Shown: piece after piece, positions 1-64,000 of the stretch
How positions within the stretch are numbered: the stretch's first letter is position 1
How the letters are laid out: each line of letters begins with the position of its first letter
Source of the DNA: Halococcus saccharolyticus DSM 5350
GTDB taxonomy: Archaea > Halobacteriota > Halobacteria > Halobacteriales > Halococcaceae
Length of the DNA: 64,000 bases
NCBI RefSeq assembly: GCF_000336915.1
Contig: NZ_AOMD01000025.1
Location: 160,431-224,430 of the forward strand
Reading direction: 5' to 3'
The notes under the pieces: model-generated
What the model was told of the DNA's origin: nothing
The model's input: only the letters and a program-made list of their open reading frames with translations
The model's database searches: none
Position numbers and translations under genes: made by a program

Positions 1-929
1 TCCTCTACGGCCTCCATCTCGGTGGGCTCGCCCCGAACATGGACCTCTTCAACGCCGTCTCGCACCCGCTCACGACGATGCCGACTGGAGGATTCTCACC
101 GGAAGCCCGTTCGATCGAGGCGTTCTCCGCCGCTGTGCAGTGGGTCATCATCCCGTTCATGATCGCCGCCGGAGCGAACTTCGCGCTGTTCTGGCACGCC
201 CTCAACGGCGAGCCCGAACGCCTGTTTCGGGACACCGAGTTCCAATCGTACGCCGGCGTCGTCGGCGTGCTGACGGCCGTGATCGCGGGGCTGCTGGTTA
301 CCGGGATCGGGATCAACACGAACCCGTCGGCCGTTCCACCGATCATCGGCGCACTCGAGGATTCGGTGCGTCACGCGGCGTTTCAGGTCGTTTCGATCGT
401 CACGACGACTGGCTACGCCAGCATGGACTTCAACACGTGGGGCGCGCCAGCCAAATACCTCCTCCTGTTCGCGATGTTCGTCGGTGGCTCGGCGGGCTCG
501 ACCGGCGGCGCGATCAAGATCGTCCGGTGGGTAGTGATCGTCAAATCACTCCGCCGTGAACTCTTCACGACTATCCATCCCAAAGCGGTCTCGCCGGTTC
601 GACTCGGCGGCCGGGTCGTCGATGAGCGCGCTATCAGGGGCATCTACGCGTTCACGCTGCTGTATCTCGTCTTCTTTTTCGTCGCCACGGTGCTGGTTGT
701 TGTCGACGCGTGGCGGGTCGGCTATCAGGTGACTCCGTTCGAGTCGATGAGCGCCGTCGCTGCGACCCTCGGCAACGTCGGCCCCGGGTTCGGTGTAGTC
801 GGCCCGATGAACAGCTACCTCGAGTTTCCGGCCACGTCGAAGCTTCTACTGACGTTTCTGATGTGGATCGGCCGCCTCGAGATCCTGCCCGTTCTGGTGC
901 TTCTCACCCCGGCCTACTGGCGCACTTGA
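1..929 (+). CDS. trkH: TrkH-family potassium transporter, C-terminal part (start outside window)
   Basis: Membrane subunit of a Trk/Ktr potassium uptake system. The reading frame is open from base 3, so the gene begins upstream; 308 residues are visible. Three pore-loop-like stretches are seen: TTMPTGGFSP near the start, TTTGYAS about residue 137, and TLGNVGPGFG about residue 255. They fit the later repeats of the fourfold TrkH architecture. The C-terminal GRLE signature (MWIGRLEILP) is typical of the family. Hydrophobic segments alternate with these loops. A TrkA-type regulatory partner is not visible here. The stop codon lies at the edge of a dispersed GC-rich repeat. Confidence 0.95.
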   Translation, partial: LYGLHLGGLAPNMDLFNAVSHPLTTMPTGGFSPEARSIEAFSAAVQWVIIPFMIAAGANFALFWHALNGEPERLFRDTEFQSYAGVVGVLTAVIAGLLVTGIGINTNPSAVPPIIGALEDSVRHAAFQVVSIVTTTGYASMDFNTWGAPAKYLLLFAMFVGGSAGSTGGAIKIVRWVVIVKSLRRELFTTIHPKAVSPVRLGGRVVDERAIRGIYAFTLLYLVFFFVATVLVVVDAWRVGYQVTPFESMSAVAATLGNVGPGFGVVGPMNSYLEFPATSKLLLTFLMWIGRLEILPVLVLLTPAYWRT

Positions 930-1098
930 AAGCCCTCGGCGCGCCTTGGCGGCGCGCCTCGCCCTTTTCATGTCCTCCAGGCTGCACAGCAACGCATTAC
1001 GCGCGCCGGGCGCGTGGCCCGGCACGCGCTAAGGCCCTACCCTTCCCCATGTTAGCGCGCCCGGCGCTGTCGCGCTCGGGCGCGCTCACGGCCACCGC
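928..1098 (+). repeat. Dispersed GC-rich repeat, copy A
   Basis: About 171 bp closely similar to the segment at 9636-9807, with a shorter relative at 7492-7560. It opens with GCCCTCG, then a 7-bp hairpin (GCGCGCC/GGCGCGC), then CTCGCCCTT. It continues with a core around CAGCAACGCATT and a GC-rich inverted region ending in CGCGCTCA. No coding frame is shared with copy B, so it looks like a non-coding element. Function is unknown. Confidence 0.7.
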
Positions 1099-1183
1099 TC
1101 CGCGCAGCACCGCACCACTCCGCATCCGCGCCGTTCCGCAACCGCCCCGCACCGCGATCGCATCCGTCCGCACCGTTGTCGGA

Positions 1184-1384
1184 CTATTCGTCCAGCTCGA
1201 ACGCGACCTCGACCTCGGCCTGGTACTCGCGACCGTCAGCGTTCGCGATCTCGACGCCGAGGTTCTCGGTGTTGGCCCATTTCACGTTGTCGAGGGTATC
1301 CTCTGCTCGGTCGACGGCTTCATCGACGGCCGCATCGAACCCTTCGTCGCTCGTCCCGATCAGTGTGATCTTTTTGTACACCAT
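1184..1384 (-). CDS. Dodecin (flavin-binding protein)
   Basis: Dodecins form hollow dodecamers that sequester riboflavin or other flavins in the cytoplasm. The protein has 66 residues, the normal size. It begins [12 protein letters not shown], the first beta strand of the family. Trp36 and Gln55 fall exactly where the Halobacterium salinarum dodecin has its flavin-stacking Trp and flavin-binding Gln. The frame is open further upstream, but the extension is Arg-rich and unlike a protein, so I start at this ATG. No flavin biosynthesis gene is adjacent. Confidence 0.93.
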
Positions 1385-1454
1385 GTGCGTCGCCCGGTTC
1401 GCTCGGCGACGGCATAAAACCGTGGCTCCCGGTGGTCGGTGATCCCGACGACGA

Positions 1455-2126
1455 CTATCGCTCGGTACCGCGCCTCGCAGCGTCGAATCGGTCGGCAAGT
1501 GCGCTCACGACCCCACTCAGGCGTGCGCCACCCCAGATCGCGACCACCGCCGCGCCGACGGTGTCGAAGATGAGATCGAGCATCGTGTCTTCGAGCCCGT
1601 ACTGCGTCAGCACGCTGCCGGTCCCGAGTACCGCGGCGAGCTCCGCGACCGTGAACTCGATGACCTCCCAGAGCACACCGAACGCGAGCACGAACAGGAA
1701 CACGAACACGACCGTGAACTCCGGCGGATAGGACACCTCGTCGCTGTGAACGTCGAGCGCACGGACAGCGGCGTAGCCCACCGCCGCGACCACTGACGCC
1801 GACAGCCCGTGCGTGAGGTGATCGTACCACCAGACCGACTGGTAGGGCGTGAGCGGTGACCCCGGCAGGCCTACAGTACCAAAGGCGTGGAGGAACACCG
1901 CGCTCGTGATCCAGAGGGTGAGTCCTGGATCCATCGGAATCCCGAAATCGTGTTCGAGCACCGAGGGGAGCCGCGTTACGAGCAACGCGATGCCGGTGTT
2001 GACCACGATCCCCGTGGTCCCACGATCGAGCCCGATGAAGAACATCCCGACCAACCCGACCTCCATCGCCCACGTGAGTTGGCGCTGGCGGCGCTCGGTG
2101 ATTCCGATTCGATCGCGAAGGTTCAT
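1455..2126 (-). CDS. YjdF/DUF2238-like multi-pass membrane protein
   Basis: 223 residues with about six hydrophobic segments. A conserved-looking YDHLTHG motif (about residue 104), LWEVIEF (about 160) and a [11 protein letters not shown] region (about 182) match the pattern of the YjdF/DUF2238 family of bacterial and archaeal membrane proteins, whose function is not established. Its start overlaps the stop of the upstream membrane gene by 4 nt (ATGA), so the two are translationally coupled. The two proteins look like diverged paralogues. The frame stays open far upstream inside other genes; that extension is Arg-rich shadow sequence and was not used. Confidence 0.7.
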
Positions 2127-2710
2127 TCGACGCCTCCGGCGAACCGGGCGGGGTCGAGCCGCCGGCGAACGTACCACTCGAAGACGATCCCCGCACCGAT
2201 CCCGGCGACGGTCGAGGCGACGAACTCCCACATCAGCGCGTCCTCGGACACCAGAAAACCAGTACCGAGGGTGAGATCGGAGACCCAGCGCGCGACCGCC
2301 CAAATTCCGGCGGTCGCGATCGTGGTGATCACGACGAAAACCACGGCGAAGCGATAGCTCATCTCGACAGTCGTAAAGAGGTGCAGTTCGACCGCGATCA
2401 CCAGTGCGATCGCCGCCACACCGAGGTACGTGGCGACTTCGGCGACCACCGGCGGGGCGATCGTGCGGCCGATCATCGGAAGTGCGACGACCGCGAGCAC
2501 CTCCCACGGCAACATCGCCCGTGGAGAACCGAACGCGATCGAGGGGAACGAAACGAGAGCCACGACGCTCGCCGCGAACCCTGCTCCGAGGAGGTCGCCC
2601 TCGAACAGGTTCGCTGCTGCGACCACCGCGACGAACGCGATCAGCACCCACCCGAGTCTCGCGTTCAGGCGCTCGCTCTCGACGATCCGACCGATGTCCG
2701 CCCGCGACAT
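2123..2710 (-). CDS. Membrane protein, diverged paralogue of the next gene
   Basis: 195 residues with five or six predicted membrane helices. The C-terminal half follows the same pattern as its downstream neighbour: an LGTG turn, an EDALMWEF stretch and a final hydrophobic helix ending in Arg residues. It lacks the YDHLTH motif, so if the family is enzymatic this copy may have lost activity. It is coupled to the neighbour by a 4-nt overlap. Function is unknown. Confidence 0.6.
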   Translation of the reverse strand: MSRADIGRIVESERLNARLGWVLIAFVAVVAAANLFEGDLLGAGFAASVVALVSFPSIAFGSPRAMLPWEVLAVVALPMIGRTIAPPVVAEVATYLGVAAIALVIAVELHLFTTVEMSYRFAVVFVVITTIATAGIWAVARWVSDLTLGTGFLVSEDALMWEFVASTVAGIGAGIVFEWYVRRRLDPARFAGGVE

Positions 2711-2749
2711 AGCCCCTCGTTCGTCGCCCGAAGGATAAGACTGCCGTCC

Positions 2750-3757
2750 TCAGAGCACGGCGTAGGCGATCGCATAACCGACCGACGCGAGCGTGATCGC
2801 CGTGAGGCCGGTGAGCGCCGCCGCGATCCCACCGTACTCGCCGGCCGGCCGGTGTGTCCGTCGCCACGCGCGCCACTGCCGTCGCACGAGCGGTACGGGA
2901 CCGACGATTCCGACCGCCAGCACGCTGAAGACGAACTCGTACGACGATGCGAGCGTCGGTGCAGGCACGGCAAGTACAGCCGCTGCGTAGGCCACGCCGA
3001 GCGCCGCCCGGCCGTGGATCGCCTCGCGCACCCGGCGGTCGGTGAGTGTGGTGTAGACCACGAGCGCGAGCCAGAGCGTGGCGAGTTCGAGCCAGAACGC
3101 GCCGAACAGATGCAGCGTCGGGTCGGCAGCGAGGCTGATGCGCTGGGTCAACAGGCCGAGGTCGAACGGGTAGAGCAGCTGTGGCGGTCCCCCGGTGACC
3201 AGATCGCCGAACGGGTGACTGGCGAGGCCGAACGCCGCGACGAGCAGGACTGCGTTCGGGGAGAGATCGCCACGTCGAACCGCCACCGTCGTCACGGCGC
3301 AGCCCACGAGGCCGAACACGGTCATGACGAACGCGCCGAGCAGACCACTGACGATCCCGGCGACGACGGTGAGGCTCGCGAGGAGTACGACGGCCACAGC
3401 GCGATCGACAGTCACAGCTGTCGACCATCCCGTCGCACGTGCGGTGCTCATCGCCGGCGCGGTCGCCGACCGCTCCGCCCGACTCCAGTAGCGAAACGCG
3501 ATCGCCGCGATCGCCGCGACGACGAGGGAGTGGGTGACTGCACGGTGGACGACGTTGCCGGCAGCCCAGAACCCCTCGACGTCGAATGCACCGGACGCCA
3601 CCAATCCGAGCGGCGCATAGAGGATGTCGACATCGGGAAGCGTGGCGAACGCGCCGGCCGCTACGCCGAGTGTGAGCGCGTGCTCGCGCGAGCGCCCGGC
3701 CCAGCGTGCGCCGGCCGCAACGAGCGCGAACGCCAACAGTCCGTGGCCGACGAACAT
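2750..3757 (-). CDS. YdjM/DUF457-type membrane-bound metal-dependent hydrolase
   Basis: 335 residues. The N-terminus MFVGHGLLAFALV and the following LPDVDILYAPLG and HRAVTHSL segments match the LexA-regulated YdjM/DUF457 family. Those His and Asp residues are the presumed metal ligands. A second HPFGDL motif lies near residue 188. Around eight hydrophobic segments follow. I start at MFVGHG rather than an ATG 34 codons upstream, because homologues begin with an M-x-x-x-H pattern and the extension is charged and low in hydrophobicity. Substrate is unknown. Confidence 0.75.
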   Translation of the reverse strand: MFVGHGLLAFALVAAGARWAGRSREHALTLGVAAGAFATLPDVDILYAPLGLVASGAFDVEGFWAAGNVVHRAVTHSLVVAAIAAIAFRYWSRAERSATAPAMSTARATGWSTAVTVDRAVAVVLLASLTVVAGIVSGLLGAFVMTVFGLVGCAVTTVAVRRGDLSPNAVLLVAAFGLASHPFGDLVTGGPPQLLYPFDLGLLTQRISLAADPTLHLFGAFWLELATLWLALVVYTTLTDRRVREAIHGRAALGVAYAAAVLAVPAPTLASSYEFVFSVLAVGIVGPVPLVRRQWRAWRRTHRPAGEYGGIAAALTGLTAITLASVGYAIAYAVL

Positions 3758-3903
3758 GTCTCGATAAAGCGTGCCGACAGTATTAAGTGACTCGTGGGTA
3801 CGCGATGCACTCCCGTCCCGCGCTCGATCGTCAATCGACAGTCCCGAGGAACGGATCACGCCGATTTCCCCATCCTTTTGCTCACAGCCCTCCGGATGGC
3901 GGT

Positions 3904-5076
3904 ATGGAACCGCCCGAAGTCGGCGAACTCACGCCACCGGATCGAATGTTGATGGGGCCCGGCCCGAGCGAGGTCCACCCGCGCGTGCGGCGAGCGATGA
4001 GCACGCCTCTGGTCGGCCATCTCGACCCGGCCTTTGTCGACCTGATGGACGAAGTTCAGGAGCTGCTTCGATACACCTTCCAAACCGACAACGAGTTCAC
4101 CATCCCCGTGAGCGGCACGGGATCGGCCGCGATGGAGAGCGCGATCGCGAACCTCACCGAGCCCGGCGACACAGTTCTAGTTCCGGACAACGGGTACTTC
4201 GGTGATCGGATGGCCTCGATGGTCCGGCGGGCGGGCGGTTCGGTCGAGCGCGTCGACGCCCCGTGGGGTGCGCCGCTCGATCCGGACGACGTGGCCGCGG
4301 CGTGTGAAACCCACGACCCCGACGTGGTGGGGTTCGTCCACGCCGAGACCAGCACCGGCGTGCTCCAACACGACGTGCCGGCGCTCACCGAGACCGCCCA
4401 CGATCACGGTGCGCTCGTCGTCGCGGACACCGTGACATCACTCGGCGGCGTCGAGCTCCGGGTCGACGAATGGGGGATCGACGCGGCGTACTCGGCCACC
4501 CAGAAGTGTCTCTCCGCGCCGCCGGGCGCGAGCCCGCTCACCCTCTCCGAACGCGCGGTCGAGAAGGTCACGAGCCGCGACGCGCCGGTTCGGTCATGGT
4601 ATCTCGATCTCTCACTGCTCGCGGACTACTGGGGCGAGGAGCGTGCGTACCACCACACCGCGCCGATCACCAACGTCTACGCGCTTCGCGAGGCGCTTCG
4701 ACTGGTGGCGGAGGAGGGGATCGAGGCACGCTGGGAGCGCCACGAGCGGGTTGCGGGCGCGCTCCGTGACGGCGTCGAGGCGATGGGGCTCGGTCTCGCG
4801 AGCGAGTCGTGGCTCCCGAGCCTGAACACTGTGGCACTCCCCGACGGCGTCGACGATACAGTGGTCATCGATCACCTCCTCGCCGAACACGGGATCGAGG
4901 TCGCTGGCGGGCTCGGCGACCTCGCTGGCGACGTGCTCCGAGTGGGGTGTATGGGCCACTCCGCACGACCGGCGAACGTTCTCGCGCTCGTGGCGGCACT
5001 CGGCGACGTGCTCGCAGATCAAGACGCCGACGTCGATCCCGACGCCGGGCTCGCGGCGGCACGACGCCGGCTGTAG
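3904..5076 (+). CDS. Class V aminotransferase (alanine-glyoxylate/serine-pyruvate type)
   Basis: PLP enzyme of 390 residues. The opening [13 protein letters not shown] is typical of alanine-glyoxylate and serine-glyoxylate aminotransferases. The cofactor Lys is in [12 protein letters not shown] (about residue 201), preceded by the PLP-binding Asp in [10 protein letters not shown] (about 179). The C-terminal small domain ends with [11 protein letters not shown]. It probably moves amino groups between small amino acids and glyoxylate or pyruvate. The exact substrates cannot be read from sequence. The start was chosen at the ATG just before the conserved region; a longer frame reaches 3787 but is unlike the family. 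Confidence 0.88.
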
Positions 5077-5086
5077 TCCGACGGCC

Positions 5087-5407
5087 TCAGGCGACGAGTG
5101 CGGGGCCGAGCGAGGGGTGGAGCACCTCGTAGTCGCCGGCACCGTCGACGCCGATGACCGCCCAGTCGTAGTCGGGTTTGGTCGCGAGCAGTCGCTCGCG
5201 GAGATCGTGTGCGGTGTCGGTGCGAGCGACGAAACACCGAAGATCGCCCGATTCGGGTAGTTCCGTCGATTCATCGGCAGCCGTGACGGCGACGACACGC
5301 CACTTTCGCTCGGCGCTGAACTCGCGGCCGCTCCCGGAGACGGTGTAGCCGAGGTCGGTGAAGATCGATCGAGCCGCCTCGGTCGGTGGTATGCTAACAG
5401 CCCCCAT
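5087..5407 (-). CDS. Small conserved haloarchaeal protein (DUF7116-like)
   Basis: 106 residues, soluble and acidic. It resembles a haloarchaeal family I remember as DUF7116, with a FTDLGY motif near the N-terminus and a DYDWAVIGV stretch near the C-terminus. The layout (strand-helix-strand) suggests a small alpha/beta domain, but no catalytic motif is visible. The start MGAVSIPP was chosen because upstream sequence in frame is Arg/Thr-rich and atypical. Function is unknown. Confidence 0.6.
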   Translation of the reverse strand: MGAVSIPPTEAARSIFTDLGYTVSGSGREFSAERKWRVVAVTAADESTELPESGDLRCFVARTDTAHDLRERLLATKPDYDWAVIGVDGAGDYEVLHPSLGPALVA

Positions 5408-5474
5408 TCGACGGAGAGTACAACACGTCACGCAATAAGTGTTCCTCCCCGAACGCCACTGTATAGTTCGTTCG

Positions 5475-5714
5475 CTACTCGTGGGCTGCGTCCCACTCGT
5501 CCGGTTTCTTGATGTTGGCGCACACGTTGCACTTGAGTCGGCCCATCGCATCCATCGCGTTGTCGAACGCGCCGCAGTTCGCGCAGTAGTAGCCCCACCG
5601 TGAGTCGTCGGTTTCACTCGTGTACGCCACGAAAAACGGCCCCTTCGAGCCGCGTTCGGCCGCCTCACGGTCGACGTAGAGCCGCCGGCCGTCTGCGGTC
5701 GTTTTCGCGTCCAT
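5475..5714 (-). CDS. DUF5816 small zinc-ribbon protein
   Basis: 79 residues. Two CxxC pairs, YYCANCGAF (44-47) and KCNVCANIK (62-65), form a probable zinc ribbon. The RGSKGPFFVAY stretch and the C-terminal EWDAAHE fit the haloarchaeal DUF5816 family. No enzymatic residues are seen. It may be a nucleic-acid or protein adaptor, which is inference only. The start MDAKTTADGR gives the normal family length. Confidence 0.75.
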   Translation of the reverse strand: MDAKTTADGRRLYVDREAAERGSKGPFFVAYTSETDDSRWGYYCANCGAFDNAMDAMGRLKCNVCANIKKPDEWDAAHE

Positions 5715-5850
5715 GATCGACGGTGGGCCGCGCCGGACAAGTGCGTACTGGGTCCGGTGCACTGAGGTTGCTGCGAGCGGTCGCGCGACGCGCACCGCCA
5801 CGATAGTGGAATGAAAAGGTTCAGGCAACTCGCTCCGCTACGAACGATCG

Positions 5851-6258
5851 ATGACGCAGGTCGTCGTGCCCGTCCGGTATCCGCTGAGCGAACACTCCCG
5901 GCGCACGCTCGAAACCGCGATCGCGGTCGCCGACGAACGCGATGCCGCCCTCTCGGTGCTCCACGTCGATCTCTACCAGTCGAACCAGCGGGTCACGCAG
6001 GCCGACCTCAAGCACGCGGTCGAAGAGCAGTTCGGTCCGCTCGACCGGACGCGGTACGCCGTCCGCACCGGCTTCCTCGTCGAGGAGACCATCCTCGACG
6101 AGGTCGCCACCGAGGACGCCGACGTGGTCGTGATCGGCCGGAAGCAGGCTGGCCGGTGGCGGCGGATGGTTCGCCGGATCACCGACGAGCCGGACGTCGC
6201 ACAGTACTTGAGCGACCAGCTCGACTGTCACGTCGTCGCCGCGCCGCGTTCCGGGTGA
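5851..6258 (+). CDS. Universal stress protein (UspA family)
   Basis: 135 residues with the Usp alpha/beta fold. The first strand is MTQVVVPVRY, and the DADVVVIG strand comes before the usual nucleotide loop. That loop (GRKQAGRWRRMV) does not match the ATP-binding G-x2-G-x9-G-S/T pattern well, so this copy may not bind ATP. It is transcribed alone and convergently with mscS. A second Usp gene with an intact loop lies at 51301-51696. Confidence 0.85.
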   Translation: MTQVVVPVRYPLSEHSRRTLETAIAVADERDAALSVLHVDLYQSNQRVTQADLKHAVEEQFGPLDRTRYAVRTGFLVEETILDEVATEDADVVVIGRKQAGRWRRMVRRITDEPDVAQYLSDQLDCHVVAAPRSG

Positions 6259-6268
6259 GTCGGCTCTC

Positions 6269-7288
6269 TCACCCTCGCCGGTCGTCGAACTGCGGGCCGT
6301 CGTGCGGTATGGACGAGTCGTTGGAATCACCGAAGACGACCTGCGTGTGTGGGTATGCGAACTCGACGTCGGTCCCGTCGAGTCGCTCCCAGATGTTCTC
6401 TTGCACCGCCGAACGCACAGTCAAGAGTTTGTACGGCTCTCGGACCCAGTACCGCAGTGTCAGCAACACGCCGCTGTCGGCGTACTCGTTGATGTAGCAC
6501 GTCGGCGCGGCAGGATAGCGCGCGCTACCGATCCGGATGTCCGGTCCACCCCGGATCACGGTATCGACGTCCCGGGCCGCGCGCTCGATCAGATCCCGAG
6601 CTTGCGCGAGGTCGCCCTCGTAGGTCACGAGAATGTCGAGTGAGAGCCTCGTCCGTGGGTCTTCGGCGGAGTAGTTGATCACGTCGCGGTCGCGGATCGT
6701 CCCGTTCGGGATCACCAGAAAGGTGTTGTCGAGCGTGAATATCTTGGTGTACTGGAAGGTGATGTCCTCGACGAAACCACGGATCTGCGTATCTGTATCG
6801 GTGAGTTCGATCATGTCGCCGATCTCGTACGATTGATCGGAGAGGACGAACAGACCGCTGATGATGCTGCCGAGGATCGGCGAGATCACGACGGCGGTGG
6901 CTGCCGTGAGCACTGTCACCGACAGCAGGATGTTGCTAAGTCCGACTCCGAGGATCGCCGCCGCCGTGAGCAACCCGAAGAACATGACGACGACGCGGAT
7001 CGTGCGCAGCACTGCCCGAGTGACGCTGGGGCGGCGGAAGCGGCGCGCGACACGACGCCCGATCAGCCTGACGAAGAGCTTCGATCCGTACCACGCGAGC
7101 CCGAGCACCACCAGTGCCAGCGCCACCTGCACCGACCACTGGGGAACCCACTCGGGCAGCACCCGAGTCGCGGTCTCGACGACCTCGCCGGTACTGTTCT
7201 CGATACTACCGTTTTCGGGCGTACCGTTCAGTTGCGTGCCGACCTGTGCTCGCTGCGTGACGCCCCACGTCACGCCTTCCGCCTCCAT
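6269..7288 (-). CDS. mscS: MscS-family mechanosensitive channel
   Basis: Channel that releases solutes on hypo-osmotic shock, a direct concern for a halophile. 339 residues. There is a short N-terminal extracellular segment with NGT/NGS/NST sequons, then three hydrophobic helices (about 50-70, 90-112, 115-150). The last is the Gly/Ala-rich pore helix. The beta domain with GDMIELTDTDTQIRG and the IPNGTIRDRDVINYS motif follows (about 165-220), and then the C-terminal alpha/beta domain. The gene is monocistronic as far as can be seen. Confidence 0.92.
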   Translation of the reverse strand: MEAEGVTWGVTQRAQVGTQLNGTPENGSIENSTGEVVETATRVLPEWVPQWSVQVALALVVLGLAWYGSKLFVRLIGRRVARRFRRPSVTRAVLRTIRVVVMFFGLLTAAAILGVGLSNILLSVTVLTAATAVVISPILGSIISGLFVLSDQSYEIGDMIELTDTDTQIRGFVEDITFQYTKIFTLDNTFLVIPNGTIRDRDVINYSAEDPRTRLSLDILVTYEGDLAQARDLIERAARDVDTVIRGGPDIRIGSARYPAAPTCYINEYADSGVLLTLRYWVREPYKLLTVRSAVQENIWERLDGTDVEFAYPHTQVVFGDSNDSSIPHDGPQFDDRRG

Positions 7289-7653
7289 GTCCTCCGCTCA
7301 CCGTCGGTAGGAAAAAGGATTCCGACCCACCTTTTTACTTCGTCGGGTGCGCTCGCTCGTTTCGCTCACTCGCGCACCGCTCCTCGCAAAAATGTGGATC
7401 AAAAACCCCCGCTCGCTCCCTTCGGTCGCTCGCGGTGGGATCGCTGGCACTCCCCGCTACAGCAACCGCCTCCGCATCCGCACAGCACCACCGAAGCCCT
7501 CGGCCCGCTCCGCGGGCCTCGCCCTTCATCCGCCAGGTACCGCAACCGCACCGCCACCACTGCCCCGCGACCGCGTCCACTACCAAAATCGTGGTTCGCG
7601 GCGCAGTCATCAACCGGGAAACGACTAAACGCCCGCCAGTCGTGGATCGGACC
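7289..7653. other. Gene-free stretch with palindromes and a partial repeat
   Basis: Lies between the divergent mscS and PAC2 genes. It holds several GC-rich palindromes built on CGCTCG...TTCG...CG-type arms (near 7344-7376 and 7410-7437) and the partial repeat copy C at 7492-7560. I see no convincing coding frame. Confidence 0.5.
7492..7560 (+). repeat. Dispersed GC-rich repeat, short copy C
   Basis: Truncated relative of copies A and B. It keeps GCCCTCG, a hairpin (GCCCGC/GCGGGC) and CTCGCCCTT, then a CCGCCAGG segment like copy A's TCCTCCAGG. The second half of the longer repeat is absent. The hairpin stem differs from copy A in sequence but still pairs. Confidence 0.5.
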
Positions 7654-8400
7654 ATGGCCGAGACGATCCGGACCAGCCCCGACGCGACGTTCGACGTGGT
7701 CCACGACGCGGAGCCACCGGAGACGCTGCTCGCTGGCTTCGCGGAGTTCGGGATGGCTGGCCTCACCGCCGCCGACTCGCTGGTCGATCAGCTCGATCTC
7801 GAGCAGACAGGCCACATCACCGCCGATCGACTCCCCGCGATCACGCCGTTTTCCGACGGCGTGGCGCGCCACCACACGAGACTGTTCTCCCGTCCCGATC
7901 TCGATATTACGGTGTTGGTCGGTGAGTTGTTCGTCCCATTGCCGGCCGCCGCCGCGCTCGCCGAATCGGTTCTCGAATGGACGGAGTCGAACGGGGTTAC
8001 GGAGACCACAGTGCTGTCGGGAGTGCCGATGGCCCACGGCCCCGGCGAACACCGATCGTTCTACGTCGCCACCGAGGCCTACCGCGAGCGACGGCTCGAC
8101 GGGATCGACGTCCAGCCGATGGGCAACGGCTTCCTCGACGGTATCAACGGGACACTCATGGCCCGTGGCATCGACTCGCCGCTCGACGCCTGTGTGCTCA
8201 CGACACCTGTGCATCCGCTCGCGCCCGACGCCGAGGCCGCCGCGAGACTGCTCGAAACCGCCGACACGATCTACGATCTCGGTGTCGACGCCGGTCCACT
8301 GCGCTCGTTCGCGGAGGAAGTCCGCCAGCACTACGAGAGCCTGGCCGAACACGTCGAATCGACCGACGACCACCGGTACGACGACCAGATGTTCAGATAG
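7654..8400 (+). CDS. PAC2 family protein (proteasome assembly chaperone-like)
   Basis: 248 residues. The fold begins with the LLAGFAEFGMAGLTA motif (about residues 29-43), typical of PAC2/ATP-grasp-associated proteins. It continues with VLVGELFVPL and a NGFLDGINGTLMARGI segment (about 158-173). Archaeal PAC2 proteins are thought to assist 20S proteasome assembly, although this is mainly inferred from eukaryotic PAC1/2. A longer upstream frame exists but runs through the repeat region, so I start at MAETIRTS. No proteasome gene is nearby. Confidence 0.85.
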   Translation: MAETIRTSPDATFDVVHDAEPPETLLAGFAEFGMAGLTAADSLVDQLDLEQTGHITADRLPAITPFSDGVARHHTRLFSRPDLDITVLVGELFVPLPAAAALAESVLEWTESNGVTETTVLSGVPMAHGPGEHRSFYVATEAYRERRLDGIDVQPMGNGFLDGINGTLMARGIDSPLDACVLTTPVHPLAPDAEAAARLLETADTIYDLGVDAGPLRSFAEEVRQHYESLAEHVESTDDHRYDDQMFR

Positions 8401-8530
8401 CGCGCCGCCCCGACACACTCCCCACCGACCGCTCTATCCGACCCACCATTCTGCACCATTGATTGGCAAAATAGTTCATTTGAGGGAACTCTCCGCCAGA
8501 CGTATATTCGTCGCAACCGTATCAACGGCC

Positions 8531-8740
8531 ATGACTCGATCGGAACGCCGGCCACCGCCGGACGGCGGCACTTGGAGAAAGACGACGTTGTACTGCCCGG
8601 ACTGCGGCCACGAAAGCACGATCGATGGTGACTGGCACGTCGAACACACGACCGACGACGATCGCGACCGCGCCGCCTACATCTGTCCCGAGTGTGGCGC
8701 GGTCATCGCTCGTCGGCCCACCCGCCTCGCGATCGCGTAG
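8531..8740 (+). CDS. Small zinc-ribbon protein
   Basis: 69 residues. The two pairs CPDC (about 22-25) and CPEC (about 52-55) predict one zinc ribbon, with a basic Arg-rich tail (RRPTRLAIA). Similar short zinc proteins are common in haloarchaea and are often of unknown role. The frame continues upstream through the preceding genes, but the ATG here gives a compact protein. The gene ends where the convergent eIF2B-like gene ends (stop codons abut). Confidence 0.65.
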   Translation: MTRSERRPPPDGGTWRKTTLYCPDCGHESTIDGDWHVEHTTDDDRDRAAYICPECGAVIARRPTRLAIA

Positions 8741-9595
8741 TCAGTCGAGCGCGCCCATTCCTTCGTCGGTGATGACCGTATCGAGCAGTTCGGTGGGTGT
8801 TGCGTCGTAAGCGGGATTTTCGAGCCGAAACCCCTCGGCCGGTTCGCGCATCACTTCGCTACTCGATCGAAACTCGTTCTCGAAGACGAACCCCTCGTCG
8901 ATGATCTTCGCCCCTGAACCGATCACGGTGACGGGCACGTCACAGGTCGCGGCAGTCGCGGCGATCGGAAAGGTTCCGACCCGGTTGTAGAGAGTGTCGC
9001 CGACGATGCAGTCCATCCCGAAGAGGACACGGTCGCACTCAGGGAGGAAGTGCCCGCACGCGCTGTCGACGATCAGATGGGTTTCGATCCGGTCGATTCC
9101 CGCGAGGGTGCGCGCGCTCTTCCGCCCGAGATAGCGGGGACGCGCCTCGGTCACGTACACCTCGATCGCGGCCCCGTCCCGCGCGGCGAGTTCGATCGCC
9201 TCCAGCACGGTGGAGGAGTAATCGTGGGTCAGGACGGTCGTTCCGTCCTCGATCGCGGCTGCGCCGTACTCGGCGGCGCGGCGTTTCGCCATCTCGACCC
9301 GCTCGATCACCGTTCGAATGGCCTCGCTGGTTCTGGCTTTCGCGGCCTCGATGTCCTCGGGATCGGCGTCGGTCACGCTGTCGACGATCTCGCGCTGGGT
9401 GTTCTGGAGCGAGGCGTGCGAGGGGTTCGCCTGGCGGAGCGCGGTCGCGTTGCGCTCGACGTCCCGAAGGTAGTCGTCGAGGCTCCGGAACTCACGTTCA
9501 GTGAGGGTTTCGAGCGCGCGGGCAGCCTTGACGGCGACCACCGAGGAAGAGTGGGTCCGCATCTCCCGGATCTCCTCGACCGTCTCGTCGATCAT
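8741..9595 (-). CDS. eIF2B alpha / ribose-1,5-bisphosphate isomerase-like protein
   Basis: 284 residues of the eIF2B/MtnA/R15P isomerase superfamily. The N-terminal helical domain includes MRTHSSSVVAVKAARAL; the C-terminal Rossmann-like domain follows. In true R15P isomerases and MtnA a catalytic Cys follows the TVLTH strand; here the text is LTHDYSSTV, with Asp at that place. The later GMDCIVGDTLYNRVG segment keeps the second catalytic-type Asp. The protein may therefore be regulatory or act on another ligand. The start MIDETVEE was chosen because upstream sequence is the dispersed repeat. Confidence 0.8.
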   Translation of the reverse strand: MIDETVEEIREMRTHSSSVVAVKAARALETLTEREFRSLDDYLRDVERNATALRQANPSHASLQNTQREIVDSVTDADPEDIEAAKARTSEAIRTVIERVEMAKRRAAEYGAAAIEDGTTVLTHDYSSTVLEAIELAARDGAAIEVYVTEARPRYLGRKSARTLAGIDRIETHLIVDSACGHFLPECDRVLFGMDCIVGDTLYNRVGTFPIAATAATCDVPVTVIGSGAKIIDEGFVFENEFRSSSEVMREPAEGFRLENPAYDATPTELLDTVITDEGMGALD

Positions 9596-9635
9596 ACGTC
9601 CACCCTCTCGCGTCGGCCTCAAAGCCGTTCCGCCC

Positions 9636-9807
9636 GAAAGCCCTCGCTCGCGCTTGGCGCGCTCGCTCGCCCTTTTCATGTCTACCAGTCCGTACAGCAA
9701 CGCATTGCGCGCGCCGGGCGCGTAGCCCGGCACGCGCTAAGGTCCTTGCCCTCCCCCGTGTTCGCACGCCCGGCGCTGTCGCGCTCGGGCGCGCTCATGG
9801 CCACCGC
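9636..9807 (+). repeat. Dispersed GC-rich repeat, copy B
   Basis: About 172 bp similar over its whole length to 928-1098, in the same orientation on the + strand. Shared landmarks in order are GCCCTCG, a hairpin (CGCGC/GCGCG), CTCGCCCTTTTCATGT, a CAGCAACGCATT core, GCGCGCCGGGCGCG, CGGCACGCGCTAAGG and CGGCGCTGTCGCGCTCGGGC. It sits between two divergently transcribed genes. No transposase or coding frame is seen. Confidence 0.7.
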
Positions 9808-9877
9808 CGCCGCACCGCCACCGCATCACTACTGCCGGGGACACCGGAGCTATATGCGATCGGTTCCACCAGCCGAT

Positions 9878-10168
9878 ATGGTCGCCGTCCGGTATACCTG
9901 CCCACGCTGCGATGCGGTCGTCACCCTCGATCGCGACGCTAGCCTCGCCGACAAGTCGGTGACGCCGTTCGCACTCGACGGCTGGGAGTACGCCGCTCCG
10001 TACGAGGAGTTCGAGGCAAGCGACGGGGTCGAGATCGTCTGCGGGGCGAGTGAGACGGAGGGTGAAGGCTGTAGCGAGATGTTCTACCTGAACTTCGTGA
10101 AGTACGAGGCGGGTCGCGAAATCGACGCACGCACGACGCCAGCGGACGTTTCGTTCGACTTCCTCTGA
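9878..10168 (+). CDS. Small zinc-finger protein of unknown function
   Basis: 96 residues. CPRC near the N-terminus (about 9-12) and a second Cys pair further on (C58, C67) could bind zinc. The middle (DGWEYAAPYEEFEASDGVEI) is acidic. An upstream in-frame ATG at 9854 would add eight residues; I prefer the later one because VRYTCPRC then sits near the N-terminus. It converges with rtcB, with only one base between the stops. Confidence 0.6.
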   Translation: MVAVRYTCPRCDAVVTLDRDASLADKSVTPFALDGWEYAAPYEEFEASDGVEIVCGASETEGEGCSEMFYLNFVKYEAGREIDARTTPADVSFDFL

Positions 10169-10169
10169 G

Positions 10170-11672
10170 TCAGCCCTTGATATTGCAGACCGGGAACGTC
10201 CGTGCGACCGTATCACCGATCCCCAACTCGTCCGACACCCGCACCACTTCGTCGACGTCTTTGTAGACCCCGGGCGCTTCCTCGGCCACCGTTGCGCCGC
10301 TCTGGGCCTTCACGTACACCTTCTGTTCCTCCAACTCGTCCTGGACGTCCTCGCCCCAGAACTCGTTTTTCGCCTGGGTCCGGCTCATCGTCCGGCCCGC
10401 ACCGTGGGCCGTCGAGCCGAACGTGGTTTCGAGCGAGGCCTCGCCGCCACGGAGGACGTAGCTCCCCGCGCCCATACTTCCAGGGATGATGACGGGCTGG
10501 CCAACGTCGCGGTACGCGCTCGGGACTTCCGGATGGCCGGCCGGGAACGCCCGCGTCGCGCCCTTCCGGTGGACGTAGAGTTCGCGCTCCTCGCCGTCGA
10601 CGGCTGCGTCGTCTCCTGCCGGTCGGCCCTCCGGCCCGACCCCCACCTCGTGGACTTCCTTCTTCGCGATGTTGTGCGCAACATCGTAGAGGAGATCCAT
10701 CTCCATGTCCTCCCACGAGCGATCGAAGACGCGTTCGAACACCTCGCGAGTGCGGTGCATGATGAGCTGGCGGTTGACCCATGCGTAGTTGATCGCGGCA
10801 CACATCGCGCCGTAGTAGTCGTCGGCGAGCTGGCTGCCGGCGGGTGCGGCCGCGAGCTCCTTGTCCGGGAGCTGATCGAGCAGCCCGGGATGGGCCTGCT
10901 CGACCTCGCGGGTGTACTCAGTGCAGACCTGGTGGCCTAGTCCCCGGCTCCCGCAGTGGATCAACACCACGATCTGGTCTTCAGTGAGGCCGTACGCATC
11001 CGCCACGTCCTCACGGAAAACGTCGGTCACGCGCTGGACTTCGAGGAAATGGTTTCCCGAGCCGAGGCTCCCGATCTGGTTCTTCCCGCGGTCCTTCGCC
11101 TTCTGTGAGACCACCCCGGGATCGGCGTCCGGTCGTCGGCCTTCGTCCTCGCAGTGTGCGATATCGTCCTCGACCGCGTAGCCCTCCTCCAGCGCCCAGT
11201 CCATCCCCCGTTCGAGGATTGCCTCCACGGTGTCGACGCCCGACTCGACCACGCCACCGCCGCCGAGTCCGGAGGGGATGTTTGCGAACAGCGATTCGAC
11301 CAGTTCCTCCTCGTGGCCCTCGATGTCCGCGTAGGTCAGGTTCGTCGTCATCATCCGGACGCCGCAGTTGATGTCGAACCCGACGGCTCCCGGTGAGATA
11401 CAGCCGTTCTCTGCGTCGATGCCCGCGACCCCACCGACCGGGAAGCCGTAACCCTGGTGGCCGTCGGGCATGCAGATCGCGTGCTTCGTCACGCCAGGAA
11501 GGTGCGTCGAGTTCTTGAGCTGTTCGAGCGTCATGTCGTCCGAAATCTCGTCCAGCAGCGCCTCGCTCGCGAGCACCCGTGCGGGCGCGTTCATCTCGCC
11601 CTCCTGGGGGATCTCCCAGACGTATTCCCCTACTCGTTCGAGCGTGATCCCGTCAGCGTCGTAGGTGTCCAT
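10170..11672 (-). CDS. rtcB: RtcB tRNA-splicing ligase
   Basis: Joins 2',3'-cyclic phosphate and 5'-OH RNA ends, using GTP and Mn. In archaea it seals tRNA exons after intron removal. 500 residues, normal length. Visible signatures are MPDGHQGYG with Asp70, GFDINCGVRM with Cys103, GSLGSGNHFLEV, IHCGSRGLGH, and STAHGAGR, whose His (about 423) is the expected guanylylation site. The start MDTYDADG was chosen over an upstream ATG because RtcB proteins begin close to this point. Archease lies immediately upstream, which supports the assignment. An intron-bearing tRNA in this window (34534-34666) is a natural substrate. Confidence 0.97.
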   Translation of the reverse strand: MDTYDADGITLERVGEYVWEIPQEGEMNAPARVLASEALLDEISDDMTLEQLKNSTHLPGVTKHAICMPDGHQGYGFPVGGVAGIDAENGCISPGAVGFDINCGVRMMTTNLTYADIEGHEEELVESLFANIPSGLGGGGVVESGVDTVEAILERGMDWALEEGYAVEDDIAHCEDEGRRPDADPGVVSQKAKDRGKNQIGSLGSGNHFLEVQRVTDVFREDVADAYGLTEDQIVVLIHCGSRGLGHQVCTEYTREVEQAHPGLLDQLPDKELAAAPAGSQLADDYYGAMCAAINYAWVNRQLIMHRTREVFERVFDRSWEDMEMDLLYDVAHNIAKKEVHEVGVGPEGRPAGDDAAVDGEERELYVHRKGATRAFPAGHPEVPSAYRDVGQPVIIPGSMGAGSYVLRGGEASLETTFGSTAHGAGRTMSRTQAKNEFWGEDVQDELEEQKVYVKAQSGATVAEEAPGVYKDVDEVVRVSDELGIGDTVARTFPVCNIKG

Positions 11673-11733
11673 ACCAGGGCCTACTCCGGCGTTCCCTGAG
11701 AGGGTTTCGTCTCTCGGGGCCACTCCACCCACC

Positions 11734-12159
11734 CTACACGTCGAACACGACGTACGCTTGCCAGCCGTCGGCAGTTCGTTCGATTCGCATCTCCGAGTAC
11801 GTGACTGCCTTCACCTCCCGGGCGTCGACGGTTTCGAGTGGGACGCCGCGTGCGCTCCCGTCGAGCTGCCAGGCGTCCTCCCCTTGCGCACCGCCGTCTC
11901 GCTGGATCGTCGCGTGGTTGTCGACCGGCAGGACGCCCCGGACGTCGCGCTGGTAGATGAGTTCGGCGAGGTACTCGTACAGCAACGCCTCCCGGTTTTC
12001 GGCCGACGTGGTGAGATCGAAACGCGCGCCGTCCGCCGGAATCGATTCACACATCGCCGCCGCCAGCCCGTTGGCGACCGCCGCGAAGGTTCCATCGAGG
12101 CTGGCACCGTCGGCGGCGACCGCGACGTCGGCGGTGTGCTCCCGGAGTTCGAAACTCAC
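11734..12159 (-). CDS. Archease (RtcB activating protein)
   Basis: Speeds RtcB guanylylation and allows multiple turnover. 141 residues, usual length. The opening FELREHTADVAV with Asp11 and the C-terminal region before YVVFDV are typical of archease and include acidic metal ligands. Its start codon overlaps the stop of the DUF502 gene by 4 nt, and rtcB follows after 61 bp. The three genes therefore probably form one transcript. Confidence 0.95.
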   Translation of the reverse strand: MSFELREHTADVAVAADGASLDGTFAAVANGLAAAMCESIPADGARFDLTTSAENREALLYEYLAELIYQRDVRGVLPVDNHATIQRDGGAQGEDAWQLDGSARGVPLETVDAREVKAVTYSEMRIERTADGWQAYVVFDV

Positions 12160-13085
12160 GGCTCCTCGTTCCGGGTCCGTTCGTCCTCAGTCTTGCTGAT
12201 CGTCGACTCGGTGCCGTCGGTCGCCCCCACCATCGCCTCTTCGGTGTCGGTCGCTTTCACAGCGTCGGGTCCGGCTGAGCCATCATCGGTAGTTTCGCCA
12301 CCGTTGACCTGTTCGGCACCGCCGTACCGTCCGAGTGCGGCGAGTTCGTCCGCCGAGAGACTCGTCGCGTCGTCGGTGTCGCCGATCGCGACGCCGCTAG
12401 TGACGATCGCGCTGACGGCCTCCTCGACGGTGAGATCAACGTCGTAGATCTGCGCTGCCGGGACGTGGATCAGGAACCCACCCATCACTGGGTTCGGCGC
12501 GAGCGGCATGAACAGCGTCCGGAGGTCGTCGTGGCTTGCGGCCTCGTCGACCGAAGCGGGCGGTTCGGCGGTCACGAACGCGAAGGAGTAGGTGCCCTCG
12601 TTCGGGAACTCAACGAGTTTGACCTCCTGGAAGCTGGAGGTGTCGCTCTCGATCAACACGTCGCTCATCCGTCGAAAGCTGGTGTAGACCGAGCCGACTC
12701 CCGGAATCGCTTCCATCGCGGTGTGAAAGAGCTTCGAGAACTCGCGGTCGGAGGAGGTGTGGGTGGCGACGATCCCCACGCCGAGGACGATCGCCACCAG
12801 GAGGAGCACCGTCCCGAGTTCGATGAGCACGGAGCCGAACTCCGGCCCGAGGCCGAGCGAGCGCGCCATCATCACCATCGGGCTAACGAGTCCGAAATAC
12901 CGGGCGACATCGACGACCGGCGTGAGAAGGTTGCTGACGAAGTTCAATACGAACGCGAGTACCATCACCGTGATGAGAAACGGGATCGTGAGTGCGGCCC
13001 CGGTGATCACCCACTCGCGGAGCGTTTCGCGAACTCCCGCGTTCGCCCCCGGTGTGGTCGTCGCAGGGGTATCTACATCGGACAT
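12156..13085 (-). CDS. DUF502 membrane protein
   Basis: 309 residues. Two strong membrane helices lie at about 25-50 and 85-110. They are followed by the conserved cytoplasmic segment of DUF502 (IPGVGSVYTSFRRMSDVL about 130-147) and a PNPVMGGFLIHVPA stretch near 200. The last 70 residues are an acidic, Ser/Thr-rich tail. Function of DUF502 is not known. It is the first gene of the archease-rtcB unit, by a 4-nt overlap. The start was set at MSDVDTPA; a longer frame reaches 13130. Confidence 0.85.
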   Translation of the reverse strand: MSDVDTPATTTPGANAGVRETLREWVITGAALTIPFLITVMVLAFVLNFVSNLLTPVVDVARYFGLVSPMVMMARSLGLGPEFGSVLIELGTVLLLVAIVLGVGIVATHTSSDREFSKLFHTAMEAIPGVGSVYTSFRRMSDVLIESDTSSFQEVKLVEFPNEGTYSFAFVTAEPPASVDEAASHDDLRTLFMPLAPNPVMGGFLIHVPAAQIYDVDLTVEEAVSAIVTSGVAIGDTDDATSLSADELAALGRYGGAEQVNGGETTDDGSAGPDAVKATDTEEAMVGATDGTESTISKTEDERTRNEEP

Positions 13086-13140
13086 ACCCTCGCCTGATTG
13101 GAGCCCCACCGGAAAGCGTTGTGCATGCACGGGCGGTGGA

Positions 13141-13149
13141 ATTATATCG
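13141..13149 (+). promoter_or_regulatory. TATA-like box for the acetyltransferase gene
   Basis: ATTATATCG about 25-30 nt before the GTG at 13172, the spacing expected for a leaderless haloarchaeal mRNA. It is the main argument for choosing that GTG over upstream in-frame starts. Confidence 0.5.
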
Positions 13150-13171
13150 ATGCGCGCGCTATCGGTCGGCA

Positions 13172-13675
13172 GTGAGTGTGGATGTCACGAGGCGCGTCGT
13201 CGAGGCGGGCAGCGACGAGCACGTCGACGCCGCGTGGGAGCTGAAAGAGTGTATTCGGCACGAAGAGGCCGTTCTCAAACAACGTCGTGGCTTTTTCGCC
13301 AACGCCTATCGTCGCGCGACCGTCCATCTCCTGTTCGCGGGCGTTCATGGCGGCGAACATGGCTCGGAGACGGACGATCTCATCGGATTCGCTGCCGTTC
13401 GCCGTGACGGCTACGTCCTCTTTCTCGCGGTCGATCCCACCCACCGCGGCGAGGGGTTCGGTCGCAAGCTCATGGCGACCGTCGCCGACGAACACGACAG
13501 CGTGACCTGTCACGCCCGCGCGACCAACGAGGCCGCCATCGACTTCTACGAACACATCGGCTTCGAGATCAAACGGCACATCGAAAACTACTACGAGGAC
13601 GGCGGCGCGGCGTACTACCTCAAACTCGGCGGCGGCGGACTCACCGATCGGCTCTCCGAGTTCATGCGGCGCTGA
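13172..13675 (+). CDS. GNAT-family N-acetyltransferase
   Basis: 167 residues. The acetyl-CoA binding motif A is visible as VDPTHRGEGFGRKLM (Q/R-x-x-G-x-G/A), followed by ATNEAAIDFYEHIGFE, the classic RimI-like motif B. It probably acetylates a protein N-terminus or small amine, but the substrate cannot be told. The start is a GTG placed by the upstream TATA box. The track frame begins at 13052, inside the divergent DUF502 gene, which is unlikely. Confidence 0.8.
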   Translation: MSVDVTRRVVEAGSDEHVDAAWELKECIRHEEAVLKQRRGFFANAYRRATVHLLFAGVHGGEHGSETDDLIGFAAVRRDGYVLFLAVDPTHRGEGFGRKLMATVADEHDSVTCHARATNEAAIDFYEHIGFEIKRHIENYYEDGGAAYYLKLGGGGLTDRLSEFMRR

Positions 13676-13734
13676 CCGCTGCTCGCTGCCGGGGACGATC
13701 GCTCTCCTCGAACTCGTGCAGGATCGAGAACGGA

Positions 13735-13808
13735 TGGGCTCGGGCGGATTCGAACCACCGACCTCGGCCTTGTAAAGGCCGCGTCATAACCACCTAGACC
13801 ACGAGCCC
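13735..13808 (-). tRNA. tRNA-Val (anticodon TAC)
   Basis: 74 nt including discriminator A. The acceptor stem is GGGCTCG/CGAGCCC. The anticodon stem CGGCC/GGCCG encloses loop TTTACAA, giving anticodon TAC. The T arm is GGTGG-TTCGAAT-CCGCC. No intron is present and CCA is not encoded. It sits alone between the acetyltransferase and the DUF192 gene. Confidence 0.93.
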
Positions 13809-13890
13809 CGCATCCGATCAATCGGTGCGGTCCGAATAACCTTTTCTCTCTGTCGGAACGCTTAGGCCGTCCCCGGCCCACGATCGAAGT

Positions 13891-14412
13891 ATGGCGCTCC
13901 AGCGCGCTCTCAACGGTATCGGCGTGGTCGCGGTGCTCGCGCTGGTGCTCACCGCGGCGGTCGCGGCCGGAGTCGTCCCGCCACCGGCGGCGTTCATGGG
14001 TGCGCCGGACGATTACGAGCGCGCAGAGGTGACGATCACCAACAACTGTAGTCAGACCCTCGGCACCGTCGATGTCCGGATCGCCGACACCTACCAGCAG
14101 AAGTACACTGGGCTCTCGAACACCTCGTCGCTCGCGAACGGCTCCGGCATGCTGTTCACCTACGAGGAGTCGTCGGAGCACACCTACGTGATGCGGGAGA
14201 TGGATTTCCCGCTCGACATCGTCTTCATCGGAGCCGACGGCCGCATCAACGCGATCGAGAGCGCGCCCGCACCGGGGCCGAACGAGAACGGCGAGAACAT
14301 CCAGCGCACTGGCCGAGGACAGTATATCCTCGAAGTGCCGCGTGGGTGGATGGCCAGTCACGGAATCCACGTCGGCCATCGGGTCGACATCGATCGATCG
14401 AATCGACGATAG
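13891..14412 (+). CDS. DUF192 family exported protein
   Basis: 173 residues. An N-terminal hydrophobic helix (about 7-30) acts as signal or anchor. The DUF192 domain follows: YQQKYTGLSNTSSL, a GMLFTYEE segment, and MREMDFPLDIVFIGADG (about 98-115), the family's signature. The end, YILEVPRGW, is also typical. Proposed to act outside the membrane; function is unproven. The start is the first ATG before the hydrophobic segment. Confidence 0.88.
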   Translation: MALQRALNGIGVVAVLALVLTAAVAAGVVPPPAAFMGAPDDYERAEVTITNNCSQTLGTVDVRIADTYQQKYTGLSNTSSLANGSGMLFTYEESSEHTYVMREMDFPLDIVFIGADGRINAIESAPAPGPNENGENIQRTGRGQYILEVPRGWMASHGIHVGHRVDIDRSNRR

Positions 14413-14485
14413 GAACGGGGTTCGTGGCGGTCGCAAACCGATCCCCGCACCGTAACTATGGGGTATTTTCTCATGGTTACGAACG

Positions 14486-14493
14486 CTTTTAGG
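14486..14493 (+). promoter_or_regulatory. TATA-like box before the ABC exporter
   Basis: CTTTTAGG about 28 nt before the ATG at 14518. The spacing suggests a leaderless transcript and argues against the in-frame ATG at 14458. Confidence 0.4.
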
Positions 14494-14517
14494 CACGTGT
14501 CGGTTTGCAGTATAGTG

Positions 14518-16455
14518 ATGGGTATTTCTATTGATGATGACGATCCCTTCGAAGACCAACGAGAGGGAACGGAGAACGCGATGCGGCGGCTGTTTGCAGT
14601 CTACGGCCGTGAGAATTGGTTCTCCTTTGCGGTCGGGACACTAACGAGTCTCGTCGCACGGGTGCTGGATCTGCTACCGCCGCTGTTGCTCGGGATCGCC
14701 ATCGATTCGATCTTCTACCAGACGCGGCCGTTCGGGCTGGCGTTCGTTCCACAGGCGTGGCTTCCCACGACCCGAGCCGGCCAGTTCTGGTTGCTTGCCG
14801 GGCTGATCGCGTTCGCCTTCTTCGGCGGGGCGGGCTTTCACTACGGACGGAACTGGGGGTGGAACGCCTTCTCGCAGAACATCCAGCACCAGGTCCGGAC
14901 GGACACCTACGACAAGATGCAGCGGCTGAACATGGACTTCTTCGCCGACAAGCAGACCGGCGAGATGATGTCGGTACTCTCGAACGACGTCAACCGGCTC
15001 GAACAGTTCCTGAACGGCGGGATGAACTCGGTGTTCCGGCTCGCGGCGATGGTGGTTGGCATCTCGGTTGTGATGTTCGCTACCAACTGGCAGCTCGCCA
15101 TCATCGCGCTGCTGCCGGTGCCGTTGATCGCCGGGTTCACCTACTACTTCGTCAAGAAGATCCAGCCAAAATACGCCGAAGTCCGTTCGACGGTCGGCGA
15201 GATGAACTCCCGACTGGAGAACAATCTCGGCGGGATCCAGGTCATCAAATCGACCAACACCGAACCCTACGAGTCCGACCGCGTCGGTGACGTCTCGAAG
15301 TCCTACTACGACGCCCAGTGGGGCGCGATCAACCTCCGAATCAAGTTCTTCCCCACGCTCCGGGTGATCGCGGGCATCGGCTTCGTCGCCACGTTCATCG
15401 TCGGTGGATTCTGGGTTCTCAACGGACCGTTCGGACCGTTCACTCAAGACCTCTCGGCCGGCCTGTTCGTCACGTTCATCCTCTACACCCAGCGATTCAT
15501 CTGGCCGATGGCACAGTTCGGGCAGATCATCAACATGTACCAGCGCGCTCGCGCGTCCGCCGAGCGTATCTTCGGGCTGATGGACGAGCCGAGCCGGCTG
15601 AACCAGGACCCCGACGCCGAGGATCTGGCGGTGTCGGCAGGCCACGTCGAGTACGACGACGTTACCTTCGGCTACGAGAGCGAGCGCGGCGATGGGAACC
15701 CCACGGTCGAGGACGTCAACTTCGACGTTCCGGGTGGTGACACGGTAGCGCTCGTCGGGCCAACGGGCGCGGGCAAATCCACCGTCCTGAAACTCCTGCT
15801 CAGGATGTACGACGTCGACGACGGCGAGATCCGGATCGACGGCCAGGACATCGACAGCGTCACGCTGTCGAGCCTCCGACGGTCGATCGGCTACGTCAGT
15901 CAGAACTCCTACCTGTTCTACGGCACAGTGAAGGAGAACATCGCGTACGGCACGTTCGACGCGACCGACGAGGAGATCGTCGAGGCCGCGAAGGCCGCCG
16001 AGGCCCACGAGTTCATTCGAAATCTCCCGGATGGCTACGACACGATGGCGGGCGAGCGCGGCGTGAAACTCTCCGGGGGCCAGCGCCAGCGCATCACCAT
16101 CGCGCGCGCGATCCTCAAGGATCCCGAGATCCTGGTGCTCGACGAGGCGACCTCCGATGTGGACACCGAGACCGAGATGCTGATCCAGCGCAGTCTCGAT
16201 CGGCTGACCACGGATCGAACGACGTTCGCGATCGCCCACCGGCTGTCGAGCATCAAGGACGCCGATCAGATCGTGGTCCTCGAGGATGGCCAGGTGCGCG
16301 AGCGTGGCACCCACGACGACCTCATCGAGGAGAACGGACTGTACGCGAACCTCTGGGCGGTCCAGGCCGGCGAGATCGACGAACTCCCACAGGAGTTCAT
16401 CGAGCGCGCGACCCAGCGTCAGGCACAGACCGAGGCCGAAGCCGGCGACGACTGA
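14518..16455 (+). CDS. ABC exporter (fused permease and ATPase, MsbA/MDR type)
   Basis: Half-transporter of 645 residues that should work as a dimer. The permease domain with about six helices covers roughly 20-330. The ATPase domain has Walker A GPTGAGKST (about 418), the Q-loop SQNSYLF, signature LSGGQRQR (about 518), Walker B LVLDEATSDVD and the switch His in AIAHRLSS. Substrate is unknown; the family exports lipids, drugs or peptides. It is monocistronic, with the next gene on the opposite strand. The start was chosen at MGISIDDD after the TATA box. Confidence 0.92.
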   Translation: MGISIDDDDPFEDQREGTENAMRRLFAVYGRENWFSFAVGTLTSLVARVLDLLPPLLLGIAIDSIFYQTRPFGLAFVPQAWLPTTRAGQFWLLAGLIAFAFFGGAGFHYGRNWGWNAFSQNIQHQVRTDTYDKMQRLNMDFFADKQTGEMMSVLSNDVNRLEQFLNGGMNSVFRLAAMVVGISVVMFATNWQLAIIALLPVPLIAGFTYYFVKKIQPKYAEVRSTVGEMNSRLENNLGGIQVIKSTNTEPYESDRVGDVSKSYYDAQWGAINLRIKFFPTLRVIAGIGFVATFIVGGFWVLNGPFGPFTQDLSAGLFVTFILYTQRFIWPMAQFGQIINMYQRARASAERIFGLMDEPSRLNQDPDAEDLAVSAGHVEYDDVTFGYESERGDGNPTVEDVNFDVPGGDTVALVGPTGAGKSTVLKLLLRMYDVDDGEIRIDGQDIDSVTLSSLRRSIGYVSQNSYLFYGTVKENIAYGTFDATDEEIVEAAKAAEAHEFIRNLPDGYDTMAGERGVKLSGGQRQRITIARAILKDPEILVLDEATSDVDTETEMLIQRSLDRLTTDRTTFAIAHRLSSIKDADQIVVLEDGQVRERGTHDDLIEENGLYANLWAVQAGEIDELPQEFIERATQRQAQTEAEAGDD

Positions 16456-16467
16456 CGGACGGCCGGG

Positions 16468-16794
16468 TTAGAGCGACTCCGCATCGTCGCCGTTGCTATC
16501 GGGTTCCGTCGAGGGGCCTCGGTCGGAGTAGCCCTCACGACCGACGGCGTCGGCGTCGACCATGTTCTTGATCATCGTCGTGAGTTCGTCGGCGTCCTGA
16601 TAGGTTTGGTCTTCGTCCTGAAGCGGTTCGAGGAGGTCCTCGAGAGGGGTGCTTCTATCGGGTAGACCGATCTCCGCGTCGCCGTGACGTTCGATCACCG
16701 TTTCGTGGTCGACGGGGTAGTCCATGGATTCGAGTTCGTCCTCGACGTCCCCGAACTCGATACCGTGTTCTCTGGCGTCGTCTTCGTCAGTCAT
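16468..16794 (-). CDS. DUF5789 small acidic protein
   Basis: 108 residues, highly acidic. HGIEFGDVEDELESMDYPVD near the N-terminus and MVDADAVGREGYSDRG near the C-terminus fit the haloarchaeal DUF5789 pattern. No enzymatic motif is present. It converges with the ABC exporter (12 bp between stops) and is divergent from the creatininase-family gene. Function is unknown. Confidence 0.7.
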   Translation of the reverse strand: MTDEDDAREHGIEFGDVEDELESMDYPVDHETVIERHGDAEIGLPDRSTPLEDLLEPLQDEDQTYQDADELTTMIKNMVDADAVGREGYSDRGPSTEPDSNGDDAESL

Positions 16795-16868
16795 GGTGCA
16801 GCGGACCGACGCACAGCGACGGCAAAGGAGTTGTGCCTGCTTAAGCCTCCGGCGGCGCTCACCCCGGT

Positions 16869-17615
16869 ATGCAACTCACCGAGGCAACGTGGACCGACGC
16901 CGACGCGACCGAGACCGACCTTGCGCTCCTCCCCGTCGGCAGTACCGAACAGCACGGCCCCCACGCACCGCTCGGCACCGACCGCCTCACCGCGCGTGCG
17001 GTCGCGGCGGCGGGCGCGGAGCGCTACGAGGAAGTCCACGGCAGCGAAGTGGTCGTCGCACCCACCATCCCCGTGGGGATCGCCGAGGAGCACCATCAGT
17101 TCGCCGGTACGCTCTGGGTCGCGCCCGACACCCTCCGGAGCTACGTACGGGAGACCGTCGCGAGTCTCGCCTCACACGGGTGGGATCGGGTCGTACTCGT
17201 CAACGGCCACGGCGGCAACGTCGATGCGCTCCGGGAGGTCTGCGGGGCGATCACCCGCCACGATGCAGCCTACGCGGTGCCATTCACCTGGTTCGAGGCC
17301 GCCGCGAGCCTGTCCGAGATGGGCCACGGCGGTCCGATCGAGACCGCGCTCCTCCGCGCCATCCATCCCGATCTCGTCCGCGAGAACCGGATCGAGGAGG
17401 CGCAGGCTGGAGCGAGCGAGACGTGGGGCGAGTGGGTTTCGGGGACGAATCTCGCGTTCGATGCGGCGGAGTTCACCGACAACGGTGTAGTCGGCGATCC
17501 CGGAGACGGCAGCGCGGAGCGCGGCGAGGAACTCTTAGAGGATGCGACGGCAGCACTCGTCACGCTGCTCGACGCCATCGAGGACCGCGACGGCAGCCGA
17601 CAGATGCGGGAGTGA
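16869..17615 (+). CDS. Creatininase-family amidohydrolase (ArfB-like candidate)
   Basis: 248 residues. The metal-binding signatures of the creatininase fold are present: LPVGSTEQHGPHAPLGTD (about 21-38) with Glu, His and Asp ligands, and LVNGHGGN (about 114-121). Creatininase itself is not expected in archaea. The archaeal member ArfB deformylates a pyrimidine intermediate of riboflavin and F420 synthesis and is the likeliest assignment, but this is inference. The next operon is an NMT1-type importer, which could mean a role with imported amides instead. Confidence 0.75.
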   Translation: MQLTEATWTDADATETDLALLPVGSTEQHGPHAPLGTDRLTARAVAAAGAERYEEVHGSEVVVAPTIPVGIAEEHHQFAGTLWVAPDTLRSYVRETVASLASHGWDRVVLVNGHGGNVDALREVCGAITRHDAAYAVPFTWFEAAASLSEMGHGGPIETALLRAIHPDLVRENRIEEAQAGASETWGEWVSGTNLAFDAAEFTDNGVVGDPGDGSAERGEELLEDATAALVTLLDAIEDRDGSRQMRE

Positions 17616-17701
17616 TTGTACTGCCGGACGAAAACATCGAACATCCTGTAGCGGGAGCCACGTACTTTCTTAACAACTAAACCATCCAACATAGCAGCAC
17701 T

Positions 17702-17709
17702 TATTAAGA
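17702..17709 (+). promoter_or_regulatory. TATA-like box for the NMT1-type ABC operon
   Basis: TTATTAAG in an AT-rich patch (about 17670-17735), 23-30 nt before the start codon of the binding-protein gene. Confidence 0.45.
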
Positions 17710-17731
17710 TTGATCGTGTAGATAATAACAG

Positions 17732-18802
17732 ATGGAGAAATACACCCGACGACAGATCCTCGCGTCGAGTGGGGTAGCAGCCGGTAGTGTGGTAGGGCTG
17801 TCCGGCTGTATCAGCGGAAGTAATCCTGGCAGCAGCGATGTCGAAGGAACCAACACCACTGCCACTGCGAGTCGTATGGGCCAGCTCACTGTTGCCTACG
17901 TGCCGATCTACCCCAATATGCAGCACTACATCATGCAAGAGGAGGGCTACTACGAATCGCTCTCCGCGGAGGTGACGGTCGAACGCTTTTCGAATGGCCC
18001 GAGCGTGGTCAAGGCGTTTGCGAGCGACGAAGTCGACATCGCGCTGTTCGGCGTCACGCCAGCGATGGTGCTCGTCGACAAGGGCAAAGCGGCGAGTGTA
18101 CTGGCGGCGAACAGTCGAAATGGTTTCCGAGTTATGTCGACGAGCGCGTTCGCTGATCTATACAAGAACAAGCAAGAGGATGCGTTCTCGGTATTCGAGA
18201 ACCAGCACGAGAGGAAGGTAAAATTCGGCGTCCCACCCGACGGGAGTGTTCCGGACGTCGTCCTGCGATACTGGATCGAGCAGGATCTCGATCTCGGAGA
18301 GATGGAGTCGGTGATAGACAAGGTGAAAGTATCCCCGGCGAAGGCCCCACAGACGATTCAAGCGGGCGAGATCGACGCGACGATGATTCAGGAGCCGTTT
18401 GCGACAGTGATTGCGAGCGAGCAGGGCTTCGGTGAGGTCGCATGGTCGGGCGATATCCTCCCGGGGCACCCAGTAACCGTGACGTTCGTCCAGAACAGCG
18501 TCCCCGAGAACGTTGCTGAGCAGTTCGTCGAACAGCACACCAAGGCGACCCAATTCGTCCGCGAGAACCCGAGGAAAGCGGCCGAAGACGCCGCGGCGGT
18601 CATCGGATCGGGTGTCAGTACCGACCTGGCACGGCAGGCGATCGACTCACAGGCGTCCGATTTCATTTCCGACCCACACGAAGTCAGAGATCAGGCGGCG
18701 ACGATGGCCGAGTTCGTCAAAGAGGTCGGCAACACCGATTCGGTTGTCTCGCCGGAGCAACTGTTCGACTTCAGTGTCTACGATAGCGTCTCGAACCAAT
18801 GA
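17732..18802 (+). CDS. NMT1/SsuA-type ABC substrate-binding lipoprotein
   Basis: 356 residues. TRRQIL at 5-10 is a Tat signal and LSGC (about 26-29) a lipobox, so the protein is exported folded and anchored by lipid. The mature part begins LTVAYVPIYPNMQHY and contains VDIALFGVTPAMVL, the pattern of NMT1/SsuA/TauA proteins that bind nitrate, sulfonates, thiamine precursors or similar ligands. It is followed by permease and ATPase genes with overlapping ends. The ligand is not determined. Confidence 0.88.
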   Translation: MEKYTRRQILASSGVAAGSVVGLSGCISGSNPGSSDVEGTNTTATASRMGQLTVAYVPIYPNMQHYIMQEEGYYESLSAEVTVERFSNGPSVVKAFASDEVDIALFGVTPAMVLVDKGKAASVLAANSRNGFRVMSTSAFADLYKNKQEDAFSVFENQHERKVKFGVPPDGSVPDVVLRYWIEQDLDLGEMESVIDKVKVSPAKAPQTIQAGEIDATMIQEPFATVIASEQGFGEVAWSGDILPGHPVTVTFVQNSVPENVAEQFVEQHTKATQFVRENPRKAAEDAAAVIGSGVSTDLARQAIDSQASDFISDPHEVRDQAATMAEFVKEVGNTDSVVSPEQLFDFSVYDSVSNQ

Positions 18803-19647
18803 GCATCGAAACGAGCGACGCTGACCAGGCTACTGGAGAGGGGACGTTTCCCGCGTGGAACGCCGGTCGAATCGTGCGCGGAGTCCTCGGGACGCTTGGA
18901 TTTCTCGGGCTGTGGTGGGCAGCATCGTCGGTCGTCGAACCGGCGTATCTCCTTCCCAGTCCGCCAGCGGCGGCGAGCGCCTTCGCCGAACAACTCACGA
19001 CGAGTGCGTGGTTTACCCTCCCGGTGGTCGGCACTGAGATCCAGACCGCACGGATGGTGGTGAAACTCGCCCAGAGCTTGCTCCACTATATTCCGGGGTT
19101 GCTCGTCGGCGCGTCGCTCGGGATCGCGCTGGGCGTCGCTCTCGGGTGGAGTGGGCGACTCGACGATGCGCTGACGCCAGTCGTGCGCATCCTCCGGCCG
19201 ATCCCGCCGCTGGCATGGATCGTCTTCGCGATCGTGTGGTTCGGGATCGGTCACGCGGGGGCAGCGTTCATCGTCTTTATCGGCGCGTTCTGGATCAACT
19301 TCTACGGTGCGTACAGTGGCGTCGAGAACACTCCCAACCAGCTCGCAGAGGTCGCATCGAGCCTCGGAGTGCGAGCGGATCTCGAAATGATTCGCTACGT
19401 CGTCCTACCGAGTGCCGCGCCCCAGATCCTGACGAGCTTTCGGACGAGCATCGGTCGGTGTTGGATGATCGTCGTGGGTGCGGAGCTGTTCGGCGCACCC
19501 GGCGTCGGCTACGAGATCATCAACGCCTCGAACAACCTCGCGATGGACACGAGCGTCGCGTACATGCTGGTGATCAGCCTCGTCTATCTCGTGACCGATG
19601 GAGCGTTCCGCAGTCTCGAAGGGAGGATGCTCGCGTGGCGCGAATAG
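18799..19647 (+). CDS. ABC transporter permease (SsuC/TauC type)
   Basis: 282 residues, about six membrane helices. The EAA loop that docks the ATPase is visible as [19 protein letters not shown] (about 191-209). It overlaps the binding-protein gene by 4 nt (ATGA). The SsuC/TauC family pairs with NMT1-type binding proteins, and the gene order supports one importer. Confidence 0.9.
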
Positions 19648-20483
19648 ACGAGAGCGTCGATGCGGTCGAGCGCGTCGGTGCCCACACTACCGGCACTGGC
19701 GACGTGGACGATACCGACGACACTCCTGAAATCCTCGTCGATGGTGTGAGCAAGCGCTACGAGTCCGACCGCCAGTCGGTGCAGGCGCTGTCTGACGTGC
19801 AGTTCGCCGTCGAGACTGGCGAGTTCGTCTGCATCGTCGGTCCCTCGGGCTGTGGGAAGACGACGCTCCTCCGGGCGATCGCGGGGCTCGAAGCGCCGAC
19901 GGAGGGCGCGGTCGTGATCAACGGCGAGGCGGTTGGCGGTCCCGACACCGACCGCGGAATGGTGTTCCAGGAGTACGGACTGTTCCCGTGGCTCACCGTC
20001 CAAGAGAACGTCTGTTTCGGGCTCGAACGACAGGGGATGGCGCGAGAGGCGTGTGACAACCGCTGCTACGAGATGCTCGATCTCGTCGGCCTCGACGGAT
20101 TCGCGGACGCCTACCCGAAGGAACTCAGTGGAGGGATGAAACAGCGCGTCGCTGTCGCGCGCGCACTTGCCGTTGATCCGGACATTTTGTTGATGGACGA
20201 ACCGTTCGGAAGTGTCGATGCCCAGACCCGTGAGCGGCTTCACGCCGAACTGCTCGACATCTGGCAGGAGACGGGAAAAACGACGCTGTTCGTGACCCAC
20301 GAGATCAGCGAGGCGGTGCTCCTCGGTGATCGAGTGCTTGTTATGAGTGCTGAACCTGGACGGGTGAAAGAGCTGATCGATGTCGATCTTCCGCGCCCGC
20401 GCTCTCGAACCGATGAGTCATTCGTCGAGTACACCGACTGGATCCGCTCGCTCATCGGTGACGAGACGACCGATCGATTTTGA
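19635..20483 (+). CDS. ABC transporter ATPase (SsuB/TauB type)
   Basis: 282 residues from a GTG that overlaps the permease end by 13 nt. Walker A is [10 protein letters not shown] (about 68), the Q-loop [10 protein letters not shown], the signature [15 protein letters not shown], Walker [13 protein letters not shown], and the switch His lies in FVTHEISEA. The Asn-free FPWLTV segment is typical of the nitrate/sulfonate/taurine group. The GTG gives an acidic N-terminal lead of about 30 residues before the domain; a later start is possible. The longer frame to 19146 lies inside the permease and was rejected. Confidence 0.88.
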
Positions 20484-20498
20484 TATCCTATCGGGGTG

Positions 20499-20975
20499 CT
20501 ACTCGGCGGCTTCCTCGGCTTCCTCCGCGTCGGCGTCGGTGTCAGCGTCGCTTTCCCCTTCGTCGTTTCCTCCCTCGCTTGCGGCCTCGCCGGCCTCGTC
20601 GAGCGCACCGCGGAGTTCGGGCACCGTACTCGACAGGGCGCTTGCGTGGTCGTGGGCGGTCTCGACGTCCTCTATGACGGTTTCGAGCTCCTCGATCTGC
20701 TTGGCGAGGTCGTCGGCGTCGTCGAAGGCGTCGGCGCGCTCGCCCATCGCGTACCATTTCTTGGCGTCGCGGAGGCGCTCGGCGGCGTCGCCGGTGTCGA
20801 GCGCCTGCCCGAGCGCGTTGAGCACCCCGAGTGTGTTGTCGGCCTCGACCGTCCAGATCGCGTCGGACTCGGGGAGCGCGTCGCGCGCCGCCGCGAGGTG
20901 CTCCTCGACATCGGTACGGACGTCCGCCGCGGCCTCATCGAACAGGTCGTCGTCCTCGAACGTCGACTGGCTCAT
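20499..20975 (-). CDS. DUF5790 acidic haloarchaeal protein
   Basis: 158 residues, very acidic with a Glu/Asp/Ala tail. The predicted structure is mostly helical. FEDDDLFDEAAADVR near the N-terminus and AKKWYAMGERADAFDDADDL in the middle fit the haloarchaeal DUF5790 family. No catalytic motif. Two close ATGs exist (20975 and 20981); the inner one gives MSQSTFED. Function is unknown. Confidence 0.65.
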   Translation of the reverse strand: MSQSTFEDDDLFDEAAADVRTDVEEHLAAARDALPESDAIWTVEADNTLGVLNALGQALDTGDAAERLRDAKKWYAMGERADAFDDADDLAKQIEELETVIEDVETAHDHASALSSTVPELRGALDEAGEAASEGGNDEGESDADTDADAEEAEEAAE

Positions 20976-21094
20976 GACCATGCGGTTCGCCCGCACGGGG
21001 TTTAAACCCGCGCCCGAAAGCGGAAGTGAAAATCGAGTCCAGCCGTTCTCTCGGCCCGCTCTCGTCGCCACCGGCTAGGCGGTCGAAAGTGAAA

Positions 21095-22168
21095 CTACGC
21101 GGCTGGATGATCGCCCATCGAGGCCGGATCGTCGCTCGATCCCGAGCCACGCACGCGACGGCGGCGTTCGGGAACGAGGTCGAGTGACTCGTCGGTATCG
21201 CCGAGGACGAGCAACGCGTAGTACCGGAAGTACGTCACGACCGGAACCTGGACGAGCAGGACGACGAAGAACGCCAGCAGGGTGAAGACGACCGCACCGA
21301 TGCTCAACAGCGCAACGACGGCGAGCGAGAGGTCACCGAACCCACCGGCAACCACGACGGTGAGCACGCCAAGCATGCCGAACGGGATCGCGAGCACGGC
21401 GAGCGCGAGAGCCGTGACGACGGCGACGACCACACCGGCCGCGATGCTCAGAACGAGTTCGAGGACGACGTACGCGAAGTACTGCTTCCACTGGCCACGG
21501 AGCGTCGGCCAGAACCGTCCCCACGCCGATAGCACGCCTCGGTCCTCCAAGAGCATGACCGGGACGACGAACATCGTCGTGAAACCGCTCACCAGCGTAG
21601 CGACGAGGACGACAAATAGGAGGACGGGCGCGAGGAGTGCCAGTGCGCCGGCTGCCCCGCCGATACCGAGGCCCGGATCGAAGAACACGACCGACGCCAC
21701 GACGACCGGAATCGCCACGATCGCCGCCGTCAGGAGGCCGAGAACGATCCGGAATCCCAACAGTCGCAGCCCCTTCCCCCAGTAGCGTCCGACGTACCGT
21801 CGAACGGTGACGTCTCCTTCGGTGAGCGAGGCGACGAACACGAACTCCATGATCGATCCGATGACGACGAACGCGAGCACGAACACGACGACGAGCGCCG
21901 CGAGTGTGAGGATCAACGGCAGGAACTGCTCGATGTCCGCCCCGCTGGCCGGTCCTGCATCGAACTCAGGCTCCGCTCCGAACTCCGGCCCAGTCGGCTG
22001 ATCCACCGGGACGGTCGTATCGAACCCGGCCGGAAATCCCGCACTTGCGCCGCCAATGAAGAGGACGACCAGCGCGAGTTTGAGCCATCGGCCGAGCGTG
22101 AACGGAAACAGGAATCGTCGGGTCACGTCGTAGGCGTCACTAACGTCGTCGACTGCGTAAAGTGTCAT
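21095..22168 (-). CDS. Multi-pass membrane protein (DUF7544-like)
   Basis: 357 residues. Starts MTLYAVDDVSDAYDVTRRFL, a soluble amphipathic head, then about six hydrophobic helices. A loop with Gly/Pro-rich text (about 45-75) separates the first and second helix. The C-terminal tail is Arg-rich and then acidic. It resembles haloarchaeal proteins annotated DUF7544; function is unknown. It is divergent from the MazG-like gene, so the 110 bp between them holds both promoters. Confidence 0.65.
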   Translation of the reverse strand: MTLYAVDDVSDAYDVTRRFLFPFTLGRWLKLALVVLFIGGASAGFPAGFDTTVPVDQPTGPEFGAEPEFDAGPASGADIEQFLPLILTLAALVVVFVLAFVVIGSIMEFVFVASLTEGDVTVRRYVGRYWGKGLRLLGFRIVLGLLTAAIVAIPVVVASVVFFDPGLGIGGAAGALALLAPVLLFVVLVATLVSGFTTMFVVPVMLLEDRGVLSAWGRFWPTLRGQWKQYFAYVVLELVLSIAAGVVVAVVTALALAVLAIPFGMLGVLTVVVAGGFGDLSLAVVALLSIGAVVFTLLAFFVVLLVQVPVVTYFRYYALLVLGDTDESLDLVPERRRRVRGSGSSDDPASMGDHPAA

Positions 22169-22278
22169 ACATCCAATTGCCGTGAGAGTATATGACGCTA
22201 TCGGCGGATCTGAGCCACTGAAACCCGACTCTCGATTCGTCGGAACACTTACTTCTCGTTCAGGAACGAAGCGTGACG

Positions 22279-22584
22279 ATGAACGAACAACAGCGCGTCG
22301 CGACGTTCATCGAGGAGTACGATCTACGGGGCGAGCCGGCGTTTCGGGTCCTCGATCTGGCAGCCGAAGTCGGCGAGATCGCGGCCGACGCGACCAAATC
22401 AACCGACTGGGGAACGAAGCCGAGCGATCTCGACGTCGAAACCGACGAGATCGGTGACGCCCTCTTCTCGCTGCTCGCTGTCGCCGAGTCGCTCGACATC
22501 GACGCTGGAGACGCCCTCGACGAATCACTCGCGAAGTACGAGAAGCGGATCGAGGGCACGGGAAGCGCATCGTCCGACAGTTGA
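22279..22584 (+). CDS. MazG-like nucleotide pyrophosphohydrolase
   Basis: 101 residues of the all-alpha NTP pyrophosphatase fold. The metal-binding E-x-x-E...E-x-x-D pattern is seen as LAAEVGEIAAD (about 27-37) and ETDEIGDALFS (about 54-64). Such enzymes hydrolyse (d)NTPs to monophosphates, for housecleaning. A GTG two codons upstream (22273) is an alternative start. The gene stands alone and converges with mptD. Confidence 0.85.
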   Translation: MNEQQRVATFIEEYDLRGEPAFRVLDLAAEVGEIAADATKSTDWGTKPSDLDVETDEIGDALFSLLAVAESLDIDAGDALDESLAKYEKRIEGTGSASSDS

Positions 22585-22594
22585 TTCGGCGAGA

Positions 22595-22966
22595 TTAGTC
22601 CAGCGTCTCGATCGATGCGACCCGCATTCGTGGGTAGCCCTCTTCCATCGCCATCCGTGCCGTGACTCGGTGTTCTTCGTACTCCACGACGAGTTCGACC
22701 TCCATGAACCGACCCGTGAGTTCCGTGTAGCCGTGATCGATGGCGGCGTCGAGTTCGTCGGCGAGGATCGCGACCGAGACCGACTCGCAGTACGGCTGAT
22801 TTTCGATCGCGTCCTCGATCGCGCGCTCCAGACTGGCCGCGCTCGCCGGGCTAACCGGCGTGCCGGCGAACTGGTGATACAGCGTGCCGAACTTGATCCC
22901 GGCCTCGAAGCAGGCAGTTTCGGCGTCAGTCGGTGAAGTCGAGTTCGTTCCGGAGTTACTGGTCAT
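22595..22966 (-). CDS. mptD: Archaeal dihydroneopterin aldolase MptD
   Basis: Cleaves dihydroneopterin to 6-hydroxymethyl-dihydropterin, on the route to folate-type or methanopterin cofactors. 123 residues. CFEAGIKFGTLYHQFAGTPV (about 19-38) is the signature of the archaeal MptD family (COG2098), which is unrelated to bacterial FolB. NQPYCESV and a final EEGYPRMRVASI segment also fit. The N-terminal 15 residues are Ser/Thr-rich and variable. Confidence 0.85.
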   Translation of the reverse strand: MTSNSGTNSTSPTDAETACFEAGIKFGTLYHQFAGTPVSPASAASLERAIEDAIENQPYCESVSVAILADELDAAIDHGYTELTGRFMEVELVVEYEEHRVTARMAMEEGYPRMRVASIETLD

Positions 22967-23282
22967 CGTGTGGTGGTTCGTGAGGAGCGGACAAATATAC
23001 TGTCAGTCGAACGGATTCGAACATCCCCGCCGCGGAATCCATCTAACACGATTCGTCTACACCGAATCCCGACACAAATGAGAGACCGCAAGCCACACCC
23101 TCCCTAGCCGATTCCTTCGGTCCCTACGGTCGCTCAGTCATCCCTCGCACGCGAGTTGCGCGCCGACAAGCGGCGTGCTCCCGCGCGCCACCGCCCACCA
23201 CTTCCGGTGCCAAACGCCGGCGAACGTCCCTGGCGCGGTCTCTCACGGAATCCATTTAGGGAGTGAGACCCACGTATCAGCC
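22967..23282. other. Gene-free stretch before aIF2-beta
   Basis: Between divergent mptD and aIF2-beta. It contains GC-rich short palindromes around 23105-23175 and a TATA-like CATTTAGG about 25-30 nt before the aIF2-beta start. I see no coding frame or repeat copy. Confidence 0.45.
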
Positions 23283-23891
23283 ATGGATTACGAAGCCAGT
23301 CTCGACCGAGCGATGGACTCGGTCCCCGACCTCGACACCGGCGACTCGCGGCTCGACGTTCCCGACGCGGAGGCCCAGAAGGACGGCGCGTTCACGCGAC
23401 TCGTGAACCTCGGCCGGATCGCCGACGCGCTCTCGCGCGAGCCCGAACACCTCCACCGAGTGATCCAGCGCGAACTCGGGACGAACGGCCAGTTCGGCGG
23501 CGACCGCGCGCGGTATAACGGCTCGTTCTCCGGCGACGATTTCGGCACGGCCATCGACGGCTACATCGAGGAGTTCGTGATCTGTTCGGAGTGTGGCCTG
23601 CCGGACACACGCCTCGAAATGGAAGGCCGGACCCGAATGCTCCGGTGTGAGGCGTGTGGGGCCTTCCGCCCGGTCGCGAAGAACACCGGCTCCCAGCAGT
23701 CCAGCCAGCAGGCCGACGTCGAGGAGGGCCGGACCTACGAAGTCAAGATCACCGGCACCGGCCGGAAAGGCGACGGCGTCGCGGAGAAGGGCAAGTACAC
23801 CATCTTCGTGCCCGGCGCACAGGAAGGCGACGTGGTCGACGCCTACATCGAGAACATCAGCGGGACGCTCGCGTTCGCCCGACTGGCGTAG
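23283..23891 (+). CDS. Translation initiation factor aIF2 subunit beta with TRAM domain
   Basis: Part of the aIF2 heterotrimer that brings initiator tRNA to the small ribosomal subunit. 202 residues. The eIF2-beta/eIF5 core with FVICSECGLPDT and MLRCEACG (about 98-130) provides a C4 zinc finger. The last 55 residues (EEGRTYEVKITGTGRKGDG to the end) form a TRAM domain, an RNA-binding module fused here. Homologues from other archaea usually lack it, but haloarchaeal ones commonly have it. The start is the ATG immediately before DYEASLDRAM. Confidence 0.95.
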   Translation: MDYEASLDRAMDSVPDLDTGDSRLDVPDAEAQKDGAFTRLVNLGRIADALSREPEHLHRVIQRELGTNGQFGGDRARYNGSFSGDDFGTAIDGYIEEFVICSECGLPDTRLEMEGRTRMLRCEACGAFRPVAKNTGSQQSSQQADVEEGRTYEVKITGTGRKGDGVAEKGKYTIFVPGAQEGDVVDAYIENISGTLAFARLA

Positions 23892-23990
23892 CGCGCCGAG
23901 ACGGGTTCCAGCGGATCGCTGTCCTTCGGCGGTTTCCTCCGCGGGGCGAACCGCACGTTACTTACCGGCGGGTTCCCGACTCCCGGCTGA

Positions 23991-24746
23991 ATGGCGGGGA
24001 GGTCACGGGATTCGAGAGTGTTACTTACCGGCGCGTCGGGGCGCGTCGGCGAGGCGATCCTGCGCCGGCTCGGTGAGAAGTACGACTGGCGGCTACTCGA
24101 CCGCGAGCCGCCGACCGGTGAGCCCGACCACGAGTACGTCGTCGCGGACGTCACCGACGAGGAGGCCGTTCGCGAGGCAGTCGAGGGGATGGACGCAGTC
24201 GTTCACCTCGCCGGCGACCCCCGGCCGGAAGCGCCGTGGGACAGCGTGCTCGCGAACAACATCGACGGGACCCAAACCGTGGTCGCGGCGGCCGCCAACG
24301 CCGGCGTCGAGAAGTTCGTCTTCGCCTCCTCGAACCACGCAGTCGGGGCGTTCGAGACCGACGAGCGCGTGCCCGAACTGTACCGTACAGACGACGAGTT
24401 CCGGCTCGACGGCACCGAGCTCCCGCGGCCGAGCAACCTCTACGGCGTCGGCAAGGTCGCCGGCGAGACGCTGTGTCGGTACTACCACGACGAGACGGGA
24501 ATGAGCACGGTCTGTGTCCGCGTCGGAAACCTGACCGAGGATCACCCCCCGATCGATTACGAGCGCGGGCAGGCGATGTGGCTCTCCTATCGGGACTGTG
24601 CCCACCTCTTCGAGCGGTGTCTCGAAGCCGACTACGAGTACGAGATCGTTTACGGCATCTCCGACAACGACCGGAAATACTACTCCATCGAGCGCGCTCG
24701 CGAAGTACTCGGCTACGATCCCCAGGACAACTCGGTCGAGTATTAG
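23991..24746 (+). CDS. azf: NAD-dependent epimerase/dehydratase, probable glucose-6-phosphate dehydrogenase Azf
   Basis: 251 residues of the extended short-chain dehydrogenase family. The NAD-binding TGASGRVG (about 13-20), DVTDEEAV, VHLAGDPRPEAPW and the catalytic Tyr-x3-Lys in YGVGKVAGE (about 151-155) are visible. The sequence closely resembles what I recall of Haloferax Azf, the archaeal glucose-6-phosphate dehydrogenase of the oxidative pentose phosphate pathway. Uronate dehydrogenases are related and cannot be excluded from sequence alone. Confidence 0.75.
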   Translation: MAGRSRDSRVLLTGASGRVGEAILRRLGEKYDWRLLDREPPTGEPDHEYVVADVTDEEAVREAVEGMDAVVHLAGDPRPEAPWDSVLANNIDGTQTVVAAAANAGVEKFVFASSNHAVGAFETDERVPELYRTDDEFRLDGTELPRPSNLYGVGKVAGETLCRYYHDETGMSTVCVRVGNLTEDHPPIDYERGQAMWLSYRDCAHLFERCLEADYEYEIVYGISDNDRKYYSIERAREVLGYDPQDNSVEY

Positions 24747-24767
24747 GGTTCGAGCGTCGAGTCGGAA

Positions 24768-25388
24768 CTACGGATCGAACAGTCCGTCGACGTCCCGATC
24801 GCGGGCGGCGCGGCGTTCGGTGTGCTCGGTGAGACGCTGGCGGACGATCCCACGGTTGTCGGAGTCACGGACAAAATCCATCACGAGCGTCACGAACGGG
24901 CTGGTCTCGTTGCCGGCAGCGAAATCGTCGCGGGCGTATTCGACGGCGCGTTCGATAGTCGCGTGGTCGGCGTCGCCCGCCTCGGCGAGGACCTCCGCAG
25001 CGACGGCACTCGCTTCGAAGTCGAGATCGTCGAGACCGAGCTGGCGGCCCTCGTGGGCTACGGTGAGTGGTGGCCCGCGTTCGATCGATTCGGGGTCGGC
25101 GTCGAGAACGGCGAGATACTCTCGGACCTCGCCGACGTTCACGCCACGGTAGTCTTCGGGGAGGTCGGCGAGATACTCGCGGGCGCTCTCGGCGAGGCCA
25201 CACGCACCCGTCCAGTTGCGCCCGGTCGCGTGGTGGACTGCCGCGGTGAACTGGATAAGCCCGTGCAGAAAGCGCTCGTCGTCGTCGCCCGTATCGAGAG
25301 CGAGCCACCGATCTTCCCACGCGTCGTGGGCGGCGTGGAAACGACCGGCGTTGTAGATCGCGATGCCGGCTTGGAGGTGAGCGTCCAT
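24768..25388 (-). CDS. DUF309 protein
   Basis: 206 residues, helical. The GRFHAAHDAWEDRWL stretch (about 15-29) is the hallmark of DUF309, a family sharing a fold with some metal-dependent enzymes. Ordinary members end near residue 120; here a second helical part (about 125-206) follows. Function is unknown. Starts at MDAHLQAGIAIY, with an upstream frame rejected because it is basic and outside the family. Confidence 0.75.
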   Translation of the reverse strand: MDAHLQAGIAIYNAGRFHAAHDAWEDRWLALDTGDDDERFLHGLIQFTAAVHHATGRNWTGACGLAESAREYLADLPEDYRGVNVGEVREYLAVLDADPESIERGPPLTVAHEGRQLGLDDLDFEASAVAAEVLAEAGDADHATIERAVEYARDDFAAGNETSPFVTLVMDFVRDSDNRGIVRQRLTEHTERRAARDRDVDGLFDP

Positions 25389-25455
25389 ACACTTCGGTTC
25401 GCGTGGCGGGCCGAAACGCGTTCCGGGTGCGCCGACGCGATGGCCTCTCGTCCGC

Positions 25456-25986
25456 TTACTCGACGGGGACCTCGGTGCGGTTTTCGAGGTGGGATTCGAG
25501 CCGTGCGACGTTGCGCCTGTTGGCCTTCCAGACCGCATCGAAAAGCGTTCCGGCGACCGGGACCGACCCAGTGATCGTGTCGACGGCGACGTCTCCGACC
25601 ATCAGAGCAAGAGTCTTCGGCGGTACCCCGAGGCGTGCGGCCTCGGCGACGATGTGCATCGAGAGCGCCGCGCCAGCGAGATCGCCCGAGACCGGAGCGA
25701 TGCTCAGAATCGGATCGGCCCCAACCCGGTAGCCGATCACGGGAACCGGGATCGCGTCGTCGAGAAACGTCGCCATCGCCCGGGCGCGCTTCAGCGCCCC
25801 GCGCTCGCGGGCCGAGAGTTCGTCGAGGTCGGGACCGTCCTCGCGGGTCGACGCCTCCTCGTACCACTCCTGGAGCGTGCCGAGTGCGTCGTCGGCGGAG
25901 TCCCCGGACGTGTCGGTGAACGAGTCGTCCGAACCGTTCGTGAACGAGTCCTCGGCGTCGTCGGTTGACGAGTCGTCTGCAGACAT
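25456..25986 (-). CDS. DUF4112 membrane protein
   Basis: 176 residues. The first 60 residues are acidic and Ser-rich. The DUF4112 core begins RARAMATFLDDAIPVPVIGYRVGADP (quoted in parts about 68-92), with two hydrophobic helices, and ends with GTLFDAVWKANRRN. DUF4112 proteins are widespread and uncharacterised. The gene is divergent from maoC-like 26179, with 192 bp between. Confidence 0.8.
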   Translation of the reverse strand: MSADDSSTDDAEDSFTNGSDDSFTDTSGDSADDALGTLQEWYEEASTREDGPDLDELSARERGALKRARAMATFLDDAIPVPVIGYRVGADPILSIAPVSGDLAGAALSMHIVAEAARLGVPPKTLALMVGDVAVDTITGSVPVAGTLFDAVWKANRRNVARLESHLENRTEVPVE

Positions 25987-26178
25987 GGTTCGATCATCAA
26001 CCCGTGGACGGATAGGTATGCTGCCGGCGAGAGCGGGCAACCACACCGACGACCGGAGCACTGTCGGGAGCAGCCCCGACTGATGCGATACGTCGAACCG
26101 AGCAGAAAGCGAGGAGTGTCGGAGTGAGCGCGTCGGCTGTGGGGGAACTGCTATGGCCACCGGCCGAGAGTCAGAGGT

Positions 26179-26625
26179 ATGGCGCGCGAACACTTCGAGG
26201 ACGTCACCGTGGGCGAGACCCGTGAGTTCGGCGATCGCGACGTGAGCCGTGAGGAGATCGTCGAGTTCGCCGGCCAGTACGATCCACAGCCGTTTCACAC
26301 CGACACAACGGCGGCCAGGGAGTCCATGTTCGGCGGGTTGATCGCGAGCGGGTGGCACACTGCGGCGATGACGATGGAACTGCTCGTCACGAACGTCTTC
26401 GAGGGATCGGCCGCGACGGGCGCGGTCGGTGTCGACGAACTCCGGTGGCCGAATCCCGTACGACCGGGCGACACGCTCTCGGTTCGGACCGAGGTGCTCG
26501 ACACCGAACCGTGGAACGATCGTCTCGGATTGGTTCGGAGCAAGACGACGACCCACAACCAGAACGACGAGCCCGTCATGTCGATGGTCGGACTCGTACT
26601 GTACGAGCGCCGCGACCCGGAGTGA
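26179..26625 (+). CDS. MaoC-like (R)-specific enoyl-CoA hydratase
   Basis: 148 residues, single hotdog domain. The catalytic pair is seen in GQYDPQPFHTD: Asp35 and His40. The downstream FGGLIASGWHTAAM is also typical. It would hydrate short enoyl-CoA, or act in polyhydroxyalkanoate or lipid metabolism; haloarchaea often carry several. It is monocistronic. Substrate is not determined. Confidence 0.9.
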   Translation: MAREHFEDVTVGETREFGDRDVSREEIVEFAGQYDPQPFHTDTTAARESMFGGLIASGWHTAAMTMELLVTNVFEGSAATGAVGVDELRWPNPVRPGDTLSVRTEVLDTEPWNDRLGLVRSKTTTHNQNDEPVMSMVGLVLYERRDPE

Positions 26626-26671
26626 GCGGGGATCGGGTACTGACGGTCGTCAGCCGGAACGATTACCGAAG

Positions 26672-27292
26672 TTATTCGACGCCACCGACCCCGCTCGACG
26701 CGTCCGGGAGGTCGTGCGGTTCGGCGGGGAGGTCGAGTTCTTCGAGCGCGGCCGCGAGGTGTTCTTCCCCGGCGTAATCGGCCCCCTCGTCCTCGCGGAT
26801 GCGCTGGGCAGTCGCGAGCACCTCACCCCGGCGGTCGTCGGGGATCTCGTACTTGTCGGTGGCGAGTTCGATCACGAGACCATTGTTGTCGCGGGTGTAC
26901 AGCGAGTGGAAGATGCCACGGTCGAAGACGTTGTAGCCGCGGCCGTCGTCGTCGAGTGCCGCCATCACCTCGCCGAAGCGTTCGGGATCGACGCCGAAGG
27001 AGAGGTGATGGACCCCGCCGACGCCGCTGCGCTGGGGTTGGGGGTTCGACTCGCGCTCGTCGCTCACGAAGAAGGTGATAATGCGGCCGTCACCGGTGTC
27101 GAAAAACAGGTGCGTCTGGGAGGGATCGTCGAGGTTCGGCTGGCGAAGCACGAGGGGCATTCCGAGGAGGTCGCGGTAGAACGCGAGCGTGTCGGCTTCG
27201 TTGCTGCCCCAGACGGTGACGTGATCGGTGCCGGTGGTGTGGAAAGGGCTGTCGGGCCGGTCTGCGGTGATCGGGGGTGCGTCGTCGCTCAT
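26672..27292 (-). CDS. VOC-family dioxygenase/glyoxalase-like protein
   Basis: 206 residues. Vicinal-oxygen-chelate fold with metal ligands suggested by TTGTDHVTVW (His about 24), VGGVHHLSFG (His about 93) and GLVIELAT (Glu). The middle FYRDLLGMPLVLRQPN is typical of glyoxalase/bleomycin-resistance/extradiol dioxygenase members. The C-terminal 60 residues are acidic helices. Reaction and substrate are not determined. The inner ATG MSDDAPP was chosen over 27382. Confidence 0.82.
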   Translation of the reverse strand: MSDDAPPITADRPDSPFHTTGTDHVTVWGSNEADTLAFYRDLLGMPLVLRQPNLDDPSQTHLFFDTGDGRIITFFVSDERESNPQPQRSGVGGVHHLSFGVDPERFGEVMAALDDDGRGYNVFDRGIFHSLYTRDNNGLVIELATDKYEIPDDRRGEVLATAQRIREDEGADYAGEEHLAAALEELDLPAEPHDLPDASSGVGGVE

Positions 27293-27396
27293 CGCGTCGA
27301 ACTCGGGTGCCGACGTGGATGAATCTGTCCGTGGTGGGGGAGGGTTTGCGAGCGCCGGATGGACATTTATGAGAACGGACAATCAACGGTGATTCC

Positions 27397-28011
27397 ATGA
27401 GTGAACACGATCACGATTACACACTGACCGTTCGACCGAACGCCACCCTCCGGGTCGCGTACAGCACCGGCGAGGGAACGCTCGAAAAGGCCCTACTCGC
27501 GTTCGAGTACGGCCACGAGGGGATCGACGGGATGAGCGACGACGGCGAGGGGATCGTGTGGCGGGGGTACGAGATCGCGCTCTCGCGCAACGGCGAGAAC
27601 GTGCTCGATCGCGGGTCGCCGTTCGTCGAATCGGGCGACGTCGAGCGCGGTCTCGAACGTGGCGTCGACACCGCCACCAAGTACGGTCGACAGTTGCGCG
27701 AGCGCATCGGCGACCTCCGTGAGCGACGGTCGAAATCGTCGCTCGAAATCACGGACGCCAAAGAGGCGGCCGAAACGCCGCGAACGGTCGAGATTCCCGG
27801 CCCACGCGACACGACCGTCGAGATCGCGCTGTCGGGGTCGTCGGCGACGTTCGATCTCTACGAGGACGACGGCGGAAACTGGCGCTGGCGGCTGACCCAC
27901 GACGACGAGACGCTCGCGGTCAGCTCGACAGGCTACGAGTCGCGCGAGGACGCCGAGGACTCGATCACCGCGCTCAAAACGAACGCGCTCGGCGCAGCAA
28001 TCGAGGATTGA
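27397..28011 (+). CDS. Protein with C-terminal DUF1508/HVO_2922-type domain
   Basis: 204 residues in two parts. The first 130 residues are a strand-rich domain I do not recognise. The last 65 (FDLYEDDGGNWRWRLTHDDE and VSSTGYESREDAEDSI) fit DUF1508, also called the HVO_2922 type, a small beta-hairpin-helix fold often found in tandem. Here it is single. Function is unknown. Divergent from the VOC gene. Confidence 0.65.
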   Translation: MSEHDHDYTLTVRPNATLRVAYSTGEGTLEKALLAFEYGHEGIDGMSDDGEGIVWRGYEIALSRNGENVLDRGSPFVESGDVERGLERGVDTATKYGRQLRERIGDLRERRSKSSLEITDAKEAAETPRTVEIPGPRDTTVEIALSGSSATFDLYEDDGGNWRWRLTHDDETLAVSSTGYESREDAEDSITALKTNALGAAIED

Positions 28012-28039
28012 GCGGCCGCTCTCCGTTTTGTGCTGCAGA

Positions 28040-28054
28040 AACGTCCTGGCGGAG
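28040..28054 (+). repeat. Extra copy of tRNA-Arg 3'-end sequence
   Basis: AACGTCCTGGCGGAG, 15 bases identical to 28109-28123, where it makes up the 3' end of tRNA-Arg plus two flanking bases. The two copies are in direct orientation 69 bp apart, with an inverted 7-bp repeat (CCCACGC/GCGTGGG) between. This resembles a small remnant of an integration site at a tRNA 3' end. Confidence 0.5.
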
Positions 28055-28110
28055 TCCCACGCGAGCGCAGCGAGCGTGGGGCACACCAGGGCATGAACGA
28101 AGTGAGTGAA

Positions 28111-28183
28111 CGTCCTGGCGGAGATTTGAACTCCGGTCACCGGCTCCGCAGGCCAGTAGGATAGTCCACTACCCAACCAGGAC
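28111..28183 (-). tRNA. tRNA-Arg (anticodon GCG)
   Basis: 73 nt. The acceptor stem is GTCCTGG/CCAGGAC. The anticodon stem CTGGC/GCCGG encloses loop CTGCGGA, giving anticodon GCG. The T arm is CGGAG-TTCAAAT-CTCCG and the discriminator is G. A TATA-like TTTAA lies about 25-30 nt upstream on the same strand (within 28205-28217). Confidence 0.9.
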
Positions 28184-28279
28184 TCACTCCCCTCTACACC
28201 AGTTCGGGTTAAACCCGTTACGGTTGCCGCGTCGGCGGACCGCCACAAGACACATGTTTTCGCCCGGTGACGTGCCAAC

Positions 28280-28939
28280 ATGAACCGTCGTGAGGTCCTC
28301 GTGGCGACTGCCGCCATCGTGGGTACCGGCTGTCTCGGCGACGGCGGAAGCGAGAACGGCTCGACAGCCGAACCCACCGACGGAGCCGCTACGACGACTG
28401 GGTCAACCGAAACCAATGCTACGGACACGGTTGAGACGACCACCGCTACCGAAACGGCGACGCCCGCCGGGTCGGCGAAGACGACGACTGGCAGCGAGGC
28501 TACCGAAACCACGACCGTAGCCCGCACTGAGACGCCGGCCGGAACGACCACGGATGGGCCGACGGCCAACGAGACAACGACGAACGGCTCGGCGGCCGAT
28601 CGATCGTTCACGGTGCGCGAGACGGGAGGCGAACCGGGTAACGAGGCGAGTGTGACCGTCGAGAGCGGCGGCTCGCGGATCGTCGTGACCGGAACGATCA
28701 CCGGCGAGAACGGATGCCAGACGGCTACCCTCAATTCGGTCCGCACCGACGCCGGCGAGGTTCGGATCGTGGTCGCCACCGAGCGCGCCGCGGACGCCGG
28801 CACCATGTGTACGCAGGCGCTCGTCGGGATCAGCTATCGCGCGACCGTCACCACCGAGAGTCAGCCGGCGTCGGTAACGGTGATCCACCGCGGCGCTGGT
28901 GGCGAGGAGACGGTCACCACCGCCGAGCCCGGTGGATGA
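28280..28939 (+). CDS. Thr-rich exported lipoprotein of unknown function
   Basis: 219 residues. MNRREVLV near the N-terminus and a following lipobox GTGC (Cys18) indicate a Tat-type lipoprotein. Residues about 25-108 are an extended Thr/Glu/Ala-rich linker of low complexity, typical of surface-exposed haloarchaeal spacers and likely to be glycosylated. The last 110 residues form a beta-rich domain (FTVRETGGEPGNEASVTVE and so on) with two Cys (about 148 and 176) that could form a disulfide. The domain is not recognised. Confidence 0.7.
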   Translation: MNRREVLVATAAIVGTGCLGDGGSENGSTAEPTDGAATTTGSTETNATDTVETTTATETATPAGSAKTTTGSEATETTTVARTETPAGTTTDGPTANETTTNGSAADRSFTVRETGGEPGNEASVTVESGGSRIVVTGTITGENGCQTATLNSVRTDAGEVRIVVATERAADAGTMCTQALVGISYRATVTTESQPASVTVIHRGAGGEETVTTAEPGG

Positions 28940-29088
28940 GTCGCAGTCGACCCGAAGTTTATCAGTGAAAACGTAGACAACTTCGTCGAGAGCGGAGCAT
29001 GCGCCCGGGATAGAAATCGCACAACAGCGGCGGGGTGGATCCTGACAACAACGCTTAAGCGCGCATCGCTCATGGACTGGCGTAGAAC

Positions 29089-30570
29089 ATGGGTGCGATA
29101 GAGGAGATCTACGCGGACCTCGACGCCGACGTACCCGAGGGGGAGTTCCGAGAGGCCGTCGAGGAGAAAGTCGAGGAGATGGGGGGGCTCGCCGACGAGG
29201 AGACCGCCGCGATGTTGATCGCCCACGAGGTCGCCGACGGGGAGGTCGAAGGCGTCGCCGACGTCGAGCCGGGGATGGAGGAGGCGAAGTTCGTCGCGAA
29301 GGTCACGAGCGTCGGCGAGCTCCGCACCTTCGAGCGCGACGGCGAGGACGAGGACGGCCAAGTCATCAACGTCGAGGTCGCCGACGAAACGGGACAGATC
29401 AGAGTGGCGTTCTGGGACGAACGGGCCGAAAGCGCGGCCGAGGAGCTCGAAACCGGTTCGGTACTCAAGATCGCGGGCCGGCCGCGCGAGGGGTACAACG
29501 GGATCGAGATCAGCGCGGATCGGGTCGAACCGGCCGACGTCGAGGTCGACGTCGATCTCGACGCCGCCGACACCATCGCGGGGCTCTCGCTCGGCCAGTC
29601 CGACGTCGATCTCGTGGGCCTCGTCCTCGACACCGACACCGTCAGAACGTTCGATCGCGACGACGGCTCGGAGGGTCGGGTGGCGAACCTCACGCTCGGC
29701 GACGAAACCGGCCGAACGCGGGTGACACTCTGGGACGACCAGGCAGGACGAGTCGAGGAACTCACAGCCGGCACGACGATCGAACTCACCGACGGCTACG
29801 TCCGCGAGCGCAACGGCGACCTCGAACTCCACGTCGGCGATCGCGGTGGCCTCACGGAGGTCGATGCCACGGTGGAGTACACGCCCGAAACCACCCCGAT
29901 CGAGGATCTGGAGATCGATACCACTGTGGACATCGGTGGCGTCATCAGGTCGACCGATCCCAAACGCACCTTCGACCGCGACGACGGCTCGGAGGGCCAG
30001 GTCAAGAACATCCGCGTTCAGGACGAGACCGGCGACATCCGGGTGGCGCTGTGGGGCGAGAAGGCCGACCGTGATCTGGGCCCGGGCGACGAGGTCCAGT
30101 TCGCGGACGTCGAGATCCAGGACGGCTGGCAGGACGATCTCGAAGCCTCGGCGGGCTGGCAGACGAGCGTGACGACGTTCGACACCGGCGGAGTGCCTTC
30201 GACTGCCGAAGACGACGAAACCAGCGACGACGAGACCGGTCTCGGAGCGTTCACCGGCGATGGTGCGAACAGCGAGAACGGGACGACGACCGACGGACAC
30301 GAGTCCGAAACCGAACGTGAGGCGGCGGACACAGCAGCGACGGATGCGGCAACGACGGACGCGACGACCGAAAACGGGACCGAGAGCGGTGCGGACGACG
30401 GGCCGATCGAGTTCACCGGGACGGTCGTACAGGCGAGTGATCCGGTAGTGCTCGACAACGGCAGCGAGACGATGCGCATCGAGACCTCCGCAACGGTACA
30501 CCTCGGCGAAGAGCTCACTGCGCGGGGACGGGAGGCCGACGGCGCGCTCGATGCGGACGAAGTGTTCTGA
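29089..30570 (+). CDS. rpa2: RPA-type single-stranded DNA-binding protein, multiple OB folds
   Basis: Binds ssDNA during replication and repair. 493 residues. There is an N-terminal helical piece, then three OB folds with repeated wording: FERDGEDEDGQVINVEV (about 84), FDRDDGSEGRVANLTL (about 187) and FDRDDGSEGQVKNIRV (about 291), each followed by DETG-x-(I/T)RV. A long acidic Thr-rich linker (about 370-440) leads to a short fourth OB-like segment. Haloferax Rpa2 has the same size and the same neighbour (a histone gene), which suggests the symbol. Histone and deacetylase-like genes follow on the same strand. Confidence 0.88.
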   Translation: MGAIEEIYADLDADVPEGEFREAVEEKVEEMGGLADEETAAMLIAHEVADGEVEGVADVEPGMEEAKFVAKVTSVGELRTFERDGEDEDGQVINVEVADETGQIRVAFWDERAESAAEELETGSVLKIAGRPREGYNGIEISADRVEPADVEVDVDLDAADTIAGLSLGQSDVDLVGLVLDTDTVRTFDRDDGSEGRVANLTLGDETGRTRVTLWDDQAGRVEELTAGTTIELTDGYVRERNGDLELHVGDRGGLTEVDATVEYTPETTPIEDLEIDTTVDIGGVIRSTDPKRTFDRDDGSEGQVKNIRVQDETGDIRVALWGEKADRDLGPGDEVQFADVEIQDGWQDDLEASAGWQTSVTTFDTGGVPSTAEDDETSDDETGLGAFTGDGANSENGTTTDGHESETEREAADTAATDAATTDATTENGTESGADDGPIEFTGTVVQASDPVVLDNGSETMRIETSATVHLGEELTARGREADGALDADEVF

Positions 30571-30615
30571 CGTCCCACGGAAACCCTTAAGACCGGAACA
30601 GTCCCCGTATGCGCT

Positions 30616-31059
30616 ATGAGCGTCGAGCTCCCGTTCGCGCCGGTCGACGCCGTGATCCGACGGCACGCCGGCTCGCTGCGGGTGAGCAGCGAGGCCACCG
30701 AGGAGCTCGCCGAACGCATCCAGCAGCGCGGCGCGCACCTCGCGGCCGACGCCGCCCAGCGCGCGACCGACGACGACCGCAAGACCCTTCAGGCCGCTGA
30801 CTTCGAGACCGACGCCGCCGGGCCCGGCGAACTCGAACTCCCGGTCGCGCCGGTCGATCGCATCGCCCGCCTCGACATCGACGACCGATACCGAGTCGCC
30901 CGGGACGCCCGGGTCGCGCTCGCCCACCGGCTCGAACGCTACGCCGGCCGGATCGCGGCGGCCGCGGCAGTGCTCGCGCGCCACGCCGGCCGGCGTACGA
31001 TCACGGTCGCCGACGTCGAGACGTACTTCGAACTCGCACCGTACTTCCCCGACGAATGA
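30616..31059 (+). CDS. hstA: Archaeal histone, tandem fusion of two histone folds
   Basis: 147 residues: two histone folds joined by a short loop, so the monomer makes its own handshake pair. Fold 1 includes LPFAPVDAVIRRHAG and KTLQAADFE; fold 2 includes LPVAPVDRIAR and RRTITVADVETYF. Halophile histones are known to be such doublets. It has only one lysine (about residue 56) while Arg is frequent. It overlaps the deacetylase-like gene by 4 nt (ATGA) and follows rpa2 by 45 bp, so the three are likely co-transcribed. Confidence 0.95.
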   Translation: MSVELPFAPVDAVIRRHAGSLRVSSEATEELAERIQQRGAHLAADAAQRATDDDRKTLQAADFETDAAGPGELELPVAPVDRIARLDIDDRYRVARDARVALAHRLERYAGRIAAAAAVLARHAGRRTITVADVETYFELAPYFPDE

Positions 31060-32066
31060 GATTCGGTTACTCCGCGGAGTGTCTCGAACACGATCCCGGC
31101 TCGCGCCACCCCGAGAGCCCCGACCGGCTCCGCGCCATCCGGCAGGCGCTCGCGAAACGTCACGGCGTCGAGTACGTCGAGGCCGATCCGATCGACGAGT
31201 CGGCCGCCCGAGCGGCCCACGACGCCGACTACGTTCGGGAATTTCGGGAGTTCTGTGCGTCGGGCGGTGGTCAGTGGGACCCCGACACCGTCGCGGTCGA
31301 GGCGACGTGGGACGCTGCACTCCGAAGTGCGGGACAGGCGGTGTGGGCCGCCGAAGCCGCCCTCGACGGCGCGAGCGGACGCGAAACTCCCTTCGCTCTC
31401 GGTCGACCGCCGGGCCACCACGCGGTCGCCGACGACGCGATGGGCTTCTGTTTCCTCAACAACGCCGCCATCGCGGCCGAGGCGATGATCGACGACGGGC
31501 GCGCGGAACGGGTCGCGATCGTCGACTGGGACGTCCACCACGGCAACGGCACCCAAGACATCTTCGAGGATCGAGGCGACGTGTTCTACGCTTCGATCCA
31601 CGAGCGCGGGCTCTACCCGGGCACCGGCGAGGCCGGCGAGATCGGAACGGGCGACGGCGAAGGCGCAACCGTGAACCTCGCGTACCCCTCCGGGGCGGGT
31701 GATCCGGCGTACGTCGCCGCGATCGACGAGGTGTTTGCGCCGCTTCTCGACGAGTTCGGTCCCGATCTCCTCCTCGTGAGTGCGGGCTTCGACGCTCACG
31801 AACACGACCCGATCTCACGGATGAGCGTCTCGACCGAGGGGTACGGTGTGCTGGCCGCACGGCTCCGTGATCTCGCGGATCGATCCGACGCGGGCTTCGG
31901 GTTCGTCCTCGAAGGCGGCTACGGTCTCGACACCCTTTCGGAAAGTATCACGACGGTGAACGAGGTCTTCGGCGGGTACGATCCCGTCGAACCCGAGGGA
32001 TCCGTCGACGATCGTGCGCGCTCAGTTATCGACGAAGTTCGAGCGGCTCACGGCCTCAACGGGTGA
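31056..32066 (+). CDS. Histone deacetylase-family (acetoin utilisation-type) zinc hydrolase
   Basis: 336 residues. The active site is intact: RPPGHHAV (about 111-118) with the His pair, DWDVHHGNGTQ (about 156-166) with zinc Asp and His, GFDAHEHDP (about 246-254) with the second zinc Asp, and EGGYGL with the catalytic Tyr. It hydrolyses an acetyl-amide of unknown target. The gene is translationally coupled to the histone. The next gene is convergent, with stop codons abutting. Confidence 0.93.
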   Translation: MRFGYSAECLEHDPGSRHPESPDRLRAIRQALAKRHGVEYVEADPIDESAARAAHDADYVREFREFCASGGGQWDPDTVAVEATWDAALRSAGQAVWAAEAALDGASGRETPFALGRPPGHHAVADDAMGFCFLNNAAIAAEAMIDDGRAERVAIVDWDVHHGNGTQDIFEDRGDVFYASIHERGLYPGTGEAGEIGTGDGEGATVNLAYPSGAGDPAYVAAIDEVFAPLLDEFGPDLLLVSAGFDAHEHDPISRMSVSTEGYGVLAARLRDLADRSDAGFGFVLEGGYGLDTLSESITTVNEVFGGYDPVEPEGSVDDRARSVIDEVRAAHGLNG

Positions 32067-32219
32067 TCAACAGCACCGACAGCAACAGCAGCCGCCGGCG
32101 AGAACCATCCCGACGGGAACCTCAACTGTGGTTTCGAACAGGTCGGCGAGCGATTCGGCGTCGGCCTCACAACAGTGTTGCTCTGCCATCGCAGTCGGAC
32201 TGACGGGCTTCGATGACAT
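32067..32219 (-). CDS. Small cysteine-rich protein ending in Cys-Cys (halo-CC-star small type)
   Basis: 50 residues, or 40 from the inner ATG at 32189. AEQHCCEADAESLADLFE is followed by a Gly/Cys-rich end (GGCCCCRCC stop), eight Cys in all (six of them at the end). It is divergent from the regulator at 32306, which also ends in CC. I recall NCBI families named halo-CC-star HcsS and HcsL for such pairs; that is memory, not a search. The dense Cys tail suggests metal binding or thiol chemistry. Its stop directly abuts the stop of the deacetylase gene. Confidence 0.6.
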   Translation of the reverse strand: MSSKPVSPTAMAEQHCCEADAESLADLFETTVEVPVGMVLAGGCCCCRCC

Positions 32220-32305
32220 AAAGAAGTCAGATTCTCGATAGAAACGCGCTTTCCGAACGGAAACCGGATGTGGGGATTCAGGTATTGGTAGCACCGAAGA
32301 GACGT

Positions 32306-32743
32306 ATGAACGAGAAGTCACCCGAACGTGCTGCCATCGAACCACCGGAGTCCGCCACCGAGGAATCGTCGGAATGGCGGGCCGTGTGGCACGGCCTCCA
32401 CCAAGCGCTGCGGGGGAAGTGGGCGATGCACGTCCTTCGGCTGCTCTTCGAGGGACCACGGGGATTCAACGAGATGCGCCGTGAACTCGACGGACCGACG
32501 GCGAAGACGCTCTCGGAACGCCTGACCGAACTCCGGTGTCACGGTCTCGTCGAGCGCCACGTCGAGGCGACGTCGCCGCCCTCGACGCGGTACGAACTCA
32601 CCCCTGCTGGGAGACGATTCGTCGCAGTGCTTCGGGAGCTAGAGGTGGAAGTCGATCTCGTCGAGTGTGGCTGTGCGGAGGAGTGTGAGGTGGCCACCGT
32701 GGATGCCGAGCGAACGGCAGCGGCCACCGAGGAGTGTTGTTGA
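32306..32743 (+). CDS. HxlR-type winged-helix regulator with Cys-Cys terminus
   Basis: 145 residues. The winged-helix core (WAMHVLRLLFEGPRGFNEMR, TAKTLSERLTELRCHGLVER, RYELTPAGRRFVAVL) fits HxlR/PadR-like repressors. Extra to the fold is a C-terminal tail with CGCAEEC (about 124-130) and a final EECC. These Cys could bind metal or sense redox state. Pairing with the divergent Cys-rich gene across an 86-bp gap suggests that it controls that gene. The start is the ATG at 32306; an upstream extension is unlike the family. Confidence 0.75.
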   Translation: MNEKSPERAAIEPPESATEESSEWRAVWHGLHQALRGKWAMHVLRLLFEGPRGFNEMRRELDGPTAKTLSERLTELRCHGLVERHVEATSPPSTRYELTPAGRRFVAVLRELEVEVDLVECGCAEECEVATVDAERTAAATEECC

Positions 32744-32809
32744 CTCTTCGGGCCGGGAGACCCGTTGCGACGAGCTGTTTGGCCGATGAATCGTCCTAAT
32801 TCGGCGTTT

Positions 32810-34174
32810 TCAGGGCGTTGGCGAAAAGTAGCGCGCCAGCTTCGCGCCGAACTCGTCGGCCAGGCGAGCCGTCTCGTCGCCAACGAGCACCGTGTAGTCG
32901 GCCGCGAGCGCACGTTCGACGTCCGCGCCGAGCGCCACGTCGAACAGCGCGTCGCTTTCGAGGAACGTCCGTGGGCTGGGGAACGTTCGCTCGCGCTCGA
33001 CGACGTACCGTCCTCCTTCGACGAACGGGCCGTAGCAGTCCGTGTCGGCGTACTTCTCGTAGAAGGCGGTGGCGTGATCGCGCGCGCTCACCGGCGGTCC
33101 CTCGTGGCGCTCGATTCGGGGCCGTTCGGCGACCCCGAGTTCGACGAACAGGACGGCCGACTCGTCGGCGAACGCGGCCGATCGGAGTGAGTCGAACCCG
33201 CGCCGGTCGAGCGCATCGGCCACTCCCCGTCGGGAGCGTTCGAGCTGGGGGTAGAGCTGGTCGTCGACGAGATCCGGTGGATCGAACCGCACAGCGACCG
33301 GAATCGTTCCACGACGTTCGAGCTCGGTCCGGACCTCCGCGGCAGAGAGCGGTGCGGACGAATCGGGAGTGAATGCAGACTCGCGCGGGTCGGCGCAGAG
33401 GTCGCGAGCGTAGTGCTGGAACCGGGCGAGATTGGTGGTCGAGAGTACCGCCGCGACGTTGCGCCCGGGATCGGTCGGGTCGACCACCACGAGCGGGTCG
33501 TCGAACCCCTCGTTTTGGGGGGTGCCGTGGCCTTCGGGATCGAACCGTACCGGTGGGTGCCAGTCGACGGCCGACTCGATCAGCGGGCGAAATCCACCGT
33601 GTTCGAGCGTGAGGAGTTCGACGAGATAGCCCGAAAACCCCCGTGTTCGGAGGTCGCTGCCGTAGACGCCGATCGCCGAGAGGAGCTGTTTTGCGAGTCT
33701 GACATCGGCGGCGAGCGCCGCGTCGAGACGGGAATCGAGATACTGCGTATGAAAGGGCGTTCGATCGACCGCCGACCGGACGTCGGCCGCGCGTTCGACC
33801 CGAAAGCAGGGAACGAGATCGACCGCGAACCCGTCGAAATCGCCGGTAACGTAGGGGTGTTCGGCGTACTCCTCGCGACCGTCGGGGAGCACCTGATGAC
33901 CGATCGCGAGCCCGTGGTGTTCGAGATCTTCGCGGGGAAGCCCCGGCGGGAATCGGACGAACAGATCGATGTCACGGTCGCCGGGCAGCCACGTGCCGCG
34001 AGCGGTGGAGCCAACGTGGACGACATCCGCTTCGACTGGGCGGTCCGCGACCGCGCGCTCGGTGGCGTCGGTGAGCCGATCGACGGCCTCGTCGAGACGG
34101 GCGCGTTCCTCGGCGTCGGGGGTGACGCGATCGCGAACCCGTGTGAGAACGGCGTCGAGGGCGTCGTCGGTCAT
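32810..34174 (-). CDS. cca: Archaeal CCA-adding tRNA nucleotidyltransferase
   Basis: Builds or repairs the 3' CCA of tRNA; none of the tRNAs here encode CCA, so it is essential. 454 residues, class I type. The catalytic site has GSTARGTWLPGDRDIDLFV (about 55-73) with Asp68 and Asp70, and a third Asp in FDGFAVDLVPC (about 116). The C-terminal part with PPVSARDHATAFYEKY and the tail region fits the archaeal enzyme. The gene runs opposite to tRNA-Asn, which begins 85 bp away. Confidence 0.95.
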   Translation of the reverse strand: MTDDALDAVLTRVRDRVTPDAEERARLDEAVDRLTDATERAVADRPVEADVVHVGSTARGTWLPGDRDIDLFVRFPPGLPREDLEHHGLAIGHQVLPDGREEYAEHPYVTGDFDGFAVDLVPCFRVERAADVRSAVDRTPFHTQYLDSRLDAALAADVRLAKQLLSAIGVYGSDLRTRGFSGYLVELLTLEHGGFRPLIESAVDWHPPVRFDPEGHGTPQNEGFDDPLVVVDPTDPGRNVAAVLSTTNLARFQHYARDLCADPRESAFTPDSSAPLSAAEVRTELERRGTIPVAVRFDPPDLVDDQLYPQLERSRRGVADALDRRGFDSLRSAAFADESAVLFVELGVAERPRIERHEGPPVSARDHATAFYEKYADTDCYGPFVEGGRYVVERERTFPSPRTFLESDALFDVALGADVERALAADYTVLVGDETARLADEFGAKLARYFSPTP

Positions 34175-34259
34175 ACCGGACGCTTCCCCGCGGTCGGGCG
34201 AAAACGTGTCGGTCGAAAGCGAAACGGCTATGAACGAACTCGCGTTAGGATGGAACAGA

Positions 34260-34332
34260 GCCGCCGTAGCTCAGTTGGTAGAGCACCTGGTTGTTACCCA
34301 GGTTGTCCCAGGTTCGAGCCCTGGCGGCGGCG
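34260..34332 (+). tRNA. tRNA-Asn (anticodon GTT)
   Basis: 73 nt. The acceptor stem is GCCGCCG/CGGCGGC with discriminator G. The anticodon stem CCTGG/CCAGG encloses loop TTGTTAC (anticodon GTT). The T arm is CCAGG-TTCGAGC-CCTGG. Fragments of its 3' end recur at 34383-34400 (inverted) and 34456-34476 (direct). Confidence 0.94.
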
Positions 34333-34382
34333 CTTTCTGCTGCGAACGCAACGGTGAGCGTAACGAACCGTCTGTGAGCAGT

Positions 34383-34400
34383 GAAAGCGCCGCCGCCAGG
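34383..34400 (-). repeat. Inverted copy of the tRNA-Asn 3' end
   Basis: 18 bases exactly complementary to 34320-34337 (the end of the T stem, the acceptor 3' strand, the discriminator and five flanking bases). The loop between the arms is about 45 nt. Confidence 0.6.
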
Positions 34401-34455
34401 GGTCGAGCTCGAAAGTCGCAGCGGCCGAACGAAGTGAGGCCGACCGTCTTTCGGC

Positions 34456-34476
34456 GTTCGAGCCCTAGTGGCGGCG
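34456..34476 (+). repeat. Degenerate direct copy of the tRNA-Asn 3' end
   Basis: 21 bases matching 34312-34332 at 19 of 21 positions, beginning with GTTCGAGCC. Same orientation as the tRNA, about 144 bp away. Confidence 0.6.
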
Positions 34477-34533
34477 TAAGGTTGGATTATATTCGGTAAG
34501 CTAAAGGGCAAGACACAGGAAGACACCAATCAA

Positions 34534-34666
34534 GGGCCCTTAGCTCAGTGGTAAGAGCGCTCGGCTCATACTGACATCCGAGGATCCTCATCGCACACTG
34601 TCTCGGTGCGGTCCTCGGGTGACATGAGACACCGAGTGGTCGTTGGTTCGAATCCGACAGGGCCCA
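34534..34666 (+). tRNA. Intron-containing tRNA with anticodon CAT (elongator Met or Ile2)
   Basis: The spliced tRNA is 73 nt: acceptor GGGCCCT/AGGGCCC with discriminator A, anticodon stem CTCGG/CCGAG, and loop CTCATAA (anticodon CAT), with a 60-nt intron after position 37. The D arm (GAGC) and T arm are intact. Haloferax elongator tRNA-Met is known to carry an intron; yet the GGGCCC acceptor with A73 is also seen in tRNA-Ile2, whose CAT anticodon is modified to read AUA. I leave the identity open. It is a substrate for the splicing endonuclease and for RtcB. Confidence 0.85.
34571..34630 (+). other. tRNA intron with bulge-helix-bulge structure
   Basis: Cuts fall after the second base of each three-base bulge: TAC (34569-34571) and ACA (34629-34631). 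The central helix is CTCA (34565-34568) with TGAG (34625-34628), and the outer helix is CCGAGGA (34578-34584) with TCCTCGG (34612-34618). This is the standard recognition structure of archaeal tRNA splicing endonuclease. Confidence 0.85.
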
Positions 34667-34724
34667 TTCACAGCGACCCAGAAAGGAACGGACGGCGTAG
34701 GGATGCGTTGTGTGTCCTGAAGCG

Positions 34725-35879
34725 CTACATATCGGGCCACGCGCGCGCCGCCCGAGACGAACCGGCGATGTCCCGGATCCACCGTGTGGCGACCGCTTTC
34801 TTCAGGAACTTTGCACCGGGCCCACCGAAGGTGTTGATCGGGACGTTGACGACGTTGTGCGCGACCGCCTTCTCGCCGACCGACACCAGCGTGCCCTTGT
34901 CCTCGTGGGTCCACGACGTCAGCGGCTGGCCGTGGAGCGCCCGTGCGACGTTCTCGCCGGCGACCTCGGCGGCCTGCCACGCGGCCTGGGCGGTCGGTGG
35001 ACACGGCCCCTCGGGCTGGTCGACGATCGCCGAATCGCCCAGTGCGAACACCCGATCGTCGGAGGTTTCGAAGGTCGCTGCGGCGTTGACCCGGTTGTGT
35101 TCGTTGTCGAGGTCGGTCCCGTCCATCGCCTCCTGGCCCGTGATCCCGCCGGCCCAGACGAACACGTCGTGTTCGAGTGTCGCGTCCGACTCGAAGTGGA
35201 TCACGTCTTCATCGGCCTCGGTGATCGGATCGTCGGTCGAGATCTCGATGTCGCGCTCCAGAATCCGCTTTCTGAGTGCGCCCTGGAGTTCGGGATCGTT
35301 GCCCGGGAAGATCTCTTCTAAGGCCTCGACGAGCGTGATCTCGATCGGAGCGTGGTGCAGATCGCGGAACTCCGCGATCTCGCCCGCAGTCTGGATACCC
35401 GACAGCCCCGCGCCGCCGACGACGACCTGTGCCGGGTCGTCGGGGGTGGCGTCGCGAGCGGCTTCCTTCACCGCGTCGTGGATCTCAAGCGCGTCGTCGA
35501 GGCTCTTGAGCGTGAGCGAGTGCGCTTCGAGCCCGTCGATCCCGTAGTATGCCGTTTGAGAACCCAGCGTGACCAGCGCGTAGTCGTAGTCGACCGTCGA
35601 ACCGTCCGCAAGCGCGATCTCCCGGTCGTCGCAGTCGAGACCGGTAACCTCGCCCTCGATGAAGCGAGTGTGTGGGGATTTGATTTCCTCGATGGGGATC
35701 GTGACGTTCTGGCGGACGCTCGGGTCCCGGATGCACCGGTGGACCTCGTGGAGCACGAGGTGGTGATCGTGATCGGAGATCCAGATGATGTCGGCCTCGT
35801 CGTCGAGGGCGTCTTCGAGGCTCTTGATCGCACCAGCGCCGGCGTAGCCAGCACCGAGCACGACAACGGTTTCGGTCAT
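34725..35879 (-). CDS. Type II NADH dehydrogenase-like flavoprotein
   Basis: 384 residues. FAD-binding VVVLGAGYAGAGA (about 4-16), a second dinucleotide motif VVVGGAGLSGIQTAGE (about 152-167, for NADH), and VFALGDSAIVDQPEGP near residue 282 (the ATG-like FAD-contact motif) fit NDH-2 or a sulfide:quinone-type relative. It would pass electrons from NADH to the quinone pool without pumping. No Cys pair of sulfide:quinone reductase is evident, so NDH-2 is preferred. The C-terminal amphipathic helix could hold it at the membrane. The start was chosen just before VVVLGAG. Confidence 0.85.
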   Translation of the reverse strand: MTETVVVLGAGYAGAGAIKSLEDALDDEADIIWISDHDHHLVLHEVHRCIRDPSVRQNVTIPIEEIKSPHTRFIEGEVTGLDCDDREIALADGSTVDYDYALVTLGSQTAYYGIDGLEAHSLTLKSLDDALEIHDAVKEAARDATPDDPAQVVVGGAGLSGIQTAGEIAEFRDLHHAPIEITLVEALEEIFPGNDPELQGALRKRILERDIEISTDDPITEADEDVIHFESDATLEHDVFVWAGGITGQEAMDGTDLDNEHNRVNAAATFETSDDRVFALGDSAIVDQPEGPCPPTAQAAWQAAEVAGENVARALHGQPLTSWTHEDKGTLVSVGEKAVAHNVVNVPINTFGGPGAKFLKKAVATRWIRDIAGSSRAARAWPDM

Positions 35880-36025
35880 GTCCGTCCTGCGCGGCCAGTC
35901 GTTACAAAGCCTTTGAAACCGGGGCGGGAGCGGAACGGTGGCGGATCGTCCGTTCGACGACGGTCCGGGGACGTGATTCGGATGCTGGCGGAGGGTTTTA
36001 ACCATCGTGGCGTCCATCGGTGGGC

Positions 36026-37636
36026 ATGGTCTCGCGGCTCGTGCTGGGATGTGGCTCGGTCGGGCGCATCCTGGTCGACGCACTCGGCGATCGACCCGGC
36101 GGCGTCACGGTGCTCTGCACCGACGAGCACCGCGTCGAGACGCTGCGGAGCGATCGCGTCGCGGCGCGACGAGCCGACCCGACCGAACCCGAGACGCTCG
36201 CCGATCTCGACAAACCGGTCGACGTCGTCGTCGTGGCGAGCGACGACCCCGCGACCAACGAAGCCGCTGCGACGGCGGCACGCGAAACTCACCCGAACGC
36301 GTTCGTGCTGGCGTACACCGGCGAGGAACCGACCGACGACCGCCGGTTCGCGATCGAGTCGATCGCCGACCGCACGATCACGTCGGCGACGACGGCGGCG
36401 ACCGAACTTCTCGAACGTATCGGCGAGGAGAGCATGCGGCCACGACGGCTGTGGCGGGTGCTCCGCACGATCGACGGCCCACTCGCGATCGTGACCCACG
36501 ACAACCCCGATCCCGACGCGATCGCGAGCGCGCTCGCACTCCGCCGGATCGCCGCAGCGGCCGGCTGTGACGCCGAAGTCTGCTATTTCGGTGCGATCAC
36601 GCACCAGCAGAACCGGGCGATGGTCAACCTGCTCGACGTCGAGATGCGCGAGCTCGCTCCCGACGACATCGAGGAGTACGGAGGAATCGCGCTGGTCGAT
36701 CACTCGCGGCCGGGAGTCAACGACCAACTCCCCGAGGACACCCCCATCGACGTGCTGATCGATCATCACCCGCCGCGCGCGCCGGTCGAAGCGCGGTTCG
36801 TCGACCTCCGGAGCGACGTCGGTGCGACCAGCACGCTGCTAGTGGACTATCTCGGTCGACTCGGTATCGAGATCGACAGTACCGTCGCCACGGCGCTGCT
36901 CTACGGCATCCGGGTCGACACCAAGGACTTCCAGCGCGAGGTGTCGACCGTGGACTTCGACGCCGCCGCATTCCTGCTCCCGTACGCAGACGAAGACATC
37001 TTAGAGCAGGTCGAGACGCCGAGCATGAGCGCCGAAACCCTCGAAACGATCGCCCGCGCGATCTCGAACCGCGAGGTCTCGGGGTCGGTACTGGTGAGCT
37101 ACATCGACGACCTCCACGAGCGCGACGCGCTCGCCCAGGCCGCCGATCAGCTTCTCGACATCGAGGAGATCCGGACGACGCTCGTGTACGGGATCATCGA
37201 CGGCACGATCTACTGCTCCGGTCGGACACGAGGTGGAGGCCTCGACATCGGCGAGACGCTCCGGGACGCGTTCGATCGGATCGGGAGTGCCGGCGGCCAC
37301 GCCGACATGGCGGGCGCACAGCTCCCGCTCGGGCTGCTCGGTGACGCCGACGAGACTGCGCTCTCGGGGATCGTTCACGACGTCATCAACGATCGATTCT
37401 TCGGGGCGATCGAGTCGCGGCCGGACGTGGAGCCAGCAACGGCAACAGCCGACGTGATCGCGGGGGCAGCCGGATCGGCTGGGGCGGACGAAACGAGCGA
37501 GGCGGTCGAAACGGATGCGGGAGACGGGACGAACGGAAGCGATAGCGAATCCGAGAGCGGGGCCGGCGACGATGACGAACGGCGCGAAACACCTGACGAC
37601 GATGGCGACCCGAACGAAACGCCCGACGACGGCTGA
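36026..37636 (+). CDS. RCK-N domain fused to DHH/DHHA1 phosphoesterase
   Basis: 536 residues. An N-terminal NAD-binding RCK/TrkA-N fold (LVLGCGSVGRILV at 5-17) is joined to a DHH domain: THDNPDPDAIASALAL (about 152-167), VDHSRPG (about 227), the family DHH in IDHHPPRAP (about 245-253), and DHHA1 GSAGGHADMAGAQL (about 421-434). The tail (about 470-536) is acidic and low in complexity. DHH proteins cleave short oligonucleotides or cyclic dinucleotides. The RCK domain suggests control by a nucleotide; substrate not determined. A GTG at 36020 is an alternative start. Confidence 0.85.
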   Translation: MVSRLVLGCGSVGRILVDALGDRPGGVTVLCTDEHRVETLRSDRVAARRADPTEPETLADLDKPVDVVVVASDDPATNEAAATAARETHPNAFVLAYTGEEPTDDRRFAIESIADRTITSATTAATELLERIGEESMRPRRLWRVLRTIDGPLAIVTHDNPDPDAIASALALRRIAAAAGCDAEVCYFGAITHQQNRAMVNLLDVEMRELAPDDIEEYGGIALVDHSRPGVNDQLPEDTPIDVLIDHHPPRAPVEARFVDLRSDVGATSTLLVDYLGRLGIEIDSTVATALLYGIRVDTKDFQREVSTVDFDAAAFLLPYADEDILEQVETPSMSAETLETIARAISNREVSGSVLVSYIDDLHERDALAQAADQLLDIEEIRTTLVYGIIDGTIYCSGRTRGGGLDIGETLRDAFDRIGSAGGHADMAGAQLPLGLLGDADETALSGIVHDVINDRFFGAIESRPDVEPATATADVIAGAAGSAGADETSEAVETDAGDGTNGSDSESESGAGDDDERRETPDDDGDPNETPDDG

Positions 37637-37684
37637 ACCGCCTGAACGAGGGGTTTTTGTCCGGCGACGGCGAGCACACACTCG

Positions 37685-38488
37685 ATGGCCACCGACACCG
37701 GCACACCGCGGGTCAAAGACTACATGACTCGCGACGTCGTGACCGTCTCGCCCGACGACACGGTCGCGTCGGTCGCCCGCCGCGTCGCCGAGAGCGACGA
37801 AGAACACAGCGGGTTCCCGGTCTGTGACGGCCGGCGGTGTGAGGGGTTCGTCACCGCCCGCGACCTCCTGCTCGCCGCGGACAACGCCGCCGTCTTCACG
37901 GTGATGTCCGAGGATCTCGTGGTTGCTCATCCCGAGATGGACCTCGACGACGCCGCGCGGGTCATCCTCCGGTCGGGCATCCAGAAACTCCCGGTCGTGG
38001 ACGACGCCGGCAACCTCGTCGGGATCATCTCGAACGCCGACGTGATCCGGAGCCAGATCGAGCGCGCCACCCCCGAGAAAGTCGGCAAGCTCTCGCGCAC
38101 CCTCGAAAACATCCACGAGATCAGCACGCGAGAGGAGCGCCGGCGGGTCGCACTCGACGACCTCACACCCACCCAGTCGAAGGTGTACGCCGACGAACTC
38201 GAAGGCCGGCGATACGAACTCGAACACGGACTCGCCGAGCCTCTCGTCGTCATCGACAACGGCGGGGACCTCCTGCTCGCCGACGGCCACCACCGCGTGA
38301 AGGCCGCCGATCGCCAGGGGATCGAGGAATCGGACGCCTACGTGATCGTGCTCGGGGAGGGTGTCGAGCTCGGAATGGCCGAAACAGCGCGCAAGGAGGG
38401 GCTCGAATCGATCGAAGACATCTGCGTCGTCGACTACGCCCACCATCCCTTGGTGCAGACGATCAGCAGACTGAACGAAGCCGAGTGA
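37685..38488 (+). CDS. CBS-pair protein with ParB/SerK-like domain
   Basis: 267 residues. Two CBS motifs (about 12-60 and 75-130) form a nucleotide-binding Bateman module. They are followed by a ParB-type domain with ALDDLTPTQSKVYADELE and LLLADGHHRVKAA (about 198-210). That DGHHR motif also occurs in SerK, an ADP-dependent free serine kinase of Thermococcus. Kinase activity here is conjecture. It follows the RCK-DHH gene by 48 bp on the same strand, so the two may be co-transcribed. Confidence 0.75.
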   Translation: MATDTGTPRVKDYMTRDVVTVSPDDTVASVARRVAESDEEHSGFPVCDGRRCEGFVTARDLLLAADNAAVFTVMSEDLVVAHPEMDLDDAARVILRSGIQKLPVVDDAGNLVGIISNADVIRSQIERATPEKVGKLSRTLENIHEISTREERRRVALDDLTPTQSKVYADELEGRRYELEHGLAEPLVVIDNGGDLLLADGHHRVKAADRQGIEESDAYVIVLGEGVELGMAETARKEGLESIEDICVVDYAHHPLVQTISRLNEAE

Positions 38489-38605
38489 GCGACGCGCCAG
38501 CGCCAGCCGCCACCACCAACCGTTCTTAGAACAGGTAGAGACGCCCGCGACGCTCTCGACATATCGGTGTTCGGTACGACTACTACCGAAACCCCCGCCG
38601 ACATG

Positions 38606-38621
38606 TGTTATCTATAGAACA
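38606..38621. promoter_or_regulatory. Candidate operator: imperfect 16-bp palindrome
   Basis: TGTTATCTATAGAACA; 12 of 16 positions agree with the reverse complement. It lies just before the TATA-like box of the ABC exporter operon, where a repressor would block TBP/TFB. An ArsR-type regulator is encoded near by at 40563-40940. Binding is untested. Confidence 0.35.
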
Positions 38622-38622
38622 G

Positions 38623-38630
38623 AAATATAA
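38623..38630 (+). promoter_or_regulatory. TATA-like box for the ABC-2 exporter operon
   Basis: AAATATAA about 44-51 nt before the start codon at 38674, leaving a short 5' UTR. It is preceded directly by the palindrome described at 38606. Confidence 0.45.
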
Positions 38631-38673
38631 CTCTGGAAATGCTTAATGACAGCGGCTGTGGGGATGAAGCCGA

Positions 38674-39696
38674 ATGAGCACGAACGCACCGCTCGAACGG
38701 GAGAACGCAAGGGACCGGACGGCCGAGGAATCGAATGAGTCGAGCCGCTCCGTGGTTTCGGTCGACGGGCTCGGAAAGACCTACGGAGACGGTGACGACG
38801 CCGTTCGCGCCGTCGAGGACGTTTCGTTCGACATCGAACCGGGGACCGTGGTCGGACTGTTGGGGCCGAACGGGGCCGGGAAGACCACGACGATCAAGGC
38901 GATGCTCGGGTTGGTCGTTCCCACCACCGGAACGGTGACGATCGATGGCGTGAACGTTCACGAGGAGCCGCGGGCGGCCTATCAGCGCGTCGGCGCGATG
39001 CTCGAAGGAGCGCGAAACGTCTACTGGAAGCTCACGGTACGGGAGAACCTGGAGTTCTTCGCCGCGCTTTCCGGCCGGCGGCCCGCTGCGGTGGCCGACC
39101 GCCACGACCGGCTGCTCGACCAGCTCGCGCTCACAGAGAAGGCCGACGTTCCGGTGAACGATCTCTCACGCGGGATGAAACAGAAAGTGTCGCTCGCCTG
39201 CACTCTCGCACGCGACGCTTCGGTGGCCTTCCTCGACGAGCCGACACTCGGACTCGACGTGGAGAGTTCGCTCGAACTCCGACGGGAGCTCCGCCGGCTC
39301 GCCGAGCAGGAATCGATGACGGTCGTGCTGTCGAGCCACGACATGGACGTGGTACAGGCAGTCTGTGACCGGGTAATCATCATGAACGACGGCCGCGTCG
39401 TCACCGACGATACCGTCGACGGTCTCATCGATCTCTTCCGGAGCCAGGCGTACCACATCACCGTCGACGATCTCCCGGAGGGGGTGCGCGATCGTCTCGC
39501 AGCCGAGTTCGACGTTGACGGGTTCGAAGCAGTCGGCGACCGGACGCGCTTTGCGGTGTCGCTACCCGACGGGCGCGCGCTCTACGACGTGATGGACACG
39601 CTTCGAGAGGCCGACACGGTACCGGAGTCAGTTGACTCGATCGAACCGGACCTCGAAGACGTGTTCCTCGAACTCACTGGGGGTGAGAACGGATGA
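38674..39696 (+). CDS. ABC-2 exporter ATPase
   Basis: 340 residues. Walker A GPNGAGKTTT (about 65), Q-loop MLEGARNVYWKLTVREN, signature LSRGMKQKVSL (with R for the second G, common in this group), Walker B AFLDEPTLGLD, switch His in LSSHDMDV. A C-terminal domain of about 80 residues follows. It drives the membrane partner encoded next (4-nt overlap). Substrate is unknown; such systems export antibiotics, lipids or polysaccharides. The first 20 residues are charged and variable. Confidence 0.9.
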   Translation: MSTNAPLERENARDRTAEESNESSRSVVSVDGLGKTYGDGDDAVRAVEDVSFDIEPGTVVGLLGPNGAGKTTTIKAMLGLVVPTTGTVTIDGVNVHEEPRAAYQRVGAMLEGARNVYWKLTVRENLEFFAALSGRRPAAVADRHDRLLDQLALTEKADVPVNDLSRGMKQKVSLACTLARDASVAFLDEPTLGLDVESSLELRRELRRLAEQESMTVVLSSHDMDVVQAVCDRVIIMNDGRVVTDDTVDGLIDLFRSQAYHITVDDLPEGVRDRLAAEFDVDGFEAVGDRTRFAVSLPDGRALYDVMDTLREADTVPESVDSIEPDLEDVFLELTGGENG

Positions 39697-40508
39697 GTAC
39701 GGATACCGCAAGCTCGAAAACGAGTGCGACAGCCGACGCCGGCCTGTCGACTTTGATCCGGGCGGTCGCGAAAAAGCGCGTGCTGCTCCTCGTGCGCTAC
39801 CCGGTCAACACCCTCTCGCAGTTTGGCGTGATGTATCTCGTCTTCCTCATCATCTTCTTCGGCGGGCGCGCGATCGCGGGCGCGGCGCTCGCCGAGTCGA
39901 TCGAGGGGATCATCGTAGGCTACCTGCTCTGGAGCATCTCGATCACGGCGTACTCCGGGCTCGCGTGGAACGTGACCCGCGAATCCCAGTGGGGAACCCT
40001 CGAACAGCTCTACATGTCTCCGTTCGGCTTCGGGCGAGTGATGGCGATCAAGACCGCGGTAAACGTACTGGAAGCGTTCCTCTGGGGGGTGCTCATCCTC
40101 GCGCTGATGCTCGCCACGACCGGTCAGTCCCTCGTCATCGAGCCGGTGACGGTGCTGACCCTCGGCGCGCTCGCGATCGCGCCCGCGGTGGGCGTCGGGT
40201 TCGCGATGGGGGCGCTCGCCCTGCTCTACAAACGGGTCGAGAACGCCTTCAACATCGTCCAGTTCGTGCTGATCGGGCTGATCGCCGCGCCGGTCACCCA
40301 GTACCCGCTTCTCAAATGGCTCCCGCTCGCCCAGGGCAGCCATCTCCTCGGGCGCGCGATGGCCGACGGCGTCCGACTGTGGGCGTTCCCCGCGACCGAG
40401 CTCGCGATCCTCGTCGCCACCGCCGTCGGCTATCTCGGGGTCGGTTACTTCGCCTTCTACCGGGCACAGCGTCGTGCGCGCCGGAAAGGCGTCATGGGTC
40501 ATTACTGA
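39693..40508 (+). CDS. ABC-2 type transporter permease
   Basis: 271 residues with six membrane helices, the ABC-2 arrangement. Typical pieces are VMYLVFLIIFFGGRAIA and LAWNVTRESQWGTLEQLYMSPFGF; the latter resembles the coupling helix region of ABC-2 proteins. It overlaps the ATPase gene by 4 nt. The final residues (RRARRKGVMGHY) are basic. The operon probably ends here, because the next gene is convergent. Confidence 0.88.
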   Translation: MSTDTASSKTSATADAGLSTLIRAVAKKRVLLLVRYPVNTLSQFGVMYLVFLIIFFGGRAIAGAALAESIEGIIVGYLLWSISITAYSGLAWNVTRESQWGTLEQLYMSPFGFGRVMAIKTAVNVLEAFLWGVLILALMLATTGQSLVIEPVTVLTLGALAIAPAVGVGFAMGALALLYKRVENAFNIVQFVLIGLIAAPVTQYPLLKWLPLAQGSHLLGRAMADGVRLWAFPATELAILVATAVGYLGVGYFAFYRAQRRARRKGVMGHY

Positions 40509-40562
40509 GAGCCCGACGCCGCCGTCTCCGCCCGATTCGGTGCAGGATGCGGCGATCGGCCG

Positions 40563-40940
40563 TCAGCCCCACGGCGGGGACAGGTGGACGTGAAAGAGCT
40601 TCTCGCAGTTCTCGGTTCCACAGACCGGACACGTCTCGGACGCGTCGACAGCATCGGAGTCGTCGCGTGGTACTGGTTCGTCGCGGGATGTCGCCGCATC
40701 GATGACACGCGTGCCGGCGTGGCCGAGTTCGTAGCCGCTCTCGGTCTCCCGAACGAAGTACGCGCACAGCTCCGAGAGATGGTAGTTGAACTTTCCCGAG
40801 TCGCGGATGCCGACCCGATCGCGTAGGTCCGAAAAGGAGAGCGTGTCGTCGGCGTCCGCGAGCTCGCGGAGGATGGCGACCCGCGTTTCGTTGCCAAGGG
40901 CCGAGAGGGCGTCCGTCGGATCCACCGTGGAGTGGGTCAT
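40563..40940 (-). CDS. ArsR-type winged-helix regulator, apparently short form
   Basis: 125 residues. The N-terminal winged helix (DALSALGNETRVAILRELA, SFSDLRDRVGIRDSGKFNYHLSEL) matches haloarchaeal ArsR-like regulators. The C-terminus holds CPVCGTENC and a short end, LFHVHLSPPWG. In the related long regulators I remember, a C-terminal ligand domain of over 100 more residues follows, so this looks like a natural truncation. The position downstream of an ABC-2 exporter, convergent, makes it a candidate controller of that operon. Confidence 0.7.
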   Translation of the reverse strand: MTHSTVDPTDALSALGNETRVAILRELADADDTLSFSDLRDRVGIRDSGKFNYHLSELCAYFVRETESGYELGHAGTRVIDAATSRDEPVPRDDSDAVDASETCPVCGTENCEKLFHVHLSPPWG

Positions 40941-41000
40941 GGTCGGAGTTCGACCGGCCGTCGGAATCAATCCTTGCTCGATCGACATCGATGCCCGAAT

Positions 41001-41010
41001 CTTCTTTACC
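41001..41010 (+). promoter_or_regulatory. TATA-like box for methylmalonyl-CoA mutase
   Basis: CTTCTTTACC centred about 27 nt before the mcm start at 41032, as for a leaderless mRNA. Confidence 0.35.
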
Positions 41011-41031
41011 GACCCGGCAACAATTACGCCC

Positions 41032-42732
41032 ATGTACGACGATGAGGATCTCGCCGCGATCCGCGATGAGAAGGAACGCTGGACCGAGGAGACGCTCGAC
41101 CCGGTACTAGAGCGCCACGGCGAGCGCCAGGACCGCTTCGCCACGGTGTCGAACCTCGAAGTCGATCGACTCTACACTCCAGACGACGTCGCGGACATCG
41201 ACTACGAAGAGGACCTCGGCTTCCCCGGCGAGGAGCCGTACACCCGGGGCGTCTATCCCACGATGTATCGCGGTCGGACGTGGACGATGCGCCAGTTCGC
41301 GGGCTTCGGCACCGCCGAGGAGACCAACGAACGGTTCCGCTTCCTCGTCGACGAGGGCCAAACTGGCCTGTCGACCGCGTTCGACATGCCCACGCTGATG
41401 GGGATCGACTCGGACGACCCGATGGCCGACGGCGAAGTAGGGAGAGAGGGCGTCGCGGTCGACACGCTCCGCGACATGGAGATCCTCTTCGACGGGATCG
41501 ATCTCGAAGAGGTCTCGACCTCCTTCACGATCAATCCGAGCGCGCCCGTGATCTTCGCGATGTACGTCGCGCTCGCCGACAAACGGGGTGTCCCACGCGA
41601 GAAGCTTCGGGGGACGATGCAGAACGACATGCTGAAGGAATTCATCGCCCAGAAGGAGTGGGTCACGCCCCCCGAATCCTCGCTCGACCTCGTGACTGAT
41701 ACGGTGGAGTTCGCGGTCGAAGAGACCCCGAAGATCAAACCGATCTCGATATCGGGCTACCACATTCGAGAAGCGGGCTCGACCGCGATCCAGGAGCTCG
41801 CCTTCACCCTCGCCGACGGGTTCGCGTACGTCGAGGACGCCATGGAGCGCGGCCTCGACATCGACGAGTTCGCTCCTCAGTTATCGTTTTTCTTCAACTC
41901 CCACAACGCCATCTTCGAGGAGGTCGCGAAGTTCCGCGCGGCCCGCCGGATCTACGCGAACGTGATGGACGAGTGGTACGACGCCGAGGATCCGAAATCG
42001 AAACAGCTCAAGTTCCACACCCAGACCGCGGGCCAGAGTCTGACCGCCCAGCAGCCGCTCAACAACATCGCTCGCGTGACGGTCCAGGCGCTCGCGGGTG
42101 TTCTGGGAGGCACTCAGAGCCTCCACACCAACAGCTACGACGAGGCGCTCGCGCTTCCTTCCGAAGACGCCGTTCGCGTGGCGCTTCGAACCCAGCAGAT
42201 CATCGCGGAGGAGTCGGGTGCAGCCGACATCGTCGATCCCCTTGGGGGAAGTTTCGCGGTCGAGTCGCTGACCGACGAGACCGAAGAAAAGGCGATGGAG
42301 TACATCGAGGAGATCCGCGAGATGGGCGACGGGTCGGTTCGGGACGGCGTTCTCACGGGGATCGAGCAGGGGTACTTCCACCGCGAGATCCAGGACGCCT
42401 CCTTCGAGTATCAAGAACGCGTCGAGGAAGGGGAAGAAACCGTCGTCGGCGTCAACGAGTATACGATGGACGAGGACACTCGACCGGAGATCCTCGAAGT
42501 CGACGAGGAAGTCCAGGAACGACAGCAGTCCCGCCTCGCCGAGGTGAAAGCCGAACGCGACGACGGAGCCGTCGAGGACGCGCTCACGGACCTCGAAGAC
42601 GCGATCGAGACGGGCGAGAACACGATGCCGGCGATCGTCGATGCGGTCAAGATCGGGGCGTCGATGGGCGAGATCATGCGGGTATTCGAGGCGCGCCACG
42701 GTTCGTACAGCGAGACGGTCGGCGTGGCCTGA
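41032..42732 (+). CDS. mcmA: Methylmalonyl-CoA mutase, large (catalytic) subunit
   Basis: Converts methylmalonyl-CoA to succinyl-CoA with adenosyl-B12 made available by a small subunit. 566 residues: the TIM-barrel catalytic chain without its own B12-binding domain, as in archaea that encode that domain separately. RGVYPTMYRGRTWTMRQFAG, GLSTAFDMPTLMG, PISISGYHIREAGSTA and QTAGQSLTAQQPLNN are the familiar signatures. The start MYDDEDLA follows the TATA box. acs lies 147 bp downstream on the same strand, so both may act in short-chain acyl-CoA use. Confidence 0.95.
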   Translation: MYDDEDLAAIRDEKERWTEETLDPVLERHGERQDRFATVSNLEVDRLYTPDDVADIDYEEDLGFPGEEPYTRGVYPTMYRGRTWTMRQFAGFGTAEETNERFRFLVDEGQTGLSTAFDMPTLMGIDSDDPMADGEVGREGVAVDTLRDMEILFDGIDLEEVSTSFTINPSAPVIFAMYVALADKRGVPREKLRGTMQNDMLKEFIAQKEWVTPPESSLDLVTDTVEFAVEETPKIKPISISGYHIREAGSTAIQELAFTLADGFAYVEDAMERGLDIDEFAPQLSFFFNSHNAIFEEVAKFRAARRIYANVMDEWYDAEDPKSKQLKFHTQTAGQSLTAQQPLNNIARVTVQALAGVLGGTQSLHTNSYDEALALPSEDAVRVALRTQQIIAEESGAADIVDPLGGSFAVESLTDETEEKAMEYIEEIREMGDGSVRDGVLTGIEQGYFHREIQDASFEYQERVEEGEETVVGVNEYTMDEDTRPEILEVDEEVQERQQSRLAEVKAERDDGAVEDALTDLEDAIETGENTMPAIVDAVKIGASMGEIMRVFEARHGSYSETVGVA

Positions 42733-42879
42733 TCGAGATCGCATCGACAGTCGGTGTATGCGGATCGATGGGTCCCGTGCCGGTCCGTTCTGTTTGCTTG
42801 TGGTTCGATATCGCGGAACAATGCGGGTATCGTTAATGATATGTGGCGTACCACCGAACCACACGACTGGAAGACAATC

Positions 42880-44856
42880 ATGTCAGACGAGGATATCACG
42901 ATCGAGTCGCGGCTCGCCGAACAGGACTACTTCGAGCCACCCGAGGAGTTCGTCGAGCAGGCGAACGCCGCTGATCCAGCGATCTACGACCGGTTCGACG
43001 AGTTCCCCGGGGGCTTCGAGGAGTACGCCGAGATGCTCGACTGGGACTCGGAGTGGGACACGGTGCTCGACGACTCGAACCCACCGTTCTACGAGTGGTT
43101 CGTTGGCGGGGAGCTGAACGCGAGCCACAACTGTGTCGATCGCCATCTGGACGAGCGCGGCGACGAGACCGCCCTCCTCTGGGAGGGAGAGGACGGCGAA
43201 ACCCGCGACATCACCTACGACGATCTCCACGAGAAAGTCAACGAGACCGCGGCCGCACTTCGATCCGTGGGCGTCGAGGAGGACGACGTCGTCACGATTC
43301 ACCTCCCGATGGTGCCCGCGCTCCCGATCACGATGCTCGCGTGTGCGCGCATCGGTGCGCCCCACAGCGTGGTCTTCGCCGGCTTCTCGGCGAACGCCCT
43401 CGCGGAACGGGTCGGCAGCGCCGAGTCCGATCACGTTGTGACGATCGATGGCTACTACCGCCGCGGCGAGTTCCTCGATCACATCGAGAAGGCCGACGAG
43501 GCCATGGCGGAGACCGACCGCGATCCCGAAGTCCTCGCGTGGACCCGTCACGACGAGCCGGAGGTCGATGTCAGCGATGACTACACGATGGTTGCGGATC
43601 TGCTGGACGATCACCGTGGCGAGACGGTCGAGCCGGTCAGCCGCGACGCCGAGGATCCGCTCTTTTTGATGTACACCTCCGGGACGACGGGCCAGCCGAA
43701 GGGCTGTCAACACAGAACCGGCGGGTATCTCGCGTACGTGACGGGGACTTCGAAGTACGTCGAGGACATCAAACCCGAGGACACCTACTGGTGTCCCGCC
43801 GACATCGGCTGGATCACCGGCCACTCTTACATCGTCTACGGGCCCCTTTCGCTGGGCACGACGACGGTGATGTACGAGGGTGCGCCGGATCACCCGACCA
43901 AGAGCCGGATCTGGGAGATCGCGGAGGCGTACGACGTCGACATCTTCCACACATCACCGACCGCCGTCCGCCAGTTCATGAAGTGGGGCGAGGAGCACGT
44001 CGAGGGCCACGACTTCGACTTTCGACATATGACCACGGTGGGCGAGCCGATCCAGCCCGAGGCGTGGCTCTGGTACTACAAGCACATCGGCGACGAGAGC
44101 GCGGTCATCGTCGACACGTGGTGGCAGACCGAGACCGGCGGCCACCTCATCACCAACCTGCCCGCACTCCACGACATGAAGCCGGGCAGCGCGGGCCATC
44201 CCGCACCGGGAATTCAACCCGCGATCTACGACGACAACGGCGAGTCGATCCCGGCCGAAAGCGGCGAGGCGGGCAACCTCGTGATCGAACGGCCGTGGCC
44301 CGGGATGTTGCAGACCGTCTACGGCAACGACGAACGGTTCATCTCGGAGTACTGGGAACGCTTTTCGGACACCGATTCGGACGATTCGAGCGACTGGGTG
44401 TACGAGGCGGGCGACGGTGCAGTCCAGGCCGAGGACGGCTACTACCGCGTTCTCGGGCGGCTCGACGACGTGATGAACGTCGCCGGCCATCGGCTGGGAA
44501 CGATGGAGCTCGAAAGCGCGGTGGCGGAGGTCGACGATGTCGCCGAGGCCGCGGTCGCCGCACGCGAGGACGCCGAGAAGGGCGAAGTGCCCGATGTCTA
44601 CGTCACCGTCAGGGAGGGCGTCGAGGAGAACGAGGAGGTCCGTGACCGGATCGTAGGGGCGATCGAACAGGAGATCGGGAAGTTCGCACGCCCGAACGAG
44701 GTCATCTTCGTCGACGATCTCCCGAAAACCCGATCGGGCAAGATCATGCGCCGGCTGCTCGAGAACATCTCGAACGGCGACGAGCTCGGCAACACCACCA
44801 CACTCCGGGATCCGAGCGTCCCTGAAGAGATCCGCGACCAGGTCCAGACCGACTAA
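42880..44856 (+). CDS. acs: Acetyl-CoA synthetase (AMP-forming)
   Basis: Makes acetyl-CoA from acetate, ATP and CoA. 658 residues, normal length. The adenylation motif LMYTSGTTGQPKG (about 263-275), the TWWQTETGGH motif (about 412-421), and a C-terminal domain with the lysine in KTRSGKIMRRLL (about 616-627) that contacts the adenylate are all present. The start MSDEDITIESRLAEQDYFEPP (two pieces) agrees with haloarchaeal Acs; an earlier ATG at 42841 and a longer frame to 42754 are less likely. Confidence 0.95.
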   Translation: MSDEDITIESRLAEQDYFEPPEEFVEQANAADPAIYDRFDEFPGGFEEYAEMLDWDSEWDTVLDDSNPPFYEWFVGGELNASHNCVDRHLDERGDETALLWEGEDGETRDITYDDLHEKVNETAAALRSVGVEEDDVVTIHLPMVPALPITMLACARIGAPHSVVFAGFSANALAERVGSAESDHVVTIDGYYRRGEFLDHIEKADEAMAETDRDPEVLAWTRHDEPEVDVSDDYTMVADLLDDHRGETVEPVSRDAEDPLFLMYTSGTTGQPKGCQHRTGGYLAYVTGTSKYVEDIKPEDTYWCPADIGWITGHSYIVYGPLSLGTTTVMYEGAPDHPTKSRIWEIAEAYDVDIFHTSPTAVRQFMKWGEEHVEGHDFDFRHMTTVGEPIQPEAWLWYYKHIGDESAVIVDTWWQTETGGHLITNLPALHDMKPGSAGHPAPGIQPAIYDDNGESIPAESGEAGNLVIERPWPGMLQTVYGNDERFISEYWERFSDTDSDDSSDWVYEAGDGAVQAEDGYYRVLGRLDDVMNVAGHRLGTMELESAVAEVDDVAEAAVAAREDAEKGEVPDVYVTVREGVEENEEVRDRIVGAIEQEIGKFARPNEVIFVDDLPKTRSGKIMRRLLENISNGDELGNTTTLRDPSVPEEIRDQVQTD

Positions 44857-44984
44857 ACAGCCGTCCGATCGTCTGCACCCGACCCGTCTCGCGGGTCGAC
44901 GTGTCGAACGATGTCGATGCAGTTCTGCGAGCGGTATCAAGCGCCTCCTTTACAGATCAACCACAGGTATTGTTCTGATGCAAA

Positions 44985-44993
44985 GATTATTAT
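44985..44993 (+). promoter_or_regulatory. TATA-like box for the branched-chain-type importer
   Basis: GATTATTAT in an AT-rich patch, 23-31 nt before the ATG at 45016; fits a leaderless transcript. Confidence 0.5.
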
Positions 44994-45015
44994 GTTCTTC
45001 CTCCATGCAAGTGGT

Positions 45016-46467
45016 ATGCGACGCGAGGACACAGGACAGACCCGCCGTGACGTGCTCAAACTGGCCGGTGCATCGGGCACCGTCGGTATCGCCGGGTTGG
45101 CAGGCTGTCTCGGTGGCGGAGGCGACGGAAACGACTCCGGCGGCGGCAGCGGTTCCGGCGGTGGTGGTGGAGGCAATGGGTCCGGTGGTGGCGGCAACGG
45201 TTCCGGCGGTGGTGGCGGCGGAAACGGCTCCGGTGGTGGCGGTGGGGACTACCCATCGCTCGGCAACTTCCCCGTCGAGGGTGACACCGCGACGTTCGGG
45301 CTTACCGTCCCCCAGAGTGGGTCCTACCAAGCGGAGGGCGCGAGCGAACTCAACGCGTACGAACTCGCCATCGACCATCTCAACAACGGCGGTGGCTGGG
45401 TCGACAGCTTCGAAGACCTCAGCGGTGACGGCGTACTCGGCAAGCAGATCGATTTCGTGGAGGGTGACACCGCGACCGACCCCGACACGGCACGGAACGC
45501 CGCAAGCCGGATGATCAACCGGGACAACGTGATCATGTTCACCGGCGGCTCGTCGAGCGCAGTGGCGATCGCGCTCCAGTCGCTGGCCCAACAGGAGAAA
45601 GTGCTGTACCAGTGCTGTCTCACCCACTCGAACGCCACGACCGGCGCGGACTGTCGGCGGTACGCCTTCCGAGAGATGTTCAACGGGTACACGACCGCAC
45701 AGGCGCTCGTGCCGCCGGTGACGGAGGAGTACGGCGACGATCTGAACTTCTACCAGCTCTACGCCGACTACACGTGGGGTCAAAGCGTCCAGTCGTCGAT
45801 GAAGCAGTTCTTCGAGGAGGCCGGCTGGACCGAGGTCGGTAACACGGCGACGCCGCTCGGCACCTCGGACTTCTCCTCGTATCTCTCGGAGGCCCAAAGC
45901 TCCGACGCCGACGCACTGTTCCTCGTCGAGTACGGACTCGACGGCGCGAACTCGCTCAAACAAGCCGCCAACCAGGGCCTGAACGAGGAGATGGAGATCG
46001 TCGTGCCGCTCTACAACCAGCTGGTGGCGGGCAACGCGAAACAGGCGATTCCGGGCGTGTTCGGCACGACCGCATGGGACCCAGGGATCGACAACGAGCC
46101 GTCGAACACGTTCGCCGATGCGTTCCAGCAGGAGTACGGCAACCCACCACCGGGCGTCGCGCACGTCGCGTACGCCCAGACGCTCCAGTACGCGGCGGCC
46201 GCCGAACGCGCCGGGACGTTCTACCCACCGGAAGTCATCCGGCAGCTCGAGGGCTACGAGTACAACAACATCGGTCTGGGCCAGGAAGTGATGCGCAAGT
46301 GCGACCACCAGGCCCAACGGGCGATCCCCGTCGTCCAGGGCAAACCGGTCGATCAGCAGAGCGATGGCGACCTGCTGAACCTCGTCAACCTCGTCCCCAG
46401 CGACCAGGTTGGCTACGACTGCAACACCGGCCCAGCGGCCGAATGCGAGCTCGGTAGCTACGAATAG
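45016..46467 (+). CDS. LivK-type ABC substrate-binding lipoprotein
   Basis: 483 residues. QTRRDVLKLAG near the N-terminus and lipobox LAGC (about 27-30) mark a Tat lipoprotein. A Gly/Ser/Asn linker (about 31-78) of low complexity follows, then a type I periplasmic-binding domain: TFGLTVPQSGSYQAEGA, FTGGSSSAVAIALQSLA, YADYTWGQSVQSSM. Ligands of this class are branched-chain amino acids, other amino acids, amides or urea; none can be assigned. The C-terminal region has several Cys that may pair. The start was chosen by the Tat motif. Confidence 0.9.
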   Translation: MRREDTGQTRRDVLKLAGASGTVGIAGLAGCLGGGGDGNDSGGGSGSGGGGGGNGSGGGGNGSGGGGGGNGSGGGGGDYPSLGNFPVEGDTATFGLTVPQSGSYQAEGASELNAYELAIDHLNNGGGWVDSFEDLSGDGVLGKQIDFVEGDTATDPDTARNAASRMINRDNVIMFTGGSSSAVAIALQSLAQQEKVLYQCCLTHSNATTGADCRRYAFREMFNGYTTAQALVPPVTEEYGDDLNFYQLYADYTWGQSVQSSMKQFFEEAGWTEVGNTATPLGTSDFSSYLSEAQSSDADALFLVEYGLDGANSLKQAANQGLNEEMEIVVPLYNQLVAGNAKQAIPGVFGTTAWDPGIDNEPSNTFADAFQQEYGNPPPGVAHVAYAQTLQYAAAAERAGTFYPPEVIRQLEGYEYNNIGLGQEVMRKCDHQAQRAIPVVQGKPVDQQSDGDLLNLVNLVPSDQVGYDCNTGPAAECELGSYE

Positions 46468-46541
46468 CTCTCCCATCACACCGCGTTTCCGACGAAGACG
46501 TGTGGCAACGACAGCCGATCGATAGAACGAGGGACGATACA

Positions 46542-46676
46542 ATGCACACCCCGACAGCGACCGAATCGAACAGTGACGCTCAGTGCGGCCAGTACTGCCG
46601 ACAGCAACGGTACCATCGATTTCTCGGCCCCGATCGTCGAGAACGACCGAGCGACGAACACGAGGAGGATCGATGA
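46542..46676 (+). CDS. Possible small ORF before the first permease gene
   Basis: 44 codons from an ATG to a TGA that overlaps the permease start by 4 nt (ATGA). It has two Cys (CGQYC) and is hydrophilic. The overlap is the kind found in coupled genes, but a chance ORF of this length is quite possible. Weak support only. Confidence 0.25.
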   Translation: MHTPTATESNSDAQCGQYCRQQRYHRFLGPDRRERPSDEHEEDR

Positions 46677-47644
46677 GTCTCGTCGCCGAAACGGCCCGCA
46701 TCCTGCTCAACGGTCTCCAGACGGGGGCGATCTACGTGCTGTTGGCGATCGGGCTGTCGATCATCCTCGGCACGCTCAAGTTCGTGAACTTCGCCCACGG
46801 CGCGCTGTACGTCGTCGGGCTCTACGTCGGTCTCCTGGTTTCCCAAGAGACGACCTTCTCGCAGGGACAGCTTGCTGAGCTCGGATTCGGCACGCTCGGG
46901 CTCGATATGGGGTTTCTGGCCGCGCTGATCATCGTCCCGATCATCGTTTTCGTCCTCGGGATGGCGATGGAACGGTTCGTCGCACGACCGTTTTACGACC
47001 GCCCCGACACCGACCAGATCCTCCTCACCTTCGGGCTCGCGATCGTGGTCCAACAGGCTCTCAGGGTGCTGTTCGGCGGTAACAGCCAGAGCTTCGCCCA
47101 GCCCGAATGGGCGTCAGGGGCGGTGCAGTTGCCGCTGGTCGGCGGATTTCCCCAGTGGCGGCTCTGGGTCATCGTCATCACGGCAGTACTGGTCGTGCTC
47201 GTGTACGCGCTGATCGAGTTCACCGACTTCGGGTTGACGGTGCGAGCGGGCACTCAGGATTCGGAGATGGTCCAACTCCTCGGAATCAAGATCACACGGC
47301 CGTACATCGCGGTGTTCGGTATCGGTGCTGCGCTGGCGGGCGTCGCTGGCGTCGTCGGCGGGCCGCTGAACGTCGTGAATCCGACGGTCGGTACCGACAT
47401 CCTCGTCCCGGCCTTTCTCACGGTCGTGATCGGCGGGCTCGGCAGCATCAGGGGCGCGGTGCTCGGGGGACTGATCCTCGGGATCACGCAGTCGTTCCTG
47501 ATCCAGTGGAGTCTCGTGATCCCTGCGCTCGGGATCAACTACGCGTTCGCGCCGTGGTCGCAGGTCGGGATCTATGCGATCGCCGCAGTCATCCTCCTCG
47601 TCCGTCCACAAGGGCTGCTCGGCAGCGAGGTGGATATCTCATGA
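46673..47644 (+). CDS. LivH-type ABC permease
   Basis: 323 residues, about eight or nine helices. The opening LLNGLQTGAIYVLLAIGLS and following KFVNFAHGALYVVG (about 33-46) are the standard LivH signature. AGVAGVVGGPLNVVNPTVG and VVIGGLGSIRGAVLGGL near the C-terminus are equally typical. A GAGGAGG-like ribosome-binding sequence (CGAGGAGGATCG) precedes the ATG, unusual among its leaderless neighbours and fitting an internal gene of an mRNA. Confidence 0.93.
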   Translation: MSLVAETARILLNGLQTGAIYVLLAIGLSIILGTLKFVNFAHGALYVVGLYVGLLVSQETTFSQGQLAELGFGTLGLDMGFLAALIIVPIIVFVLGMAMERFVARPFYDRPDTDQILLTFGLAIVVQQALRVLFGGNSQSFAQPEWASGAVQLPLVGGFPQWRLWVIVITAVLVVLVYALIEFTDFGLTVRAGTQDSEMVQLLGIKITRPYIAVFGIGAALAGVAGVVGGPLNVVNPTVGTDILVPAFLTVVIGGLGSIRGAVLGGLILGITQSFLIQWSLVIPALGINYAFAPWSQVGIYAIAAVILLVRPQGLLGSEVDIS

Positions 47645-47696
47645 AACAGGCACCGACGATGACTGGCGGCGAACCGATCGAGCCATGCCCGCGGCG

Positions 47697-47706
47697 CTTA
47701 TTAACG
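47697..47706 (+). promoter_or_regulatory. TATA-like box inside the importer cluster
   Basis: GCTTATTAAC about 20-29 nt before the ATG of a 35-codon ORF at 47726, in the 181-bp gap between the two permeases. It could start a second transcript. Confidence 0.35.
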
Positions 47707-47725
47707 CGTATTTCCTGTGGGAGGC

Positions 47726-47833
47726 ATGGAACCGACAGCCACGGTACCGATACACATCGTACGTTCCCACGGTGTCGACGAAACCGGGCTGCGTGGGTTC
47801 GTGGCCGTCCACGGAGGTGGTGTGCATGAGTGA
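47726..47833 (+). CDS. Possible leader ORF before the second permease
   Basis: 35 codons, overlapping the LivM-type start (47826) by eight bases. It reads MEPTATVPIHIVRSHG at its start and is rich in Val and Ile. A TATA-like box lies at the spacing for a leaderless mRNA. It may be a translated leader coupling expression to the permease; chance is not excluded. Confidence 0.3.
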   Translation: MEPTATVPIHIVRSHGVDETGLRGFVAVHGGGVHE

Positions 47834-48968
47834 TCAGAACCCAAATCCGACCGAGACCGAAGCCGACGGTGGCGAAACTGTGAGTGGCGGGACCGGTACG
47901 ACGTCCCTCGCCGGGATCCGAGCCCGATGGGAGCGCGTCCGCGGGCGGGAGTCGACGGTCATCGCGCTGACGATCGTCGGCGTCGCGCTGTTTCCGTATC
48001 TGCTCGCCCGAGCACCGGTTATCAGCGATCTCCTCCAAGGGTATCAGGAGCTGGCGTCGCTGATCCTCGTCTGGGGGATCTTCGCGATCGGGTTCGATCT
48101 GCTGCTCGGGCGCACCGGACTGCTCTCCTTTGGCCACGCCGCCCTCTGGGGAGCGGGTGCGTACGCGGCTGGCTGGCTCAGTGCGAACGTCGTCGAGTCC
48201 CCCCTCGTGATCGTCGGGGTCGCGGTGCTGTTCGCCGTGGTCCTCTCGGTCGTTCTCGGGGTGTTGTCGCTCCGGCGGGGCGGGATCTATTTCGCGATTC
48301 TCACGCTGGCGTTCGCACAGATGCTCTACTACATGGCTTCGGCACCGCTCGCGTTCATCACCGGCGGTGACAACGGGCTGACTGGCGTGGAGATCGGGCC
48401 GCTGCTCGGATCGTTCGACCTCGGAACTGAACTTCCCTCGATCGCCGGAACGCTGCTCGGGACGTGGCGCTACGCGTTCATCGCGGCGGCGCTGGTGGTG
48501 AGCGTCGCGACGATCCTCCGGATCCTCAACTCGCCGTACGGGATCGTGTTCCGCGCGATCCACGAGAACGAGCAGCGTGCGTCGTTCGTCGGATTCAACG
48601 TCTGGCGGTACAAGCTGGCGGCGTTCGTGCTCTCGGGGACGTTTGCAGGGCTCGCGGGGGCGCTGTTCACCGTCCACGGCGAGTACGTCCCGCTGTCCTC
48701 GCTGTACTGGACCACGAGCGGCGAGGTGGTCATCATGACCGTTCTCGGCGGCGTCGGAACGTTGATCGGTCCGCTGATCGGGGCCGGAATCTATCTCTGG
48801 GTCGAGTACATCGTGAGCGGCGGCTATCCCTTCGATTGGATCGGCCCCTACTGGCATCTCGTGCTCGGACTGGTCTTCGTCACGGTCGTCGTCCTGTTCC
48901 CGCAGGGGGTCTGGGGCGTCGTGGAGGACGGTCGATCGTGGATCACAGCGCGGCTGGAGGAGCGCTGA
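47826..48968 (+). CDS. LivM-type ABC permease
   Basis: 380 residues. About ten hydrophobic segments; the family signature GRTGLLSFGHAALWGAGAYAA (about 96-116, given in part) and SPYGIVFRAIHENEQRASFVG (about 236-256) are visible, together with AGLAGALFTVHGEYVP. The first 45 residues are acidic and variable. The stop overlaps the first ATPase start by one base. Confidence 0.93.
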   Translation: MSDQNPNPTETEADGGETVSGGTGTTSLAGIRARWERVRGRESTVIALTIVGVALFPYLLARAPVISDLLQGYQELASLILVWGIFAIGFDLLLGRTGLLSFGHAALWGAGAYAAGWLSANVVESPLVIVGVAVLFAVVLSVVLGVLSLRRGGIYFAILTLAFAQMLYYMASAPLAFITGGDNGLTGVEIGPLLGSFDLGTELPSIAGTLLGTWRYAFIAAALVVSVATILRILNSPYGIVFRAIHENEQRASFVGFNVWRYKLAAFVLSGTFAGLAGALFTVHGEYVPLSSLYWTTSGEVVIMTVLGGVGTLIGPLIGAGIYLWVEYIVSGGYPFDWIGPYWHLVLGLVFVTVVVLFPQGVWGVVEDGRSWITARLEER

Positions 48969-49726
48969 TGGCGCTGCTCGAAACCCGTGGGCTCGTGAAG
49001 CGGTTCAACGGGCTCACCGCGACCGACGACGTCGACATTGCGATCGAAGAGGGCGAGCGCGTGAGCGTGATCGGGCCGAACGGCGCGGGCAAGACCACGC
49101 TCATCAACCTCATCACGCGGATGCTCGAACCGACCGAGGGCGACATCGTGTTTCAGGGAGAATCGATCACCGACCGGGCCCCTTACGAGGTGGTCCAACA
49201 GGGGATCAGCAAATCCTTCCAGACCGCCTCGATCTTCCCGGAGCTCACGGTCGAGGAGAACGCCGAGATTGCTGCGCTGGGTGCCGAACACGGCTCGTTC
49301 CGTCTCAACTTCTTCCGTCATCGGAACCGGTATCCCGAAGTCGACGACGCGACGCGGCGCACGCTCGAAGCCGTCAATCTCTGGGATCAACGCGAGGTGC
49401 CGGCGGCGGATCTCCCCTACGGCGACAAGCGCCGGCTGGAGATCGGGATCGCACTGGCGAGCGAGCCGGACCTCCTCCTGATGGACGAACCCACGGCGGG
49501 GATGAGCCCCGAGGAGACCAACGCGACCGTCTCGCTCATCGAGAACGTGAAGGAAGAACTCGGACTGACGCTAGTGTTGATCGAACACGACATGGAGATC
49601 GTCTTCGAGGTCTCGGATCGCATCATCGTCCTCAATCGGGGCCGGGTCATCGCGGAGGGGACTCCCGAGGAGATACAGGGCGATCCGGACGTTCAGGAAG
49701 CTTACCTCGGTGGTGTCGAACTGTGA
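48968..49726 (+). CDS. LivG-type ABC ATPase
   Basis: 252 residues. Walker A GPNGAGKTTL (about 37), GISKSFQTASIFPELTV (Q-loop region), signature LPYGDKRRLEIGIAL (the degenerate form usual in LivG), Walker B LLLMDEPTAGMSPEE, switch His IEHDMEIV. It pairs with LivF to energise the importer. It overlaps LivM by one base and the LivF GTG start by 4 nt. Confidence 0.94.
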   Translation: MALLETRGLVKRFNGLTATDDVDIAIEEGERVSVIGPNGAGKTTLINLITRMLEPTEGDIVFQGESITDRAPYEVVQQGISKSFQTASIFPELTVEENAEIAALGAEHGSFRLNFFRHRNRYPEVDDATRRTLEAVNLWDQREVPAADLPYGDKRRLEIGIALASEPDLLLMDEPTAGMSPEETNATVSLIENVKEELGLTLVLIEHDMEIVFEVSDRIIVLNRGRVIAEGTPEEIQGDPDVQEAYLGGVEL

Positions 49727-50466
49727 GCCTGCTCACGCTCGAGGAGGTCGATGCGTACTACGACGAGAGCCACATCCTGCGTGACCTCTCGATGACGGTC
49801 GAGGACGGCGAGATCTGCGCGCTGCTCGGACGCAACGGTGCGGGAAAGACGACCACGCTCCGCTCGATCGCGAGTTCGAAACCGCCCGAAGTCCGCGACG
49901 GCACGATCACCTACGACGGCGAGGACATCACCGGAAGAGCCGTCGAGGACGTCGCGATGGCCGGGATCTCGCTGGTGCCCGAGGAACGCCGGATCTTCGC
50001 GGATCTGACAGTAGGGGAGAATCTCCATCTCGCGGACGTCGCTCGCAACCGGTCGAACACGTTCGGTCGATCGGTGCAGGTACAGCGAAGTGGGATGTCG
50101 ACGGAGGAGGTGTTCGAGTTCTTCCCGCGACTCGAAGAGCGCGAGTCACAGAAAGCCGGCACGCTCTCTGGCGGCGAACAGCAGATGCTCGCGATCGGGC
50201 GGGCGCTGAAACAGAACACCGAGCTGTTGATGCTCGACGAACCGTACGAGGGGCTCGCGCCACAGATCATCGAGGCGGTCGAGAACGCGATCGAGCGGAT
50301 TCGCGACGCTGGGACCACTCTCCTGTTGGTCGAGCAGAACGCCGCGGCGGCGATCAAGATCGCCGATCGGTGTTACGTGATCGATCAGGGTGCGATCGTC
50401 TTCGACGGCACCGCCGAAGAGCTTCGCGAGGACGACGAAACCCGCGAACGGTACCTCGGCGTATGA
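49723..50466 (+). CDS. LivF-type ABC ATPase
   Basis: 247 residues from a GTG inside the end of the previous gene. Walker A GRNGAGKTTT (about 34), LVPEERRIFADLTVGEN, signature LSGGEQQMLAIGRAL (about 145), Walker B LMLDEPYEGLAP, and switch region LLVEQNAAAA, which shows the LivF hallmark of Gln-Asn instead of His. The next gene overlaps its stop by 4 nt. Confidence 0.94.
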   Translation: MSLLTLEEVDAYYDESHILRDLSMTVEDGEICALLGRNGAGKTTTLRSIASSKPPEVRDGTITYDGEDITGRAVEDVAMAGISLVPEERRIFADLTVGENLHLADVARNRSNTFGRSVQVQRSGMSTEEVFEFFPRLEERESQKAGTLSGGEQQMLAIGRALKQNTELLMLDEPYEGLAPQIIEAVENAIERIRDAGTTLLLVEQNAAAAIKIADRCYVIDQGAIVFDGTAEELREDDETRERYLGV

Positions 50467-51233
50467 CCGACGGGATCGACAGCCAGCACGAACGCAACGA
50501 TCCGGACGTGGACACCAGCGGCAACGCCAGCGATGACACCAGTGGAGACTCCGACGCCGAGGCGCTCCTCGACGCGCTCGTCGAGGGTGGTGTAGTTTCG
50601 ATCGATTCGGAGACCACGGCCGTGACGACGACCGCAGCGTTCGAGGACACCCGTTCGGTGTACCACGACAGCTACGCCGACGCGTCGGCCGAGCGGTTCC
50701 ACGGGTCGGTCGCCGAGGTGTTCGATCTCGACTCGACCGATGCCGCCGCCGAACGGGTCGACGATCTCGGCGTCACTCGCGAGGAGTTCGTCGGGTATCT
50801 CGCGATCGACGCCCATCTCGATCGGTCGCCGTCGACGGCGACACTCGCGAGGATGGCACACGTCGTGAGCGAGCTACGTCCCGGGACGCCGGTTCCGGAT
50901 GCGGTGGTCGAACTCGACGACGGGAGCTACGAGGAGTTCGTCTCGTCGCACGACCGTGCGATCGTCACGGTTTGGAAACATCACTGTGACCCATGCGAGG
51001 CGATGAAAGACGATATCGAGGACATTCTCGCCGCGGTTCCCGAGGGAGTGGCCGTCGGGGGGCTCGACGGCGAGGACAGTCCCAAATTTCGGCGCGCGAC
51101 CGACATCGACGCCGCCCCGGCGCTGGCGCTGTTCGCGGACGGGGACCTTCGGGAAGCGTTCACCGGTCGGGCGACGCCCGACCGTGTCGCCGCGGCGTGT
51201 ACCGAGGTCTACGAAGATGGCGACGGTGCGTAG
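50463..51233 (+). CDS. Thioredoxin-fold protein at the end of the importer operon
   Basis: 256 residues. The first 150 residues are acidic and mostly helical with no recognised domain (EVFDLDSTDAAAERVDDLGV in the middle). The last 100 are a thioredoxin fold with WKHHCDPCEAMKDD (CxxC at about 178-181) and a cis-Pro-like segment AAPALALFADGDL. It overlaps the last ATPase gene by 4 nt, so it belongs to the operon. Why a transport operon would need a thiol protein is not clear; the binding protein does carry several Cys. Confidence 0.75.
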   Translation: MTDGIDSQHERNDPDVDTSGNASDDTSGDSDAEALLDALVEGGVVSIDSETTAVTTTAAFEDTRSVYHDSYADASAERFHGSVAEVFDLDSTDAAAERVDDLGVTREEFVGYLAIDAHLDRSPSTATLARMAHVVSELRPGTPVPDAVVELDDGSYEEFVSSHDRAIVTVWKHHCDPCEAMKDDIEDILAAVPEGVAVGGLDGEDSPKFRRATDIDAAPALALFADGDLREAFTGRATPDRVAAACTEVYEDGDGA

Positions 51234-51300
51234 CACCGAGAGGGCGGTTCGCGCGTCGAACGACTCCGATTTTCGGAACGCTATCGAGGTGACGTGGTGC

Positions 51301-51696
51301 TCAGTCGTTCAGCCCGGCAACGAGCACCGGACGCTCCGCATTGAGGATCACCGACTGGGTCACGCTGCCGAACAGCGCCTTTCCCGACGGGTTGCGCTTT
51401 CGTCCGCCGATGTAGATTGTGTCCACGTCCCGTTCGGTCGCCAGTCGAAGGATGGCGTCGGTCGGATCGCCACTCTCCTCCGCGACAGAGGTTTCGATCC
51501 CGGCGTCTTCGAGACGATCGAGCGCGCGCCGGACCGATCCGACCTGGGTTACGGACGCTCCCGACGGGTTCTCGCCGAAGACGTGACAGATCGTGACGTG
51601 AACGTCGTCGGCTGCGCTCGGCAGATCGGTGACGGCGTCGAGCTGTCGATCGAGGCTCGCCCCGTCCGCGTCAACACACAACAGGATCTCGTACAT
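51301..51696 (-). CDS. Universal stress protein (UspA family, ATP-binding type)
   Basis: 131 residues. Begins MYEILLCVDADGASL and has the nucleotide loop IYIGGRKRNPSGKALFGSV (about 96-114) followed by RPVLVAG, so ATP binding is likely. This contrasts with the copy at 5851, which has a degraded loop. It is convergent with the thioredoxin-like gene. Confidence 0.88.
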   Translation of the reverse strand: MYEILLCVDADGASLDRQLDAVTDLPSAADDVHVTICHVFGENPSGASVTQVGSVRRALDRLEDAGIETSVAEESGDPTDAILRLATERDVDTIYIGGRKRNPSGKALFGSVTQSVILNAERPVLVAGLND

Positions 51697-51768
51697 GTCC
51701 GATCACTCCGGCGAGCGGCGACTTAGCTGTTGTGACGGTGCCGAACACAGGAGTGCATCACGGCCACC

Positions 51769-52662
51769 ATGAAGAGTACCTGCATGCGCCGTCTCCTCCC
51801 GTACGTCCTCGTCGTCTGTGTCGTCCTCGCCGGCTGTAACGGTGTTTTCGTGACTGAGAGCGACGATCAGACACCGACGCTCACGCCGGTAGCGGTCCCG
51901 ACCGACGAACCGACCCCGACGCCCGTGCCACGGCTCGCACCGGGCCTCACCGCCGATGGAGTCACGAACGCCAGTGCACTGGCAGCAGCACACCTCGATA
52001 CGTTCGAAAACACGTCGTTCACGATGCAAGAGACCGTGGTATATCGGAGTGAGGACGGCATACCGATCCGCCGGATCGAGAGCACGACCCGTGTCGGCGA
52101 CGACGGCCGCTTCCGGGTCACGAAACGCTGGAACGGATCGACAGCGCTGCAACAAGTGGGGTACTACGACGATGGCGAGCGAGTTCTCGTGACGACGACC
52201 AGGACGAACGACGCGACGACGTACCGTCGGCTGTCGTCACAGGCGGTCGCCGCCCAGCGGTCGTCGGTCTCGGATGGGGGCAGCGGACGGATCGAAACGA
52301 TGTTCGTGGCCGCCGAAACCCGCGTCGCTGGCCGGACGGAGCGCAACGGCACGACGGTCTACCACCTCGTGCCGACGGGGACACGAGGAAATTCGTCGAA
52401 CACGGCGACCATCCTCGATCGGTCCGTCAGCGTCTGTGCTCGCGTCACCGAACGGGGGCTCGTTCGCAACTACACGCTTACTCAGCGACTCAGTGGTGAT
52501 GGAGCCGACGGGGCGACGACGATCGTCGTTTCGGCGCGCTACACCGCGATCGGCGCGACCGACATCGAGCGACCCGCCTGGTACGAAAGAGCGGTCGCGG
52601 CAACCGACCCGACGGCGTCGAGGCGGAACGAGACGAGTGCGACGCCGACGACAGCCGGCTGA
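51769..52662 (+). CDS. Exported lipoprotein (DUF7537-like)
   Basis: 297 residues. A hydrophobic signal with lipobox VLAGC (Cys23) is followed by a short Thr/Pro linker and a beta-rich domain beginning GVTNASALAAAHLDTFENTSFTM. No Tat Arg pair next to the hydrophobic core is evident beyond MRRLLP, so Sec export is more probable. The pattern resembles haloarchaeal lipoproteins I remember as DUF7537, possibly carriers of lipophilic ligands (inference). An inner ATG at 51784 (MRRLLP) is a plausible alternative start. Confidence 0.75.
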   Translation: MKSTCMRRLLPYVLVVCVVLAGCNGVFVTESDDQTPTLTPVAVPTDEPTPTPVPRLAPGLTADGVTNASALAAAHLDTFENTSFTMQETVVYRSEDGIPIRRIESTTRVGDDGRFRVTKRWNGSTALQQVGYYDDGERVLVTTTRTNDATTYRRLSSQAVAAQRSSVSDGGSGRIETMFVAAETRVAGRTERNGTTVYHLVPTGTRGNSSNTATILDRSVSVCARVTERGLVRNYTLTQRLSGDGADGATTIVVSARYTAIGATDIERPAWYERAVAATDPTASRRNETSATPTTAG

Positions 52663-52710
52663 ACGAGTCCGATAGCTCCGTCGTCTGGCGTGCTCGTGAG
52701 TCTACCGTTG

Positions 52711-52989
52711 TCATTCGTCGTAGCGCTGTGAGGCGTAGCTCACGAGGATCAAGAGGACCCCCAGCCCGACTCCCATCGTTCCCATCCCGTAGATCGCGAG
52801 TCCAAGTGGGGTGGGCTGGAGTTCGATCAGGAAGAAGAGATCGACCGGGCGGAGCTCCTCGGGACCGTAGGTGCCGAGCAAAAAGCCCGTGAGGCCCGCG
52901 ATGGCGATGACGACGACGTACACGGTCAAGACCACCGATCGGCCGCGTCGTCCCGTCGATGGCGTCGTCGCCGTCGGGTTCTCCGACAT
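52711..52989 (-). CDS. Small two-helix membrane protein of the cox cluster (DUF7520-like)
   Basis: 92 residues. Two hydrophobic helices (about 20-42 and 61-84) are separated by a loop ending in PVDLFFLIELQPTP. It resembles proteins repeatedly found beside haloarchaeal cytochrome oxidase genes, which I remember as DUF7520. It is divergent from the 28-residue ORF at 53050, sharing a 60-bp promoter region. A role in oxidase assembly is inferred from context only. Confidence 0.65.
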   Translation of the reverse strand: MSENPTATTPSTGRRGRSVVLTVYVVVIAIAGLTGFLLGTYGPEELRPVDLFFLIELQPTPLGLAIYGMGTMGVGLGVLLILVSYASQRYDE

Positions 52990-53049
52990 ACCGCTACGTC
53001 GCGCCCGCCGGACAATCAGCCTTTTGTCCTCGCACGCCCCACGTGCCGT

Positions 53050-53136
53050 ATGGCCGAAAAAGAACTCCTCCTGTTGATTCTGGTCGCCATCTCGATGTCG
53101 ATGGCGGTGATGACCGTCGTGCTGGTCGTCAGTTAA
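53050..53136 (+). CDS. 28-residue single-helix membrane microprotein
   Basis: MAEKELLLLILVAISMSMAV, then MTVVLVVS and a TAA stop. A short charged head (AEKE) is followed by one continuous hydrophobic helix of about 24 residues. It lies between a DUF7520-like gene and coxA. Haem-copper oxidases of other groups have comparable tiny one-helix subunits (for example subunit IIa of ba3 oxidase), which makes a subunit or assembly factor possible. It is too short to rule out chance by itself, but the amphipathic layout and position argue for a gene. Confidence 0.55.
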   Translation: MAEKELLLLILVAISMSMAVMTVVLVVS

Positions 53137-53359
53137 TACGGCCGTCGACGCTCTGCGCTCGAACCTCCGGCCGCACGACACGGCTACCTGTTCTACTCAT
53201 TTCCCGCCGTTCGAGAAGTCTTGAAATCCGTGGATTTCCAACGGTCAGGCAATCACTGCTTGCCTTCGATTTCGCATCTCCCACCATCGCCGGACTCGCT
53301 TCGCTCGTCCGGCGTGGTTCGCGGTCGCGTTGCGACCGCTCGCTTCCGGAAAACTCGTT
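53137..53359. other. Hairpin-rich gap between the microprotein and coxA
   Basis: A series of short palindromes, including GAAATCC/GGATTTC (53222-53237), GGACT...GTCC type arms near 53285-53312, GCGGTCGC/GCGACCGC and GGCC-TTC-GGCC. They lie between convergent genes and could end both transcripts. Confidence 0.45.
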
Positions 53360-55186
53360 TCACTCGTCTTCCGTCGTTCGCAGGCCTTCGGCCTGCTCAC
53401 CGCCGTCCGTCATCGCTGTTCCTTCCTCGGGTTCTTCGCCACCGTCGGCGATGGCGGTCTCGGTACGGCGTTCGTGCCACTGCCACTCGTGGGTGAACTG
53501 GCCGCTCTCCTTCAGATTCCACGGATCGGCGTCCTCCATCGTCGGGGCCTCGTACCACGACTGGACGATGTTCCAGACCCAGATGACCTGGCCGACGAAG
53601 ATGATCAGTGCGCCGAGGCTCGCGAGCTGGTGGAAGACAGTGACGATGTTCACCGGCCCGAGGCCGAAGTCGTACGTCGCGTACCGCCGAGGCATCCCGA
53701 GATAGCCGAGGAACAACATGGCGAAGAAGGTCACGTTGGTCCCGATGGCGGTGAGCCAGAAGTGGGCTTTCGCCAGCCGCTTCTGGTACATCTTCCCGGT
53801 GAACAGCGGGAACCAGTAGTAGATCCCGGCGAAGAAAGCGAACCCGAGCAGCCCCATCACGATGTAGTGGAAGTGCCCGACCACGTAGTAGGTGTCGTGG
53901 AGGACGAGATCGACGGGGATCGAGGCGAGGAACACGCCGGTGACCCCGCCGATGATGAAGTTCGACACCGCGCCGATACAGAACAGCATCGGGGCTGTCA
54001 GTCTGACGTTGCCGCCCCACATCGTGGTGATCCAGTTGAACGTCTTGACCGCACTCGGGATCGCGATCGCGAGCGAGACCGCCATGAAGCTCGCCCGAAT
54101 CCGGGGATCGATCCCGGTCGCGAACATGTGGTGGGCCCAGACGCCGAACGAGAGCACCCCGATTGCCAGCGTCGAGTAGACGACGAACTTGAACCCGAAG
54201 AGCTTCCGTCCGCTGAACTTCGGGATCACGAGGCTCAGTATTCCCATCGGCGGTAGTGCGAGAATGTACACCTCGGGGTGGCCGAAGAACCAGAACAGGT
54301 GCTGCCAGAGGATCGGGCCCCCGCCCTCTCCGACCGCGAAGAACGTCGTCGCGAAGTTGCGGTCGAGCAGCAGCATGATGAGCGCGCTGCCGAGCAGCGG
54401 GAACGCGAACAGGATCAATCCGGACTGGGTCAGGATCGTCCAGCTGAAAATGTCGAGATTCGCCCAGTTGACGTCGGGCCCGCGCTCGGTGAAGATGGTG
54501 GCGATGAAGTTGATCGCTCCCATCGTCGCCGAGACCCCGGTGAGGTGGAGGCCGAGTAGCATGAAGTCGACCCCGACGTTCGCCTGCGTCCCGGCCCCGA
54601 CGCCGGCCGACAGCGGGGTGTACATCGTCCACGCGGTCTGTGCCGGGACGATGTCGAGGCTCGCGATCGGGGCGGTGAAGAAGCCGGCCCAGACGAGGAT
54701 CGCCCCTGGTGGAAGGAGCCAGAACGCGATGGCGTTGATCCGTGGGAACGCCATGTCGTCAGCGCCGATCAGCAGCGGAATGAAGTAGTTCCCGAACGCC
54801 GCGATCGCGGGCGTCCCGAACAGGAACAGCATCGTGATCCCGTGGCTCGTGAGCAACGAGTTGTAGAACTCAGCGCCGATGACGTCGGTGGCCGGCGCGA
54901 GGAGTTCGGCACGCATCAGCATGACCATGATACCACCGACAGAGAACGCGATGAGCGCGTACGTCCCGTACAGGATCCCGATGTCCTTGTGGTCCACAGT
55001 CGTCAACCACCGGATGATCCCCCCGGGCTTCTCCTCGTGTGCGTAGCCGGTCTCCCCACCCACGGCACCGCCACCGCCAGCCAGCGGCGTGTACGACCGC
55101 CAGTCCTCGATACGGGTGAGCCAGACCGCCACGCCCACGAGGAGCAGCCCCATCAGGACCGTCAGCGCGAGCTGGGCTTGAACCAT
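53360..55186 (-). CDS. coxA: Cytochrome c/quinol oxidase subunit I
   Basis: Catalytic subunit of the aa3-type haem-copper oxidase. 608 residues, 12 or more helices. Metal ligands are visible: TSHGITMLFLF (low-spin haem His), WFFGHPEVYILALP (CuB His and the cross-linked Tyr; the E in GHPEVYI marks the A1 type with a D channel), HHMFATG (CuB pair), and GHFHYIVMG (haem a and a3 His). The C-terminal 40 residues (QWHERRTETAIADGG and on) are hydrophilic, and the last part lies in palindromic DNA. Confidence 0.96.
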   Translation of the reverse strand: MVQAQLALTVLMGLLLVGVAVWLTRIEDWRSYTPLAGGGGAVGGETGYAHEEKPGGIIRWLTTVDHKDIGILYGTYALIAFSVGGIMVMLMRAELLAPATDVIGAEFYNSLLTSHGITMLFLFGTPAIAAFGNYFIPLLIGADDMAFPRINAIAFWLLPPGAILVWAGFFTAPIASLDIVPAQTAWTMYTPLSAGVGAGTQANVGVDFMLLGLHLTGVSATMGAINFIATIFTERGPDVNWANLDIFSWTILTQSGLILFAFPLLGSALIMLLLDRNFATTFFAVGEGGGPILWQHLFWFFGHPEVYILALPPMGILSLVIPKFSGRKLFGFKFVVYSTLAIGVLSFGVWAHHMFATGIDPRIRASFMAVSLAIAIPSAVKTFNWITTMWGGNVRLTAPMLFCIGAVSNFIIGGVTGVFLASIPVDLVLHDTYYVVGHFHYIVMGLLGFAFFAGIYYWFPLFTGKMYQKRLAKAHFWLTAIGTNVTFFAMLFLGYLGMPRRYATYDFGLGPVNIVTVFHQLASLGALIIFVGQVIWVWNIVQSWYEAPTMEDADPWNLKESGQFTHEWQWHERRTETAIADGGEEPEEGTAMTDGGEQAEGLRTTEDE

Positions 55187-55344
55187 GTCCGGATCTCGAA
55201 TCCACAGCGTAAAGAACCCTTAGATTTCGGCCAGCAGTTCGGGAAGTCGAATCGCCCGACAGGAGCCTCTTCACGGGCGAATTGGGCCGAGACAGACGAC
55301 GGGAGTGGAGACGTTTCGGTGGCCGGTCAAGACCGGCCGATCGA

Positions 55345-55737
55345 TCACTTCGAGTCGGCTTCGGTGACGGCGGGTTCGAGATCGTCGTCATCCCGATCGG
55401 CCGTCGTTTCGTCGTCGGCCCTATCGGCGGTGACGCCATCAGCGAGGTCAGCACTCGCGCCCTTCGAGCCGGATTCGGCGGTGCTGGAATCGGTGGCCGC
55501 CACTTCGGTGTCGGCCTGTTCGGCCCCGGCGATCGCCCGCCCGGAGAAGTACGTGAGGAGCGCGAGCGCGACGAAGGGAACCACCAGCAGCGCCATGCTC
55601 ACTGCCGTCAGAAAGAGGTTCTGTTCCCACGGCCTGACGACGAGAAACAGCACCACGAAAAACAGGATGATCCCCAGGGGGATGACGTTGACCGTGAGAT
55701 CGAGGAGGGTCTCGCGGTCGAAGGTACGCTCTGACAT
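55345..55737 (-). CDS. Small membrane protein of the cox cluster (DUF6684-like)
   Basis: 130 residues. Two membrane helices (about 14-33 and 39-66), then an acidic tail of about 60 residues (Asp/Ala/Thr). NVIPLGIILFFVVLFLVVRPW fits the haloarchaeal DUF6684 pattern as remembered. It lies upstream of coxA on the same strand with 158 bp between, and downstream of the DUF7541-like gene by 40 bp. An accessory role to the oxidase is inferred from location. Confidence 0.65.
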   Translation of the reverse strand: MSERTFDRETLLDLTVNVIPLGIILFFVVLFLVVRPWEQNLFLTAVSMALLVVPFVALALLTYFSGRAIAGAEQADTEVAATDSSTAESGSKGASADLADGVTADRADDETTADRDDDDLEPAVTEADSK

Positions 55738-55777
55738 TGGCCGCGGGTTCGACCAGCCCGATAAATAGGTTGTCGGT

Positions 55778-56188
55778 TCAGTACGGATCGCTCTCGACGT
55801 ACCGTCCGCCGGCCCCCACGAGTGCGGCGACCAGTCCCGCGACTGCGAGCGCCACACCACGGGTGACGATCCCGCTGGGGTTGAGCAGGGTGCTCGCGAG
55901 CGCGTCGACGGAGAGGCTGTCGAGCTGGGTGAACGCGAGGATACCGCCGAGCGCCACGAGCGCGAGCCCGAGCCCCACGAGCAGGTTCCAGGGTCGCTCG
56001 GCGTAGCCCGACTCCTGGACGATCCCCGCGACCGACCCGACGAGCAACAGGAGACCGCCAACGGCGACCGGGAAGACGTTGAACAGGAGGCCGAGCTCCG
56101 AACACACGAACCCGAGGACCACGATCAGCGGCCAGGGGCTCGACATCCGGTACTGGTCGCTGATCCCGGGCTGGTCGTCCATATCCAT
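55778..56188 (-). CDS. Membrane protein of the cox cluster (DUF7541-like)
   Basis: 136 residues with four hydrophobic helices. The short head (MDMDDQPGISDQYRMSSPWP) is followed by LIVVLGFVCSELGLLFNV and three more helices. It matches a protein type remembered as DUF7541 that accompanies haloarchaeal oxidase genes. It is divergent from coxC with about 110 bp between, so both probably share a regulatory region. An inner ATG two codons on is equally possible. Confidence 0.65.
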   Translation of the reverse strand: MDMDDQPGISDQYRMSSPWPLIVVLGFVCSELGLLFNVFPVAVGGLLLLVGSVAGIVQESGYAERPWNLLVGLGLALVALGGILAFTQLDSLSVDALASTLLNPSGIVTRGVALAVAGLVAALVGAGGRYVESDPY

Positions 56189-56298
56189 CGTTGGGTAGCG
56201 AACGTAAGAAATCCATCGAAAGCCACCGCGACCGTCGACGATCGTGGCGACCGAGGAGGTTGGGAGGGTTTTTGGTGGTCGGTCCGCAACCCGATCGC

Positions 56299-57159
56299 AT
56301 GGGAACAGCGGACGATACGGCGGAGGACCACGGCGGCCATCACCTCCCGGCGGACGAGGACTGGCCGCGCGGGTTCGGCGAGGCGAGCTGGTGGCCGTTC
56401 GTGAGCGCGGCGGGTGCGGCCGGACTGTACGTCGGCGCGGCCCTGTTCTTGCTGGGGCGTGGCGACGTGGAAATCGTGTCACCGATGGCCGGTCCGGCGG
56501 TGTTCATCGCCAGCACCGGACTCTTCCTCGGTGGCCTGTTCGGCTGGCTGTATCACGCCTTCATCGCCGACTTCTGGACGCGTGGCACCGACGAACACAG
56601 CGCGGACACCCTCCGATTCGCGATGGTCCTGTTCCTCGGGACCGAGATCGCCACCTTCGGCGCGGGGTTCATCTACTACTTCTTCATCCGAGTCGGCACG
56701 TGGGCACCCGGCGAGCTTCCGCATCTGCTAAGCTCGCTCGTTCTCGCCAACACCGCGATCCTCGTGGTCAGCAGCTTCACGTTCCACTTCGCCGAGGTCG
56801 CGCTCCGGAAGGGCAATCGTCGGCGCTTCCTCGGCCTGCTCTCCGCCACCGCGCTTCTCGGGATAGTCTTCATCGGCGGCCAGATCCTCGAATACTACAC
56901 CTTCATCGTCGAGGAGGGCTTCACGCTCACCAGCGGGATCTTCGCGAGCGCCTTCTTCGGGCTCACGGGACTTCACGGCCTCCACGTCACGCTGGGCGCA
57001 GTCTTGATCGGGATCGTGCTCGTGCGGGCGTTCGCCGGCCAGTACTCCGCCGAACGTCACACCTCCGTGAGCACGGTTTCGATGTACTGGCACTTCGTCG
57101 ACGTGGTCTGGCTCTTCCTCGTGGTGGTGCTGTACGTCGGCGCTGTGGCGAACGTCTGA
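56299..57159 (+). CDS. coxC: Cytochrome oxidase subunit III
   Basis: 286 residues, seven helices. WPRGFGEASWWPF near the N-terminus, RFAMVLFLGTEIATFGAGF (about 115-133) with the conserved Glu, TGLHGLHVTLGA (about 228-239) and SMYWHFVDVVWLFL (about 258-271) are the standard subunit III signatures. It stabilises subunit I and its proton entry. The start MGTADDTAE was chosen over a longer frame to 56191. Confidence 0.95.
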   Translation: MGTADDTAEDHGGHHLPADEDWPRGFGEASWWPFVSAAGAAGLYVGAALFLLGRGDVEIVSPMAGPAVFIASTGLFLGGLFGWLYHAFIADFWTRGTDEHSADTLRFAMVLFLGTEIATFGAGFIYYFFIRVGTWAPGELPHLLSSLVLANTAILVVSSFTFHFAEVALRKGNRRRFLGLLSATALLGIVFIGGQILEYYTFIVEEGFTLTSGIFASAFFGLTGLHGLHVTLGAVLIGIVLVRAFAGQYSAERHTSVSTVSMYWHFVDVVWLFLVVVLYVGAVANV

Positions 57160-57198
57160 GGACCGTCAGAGCGCGGTTTTGCTGACCGGAACAGTCGA

Positions 57199-60100
57199 TC
57201 AGAGCGTCTCGGCGAGTTTCTCGACCGGATGTGGCGGCTCGGAGTCCGCTCGCTCGCCGAGTTGACTCCGGCAGGACGCACCGGGCGCGACGACCCGATC
57301 GCCATCGCTTCGGCCCACCTGATCGAAGAGCACGTCGGCGATCGCCCGACTCATCGAGAGATGTTCGGCCTCGTAGCCGAACGAACCGGCCATCCCACAG
57401 CAGCCCGAATCCAGCGGATCGATGTCGTAGCCCGCTCGTCGCAGGACGCCGACAGCGTGGTGGTCCTTCTTCGTGGCTTTCTGGTGGCAGTGACCGTGAT
57501 ACGTGAGTGATTCGTCGGGGGTGGCAGCGTCGAGCGCCTCGTCGAGACGGAGCCGATCGACGTACTCCATCACGCCGTAGGTGCTTCTGGCAACGACTTC
57601 GACATCGCTTTTCGTCGATCCACCGTCCGTTGCCGGCTGCTCGCCGCCCTCACCGGCCGGGACGGTGCCTGTCGGAACGCTCTCATCATCGCCTCCGAGC
57701 AAGTCCGGGTAGTCGGACTGGAACATCACCGCGTCGGAGGGTTCGACGACCACGACGTCCCACCCCCGCCGAGTCAGCGGCGCGAGCGCGGCGACGTTCT
57801 GCTCGGCGGCCGCACGTGCCTTGTCGAGAAACCCCTTCGAGAACGCGGGCCGACCGCTGTCGGCGACGCCGAGCGGCAGCCGGATGTGGACACCGGCGGC
57901 TTCGAGCACCCTGACGGCGGCTTTCCCGGCTTCCGGATGGTTGTAGTTGGTGTAGGTGTCCGGAAACAGCAGAACCTGTCGTTCGGCGTCGCTGGCCGGC
58001 ACCCACGCGCCGCCGCGTGCTTCGAACCAGTCCTCGAAAGACTCGTCGTGAAAGGTCGGCAGACTGCGCTCGGCGGCGATCCCGACGGTCTTTTCCAGTA
58101 CGGTGCGTGCGCCCGAGATTTCGGACGCCCAGTTCGAGAGCGGCGCGAGGCGACTCCCGAGCGCCGAGAGCCGATCGATGTTCGCAAAAACACGGTCGCG
58201 AAGGCTCACCCCGTGGCGCTGGTGGTGTTCGTGAGTGACTTCGGCTTTCATCTTGGCCATGTCGACTTCGCTCGGGCAGTCGTTCACACAGCCCTTGCAG
58301 CCGATACAGAGGTCCATCACCTCGTTCATGAACTCGACGTCGAACGCCTCGTCTTCAGCGAGATCGCCGCTCATCGCCTGCCGGAGCAGGTTCGCCCGGC
58401 CGCGCGTACTCAGAATTTCCTCCTCTGCGGCGCGATAGGTCGGACACATCGTGCCACCGGTGGTCGACTGGTGACCACGACAGCCGCCGCAGCCGTGACA
58501 AAGCTCGGCCATCCCCTCGAAGCCGTTCTCGTTGTCCCACTGGAGTACGGGATCGAACCCGGCGTCGAACTCGTAGTCGGGGTCGAACCGGAGGTTTGCG
58601 GCCAGATCAGGTGCGTCCGCACACTCCTCCCCAGTGTCGCCCGCCGCCTCATCGAGGAAGCCACAGACCTGGCCCGGGTTCAGCAGCCAATCGGGATCGA
58701 ACGCACGCTTGAGGTCGCGAAACACCTCCCAGAGATGGTCGCCGTAGAGTTTCCGGTTCCACTGGGTGCGGGCCCGGCCGTCGCCGTGTTCACCCGAGAC
58801 CGATCCATCAAGATCGACCACGAGATCGGTAACGGCGTCGGCGATGCGCTCCATCGTCTCGACGCCGTCGACGGTTTTGGTGTCGATCAGCGGCCGAACG
58901 TGGAGCACACCGGGACCGGCGTGGGCGTAGAAACTCGCGAACGTGTCGTTGTCGTCGAGGATCTCCTGAAAACCGGCGACGTACTCCGGAAGGCGATCGG
59001 CCGGGACGGCACAGTCCTCGATGAACGAGATGTGCTTCGCGTCGGAGGTCCGTGAGAGCAGGATCGGGAGCCCTGATTTCCGGAGCTTCCAGAACCGTGC
59101 GCGAGTGTCGGCATCGTGGGCCTCCATCGCCCCCCGGGCGTAGCGTGGCTCGTCAGTTCGTTCGGCCGCGCCATCGCTCGGCTCGGTATCCGGATCACCG
59201 TCGGGCACTCTGTCGGCGATCAGGTCGGCGACCTGTTGTCTCCCGTCGCTGTTGGAATCGGCGTAGAACTCCACGAGGAGCACCGAATCGGTCTCGTCGG
59301 GTAGCATCCCGACGACGTCGGCGAACTCGCTGGTGTCACGCGCGAGATCGAGCAGCACGTCGTCCATCACCTCGACGGCGGCCGGATCGTGTTCGAGAAT
59401 GGCGGTGACGTCTGCCATCGCGTCGCCGAGCGAGTCGTAAGTCAGCAGCGCGACGGCCTTCGTCTCGGGGATCGGTTCGAGCGAAACGGTGGCCTCGGTG
59501 ACGATCGCGAGAGTCCCCTCGCTGCCACAGAGCAGCCGGGCGAGGTTGACGCTACCCGACTCGCTCGCGGTTCCACCGTCTTCTCGCGGGCCCTGCCCGC
59601 TCGAACGGTCCGCGGAACTCCGTTCCGCGCTACTCGCACGTTCCGAGACGTGCTGCGTCTCGCGCGCGTCTTCGACCAGCCGATCGAGATCGTATCCCGA
59701 AACGTTTCGTTTCAGATCGGGGTAGGCGTTCTCGATCGTGTCCGTCTCTTCGTCAAGGATCCGGGCGACAGCGGCGTGAATCCGAGCTTCGAGGTCCCCT
59801 GCTGGATCGGCGCGGTCGCGGAGGTCCTCGATCGTGCACTCGCCGAACTCGGTTACGGTGCCGTCGGCGAGGACGACCTCGCACGATTCGACGTAAGCGT
59901 CGGTCTTGCCGTACACGAGCGAGTGTGCGCCCGTCGAATTGTTGCCGATCGCGCCACCGAGTGCGCTCTTGTCGCCCCACGCCGGGTCGGGTGCAAACTT
60001 CAGGCCGTGGGGTTCGAGCGCTTCGTCGATGTCGCCGAGATAGCACCCCGGCTGGGCGCGTGCGGTCCGCGCGTCGGGATCGATATCGACGAGCGAATCC

Positions 60101-60450
60101 ATGTAGCGAGTGAAATCGAGGACGACGGCCTCGTTGACGGCCTGCCCCGCGAGACTGGTTCCGCCGCCGCGCGGAAGCACCGGGATCGACCGCTTGGCAC
60201 AGTAGTCCATTACCCTTGCCACGTCGGCAGTCGAGCGGGGAAAGACGACGCCGATGGGCGTCACTTCGTAGGCACTCGCGTCGGTGGCGTAGAGCTGCCT
60301 GGTGTAGGTATCGAAGCGTGCGTCGCCCTCGATGCGTGACTGGAGATCGTCGAGGAGCTCCGGTCGCGCCACCGCCGTGCTTTGGTGGTCGTAGTTCGCG
60401 TCGTGTGCTGGCCGGTCGGCCGTCGGCGATCGGTGCGAATCGCCACTCAT
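57199..60450 (-). CDS. FAD/Fe-S 2-hydroxyacid dehydrogenase (D-lactate type), three-part fusion
   Basis: 1083 residues. Order: FAD-binding type 4 domain (PRGGGTSLAGQAVN about 97-110, GGAIGNNSTGAHS about 170), FAD-oxidase C domain (to about 600, ending before FDPDWLLNPGQVC), two 4Fe-4S clusters (CHGCGGC about 650 and CIGCKGCVNDCP about 720), and a CCG domain pair, the last with HGHCHQKAT and DSGCCGMAGSFG (about 1020-1045). Such fusions oxidise D-lactate, glycolate or similar acids and pass electrons to quinone. It lies between coxC and coxB, so electrons could be routed to the oxidase through the quinone pool. Substrate is inferred. Confidence 0.85.
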   Translation of the reverse strand: MSGDSHRSPTADRPAHDANYDHQSTAVARPELLDDLQSRIEGDARFDTYTRQLYATDASAYEVTPIGVVFPRSTADVARVMDYCAKRSIPVLPRGGGTSLAGQAVNEAVVLDFTRYMDSLVDIDPDARTARAQPGCYLGDIDEALEPHGLKFAPDPAWGDKSALGGAIGNNSTGAHSLVYGKTDAYVESCEVVLADGTVTEFGECTIEDLRDRADPAGDLEARIHAAVARILDEETDTIENAYPDLKRNVSGYDLDRLVEDARETQHVSERASSAERSSADRSSGQGPREDGGTASESGSVNLARLLCGSEGTLAIVTEATVSLEPIPETKAVALLTYDSLGDAMADVTAILEHDPAAVEVMDDVLLDLARDTSEFADVVGMLPDETDSVLLVEFYADSNSDGRQQVADLIADRVPDGDPDTEPSDGAAERTDEPRYARGAMEAHDADTRARFWKLRKSGLPILLSRTSDAKHISFIEDCAVPADRLPEYVAGFQEILDDNDTFASFYAHAGPGVLHVRPLIDTKTVDGVETMERIADAVTDLVVDLDGSVSGEHGDGRARTQWNRKLYGDHLWEVFRDLKRAFDPDWLLNPGQVCGFLDEAAGDTGEECADAPDLAANLRFDPDYEFDAGFDPVLQWDNENGFEGMAELCHGCGGCRGHQSTTGGTMCPTYRAAEEEILSTRGRANLLRQAMSGDLAEDEAFDVEFMNEVMDLCIGCKGCVNDCPSEVDMAKMKAEVTHEHHQRHGVSLRDRVFANIDRLSALGSRLAPLSNWASEISGARTVLEKTVGIAAERSLPTFHDESFEDWFEARGGAWVPASDAERQVLLFPDTYTNYNHPEAGKAAVRVLEAAGVHIRLPLGVADSGRPAFSKGFLDKARAAAEQNVAALAPLTRRGWDVVVVEPSDAVMFQSDYPDLLGGDDESVPTGTVPAGEGGEQPATDGGSTKSDVEVVARSTYGVMEYVDRLRLDEALDAATPDESLTYHGHCHQKATKKDHHAVGVLRRAGYDIDPLDSGCCGMAGSFGYEAEHLSMSRAIADVLFDQVGRSDGDRVVAPGASCRSQLGERADSEPPHPVEKLAETL

Positions 60451-60682
60451 CGGCGGACGATCCTCCAGCGTTCGGTCCCGGCAAGAGAGATCGAATCACG
60501 GGGACGCCTCCCGAGTTCTGGCTCGATTGTCCGCGGTCGAGTCGCTCGTTGCGTGACCGGCACGACCGAGCGGACTGGACGAATGCGTTGCACGGTTACA
60601 GCAAGCGAGAGCGCAAGAATGATTCTTTGGTCGAGCAGCCGTGACGTCGGTCGGGGGCGGTGTTCGTCGTGTCGAAAAGCAG

Positions 60683-61543
60683 CTATGCTGGCTTCGCCGG
60701 GGCCGCACTCATCGCCGAGCTGTTGGAGGTGTTGCCGCCTGCCGAAGCGTTGCCGCCCGCGGAGGCGTTACCGCCGGCTGCCTCCTGCTGGCTGAGCCAC
60801 TGCTGGTACTCGCCCTGGGGCATCACGGTCATGTTCGCGAGCATCCCGGAGTGACCCGAGCCACAGAACTCGGCGCAGTAGAGCTGGTAGGAGCCGGGTT
60901 CGGTGGGTTTGGTCTTGATGGTGTTGTACTCACCGGGGACCGCGTCCTGTTTCAGCCCGAGTTCGGGGACGTGGACCGCGTGGATCACGTCGGTCGAGGT
61001 GATATGGAAGTAGGCGTCGGTCCCGTTCGGAACGGCGAGCGTGGAGGCGTTGACACCTGCCTCGGGGTAGTGGAAGGTCCAGCCCCACTGGTAGGAGATG
61101 ACCTCGACCTCGACCGCGTCACTGTCTGGCGGCGGTGCGGTCGCCCCCGACTGGTTGATCAGTACGTCCGCCTGGGCCTGCTGTTGGGCCTGTGCCTGAC
61201 CGCCGCTCGCGTCGGGGACCAGCGAGACGTAGGGGTTGGCGAGGACGACGAACGACGCGAGGCCGACGAACAGTAGGATGATCGCGGTCGTGATCGTCCA
61301 CGTGATCTCGAGGCGGCGATTCTCCCTGGTTGGTTGGGGATCGTCGTTGTTCCGGAACCGGATAACCGTATAGATCAGGATGACTTCGACGAGGATCGTG
61401 ATCGGGATCGCCACGTACAGCAGCGAGGTGTTCAGGTTCGAGATCATCCGCTCGGTGACCGACTGCGCCATCGCCGGCTCGACAGCGACGAGAAGTAACG
61501 CGACGACGAGCGGGGCGAAGAGGCCGATACGCGTTCGCTTCAT
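60683..61543 (-). CDS. coxB: Cytochrome oxidase subunit II (CuA)
   Basis: 286 residues. A signal peptide ends near AMAQSVTE. Two helices (about 40-60 and 78-104) follow. The cupredoxin domain has the CuA ligands in YCAEFCGSGHSGM (about 231-243), preceded by the His in DVIHAVHVPELG. The final 40 residues are an Ala/Gly/Asn/Ser low-complexity tail with repeated GGNASA. It accepts electrons from a cytochrome or halocyanin. Start MKRTRIGLF fits the signal peptide; the promoter is at 61568-61577. Confidence 0.95.
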   Translation of the reverse strand: MKRTRIGLFAPLVVALLLVAVEPAMAQSVTERMISNLNTSLLYVAIPITILVEVILIYTVIRFRNNDDPQPTRENRRLEITWTITTAIILLFVGLASFVVLANPYVSLVPDASGGQAQAQQQAQADVLINQSGATAPPPDSDAVEVEVISYQWGWTFHYPEAGVNASTLAVPNGTDAYFHITSTDVIHAVHVPELGLKQDAVPGEYNTIKTKPTEPGSYQLYCAEFCGSGHSGMLANMTVMPQGEYQQWLSQQEAAGGNASAGGNASAGGNTSNSSAMSAAPAKPA

Positions 61544-61567
61544 TTGGTCTGGAGTTTGCCGGTAGCG

Positions 61568-61577
61568 CATAAATACC
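61568..61577 (-). promoter_or_regulatory. TATA-like box for coxB in the divergent gap
   Basis: On the minus strand GGTATTTATG, about 25-34 nt before the coxB start, in the 94-bp gap shared with the divergent ctaB gene. Confidence 0.45.
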
Positions 61578-61637
61578 TGCTGACTTTCCCGTTCGGTGGC
61601 CGAAAACGCGGGGCCTAAGTGCGACCGCGACGAAGCG

Positions 61638-63146
61638 ATGAGTCGAGTTACACCAGCCGTGGCCACCCATACAGATTCCGTCCCGACGCGGGTGACGACG
61701 CTGCTCGCCGCCGCCGCCGTCGGCGTCTACCTCCTGATCGTGATCGGGGCGACCACGACGCTCTCACACGCAGCCACCGCGTGTACGACGTGGCCAGCCT
61801 GCGGCGTCGATCTCTCGAATCCACGCCTCGCCATCGCGTGGGGCCATCGCATCGCTGCGGCTCTCGTCGGCCTGCTCGTCCTCGGCGCGATCGTCGCTGC
61901 CTGGCGCGCGCCGGCCCCACGACGCGCGAAGACCGTTCTCGCCGTGCCGTTCGTGCTCTATCCGATCCAGATCGGGATCGGTGCGCTCGCCGCAACCACC
62001 AGCGCGACGTGGATCTCGACCGCCCACCTGCTCTGTGGCGTCGGGATCTTCACCGGTCTCGTCGTCGCGCTCGCGTGGACGCTCGAAATCGATGTTCCTG
62101 CGGCCGCACCGGACAGCGACACACAGCTCGCCGAAGCCACACCATCGGCCGCGACGACAGACGACCGGACGACGACTAAGACACCATCCGCCGATAGCCA
62201 CCGTGACCCGACGGTTGCCGAGAACGACGTAGAAGCGGTATCGACGCGATCGCCGTCCCCTGTTGACAGAGGGGTGATCGAACGCGCACGAACCGTCGGG
62301 GCGGCGTACTTCCGGCTGATGAAACCCCGGCTGATGTGGCTGCTGTGTCTGGTCGCAGCCGCCGGGATGGCGCTCGCCGCCGGGCCGGGGCTCGACGCCG
62401 GCACCGTCGTCCGGGTGCTCGGCGGTGGCGTGCTCGCGATCGGCGCGAGCGGCACGTTCAACCACGTCCTCGAACGCGACATCGACCGCCGGATGCAGCG
62501 AACCGCCGATCGGCCGCTCGCGACCGACGAAGTGGGCGTCCGCAACGCGATGGCCTTCGGCTGCGTGCTCGCGGTCGCGTCGCTCGGCCTGTTCCTCACC
62601 GTGAACCTGCTCGCGGCCGCGCTCGGGCTGTGTGCCATCCTGTTTTACAGCGTGATCTACACCCTGGTTCTCAAACCCAATACTGTACAGAACACGGTAC
62701 TCGGGGGTGCAGCGGGCGCGCTGCCGGCGATCATCGGCTGGGTCGGCGTAACGGGGAAGATCGGGATCCCTGGACTCGCGCTCGCGGGTGTGATCTTCCT
62801 CTGGACGCCGGCGCACTTCTACAATCTCGCGCTCGCGTACAAGGATGACTACGAGCGTGCCGACTTCCCGATGATGCCCGTGGTCCGTGGTGAGCGGGTC
62901 ACGCGCCGGCACATCCTGTGGTATCTCGGTGCGACCCTCCTCGGCGCGAGCGTGCTCGCGGCGGTCGCCGAACTCGGCTGGCTCTACGCCGCGGCCACGG
63001 TCGCCTTCGGCGGTGTGTTCCTCTGGTCGGTGGTCCGACTCCACCGCGAGCGGACCGAAAACGCCGCGTTCCGGGCGTTTCACGCGTCGAACGCGTACCT
63101 CGGTGCGGTGCTCGTCGCGGTCGTGATCGACGCCATCGTGTTGTGA
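61638..63146 (+). CDS. ctaB: Haem O synthase fused to a short CtaA-like (haem A synthase) domain
   Basis: 502 residues. The first 165 have four helices with His in TTLSHAATACTTWPACG, WGHRIAAALVG and STAHLLCGVG, the pattern of a half-size CtaA haem A synthase. A hydrophilic linker (about 170-225, Thr/Asp-rich) leads to a UbiA/CtaB prenyltransferase with NHVLERDIDRRMQRTADRPL (about 275-294) and KDDYERADFPMMPVV (about 398-412). Together the domains would make haem O and then haem A for the oxidase encoded alongside. Start at MSRVTPAV. Confidence 0.88.
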   Translation: MSRVTPAVATHTDSVPTRVTTLLAAAAVGVYLLIVIGATTTLSHAATACTTWPACGVDLSNPRLAIAWGHRIAAALVGLLVLGAIVAAWRAPAPRRAKTVLAVPFVLYPIQIGIGALAATTSATWISTAHLLCGVGIFTGLVVALAWTLEIDVPAAAPDSDTQLAEATPSAATTDDRTTTKTPSADSHRDPTVAENDVEAVSTRSPSPVDRGVIERARTVGAAYFRLMKPRLMWLLCLVAAAGMALAAGPGLDAGTVVRVLGGGVLAIGASGTFNHVLERDIDRRMQRTADRPLATDEVGVRNAMAFGCVLAVASLGLFLTVNLLAAALGLCAILFYSVIYTLVLKPNTVQNTVLGGAAGALPAIIGWVGVTGKIGIPGLALAGVIFLWTPAHFYNLALAYKDDYERADFPMMPVVRGERVTRRHILWYLGATLLGASVLAAVAELGWLYAAATVAFGGVFLWSVVRLHRERTENAAFRAFHASNAYLGAVLVAVVIDAIVL

Positions 63147-63168
63147 TCTCACACCATCCATACTACCC

Positions 63169-63846
63169 ATGAGCTACGACCGCATCGCCATCCGCGATCG
63201 CCTCGCCCGTGTCAGTCCGACCCCCGAAACTCTACTGTGGGGCGCGATTCTCGTCACCGCCGAACTTCTGGCGCTGTTGCTCTACCTCGTCCAGCCGAAC
63301 GTGACGCCGACCGCGATCCGATACTACGTCTATCCGTTCATCTGGATCAACGTCGGTCTCTGGGCGCTCTTCCGGATCGATCCACCGGCAGCGAGTCGGC
63401 GGCGACGCTACGCCGCGAGTGCGCTCGCGGTCGGGTACTTCGCCGTGCTCGCGTACGCTGGCGGGCTCGTGGGCTCCGGTCTCGGCGAGATGGCGACCGG
63501 GCTCCGGATCGCCCCCCTGCCGCCGGGACAGGGCCCCGCACTGATCTATGGCGGTGAGGCGATCCGACTGGTGCTCTTCCCGTACAGGATCGTGGGCTAC
63601 GTCGCGCTCGCCGCGCTCGTCTACGCCACCGTCCTCGACGTGGCGGGCTCGGCGATCGGGGGCGTTCTCGGACTGTTCTCGTGTGTGAGCTGTACGTGGC
63701 CCGTGATCGCCTCACTCGTCGGCGGCGTCGCCGGAGGCTCCTCGGCGGTCGCAAGTGCTGCACTTTCCGAATCGTACGGACTCTCGACCGTGATCTTCGT
63801 CGTCACGGTCGGACTGCTGTACTGGCGACCGTTCGGTGGCGAGTAG
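63169..63846 (+). CDS. Membrane protein of the cox cluster (DUF7546-like)
   Basis: 225 residues with six to seven hydrophobic helices. A CVSCTWPVIASLVGGVAGGS stretch (about 166-185) has two Cys and a Gly-rich helix and is the most distinctive feature. It follows ctaB by 22 bp, so it is probably co-transcribed. I remember similar proteins as DUF7546 at haloarchaeal oxidase loci. The CxxC could serve copper delivery or thiol chemistry, which is speculation. Confidence 0.65.
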   Translation: MSYDRIAIRDRLARVSPTPETLLWGAILVTAELLALLLYLVQPNVTPTAIRYYVYPFIWINVGLWALFRIDPPAASRRRRYAASALAVGYFAVLAYAGGLVGSGLGEMATGLRIAPLPPGQGPALIYGGEAIRLVLFPYRIVGYVALAALVYATVLDVAGSAIGGVLGLFSCVSCTWPVIASLVGGVAGGSSAVASAALSESYGLSTVIFVVTVGLLYWRPFGGE

Positions 63847-63916
63847 CGCCGCAGTAGCCACGGCAGAGGAACGAGGACGGGCAAAGCGTAAATCGCCCGC
63901 GTCCGTCGTGAGGTGC

Positions 63917-64000
63917 ATGGCAACCGTCGAGATCGAATACTGCGTCCCGTGTGGCTTCCTCGAACGAGCCGAAGCAATCCAACACGCGCTGCTCGCCGGT
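63917..64000 (+). CDS. Rdx/SelW-like thioredoxin-fold protein, start only (runs past the window)
   Basis: 28 residues visible: MATVEIEYCVPCGFLERAEA and so on. The CVPC pair immediately after a first strand (VEIEYC) is the hallmark of the Rdx/SelW/SelT family. In this family the first Cys is Sec in some animals but Cys here. The rest of the gene is outside. It starts 70 bp after the DUF7546-like gene on the same strand. Confidence 0.75.
   Translation, partial: MATVEIEYCVPCGFLERAEAIQHALLAG

Follow-up and report, generated by a model that had tools for sequence, protein, structure and literature searches.

A divergent gene pair of Halococcus saccharolyticus encoding a YodB-like HxlR-family regulator and a cysteine-rich peptide, with a proposed role in metal(loid) or thiol stress

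The DNA analysed here (the window, a stretch of 64,000 nucleotides from contig NZ_AOMD01000025.1 of Halococcus saccharolyticus DSM 5350) carries at positions 32067–32743 two divergent genes, one for a small Cys-rich peptide on the minus strand and one for an HxlR-type regulator on the plus strand. The C-terminal ends read from the sequence (GGCCCCRCC for the peptide and TEECC for the regulator, each followed directly by the stop codon) bear out the original prediction of a divergent pair with CCCCRCC and EECC termini. The pair is flanked on one side by a histone-deacetylase-family (HDAC-family) gene (31056–32066, plus strand; Pfam PF00850), whose stop codon abuts that of the peptide gene, and on the other by the gene for the CCA-adding enzyme (cca; 32810–34174, minus strand; Pfam PF21133 and PF09249). 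Genes for a replication-protein-A-like protein, a two-domain archaeal histone and the HDAC-family protein lie in a row at 29089–32066, with a 4-bp overlap between the last two.

The peptide reading frame offers two possible start codons. The outer ATG (32217–32219), which would give a 50-aa product, falls within the sequence TTTATG (32217–32222, minus strand), a predicted TATA-like box that lies ~28–33 nt before the inner start, and it has no counterpart in G005, one of the related genomes that carry the gene. The inner ATG (32187–32189) is kept in each of the three species of the genus in which the peptide gene occurs and, since the same start position gives a gap of 114–118 bp between start codons at other loci (see below), we conclude that the peptide gene (32067–32189, minus strand) encodes 40 aa and is separated from the regulator gene by 116 bp. 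The original prediction of a 50-residue peptide and an 86-bp gap is corrected to these values, the outer start being rejected on account of its position inside the TATA-like box, its absence from G005 and a gap length unlike that at the other loci. The in-frame stretch upstream of the inner start (32190–32219, minus strand) is probably promoter or 5′ region and non-coding. With the inner start the peptide reads MAEQHCCEADAESLADLFETTVEVPVGMVLAGGCCCCRCC and has eight Cys residues, at positions 6, 7, 34–37, 39 and 40. Both genes evolve as coding sequence: for the peptide gene pS is 0.26 and pN 0.06 between the window genome (G000) and G003, and 0.51 and 0.13 between G000 and G005 (pN/pS 0.25–0.26), while for the regulator gene pS is 0.25 and pN 0.05 (pN/pS about 0.20, against about 0.25 for the peptide gene). 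No other predicted protein in 464 kb of the window genome (421 predicted genes) shares the CC end of the regulator, and the peptide gene is the only Cys-rich small ORF ending CC in the same 464 kb; given this rarity, the occurrence of two such ends in one pair is more than would be expected by chance.

Ten genomes of the genus (G000–G009, of which G007 is fragmentary at the site) were compared at this locus. In three of them (G000, G003 and G005) the peptide and regulator genes are flanked by the HDAC-family gene and cca; both are missing from G001, G002, G004, G006, G008 and G009, where the HDAC-family gene and cca stand tail to tail. At the empty site of these six relatives (loci L120 and L122–L126) there is practically no gap between the HDAC-family and cca genes. 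Within the genus, then, the two genes occupy a single site and are either both there or both missing. As G002 is a close sister of the window genome (its cca is 90% identical) and yet has an empty site, the pair is gained or lost as a block.

Regulator homologues from a wider sample (30 loci out of 294 Halobacteria genomes, the locus counts given below not being counts of independent events) form a tree that divides largely by the type of partner protein, into groups A, B and C. Group A, which includes the window regulator, is partnered by Cys-rich peptides: a divergent Cys-rich small ORF lies beside 15/30 regulators, and 13 of these 15 ORFs end in CC, whereas none of 240 control genes has a divergent Cys-rich ORF ending CC. 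The two genes do co-occur, as the original prediction would have it, both within the genus and at half of the regulators sampled. A start-to-start gap of 114–118 bp, as compared with 116 bp in the window, is available at 12/15 group A loci, a count that includes L093 (ATG at 115 bp) and L111 (118 bp), where the start differs from the one picked automatically. The group A pairs occupy different genomic sites, the HDAC/cca site being that of the window pair; several family f5 genomes have the pair next to a thiolase and OB-fold gene pair, and three family f17 genomes have it next to a cation-efflux gene. No ars gene was found beside the window pair or beside most of the other group A pairs. The window peptide matches no Pfam family, and outside the genus a profile search with it returned nothing above chance-level matches. 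These peptides diverge too fast for profile searching, so the others had to be recognised by position beside the regulator and by composition, with a simple gene caller; the small proteins of different families can hardly be aligned with one another, and a common function across families is accordingly an assumption drawn from position and composition.

The regulator gene (32306–32743, plus strand) encodes a protein of 145 aa that matches the Pfam HxlR family (PF01638) with 64.4 bits (E-value 8.9e-18) against a gathering score of 20.8 bits. An AlphaFold model of it is a winged helix (mean pLDDT 79.6, above 90 in the core and low in the tails), and YodB is its best match both by profile (7e-17) and by structure, with HypR, HxlR and QsrR close behind and SqrR further down the list from the structure search. 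The protein has Cys residues at positions 78, 121, 123, 127, 144 and 145. An equivalent of Cys78, at the end of the HTH helix, is near-universal in the family (29/30 regulators), and two Cys columns in the family tail are occupied in 23/30 (column 149) and 26/30 (column 167). In the profile alignment one of the family tail Cys falls on Cys108 of YodB, and another lies one column off Cys101. The C-terminal Cys pair that follows the dimer helix in regulators of the YodB type is thus represented in the window regulator by Cys121 and Cys127 (the first being one column off), and the reactive N-terminal Cys of that type (Cys6) is lacking: the first Cys of the window regulator is residue 78, and N-terminal Cys are almost absent across the family. 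The last residue is Cys in 21/30 regulators, although only 3/30 end in CC and the G005 regulator ends EEC, so that the idea of a conserved CC terminus stands for the peptide (13/15 loci) and not for the regulator. The one regulator in which Cys78 is replaced (by Arg; locus L084 of genome G309) also has an insertion in the HTH region and no peptide partner, and is possibly a decaying copy; relaxed constraint after loss of the partner would fit both the missing Cys and the insertion.

Between the two genes lies an inverted repeat (TTTCCG-AA-CGGAAA, 32250–32263; TTTCCGAACGGAAA) that is a candidate operator and has the form TTTC-N6-GAAA. The more general pattern TTTC-N5-7-GAAA occurs within 130 bp upstream of 18/30 regulators as compared with 0.16 expected from dinucleotide shuffles, a figure that is inflated by kinship among the loci, although these span several families, and that counts a match at L061 which is not at the homologous site, the homologous site there having decayed. 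In 11/15 group A loci the palindrome begins 56–58 nt before the regulator start. It has decayed in G005 and is absent upstream of the group C regulators, whose genes are internal to operons. Across the 3.45 Mb assembly the pattern TTTCCGNNCGGAAA occurs at this one place, an indication that the regulator acts mainly on its own locus.

The regulators of groups B and C point to the kind of stress in which the family may be engaged. Group B regulators mostly lie divergent to a gene for a DUF2703/‘DF family’ thioredoxin-fold protein ending CGC, CEC, CDC or CC, and four group B loci also hold genes for an ArsP_1 permease and ArsR, three of these four having in addition a gene for an ArsE-type thioredoxin. 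The DUF2703/‘DF family’ proteins of one cluster (c2; loci L071, L096, L100, L102, L104, L107, L108, L113 and L114) carry a CxxC motif and a Cys tail. DUF2703 genes are present in ars clusters and are induced by arsenate in Rhodococcus (PMC6514093), and the arsADRC operon of Halobacterium NRC-1 is inducible by arsenite (PMC3600143). In group C the regulator comes after an Rdx protein ending GCC, and at 3/4 of these loci it closes an arsenic island that contains ACR3, ArsR, ArsD, ArsA and HcsL and/or HcsS. Group C loci L094–L099 also have a 90-aa protein encoded between the Rdx gene and the regulator (cluster c17, e.g. L099:5677–5949) that has several Cys, some in a CxxC-type CEHCGC motif, for which no Pfam or NCBIfam match was found. 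In the public annotation of Halorubrum lacusprofundi pHLAC01 the gene order is arsD-arsA-hcsL-hcsS-Rdx, with a homologue of the window regulator directly downstream, and a Halosimplex aquaticum plasmid is annotated with the same order, hcsL and hcsS again being named. On these two plasmids (L139:4838–7854 and L140:6111–7854, respectively) four CC- or Cys-tailed families are thus found in or beside one arsenic operon. A literature search found no paper joining the HxlR family with arsenite.

The original prediction had identified the window pair with HcsS and HcsL, the haloarchaeal ‘halo-CC-star’ system. This had some appeal, as the HcsS/HcsL proteins have the same CC ends, come from the same clade of organisms and are encoded in ars islands beside regulators homologous to that of the window. 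The NCBIfam searches refute the family assignment: neither window protein matches the HcsS model (NF041415, 55 positions, cut-off 55 bits) or the HcsL model (NF041416, cut-off 140 bits) even at E ≤ 10, no HcsS was found in G000, G003 or G005, and the best match of the HcsL model in the window genome is far below the cut-off (1.3e-11). The same models gave 99 bits for HcsS (cluster c51) and 160 bits for HcsL (cluster c46) in locus L098, which served as positive control. True HcsL and HcsS differ from the window pair not only in sequence family (HcsL being YlbF-like) but also in arrangement, since they are co-directional neighbours downstream of ArsA in the arsD-arsA operon whereas the window genes are divergent, and neither of them is a regulator. 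That the window pair is a version of this system can be dismissed almost entirely; the name was misapplied, though it pointed to the right biological neighbourhood. A literature search found no paper on HcsL/HcsS.

Taken together, the palindrome, the YodB-type domain, the pattern of Cys residues, the joint presence or absence of the two genes and the arsenic or thiol context of the sister clades suggest a metal(loid)- or thiol-sensing, YodB-like and self-regulating repressor that controls a metal(loid)- or thiol-binding Cys-rich peptide, a reading to which we would give a probability of about 0.6. A dimer of the regulator would bind the palindrome between the genes and so repress both its own gene and the divergent peptide gene. 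Cys residues of the regulator would then react with As(III)/Sb(III), with a different thiophilic metal or with a thiol-reactive stressor, the candidates being Cys78 (end of the HTH helix), Cys121/127 (beyond the dimer helix) and Cys144/145 (C terminus), and the resulting change of shape would release repression. The induced 40-residue peptide, with its CC...CCCCRCC clusters, would sequester the metal(loid) or buffer the thiol stress in the manner of a metallothionein. Because relatives of the regulator lie inside arsenic-resistance clusters the pair probably detects toxic metal(loid)s or thiol stress and sequesters or buffers them, but the ligand is uncertain as no ars gene adjoins the window locus. 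The absence of an equivalent of YodB Cys6, and the fact that some group A pairs adjoin a cation-efflux gene instead of ars genes, count against this reading. The original suggestion, of a regulator that responds to a metal or thiol state and governs the peptide, nevertheless comes out as the best-supported model, in view of the palindrome, the YodB-type fold, the conserved Cys and the homologues in ars operons, the regulation and the ligand being the parts of it that we infer.

A different division of roles has a smaller but appreciable chance of being correct, namely that the system is purely one of redox or electrophile response, in which oxidants, quinones or reactive sulfur act on the regulator through its Cys, the peptide serves as a sacrificial thiol or persulfide buffer, and neither metals nor arsenic have any part in group A. 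The nearest structures (YodB, HypR, QsrR and HxlR, then SqrR), the thioredoxin-fold partners of group B and the lack of ars neighbours in group A all agree with it. Against this, the regulators of group C form part of ars islands, the Cys-rich tail would suit metal(loid)s equally well, and the N-terminal sensing Cys of YodB and HypR is missing. The peptide might instead be the precursor of a thiazole/oxazole-modified (streptolysin-S-like, TOMM) peptide whose production the regulator controls, a suggestion that derives from a weak similarity of its GGCCCC part to TIGR03602 (streptolysin S; E-value 0.0087, 16 bits). This score is below the curated cut-off of 35 bits, the other group A peptides have no streptolysin S match, and no modification genes are found among the neighbours (RPA, histone, HDAC-family and cca). 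YcaO is general: almost all genomes, the Haloferax volcanii control among them, encode a single copy, which here lies on another contig. We consider such a precursor very unlikely and have rejected it on the strength of the weak score and the generality of YcaO. CC and CxC ends are lipidated in eukaryotic Rab proteins, and isoprenoid-modified proteins have been reported from halobacteria, so the ends of the associated proteins (CC, CGC, CDC, CEC and CRC) could be imagined as lipid-attachment signals that direct them to the membrane next to efflux pumps; but the peptide has Cys clusters apart from its end and a DNA-binding regulator has no evident need of a lipid anchor, and we regard this as highly improbable.

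Metal(loid) or thiol sensing by the window pair could have a broader setting, which we put forward as a tentative and rather doubtful extension: the CC/CxC end may be a functional handle common to unrelated haloarchaeal proteins, whose tails would pass As(III) or another thiophilic ligand from one to the next until it is finally read by the tail of the regulator. The proteins of such a thiol network might be the regulator family, its Cys-rich peptides, HcsL, HcsS, the Rdx protein and the DUF2703 protein. The gene order links HcsL/HcsS to arsenic operons and to one family of regulators, and the window pair, consisting of just two genes that are cleanly present or absent at a single site, is an easy genetic target.

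The window pair resembles several known systems in part. The closest annotated relatives of its regulator are housed in haloarchaeal ars operons (arsADRC of NRC-1 and ACR3-ArsR/ArsD-ArsA-HcsL-HcsS-Rdx-HxlR of pHLAC01); unlike these, the pair stands alone and comprises two genes, neither of which encodes a transporter or reductase. Like metallothioneins and other small Cys-rich metal-binding peptides, which are small and have at least 15–20% Cys in clusters, the window peptide is tiny, has clustered Cys (8/40 residues, 20%) and lies beside a regulator, but it belongs to no Pfam family and its metal binding is putative. With YodB, the HxlR/DUF24 redox repressor of Bacillus subtilis (PDB 5HS7–5HS9), and with HypR and QsrR the window regulator shares the fold of a winged-helix dimer. 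YodB senses diamide and quinones via Cys6/Cys101 and binds TACT-N7-AGTA (PMC8063818), a palindrome with spacing similar to that of the candidate operator. The window family differs from it in having no Cys6, a near-universal Cys where the HTH helix ends and a longer tail rich in Cys, and the window regulator in being archaeal and having a Cys-rich peptide instead of an oxidoreductase as its partner. OxsR of Haloferax volcanii belongs to another family (TrmB), has a global regulon and uses a single sensing Cys, but is likewise a haloarchaeal thiol-based winged-helix regulator and so provides a precedent for the type of control proposed here (PMC9426492).
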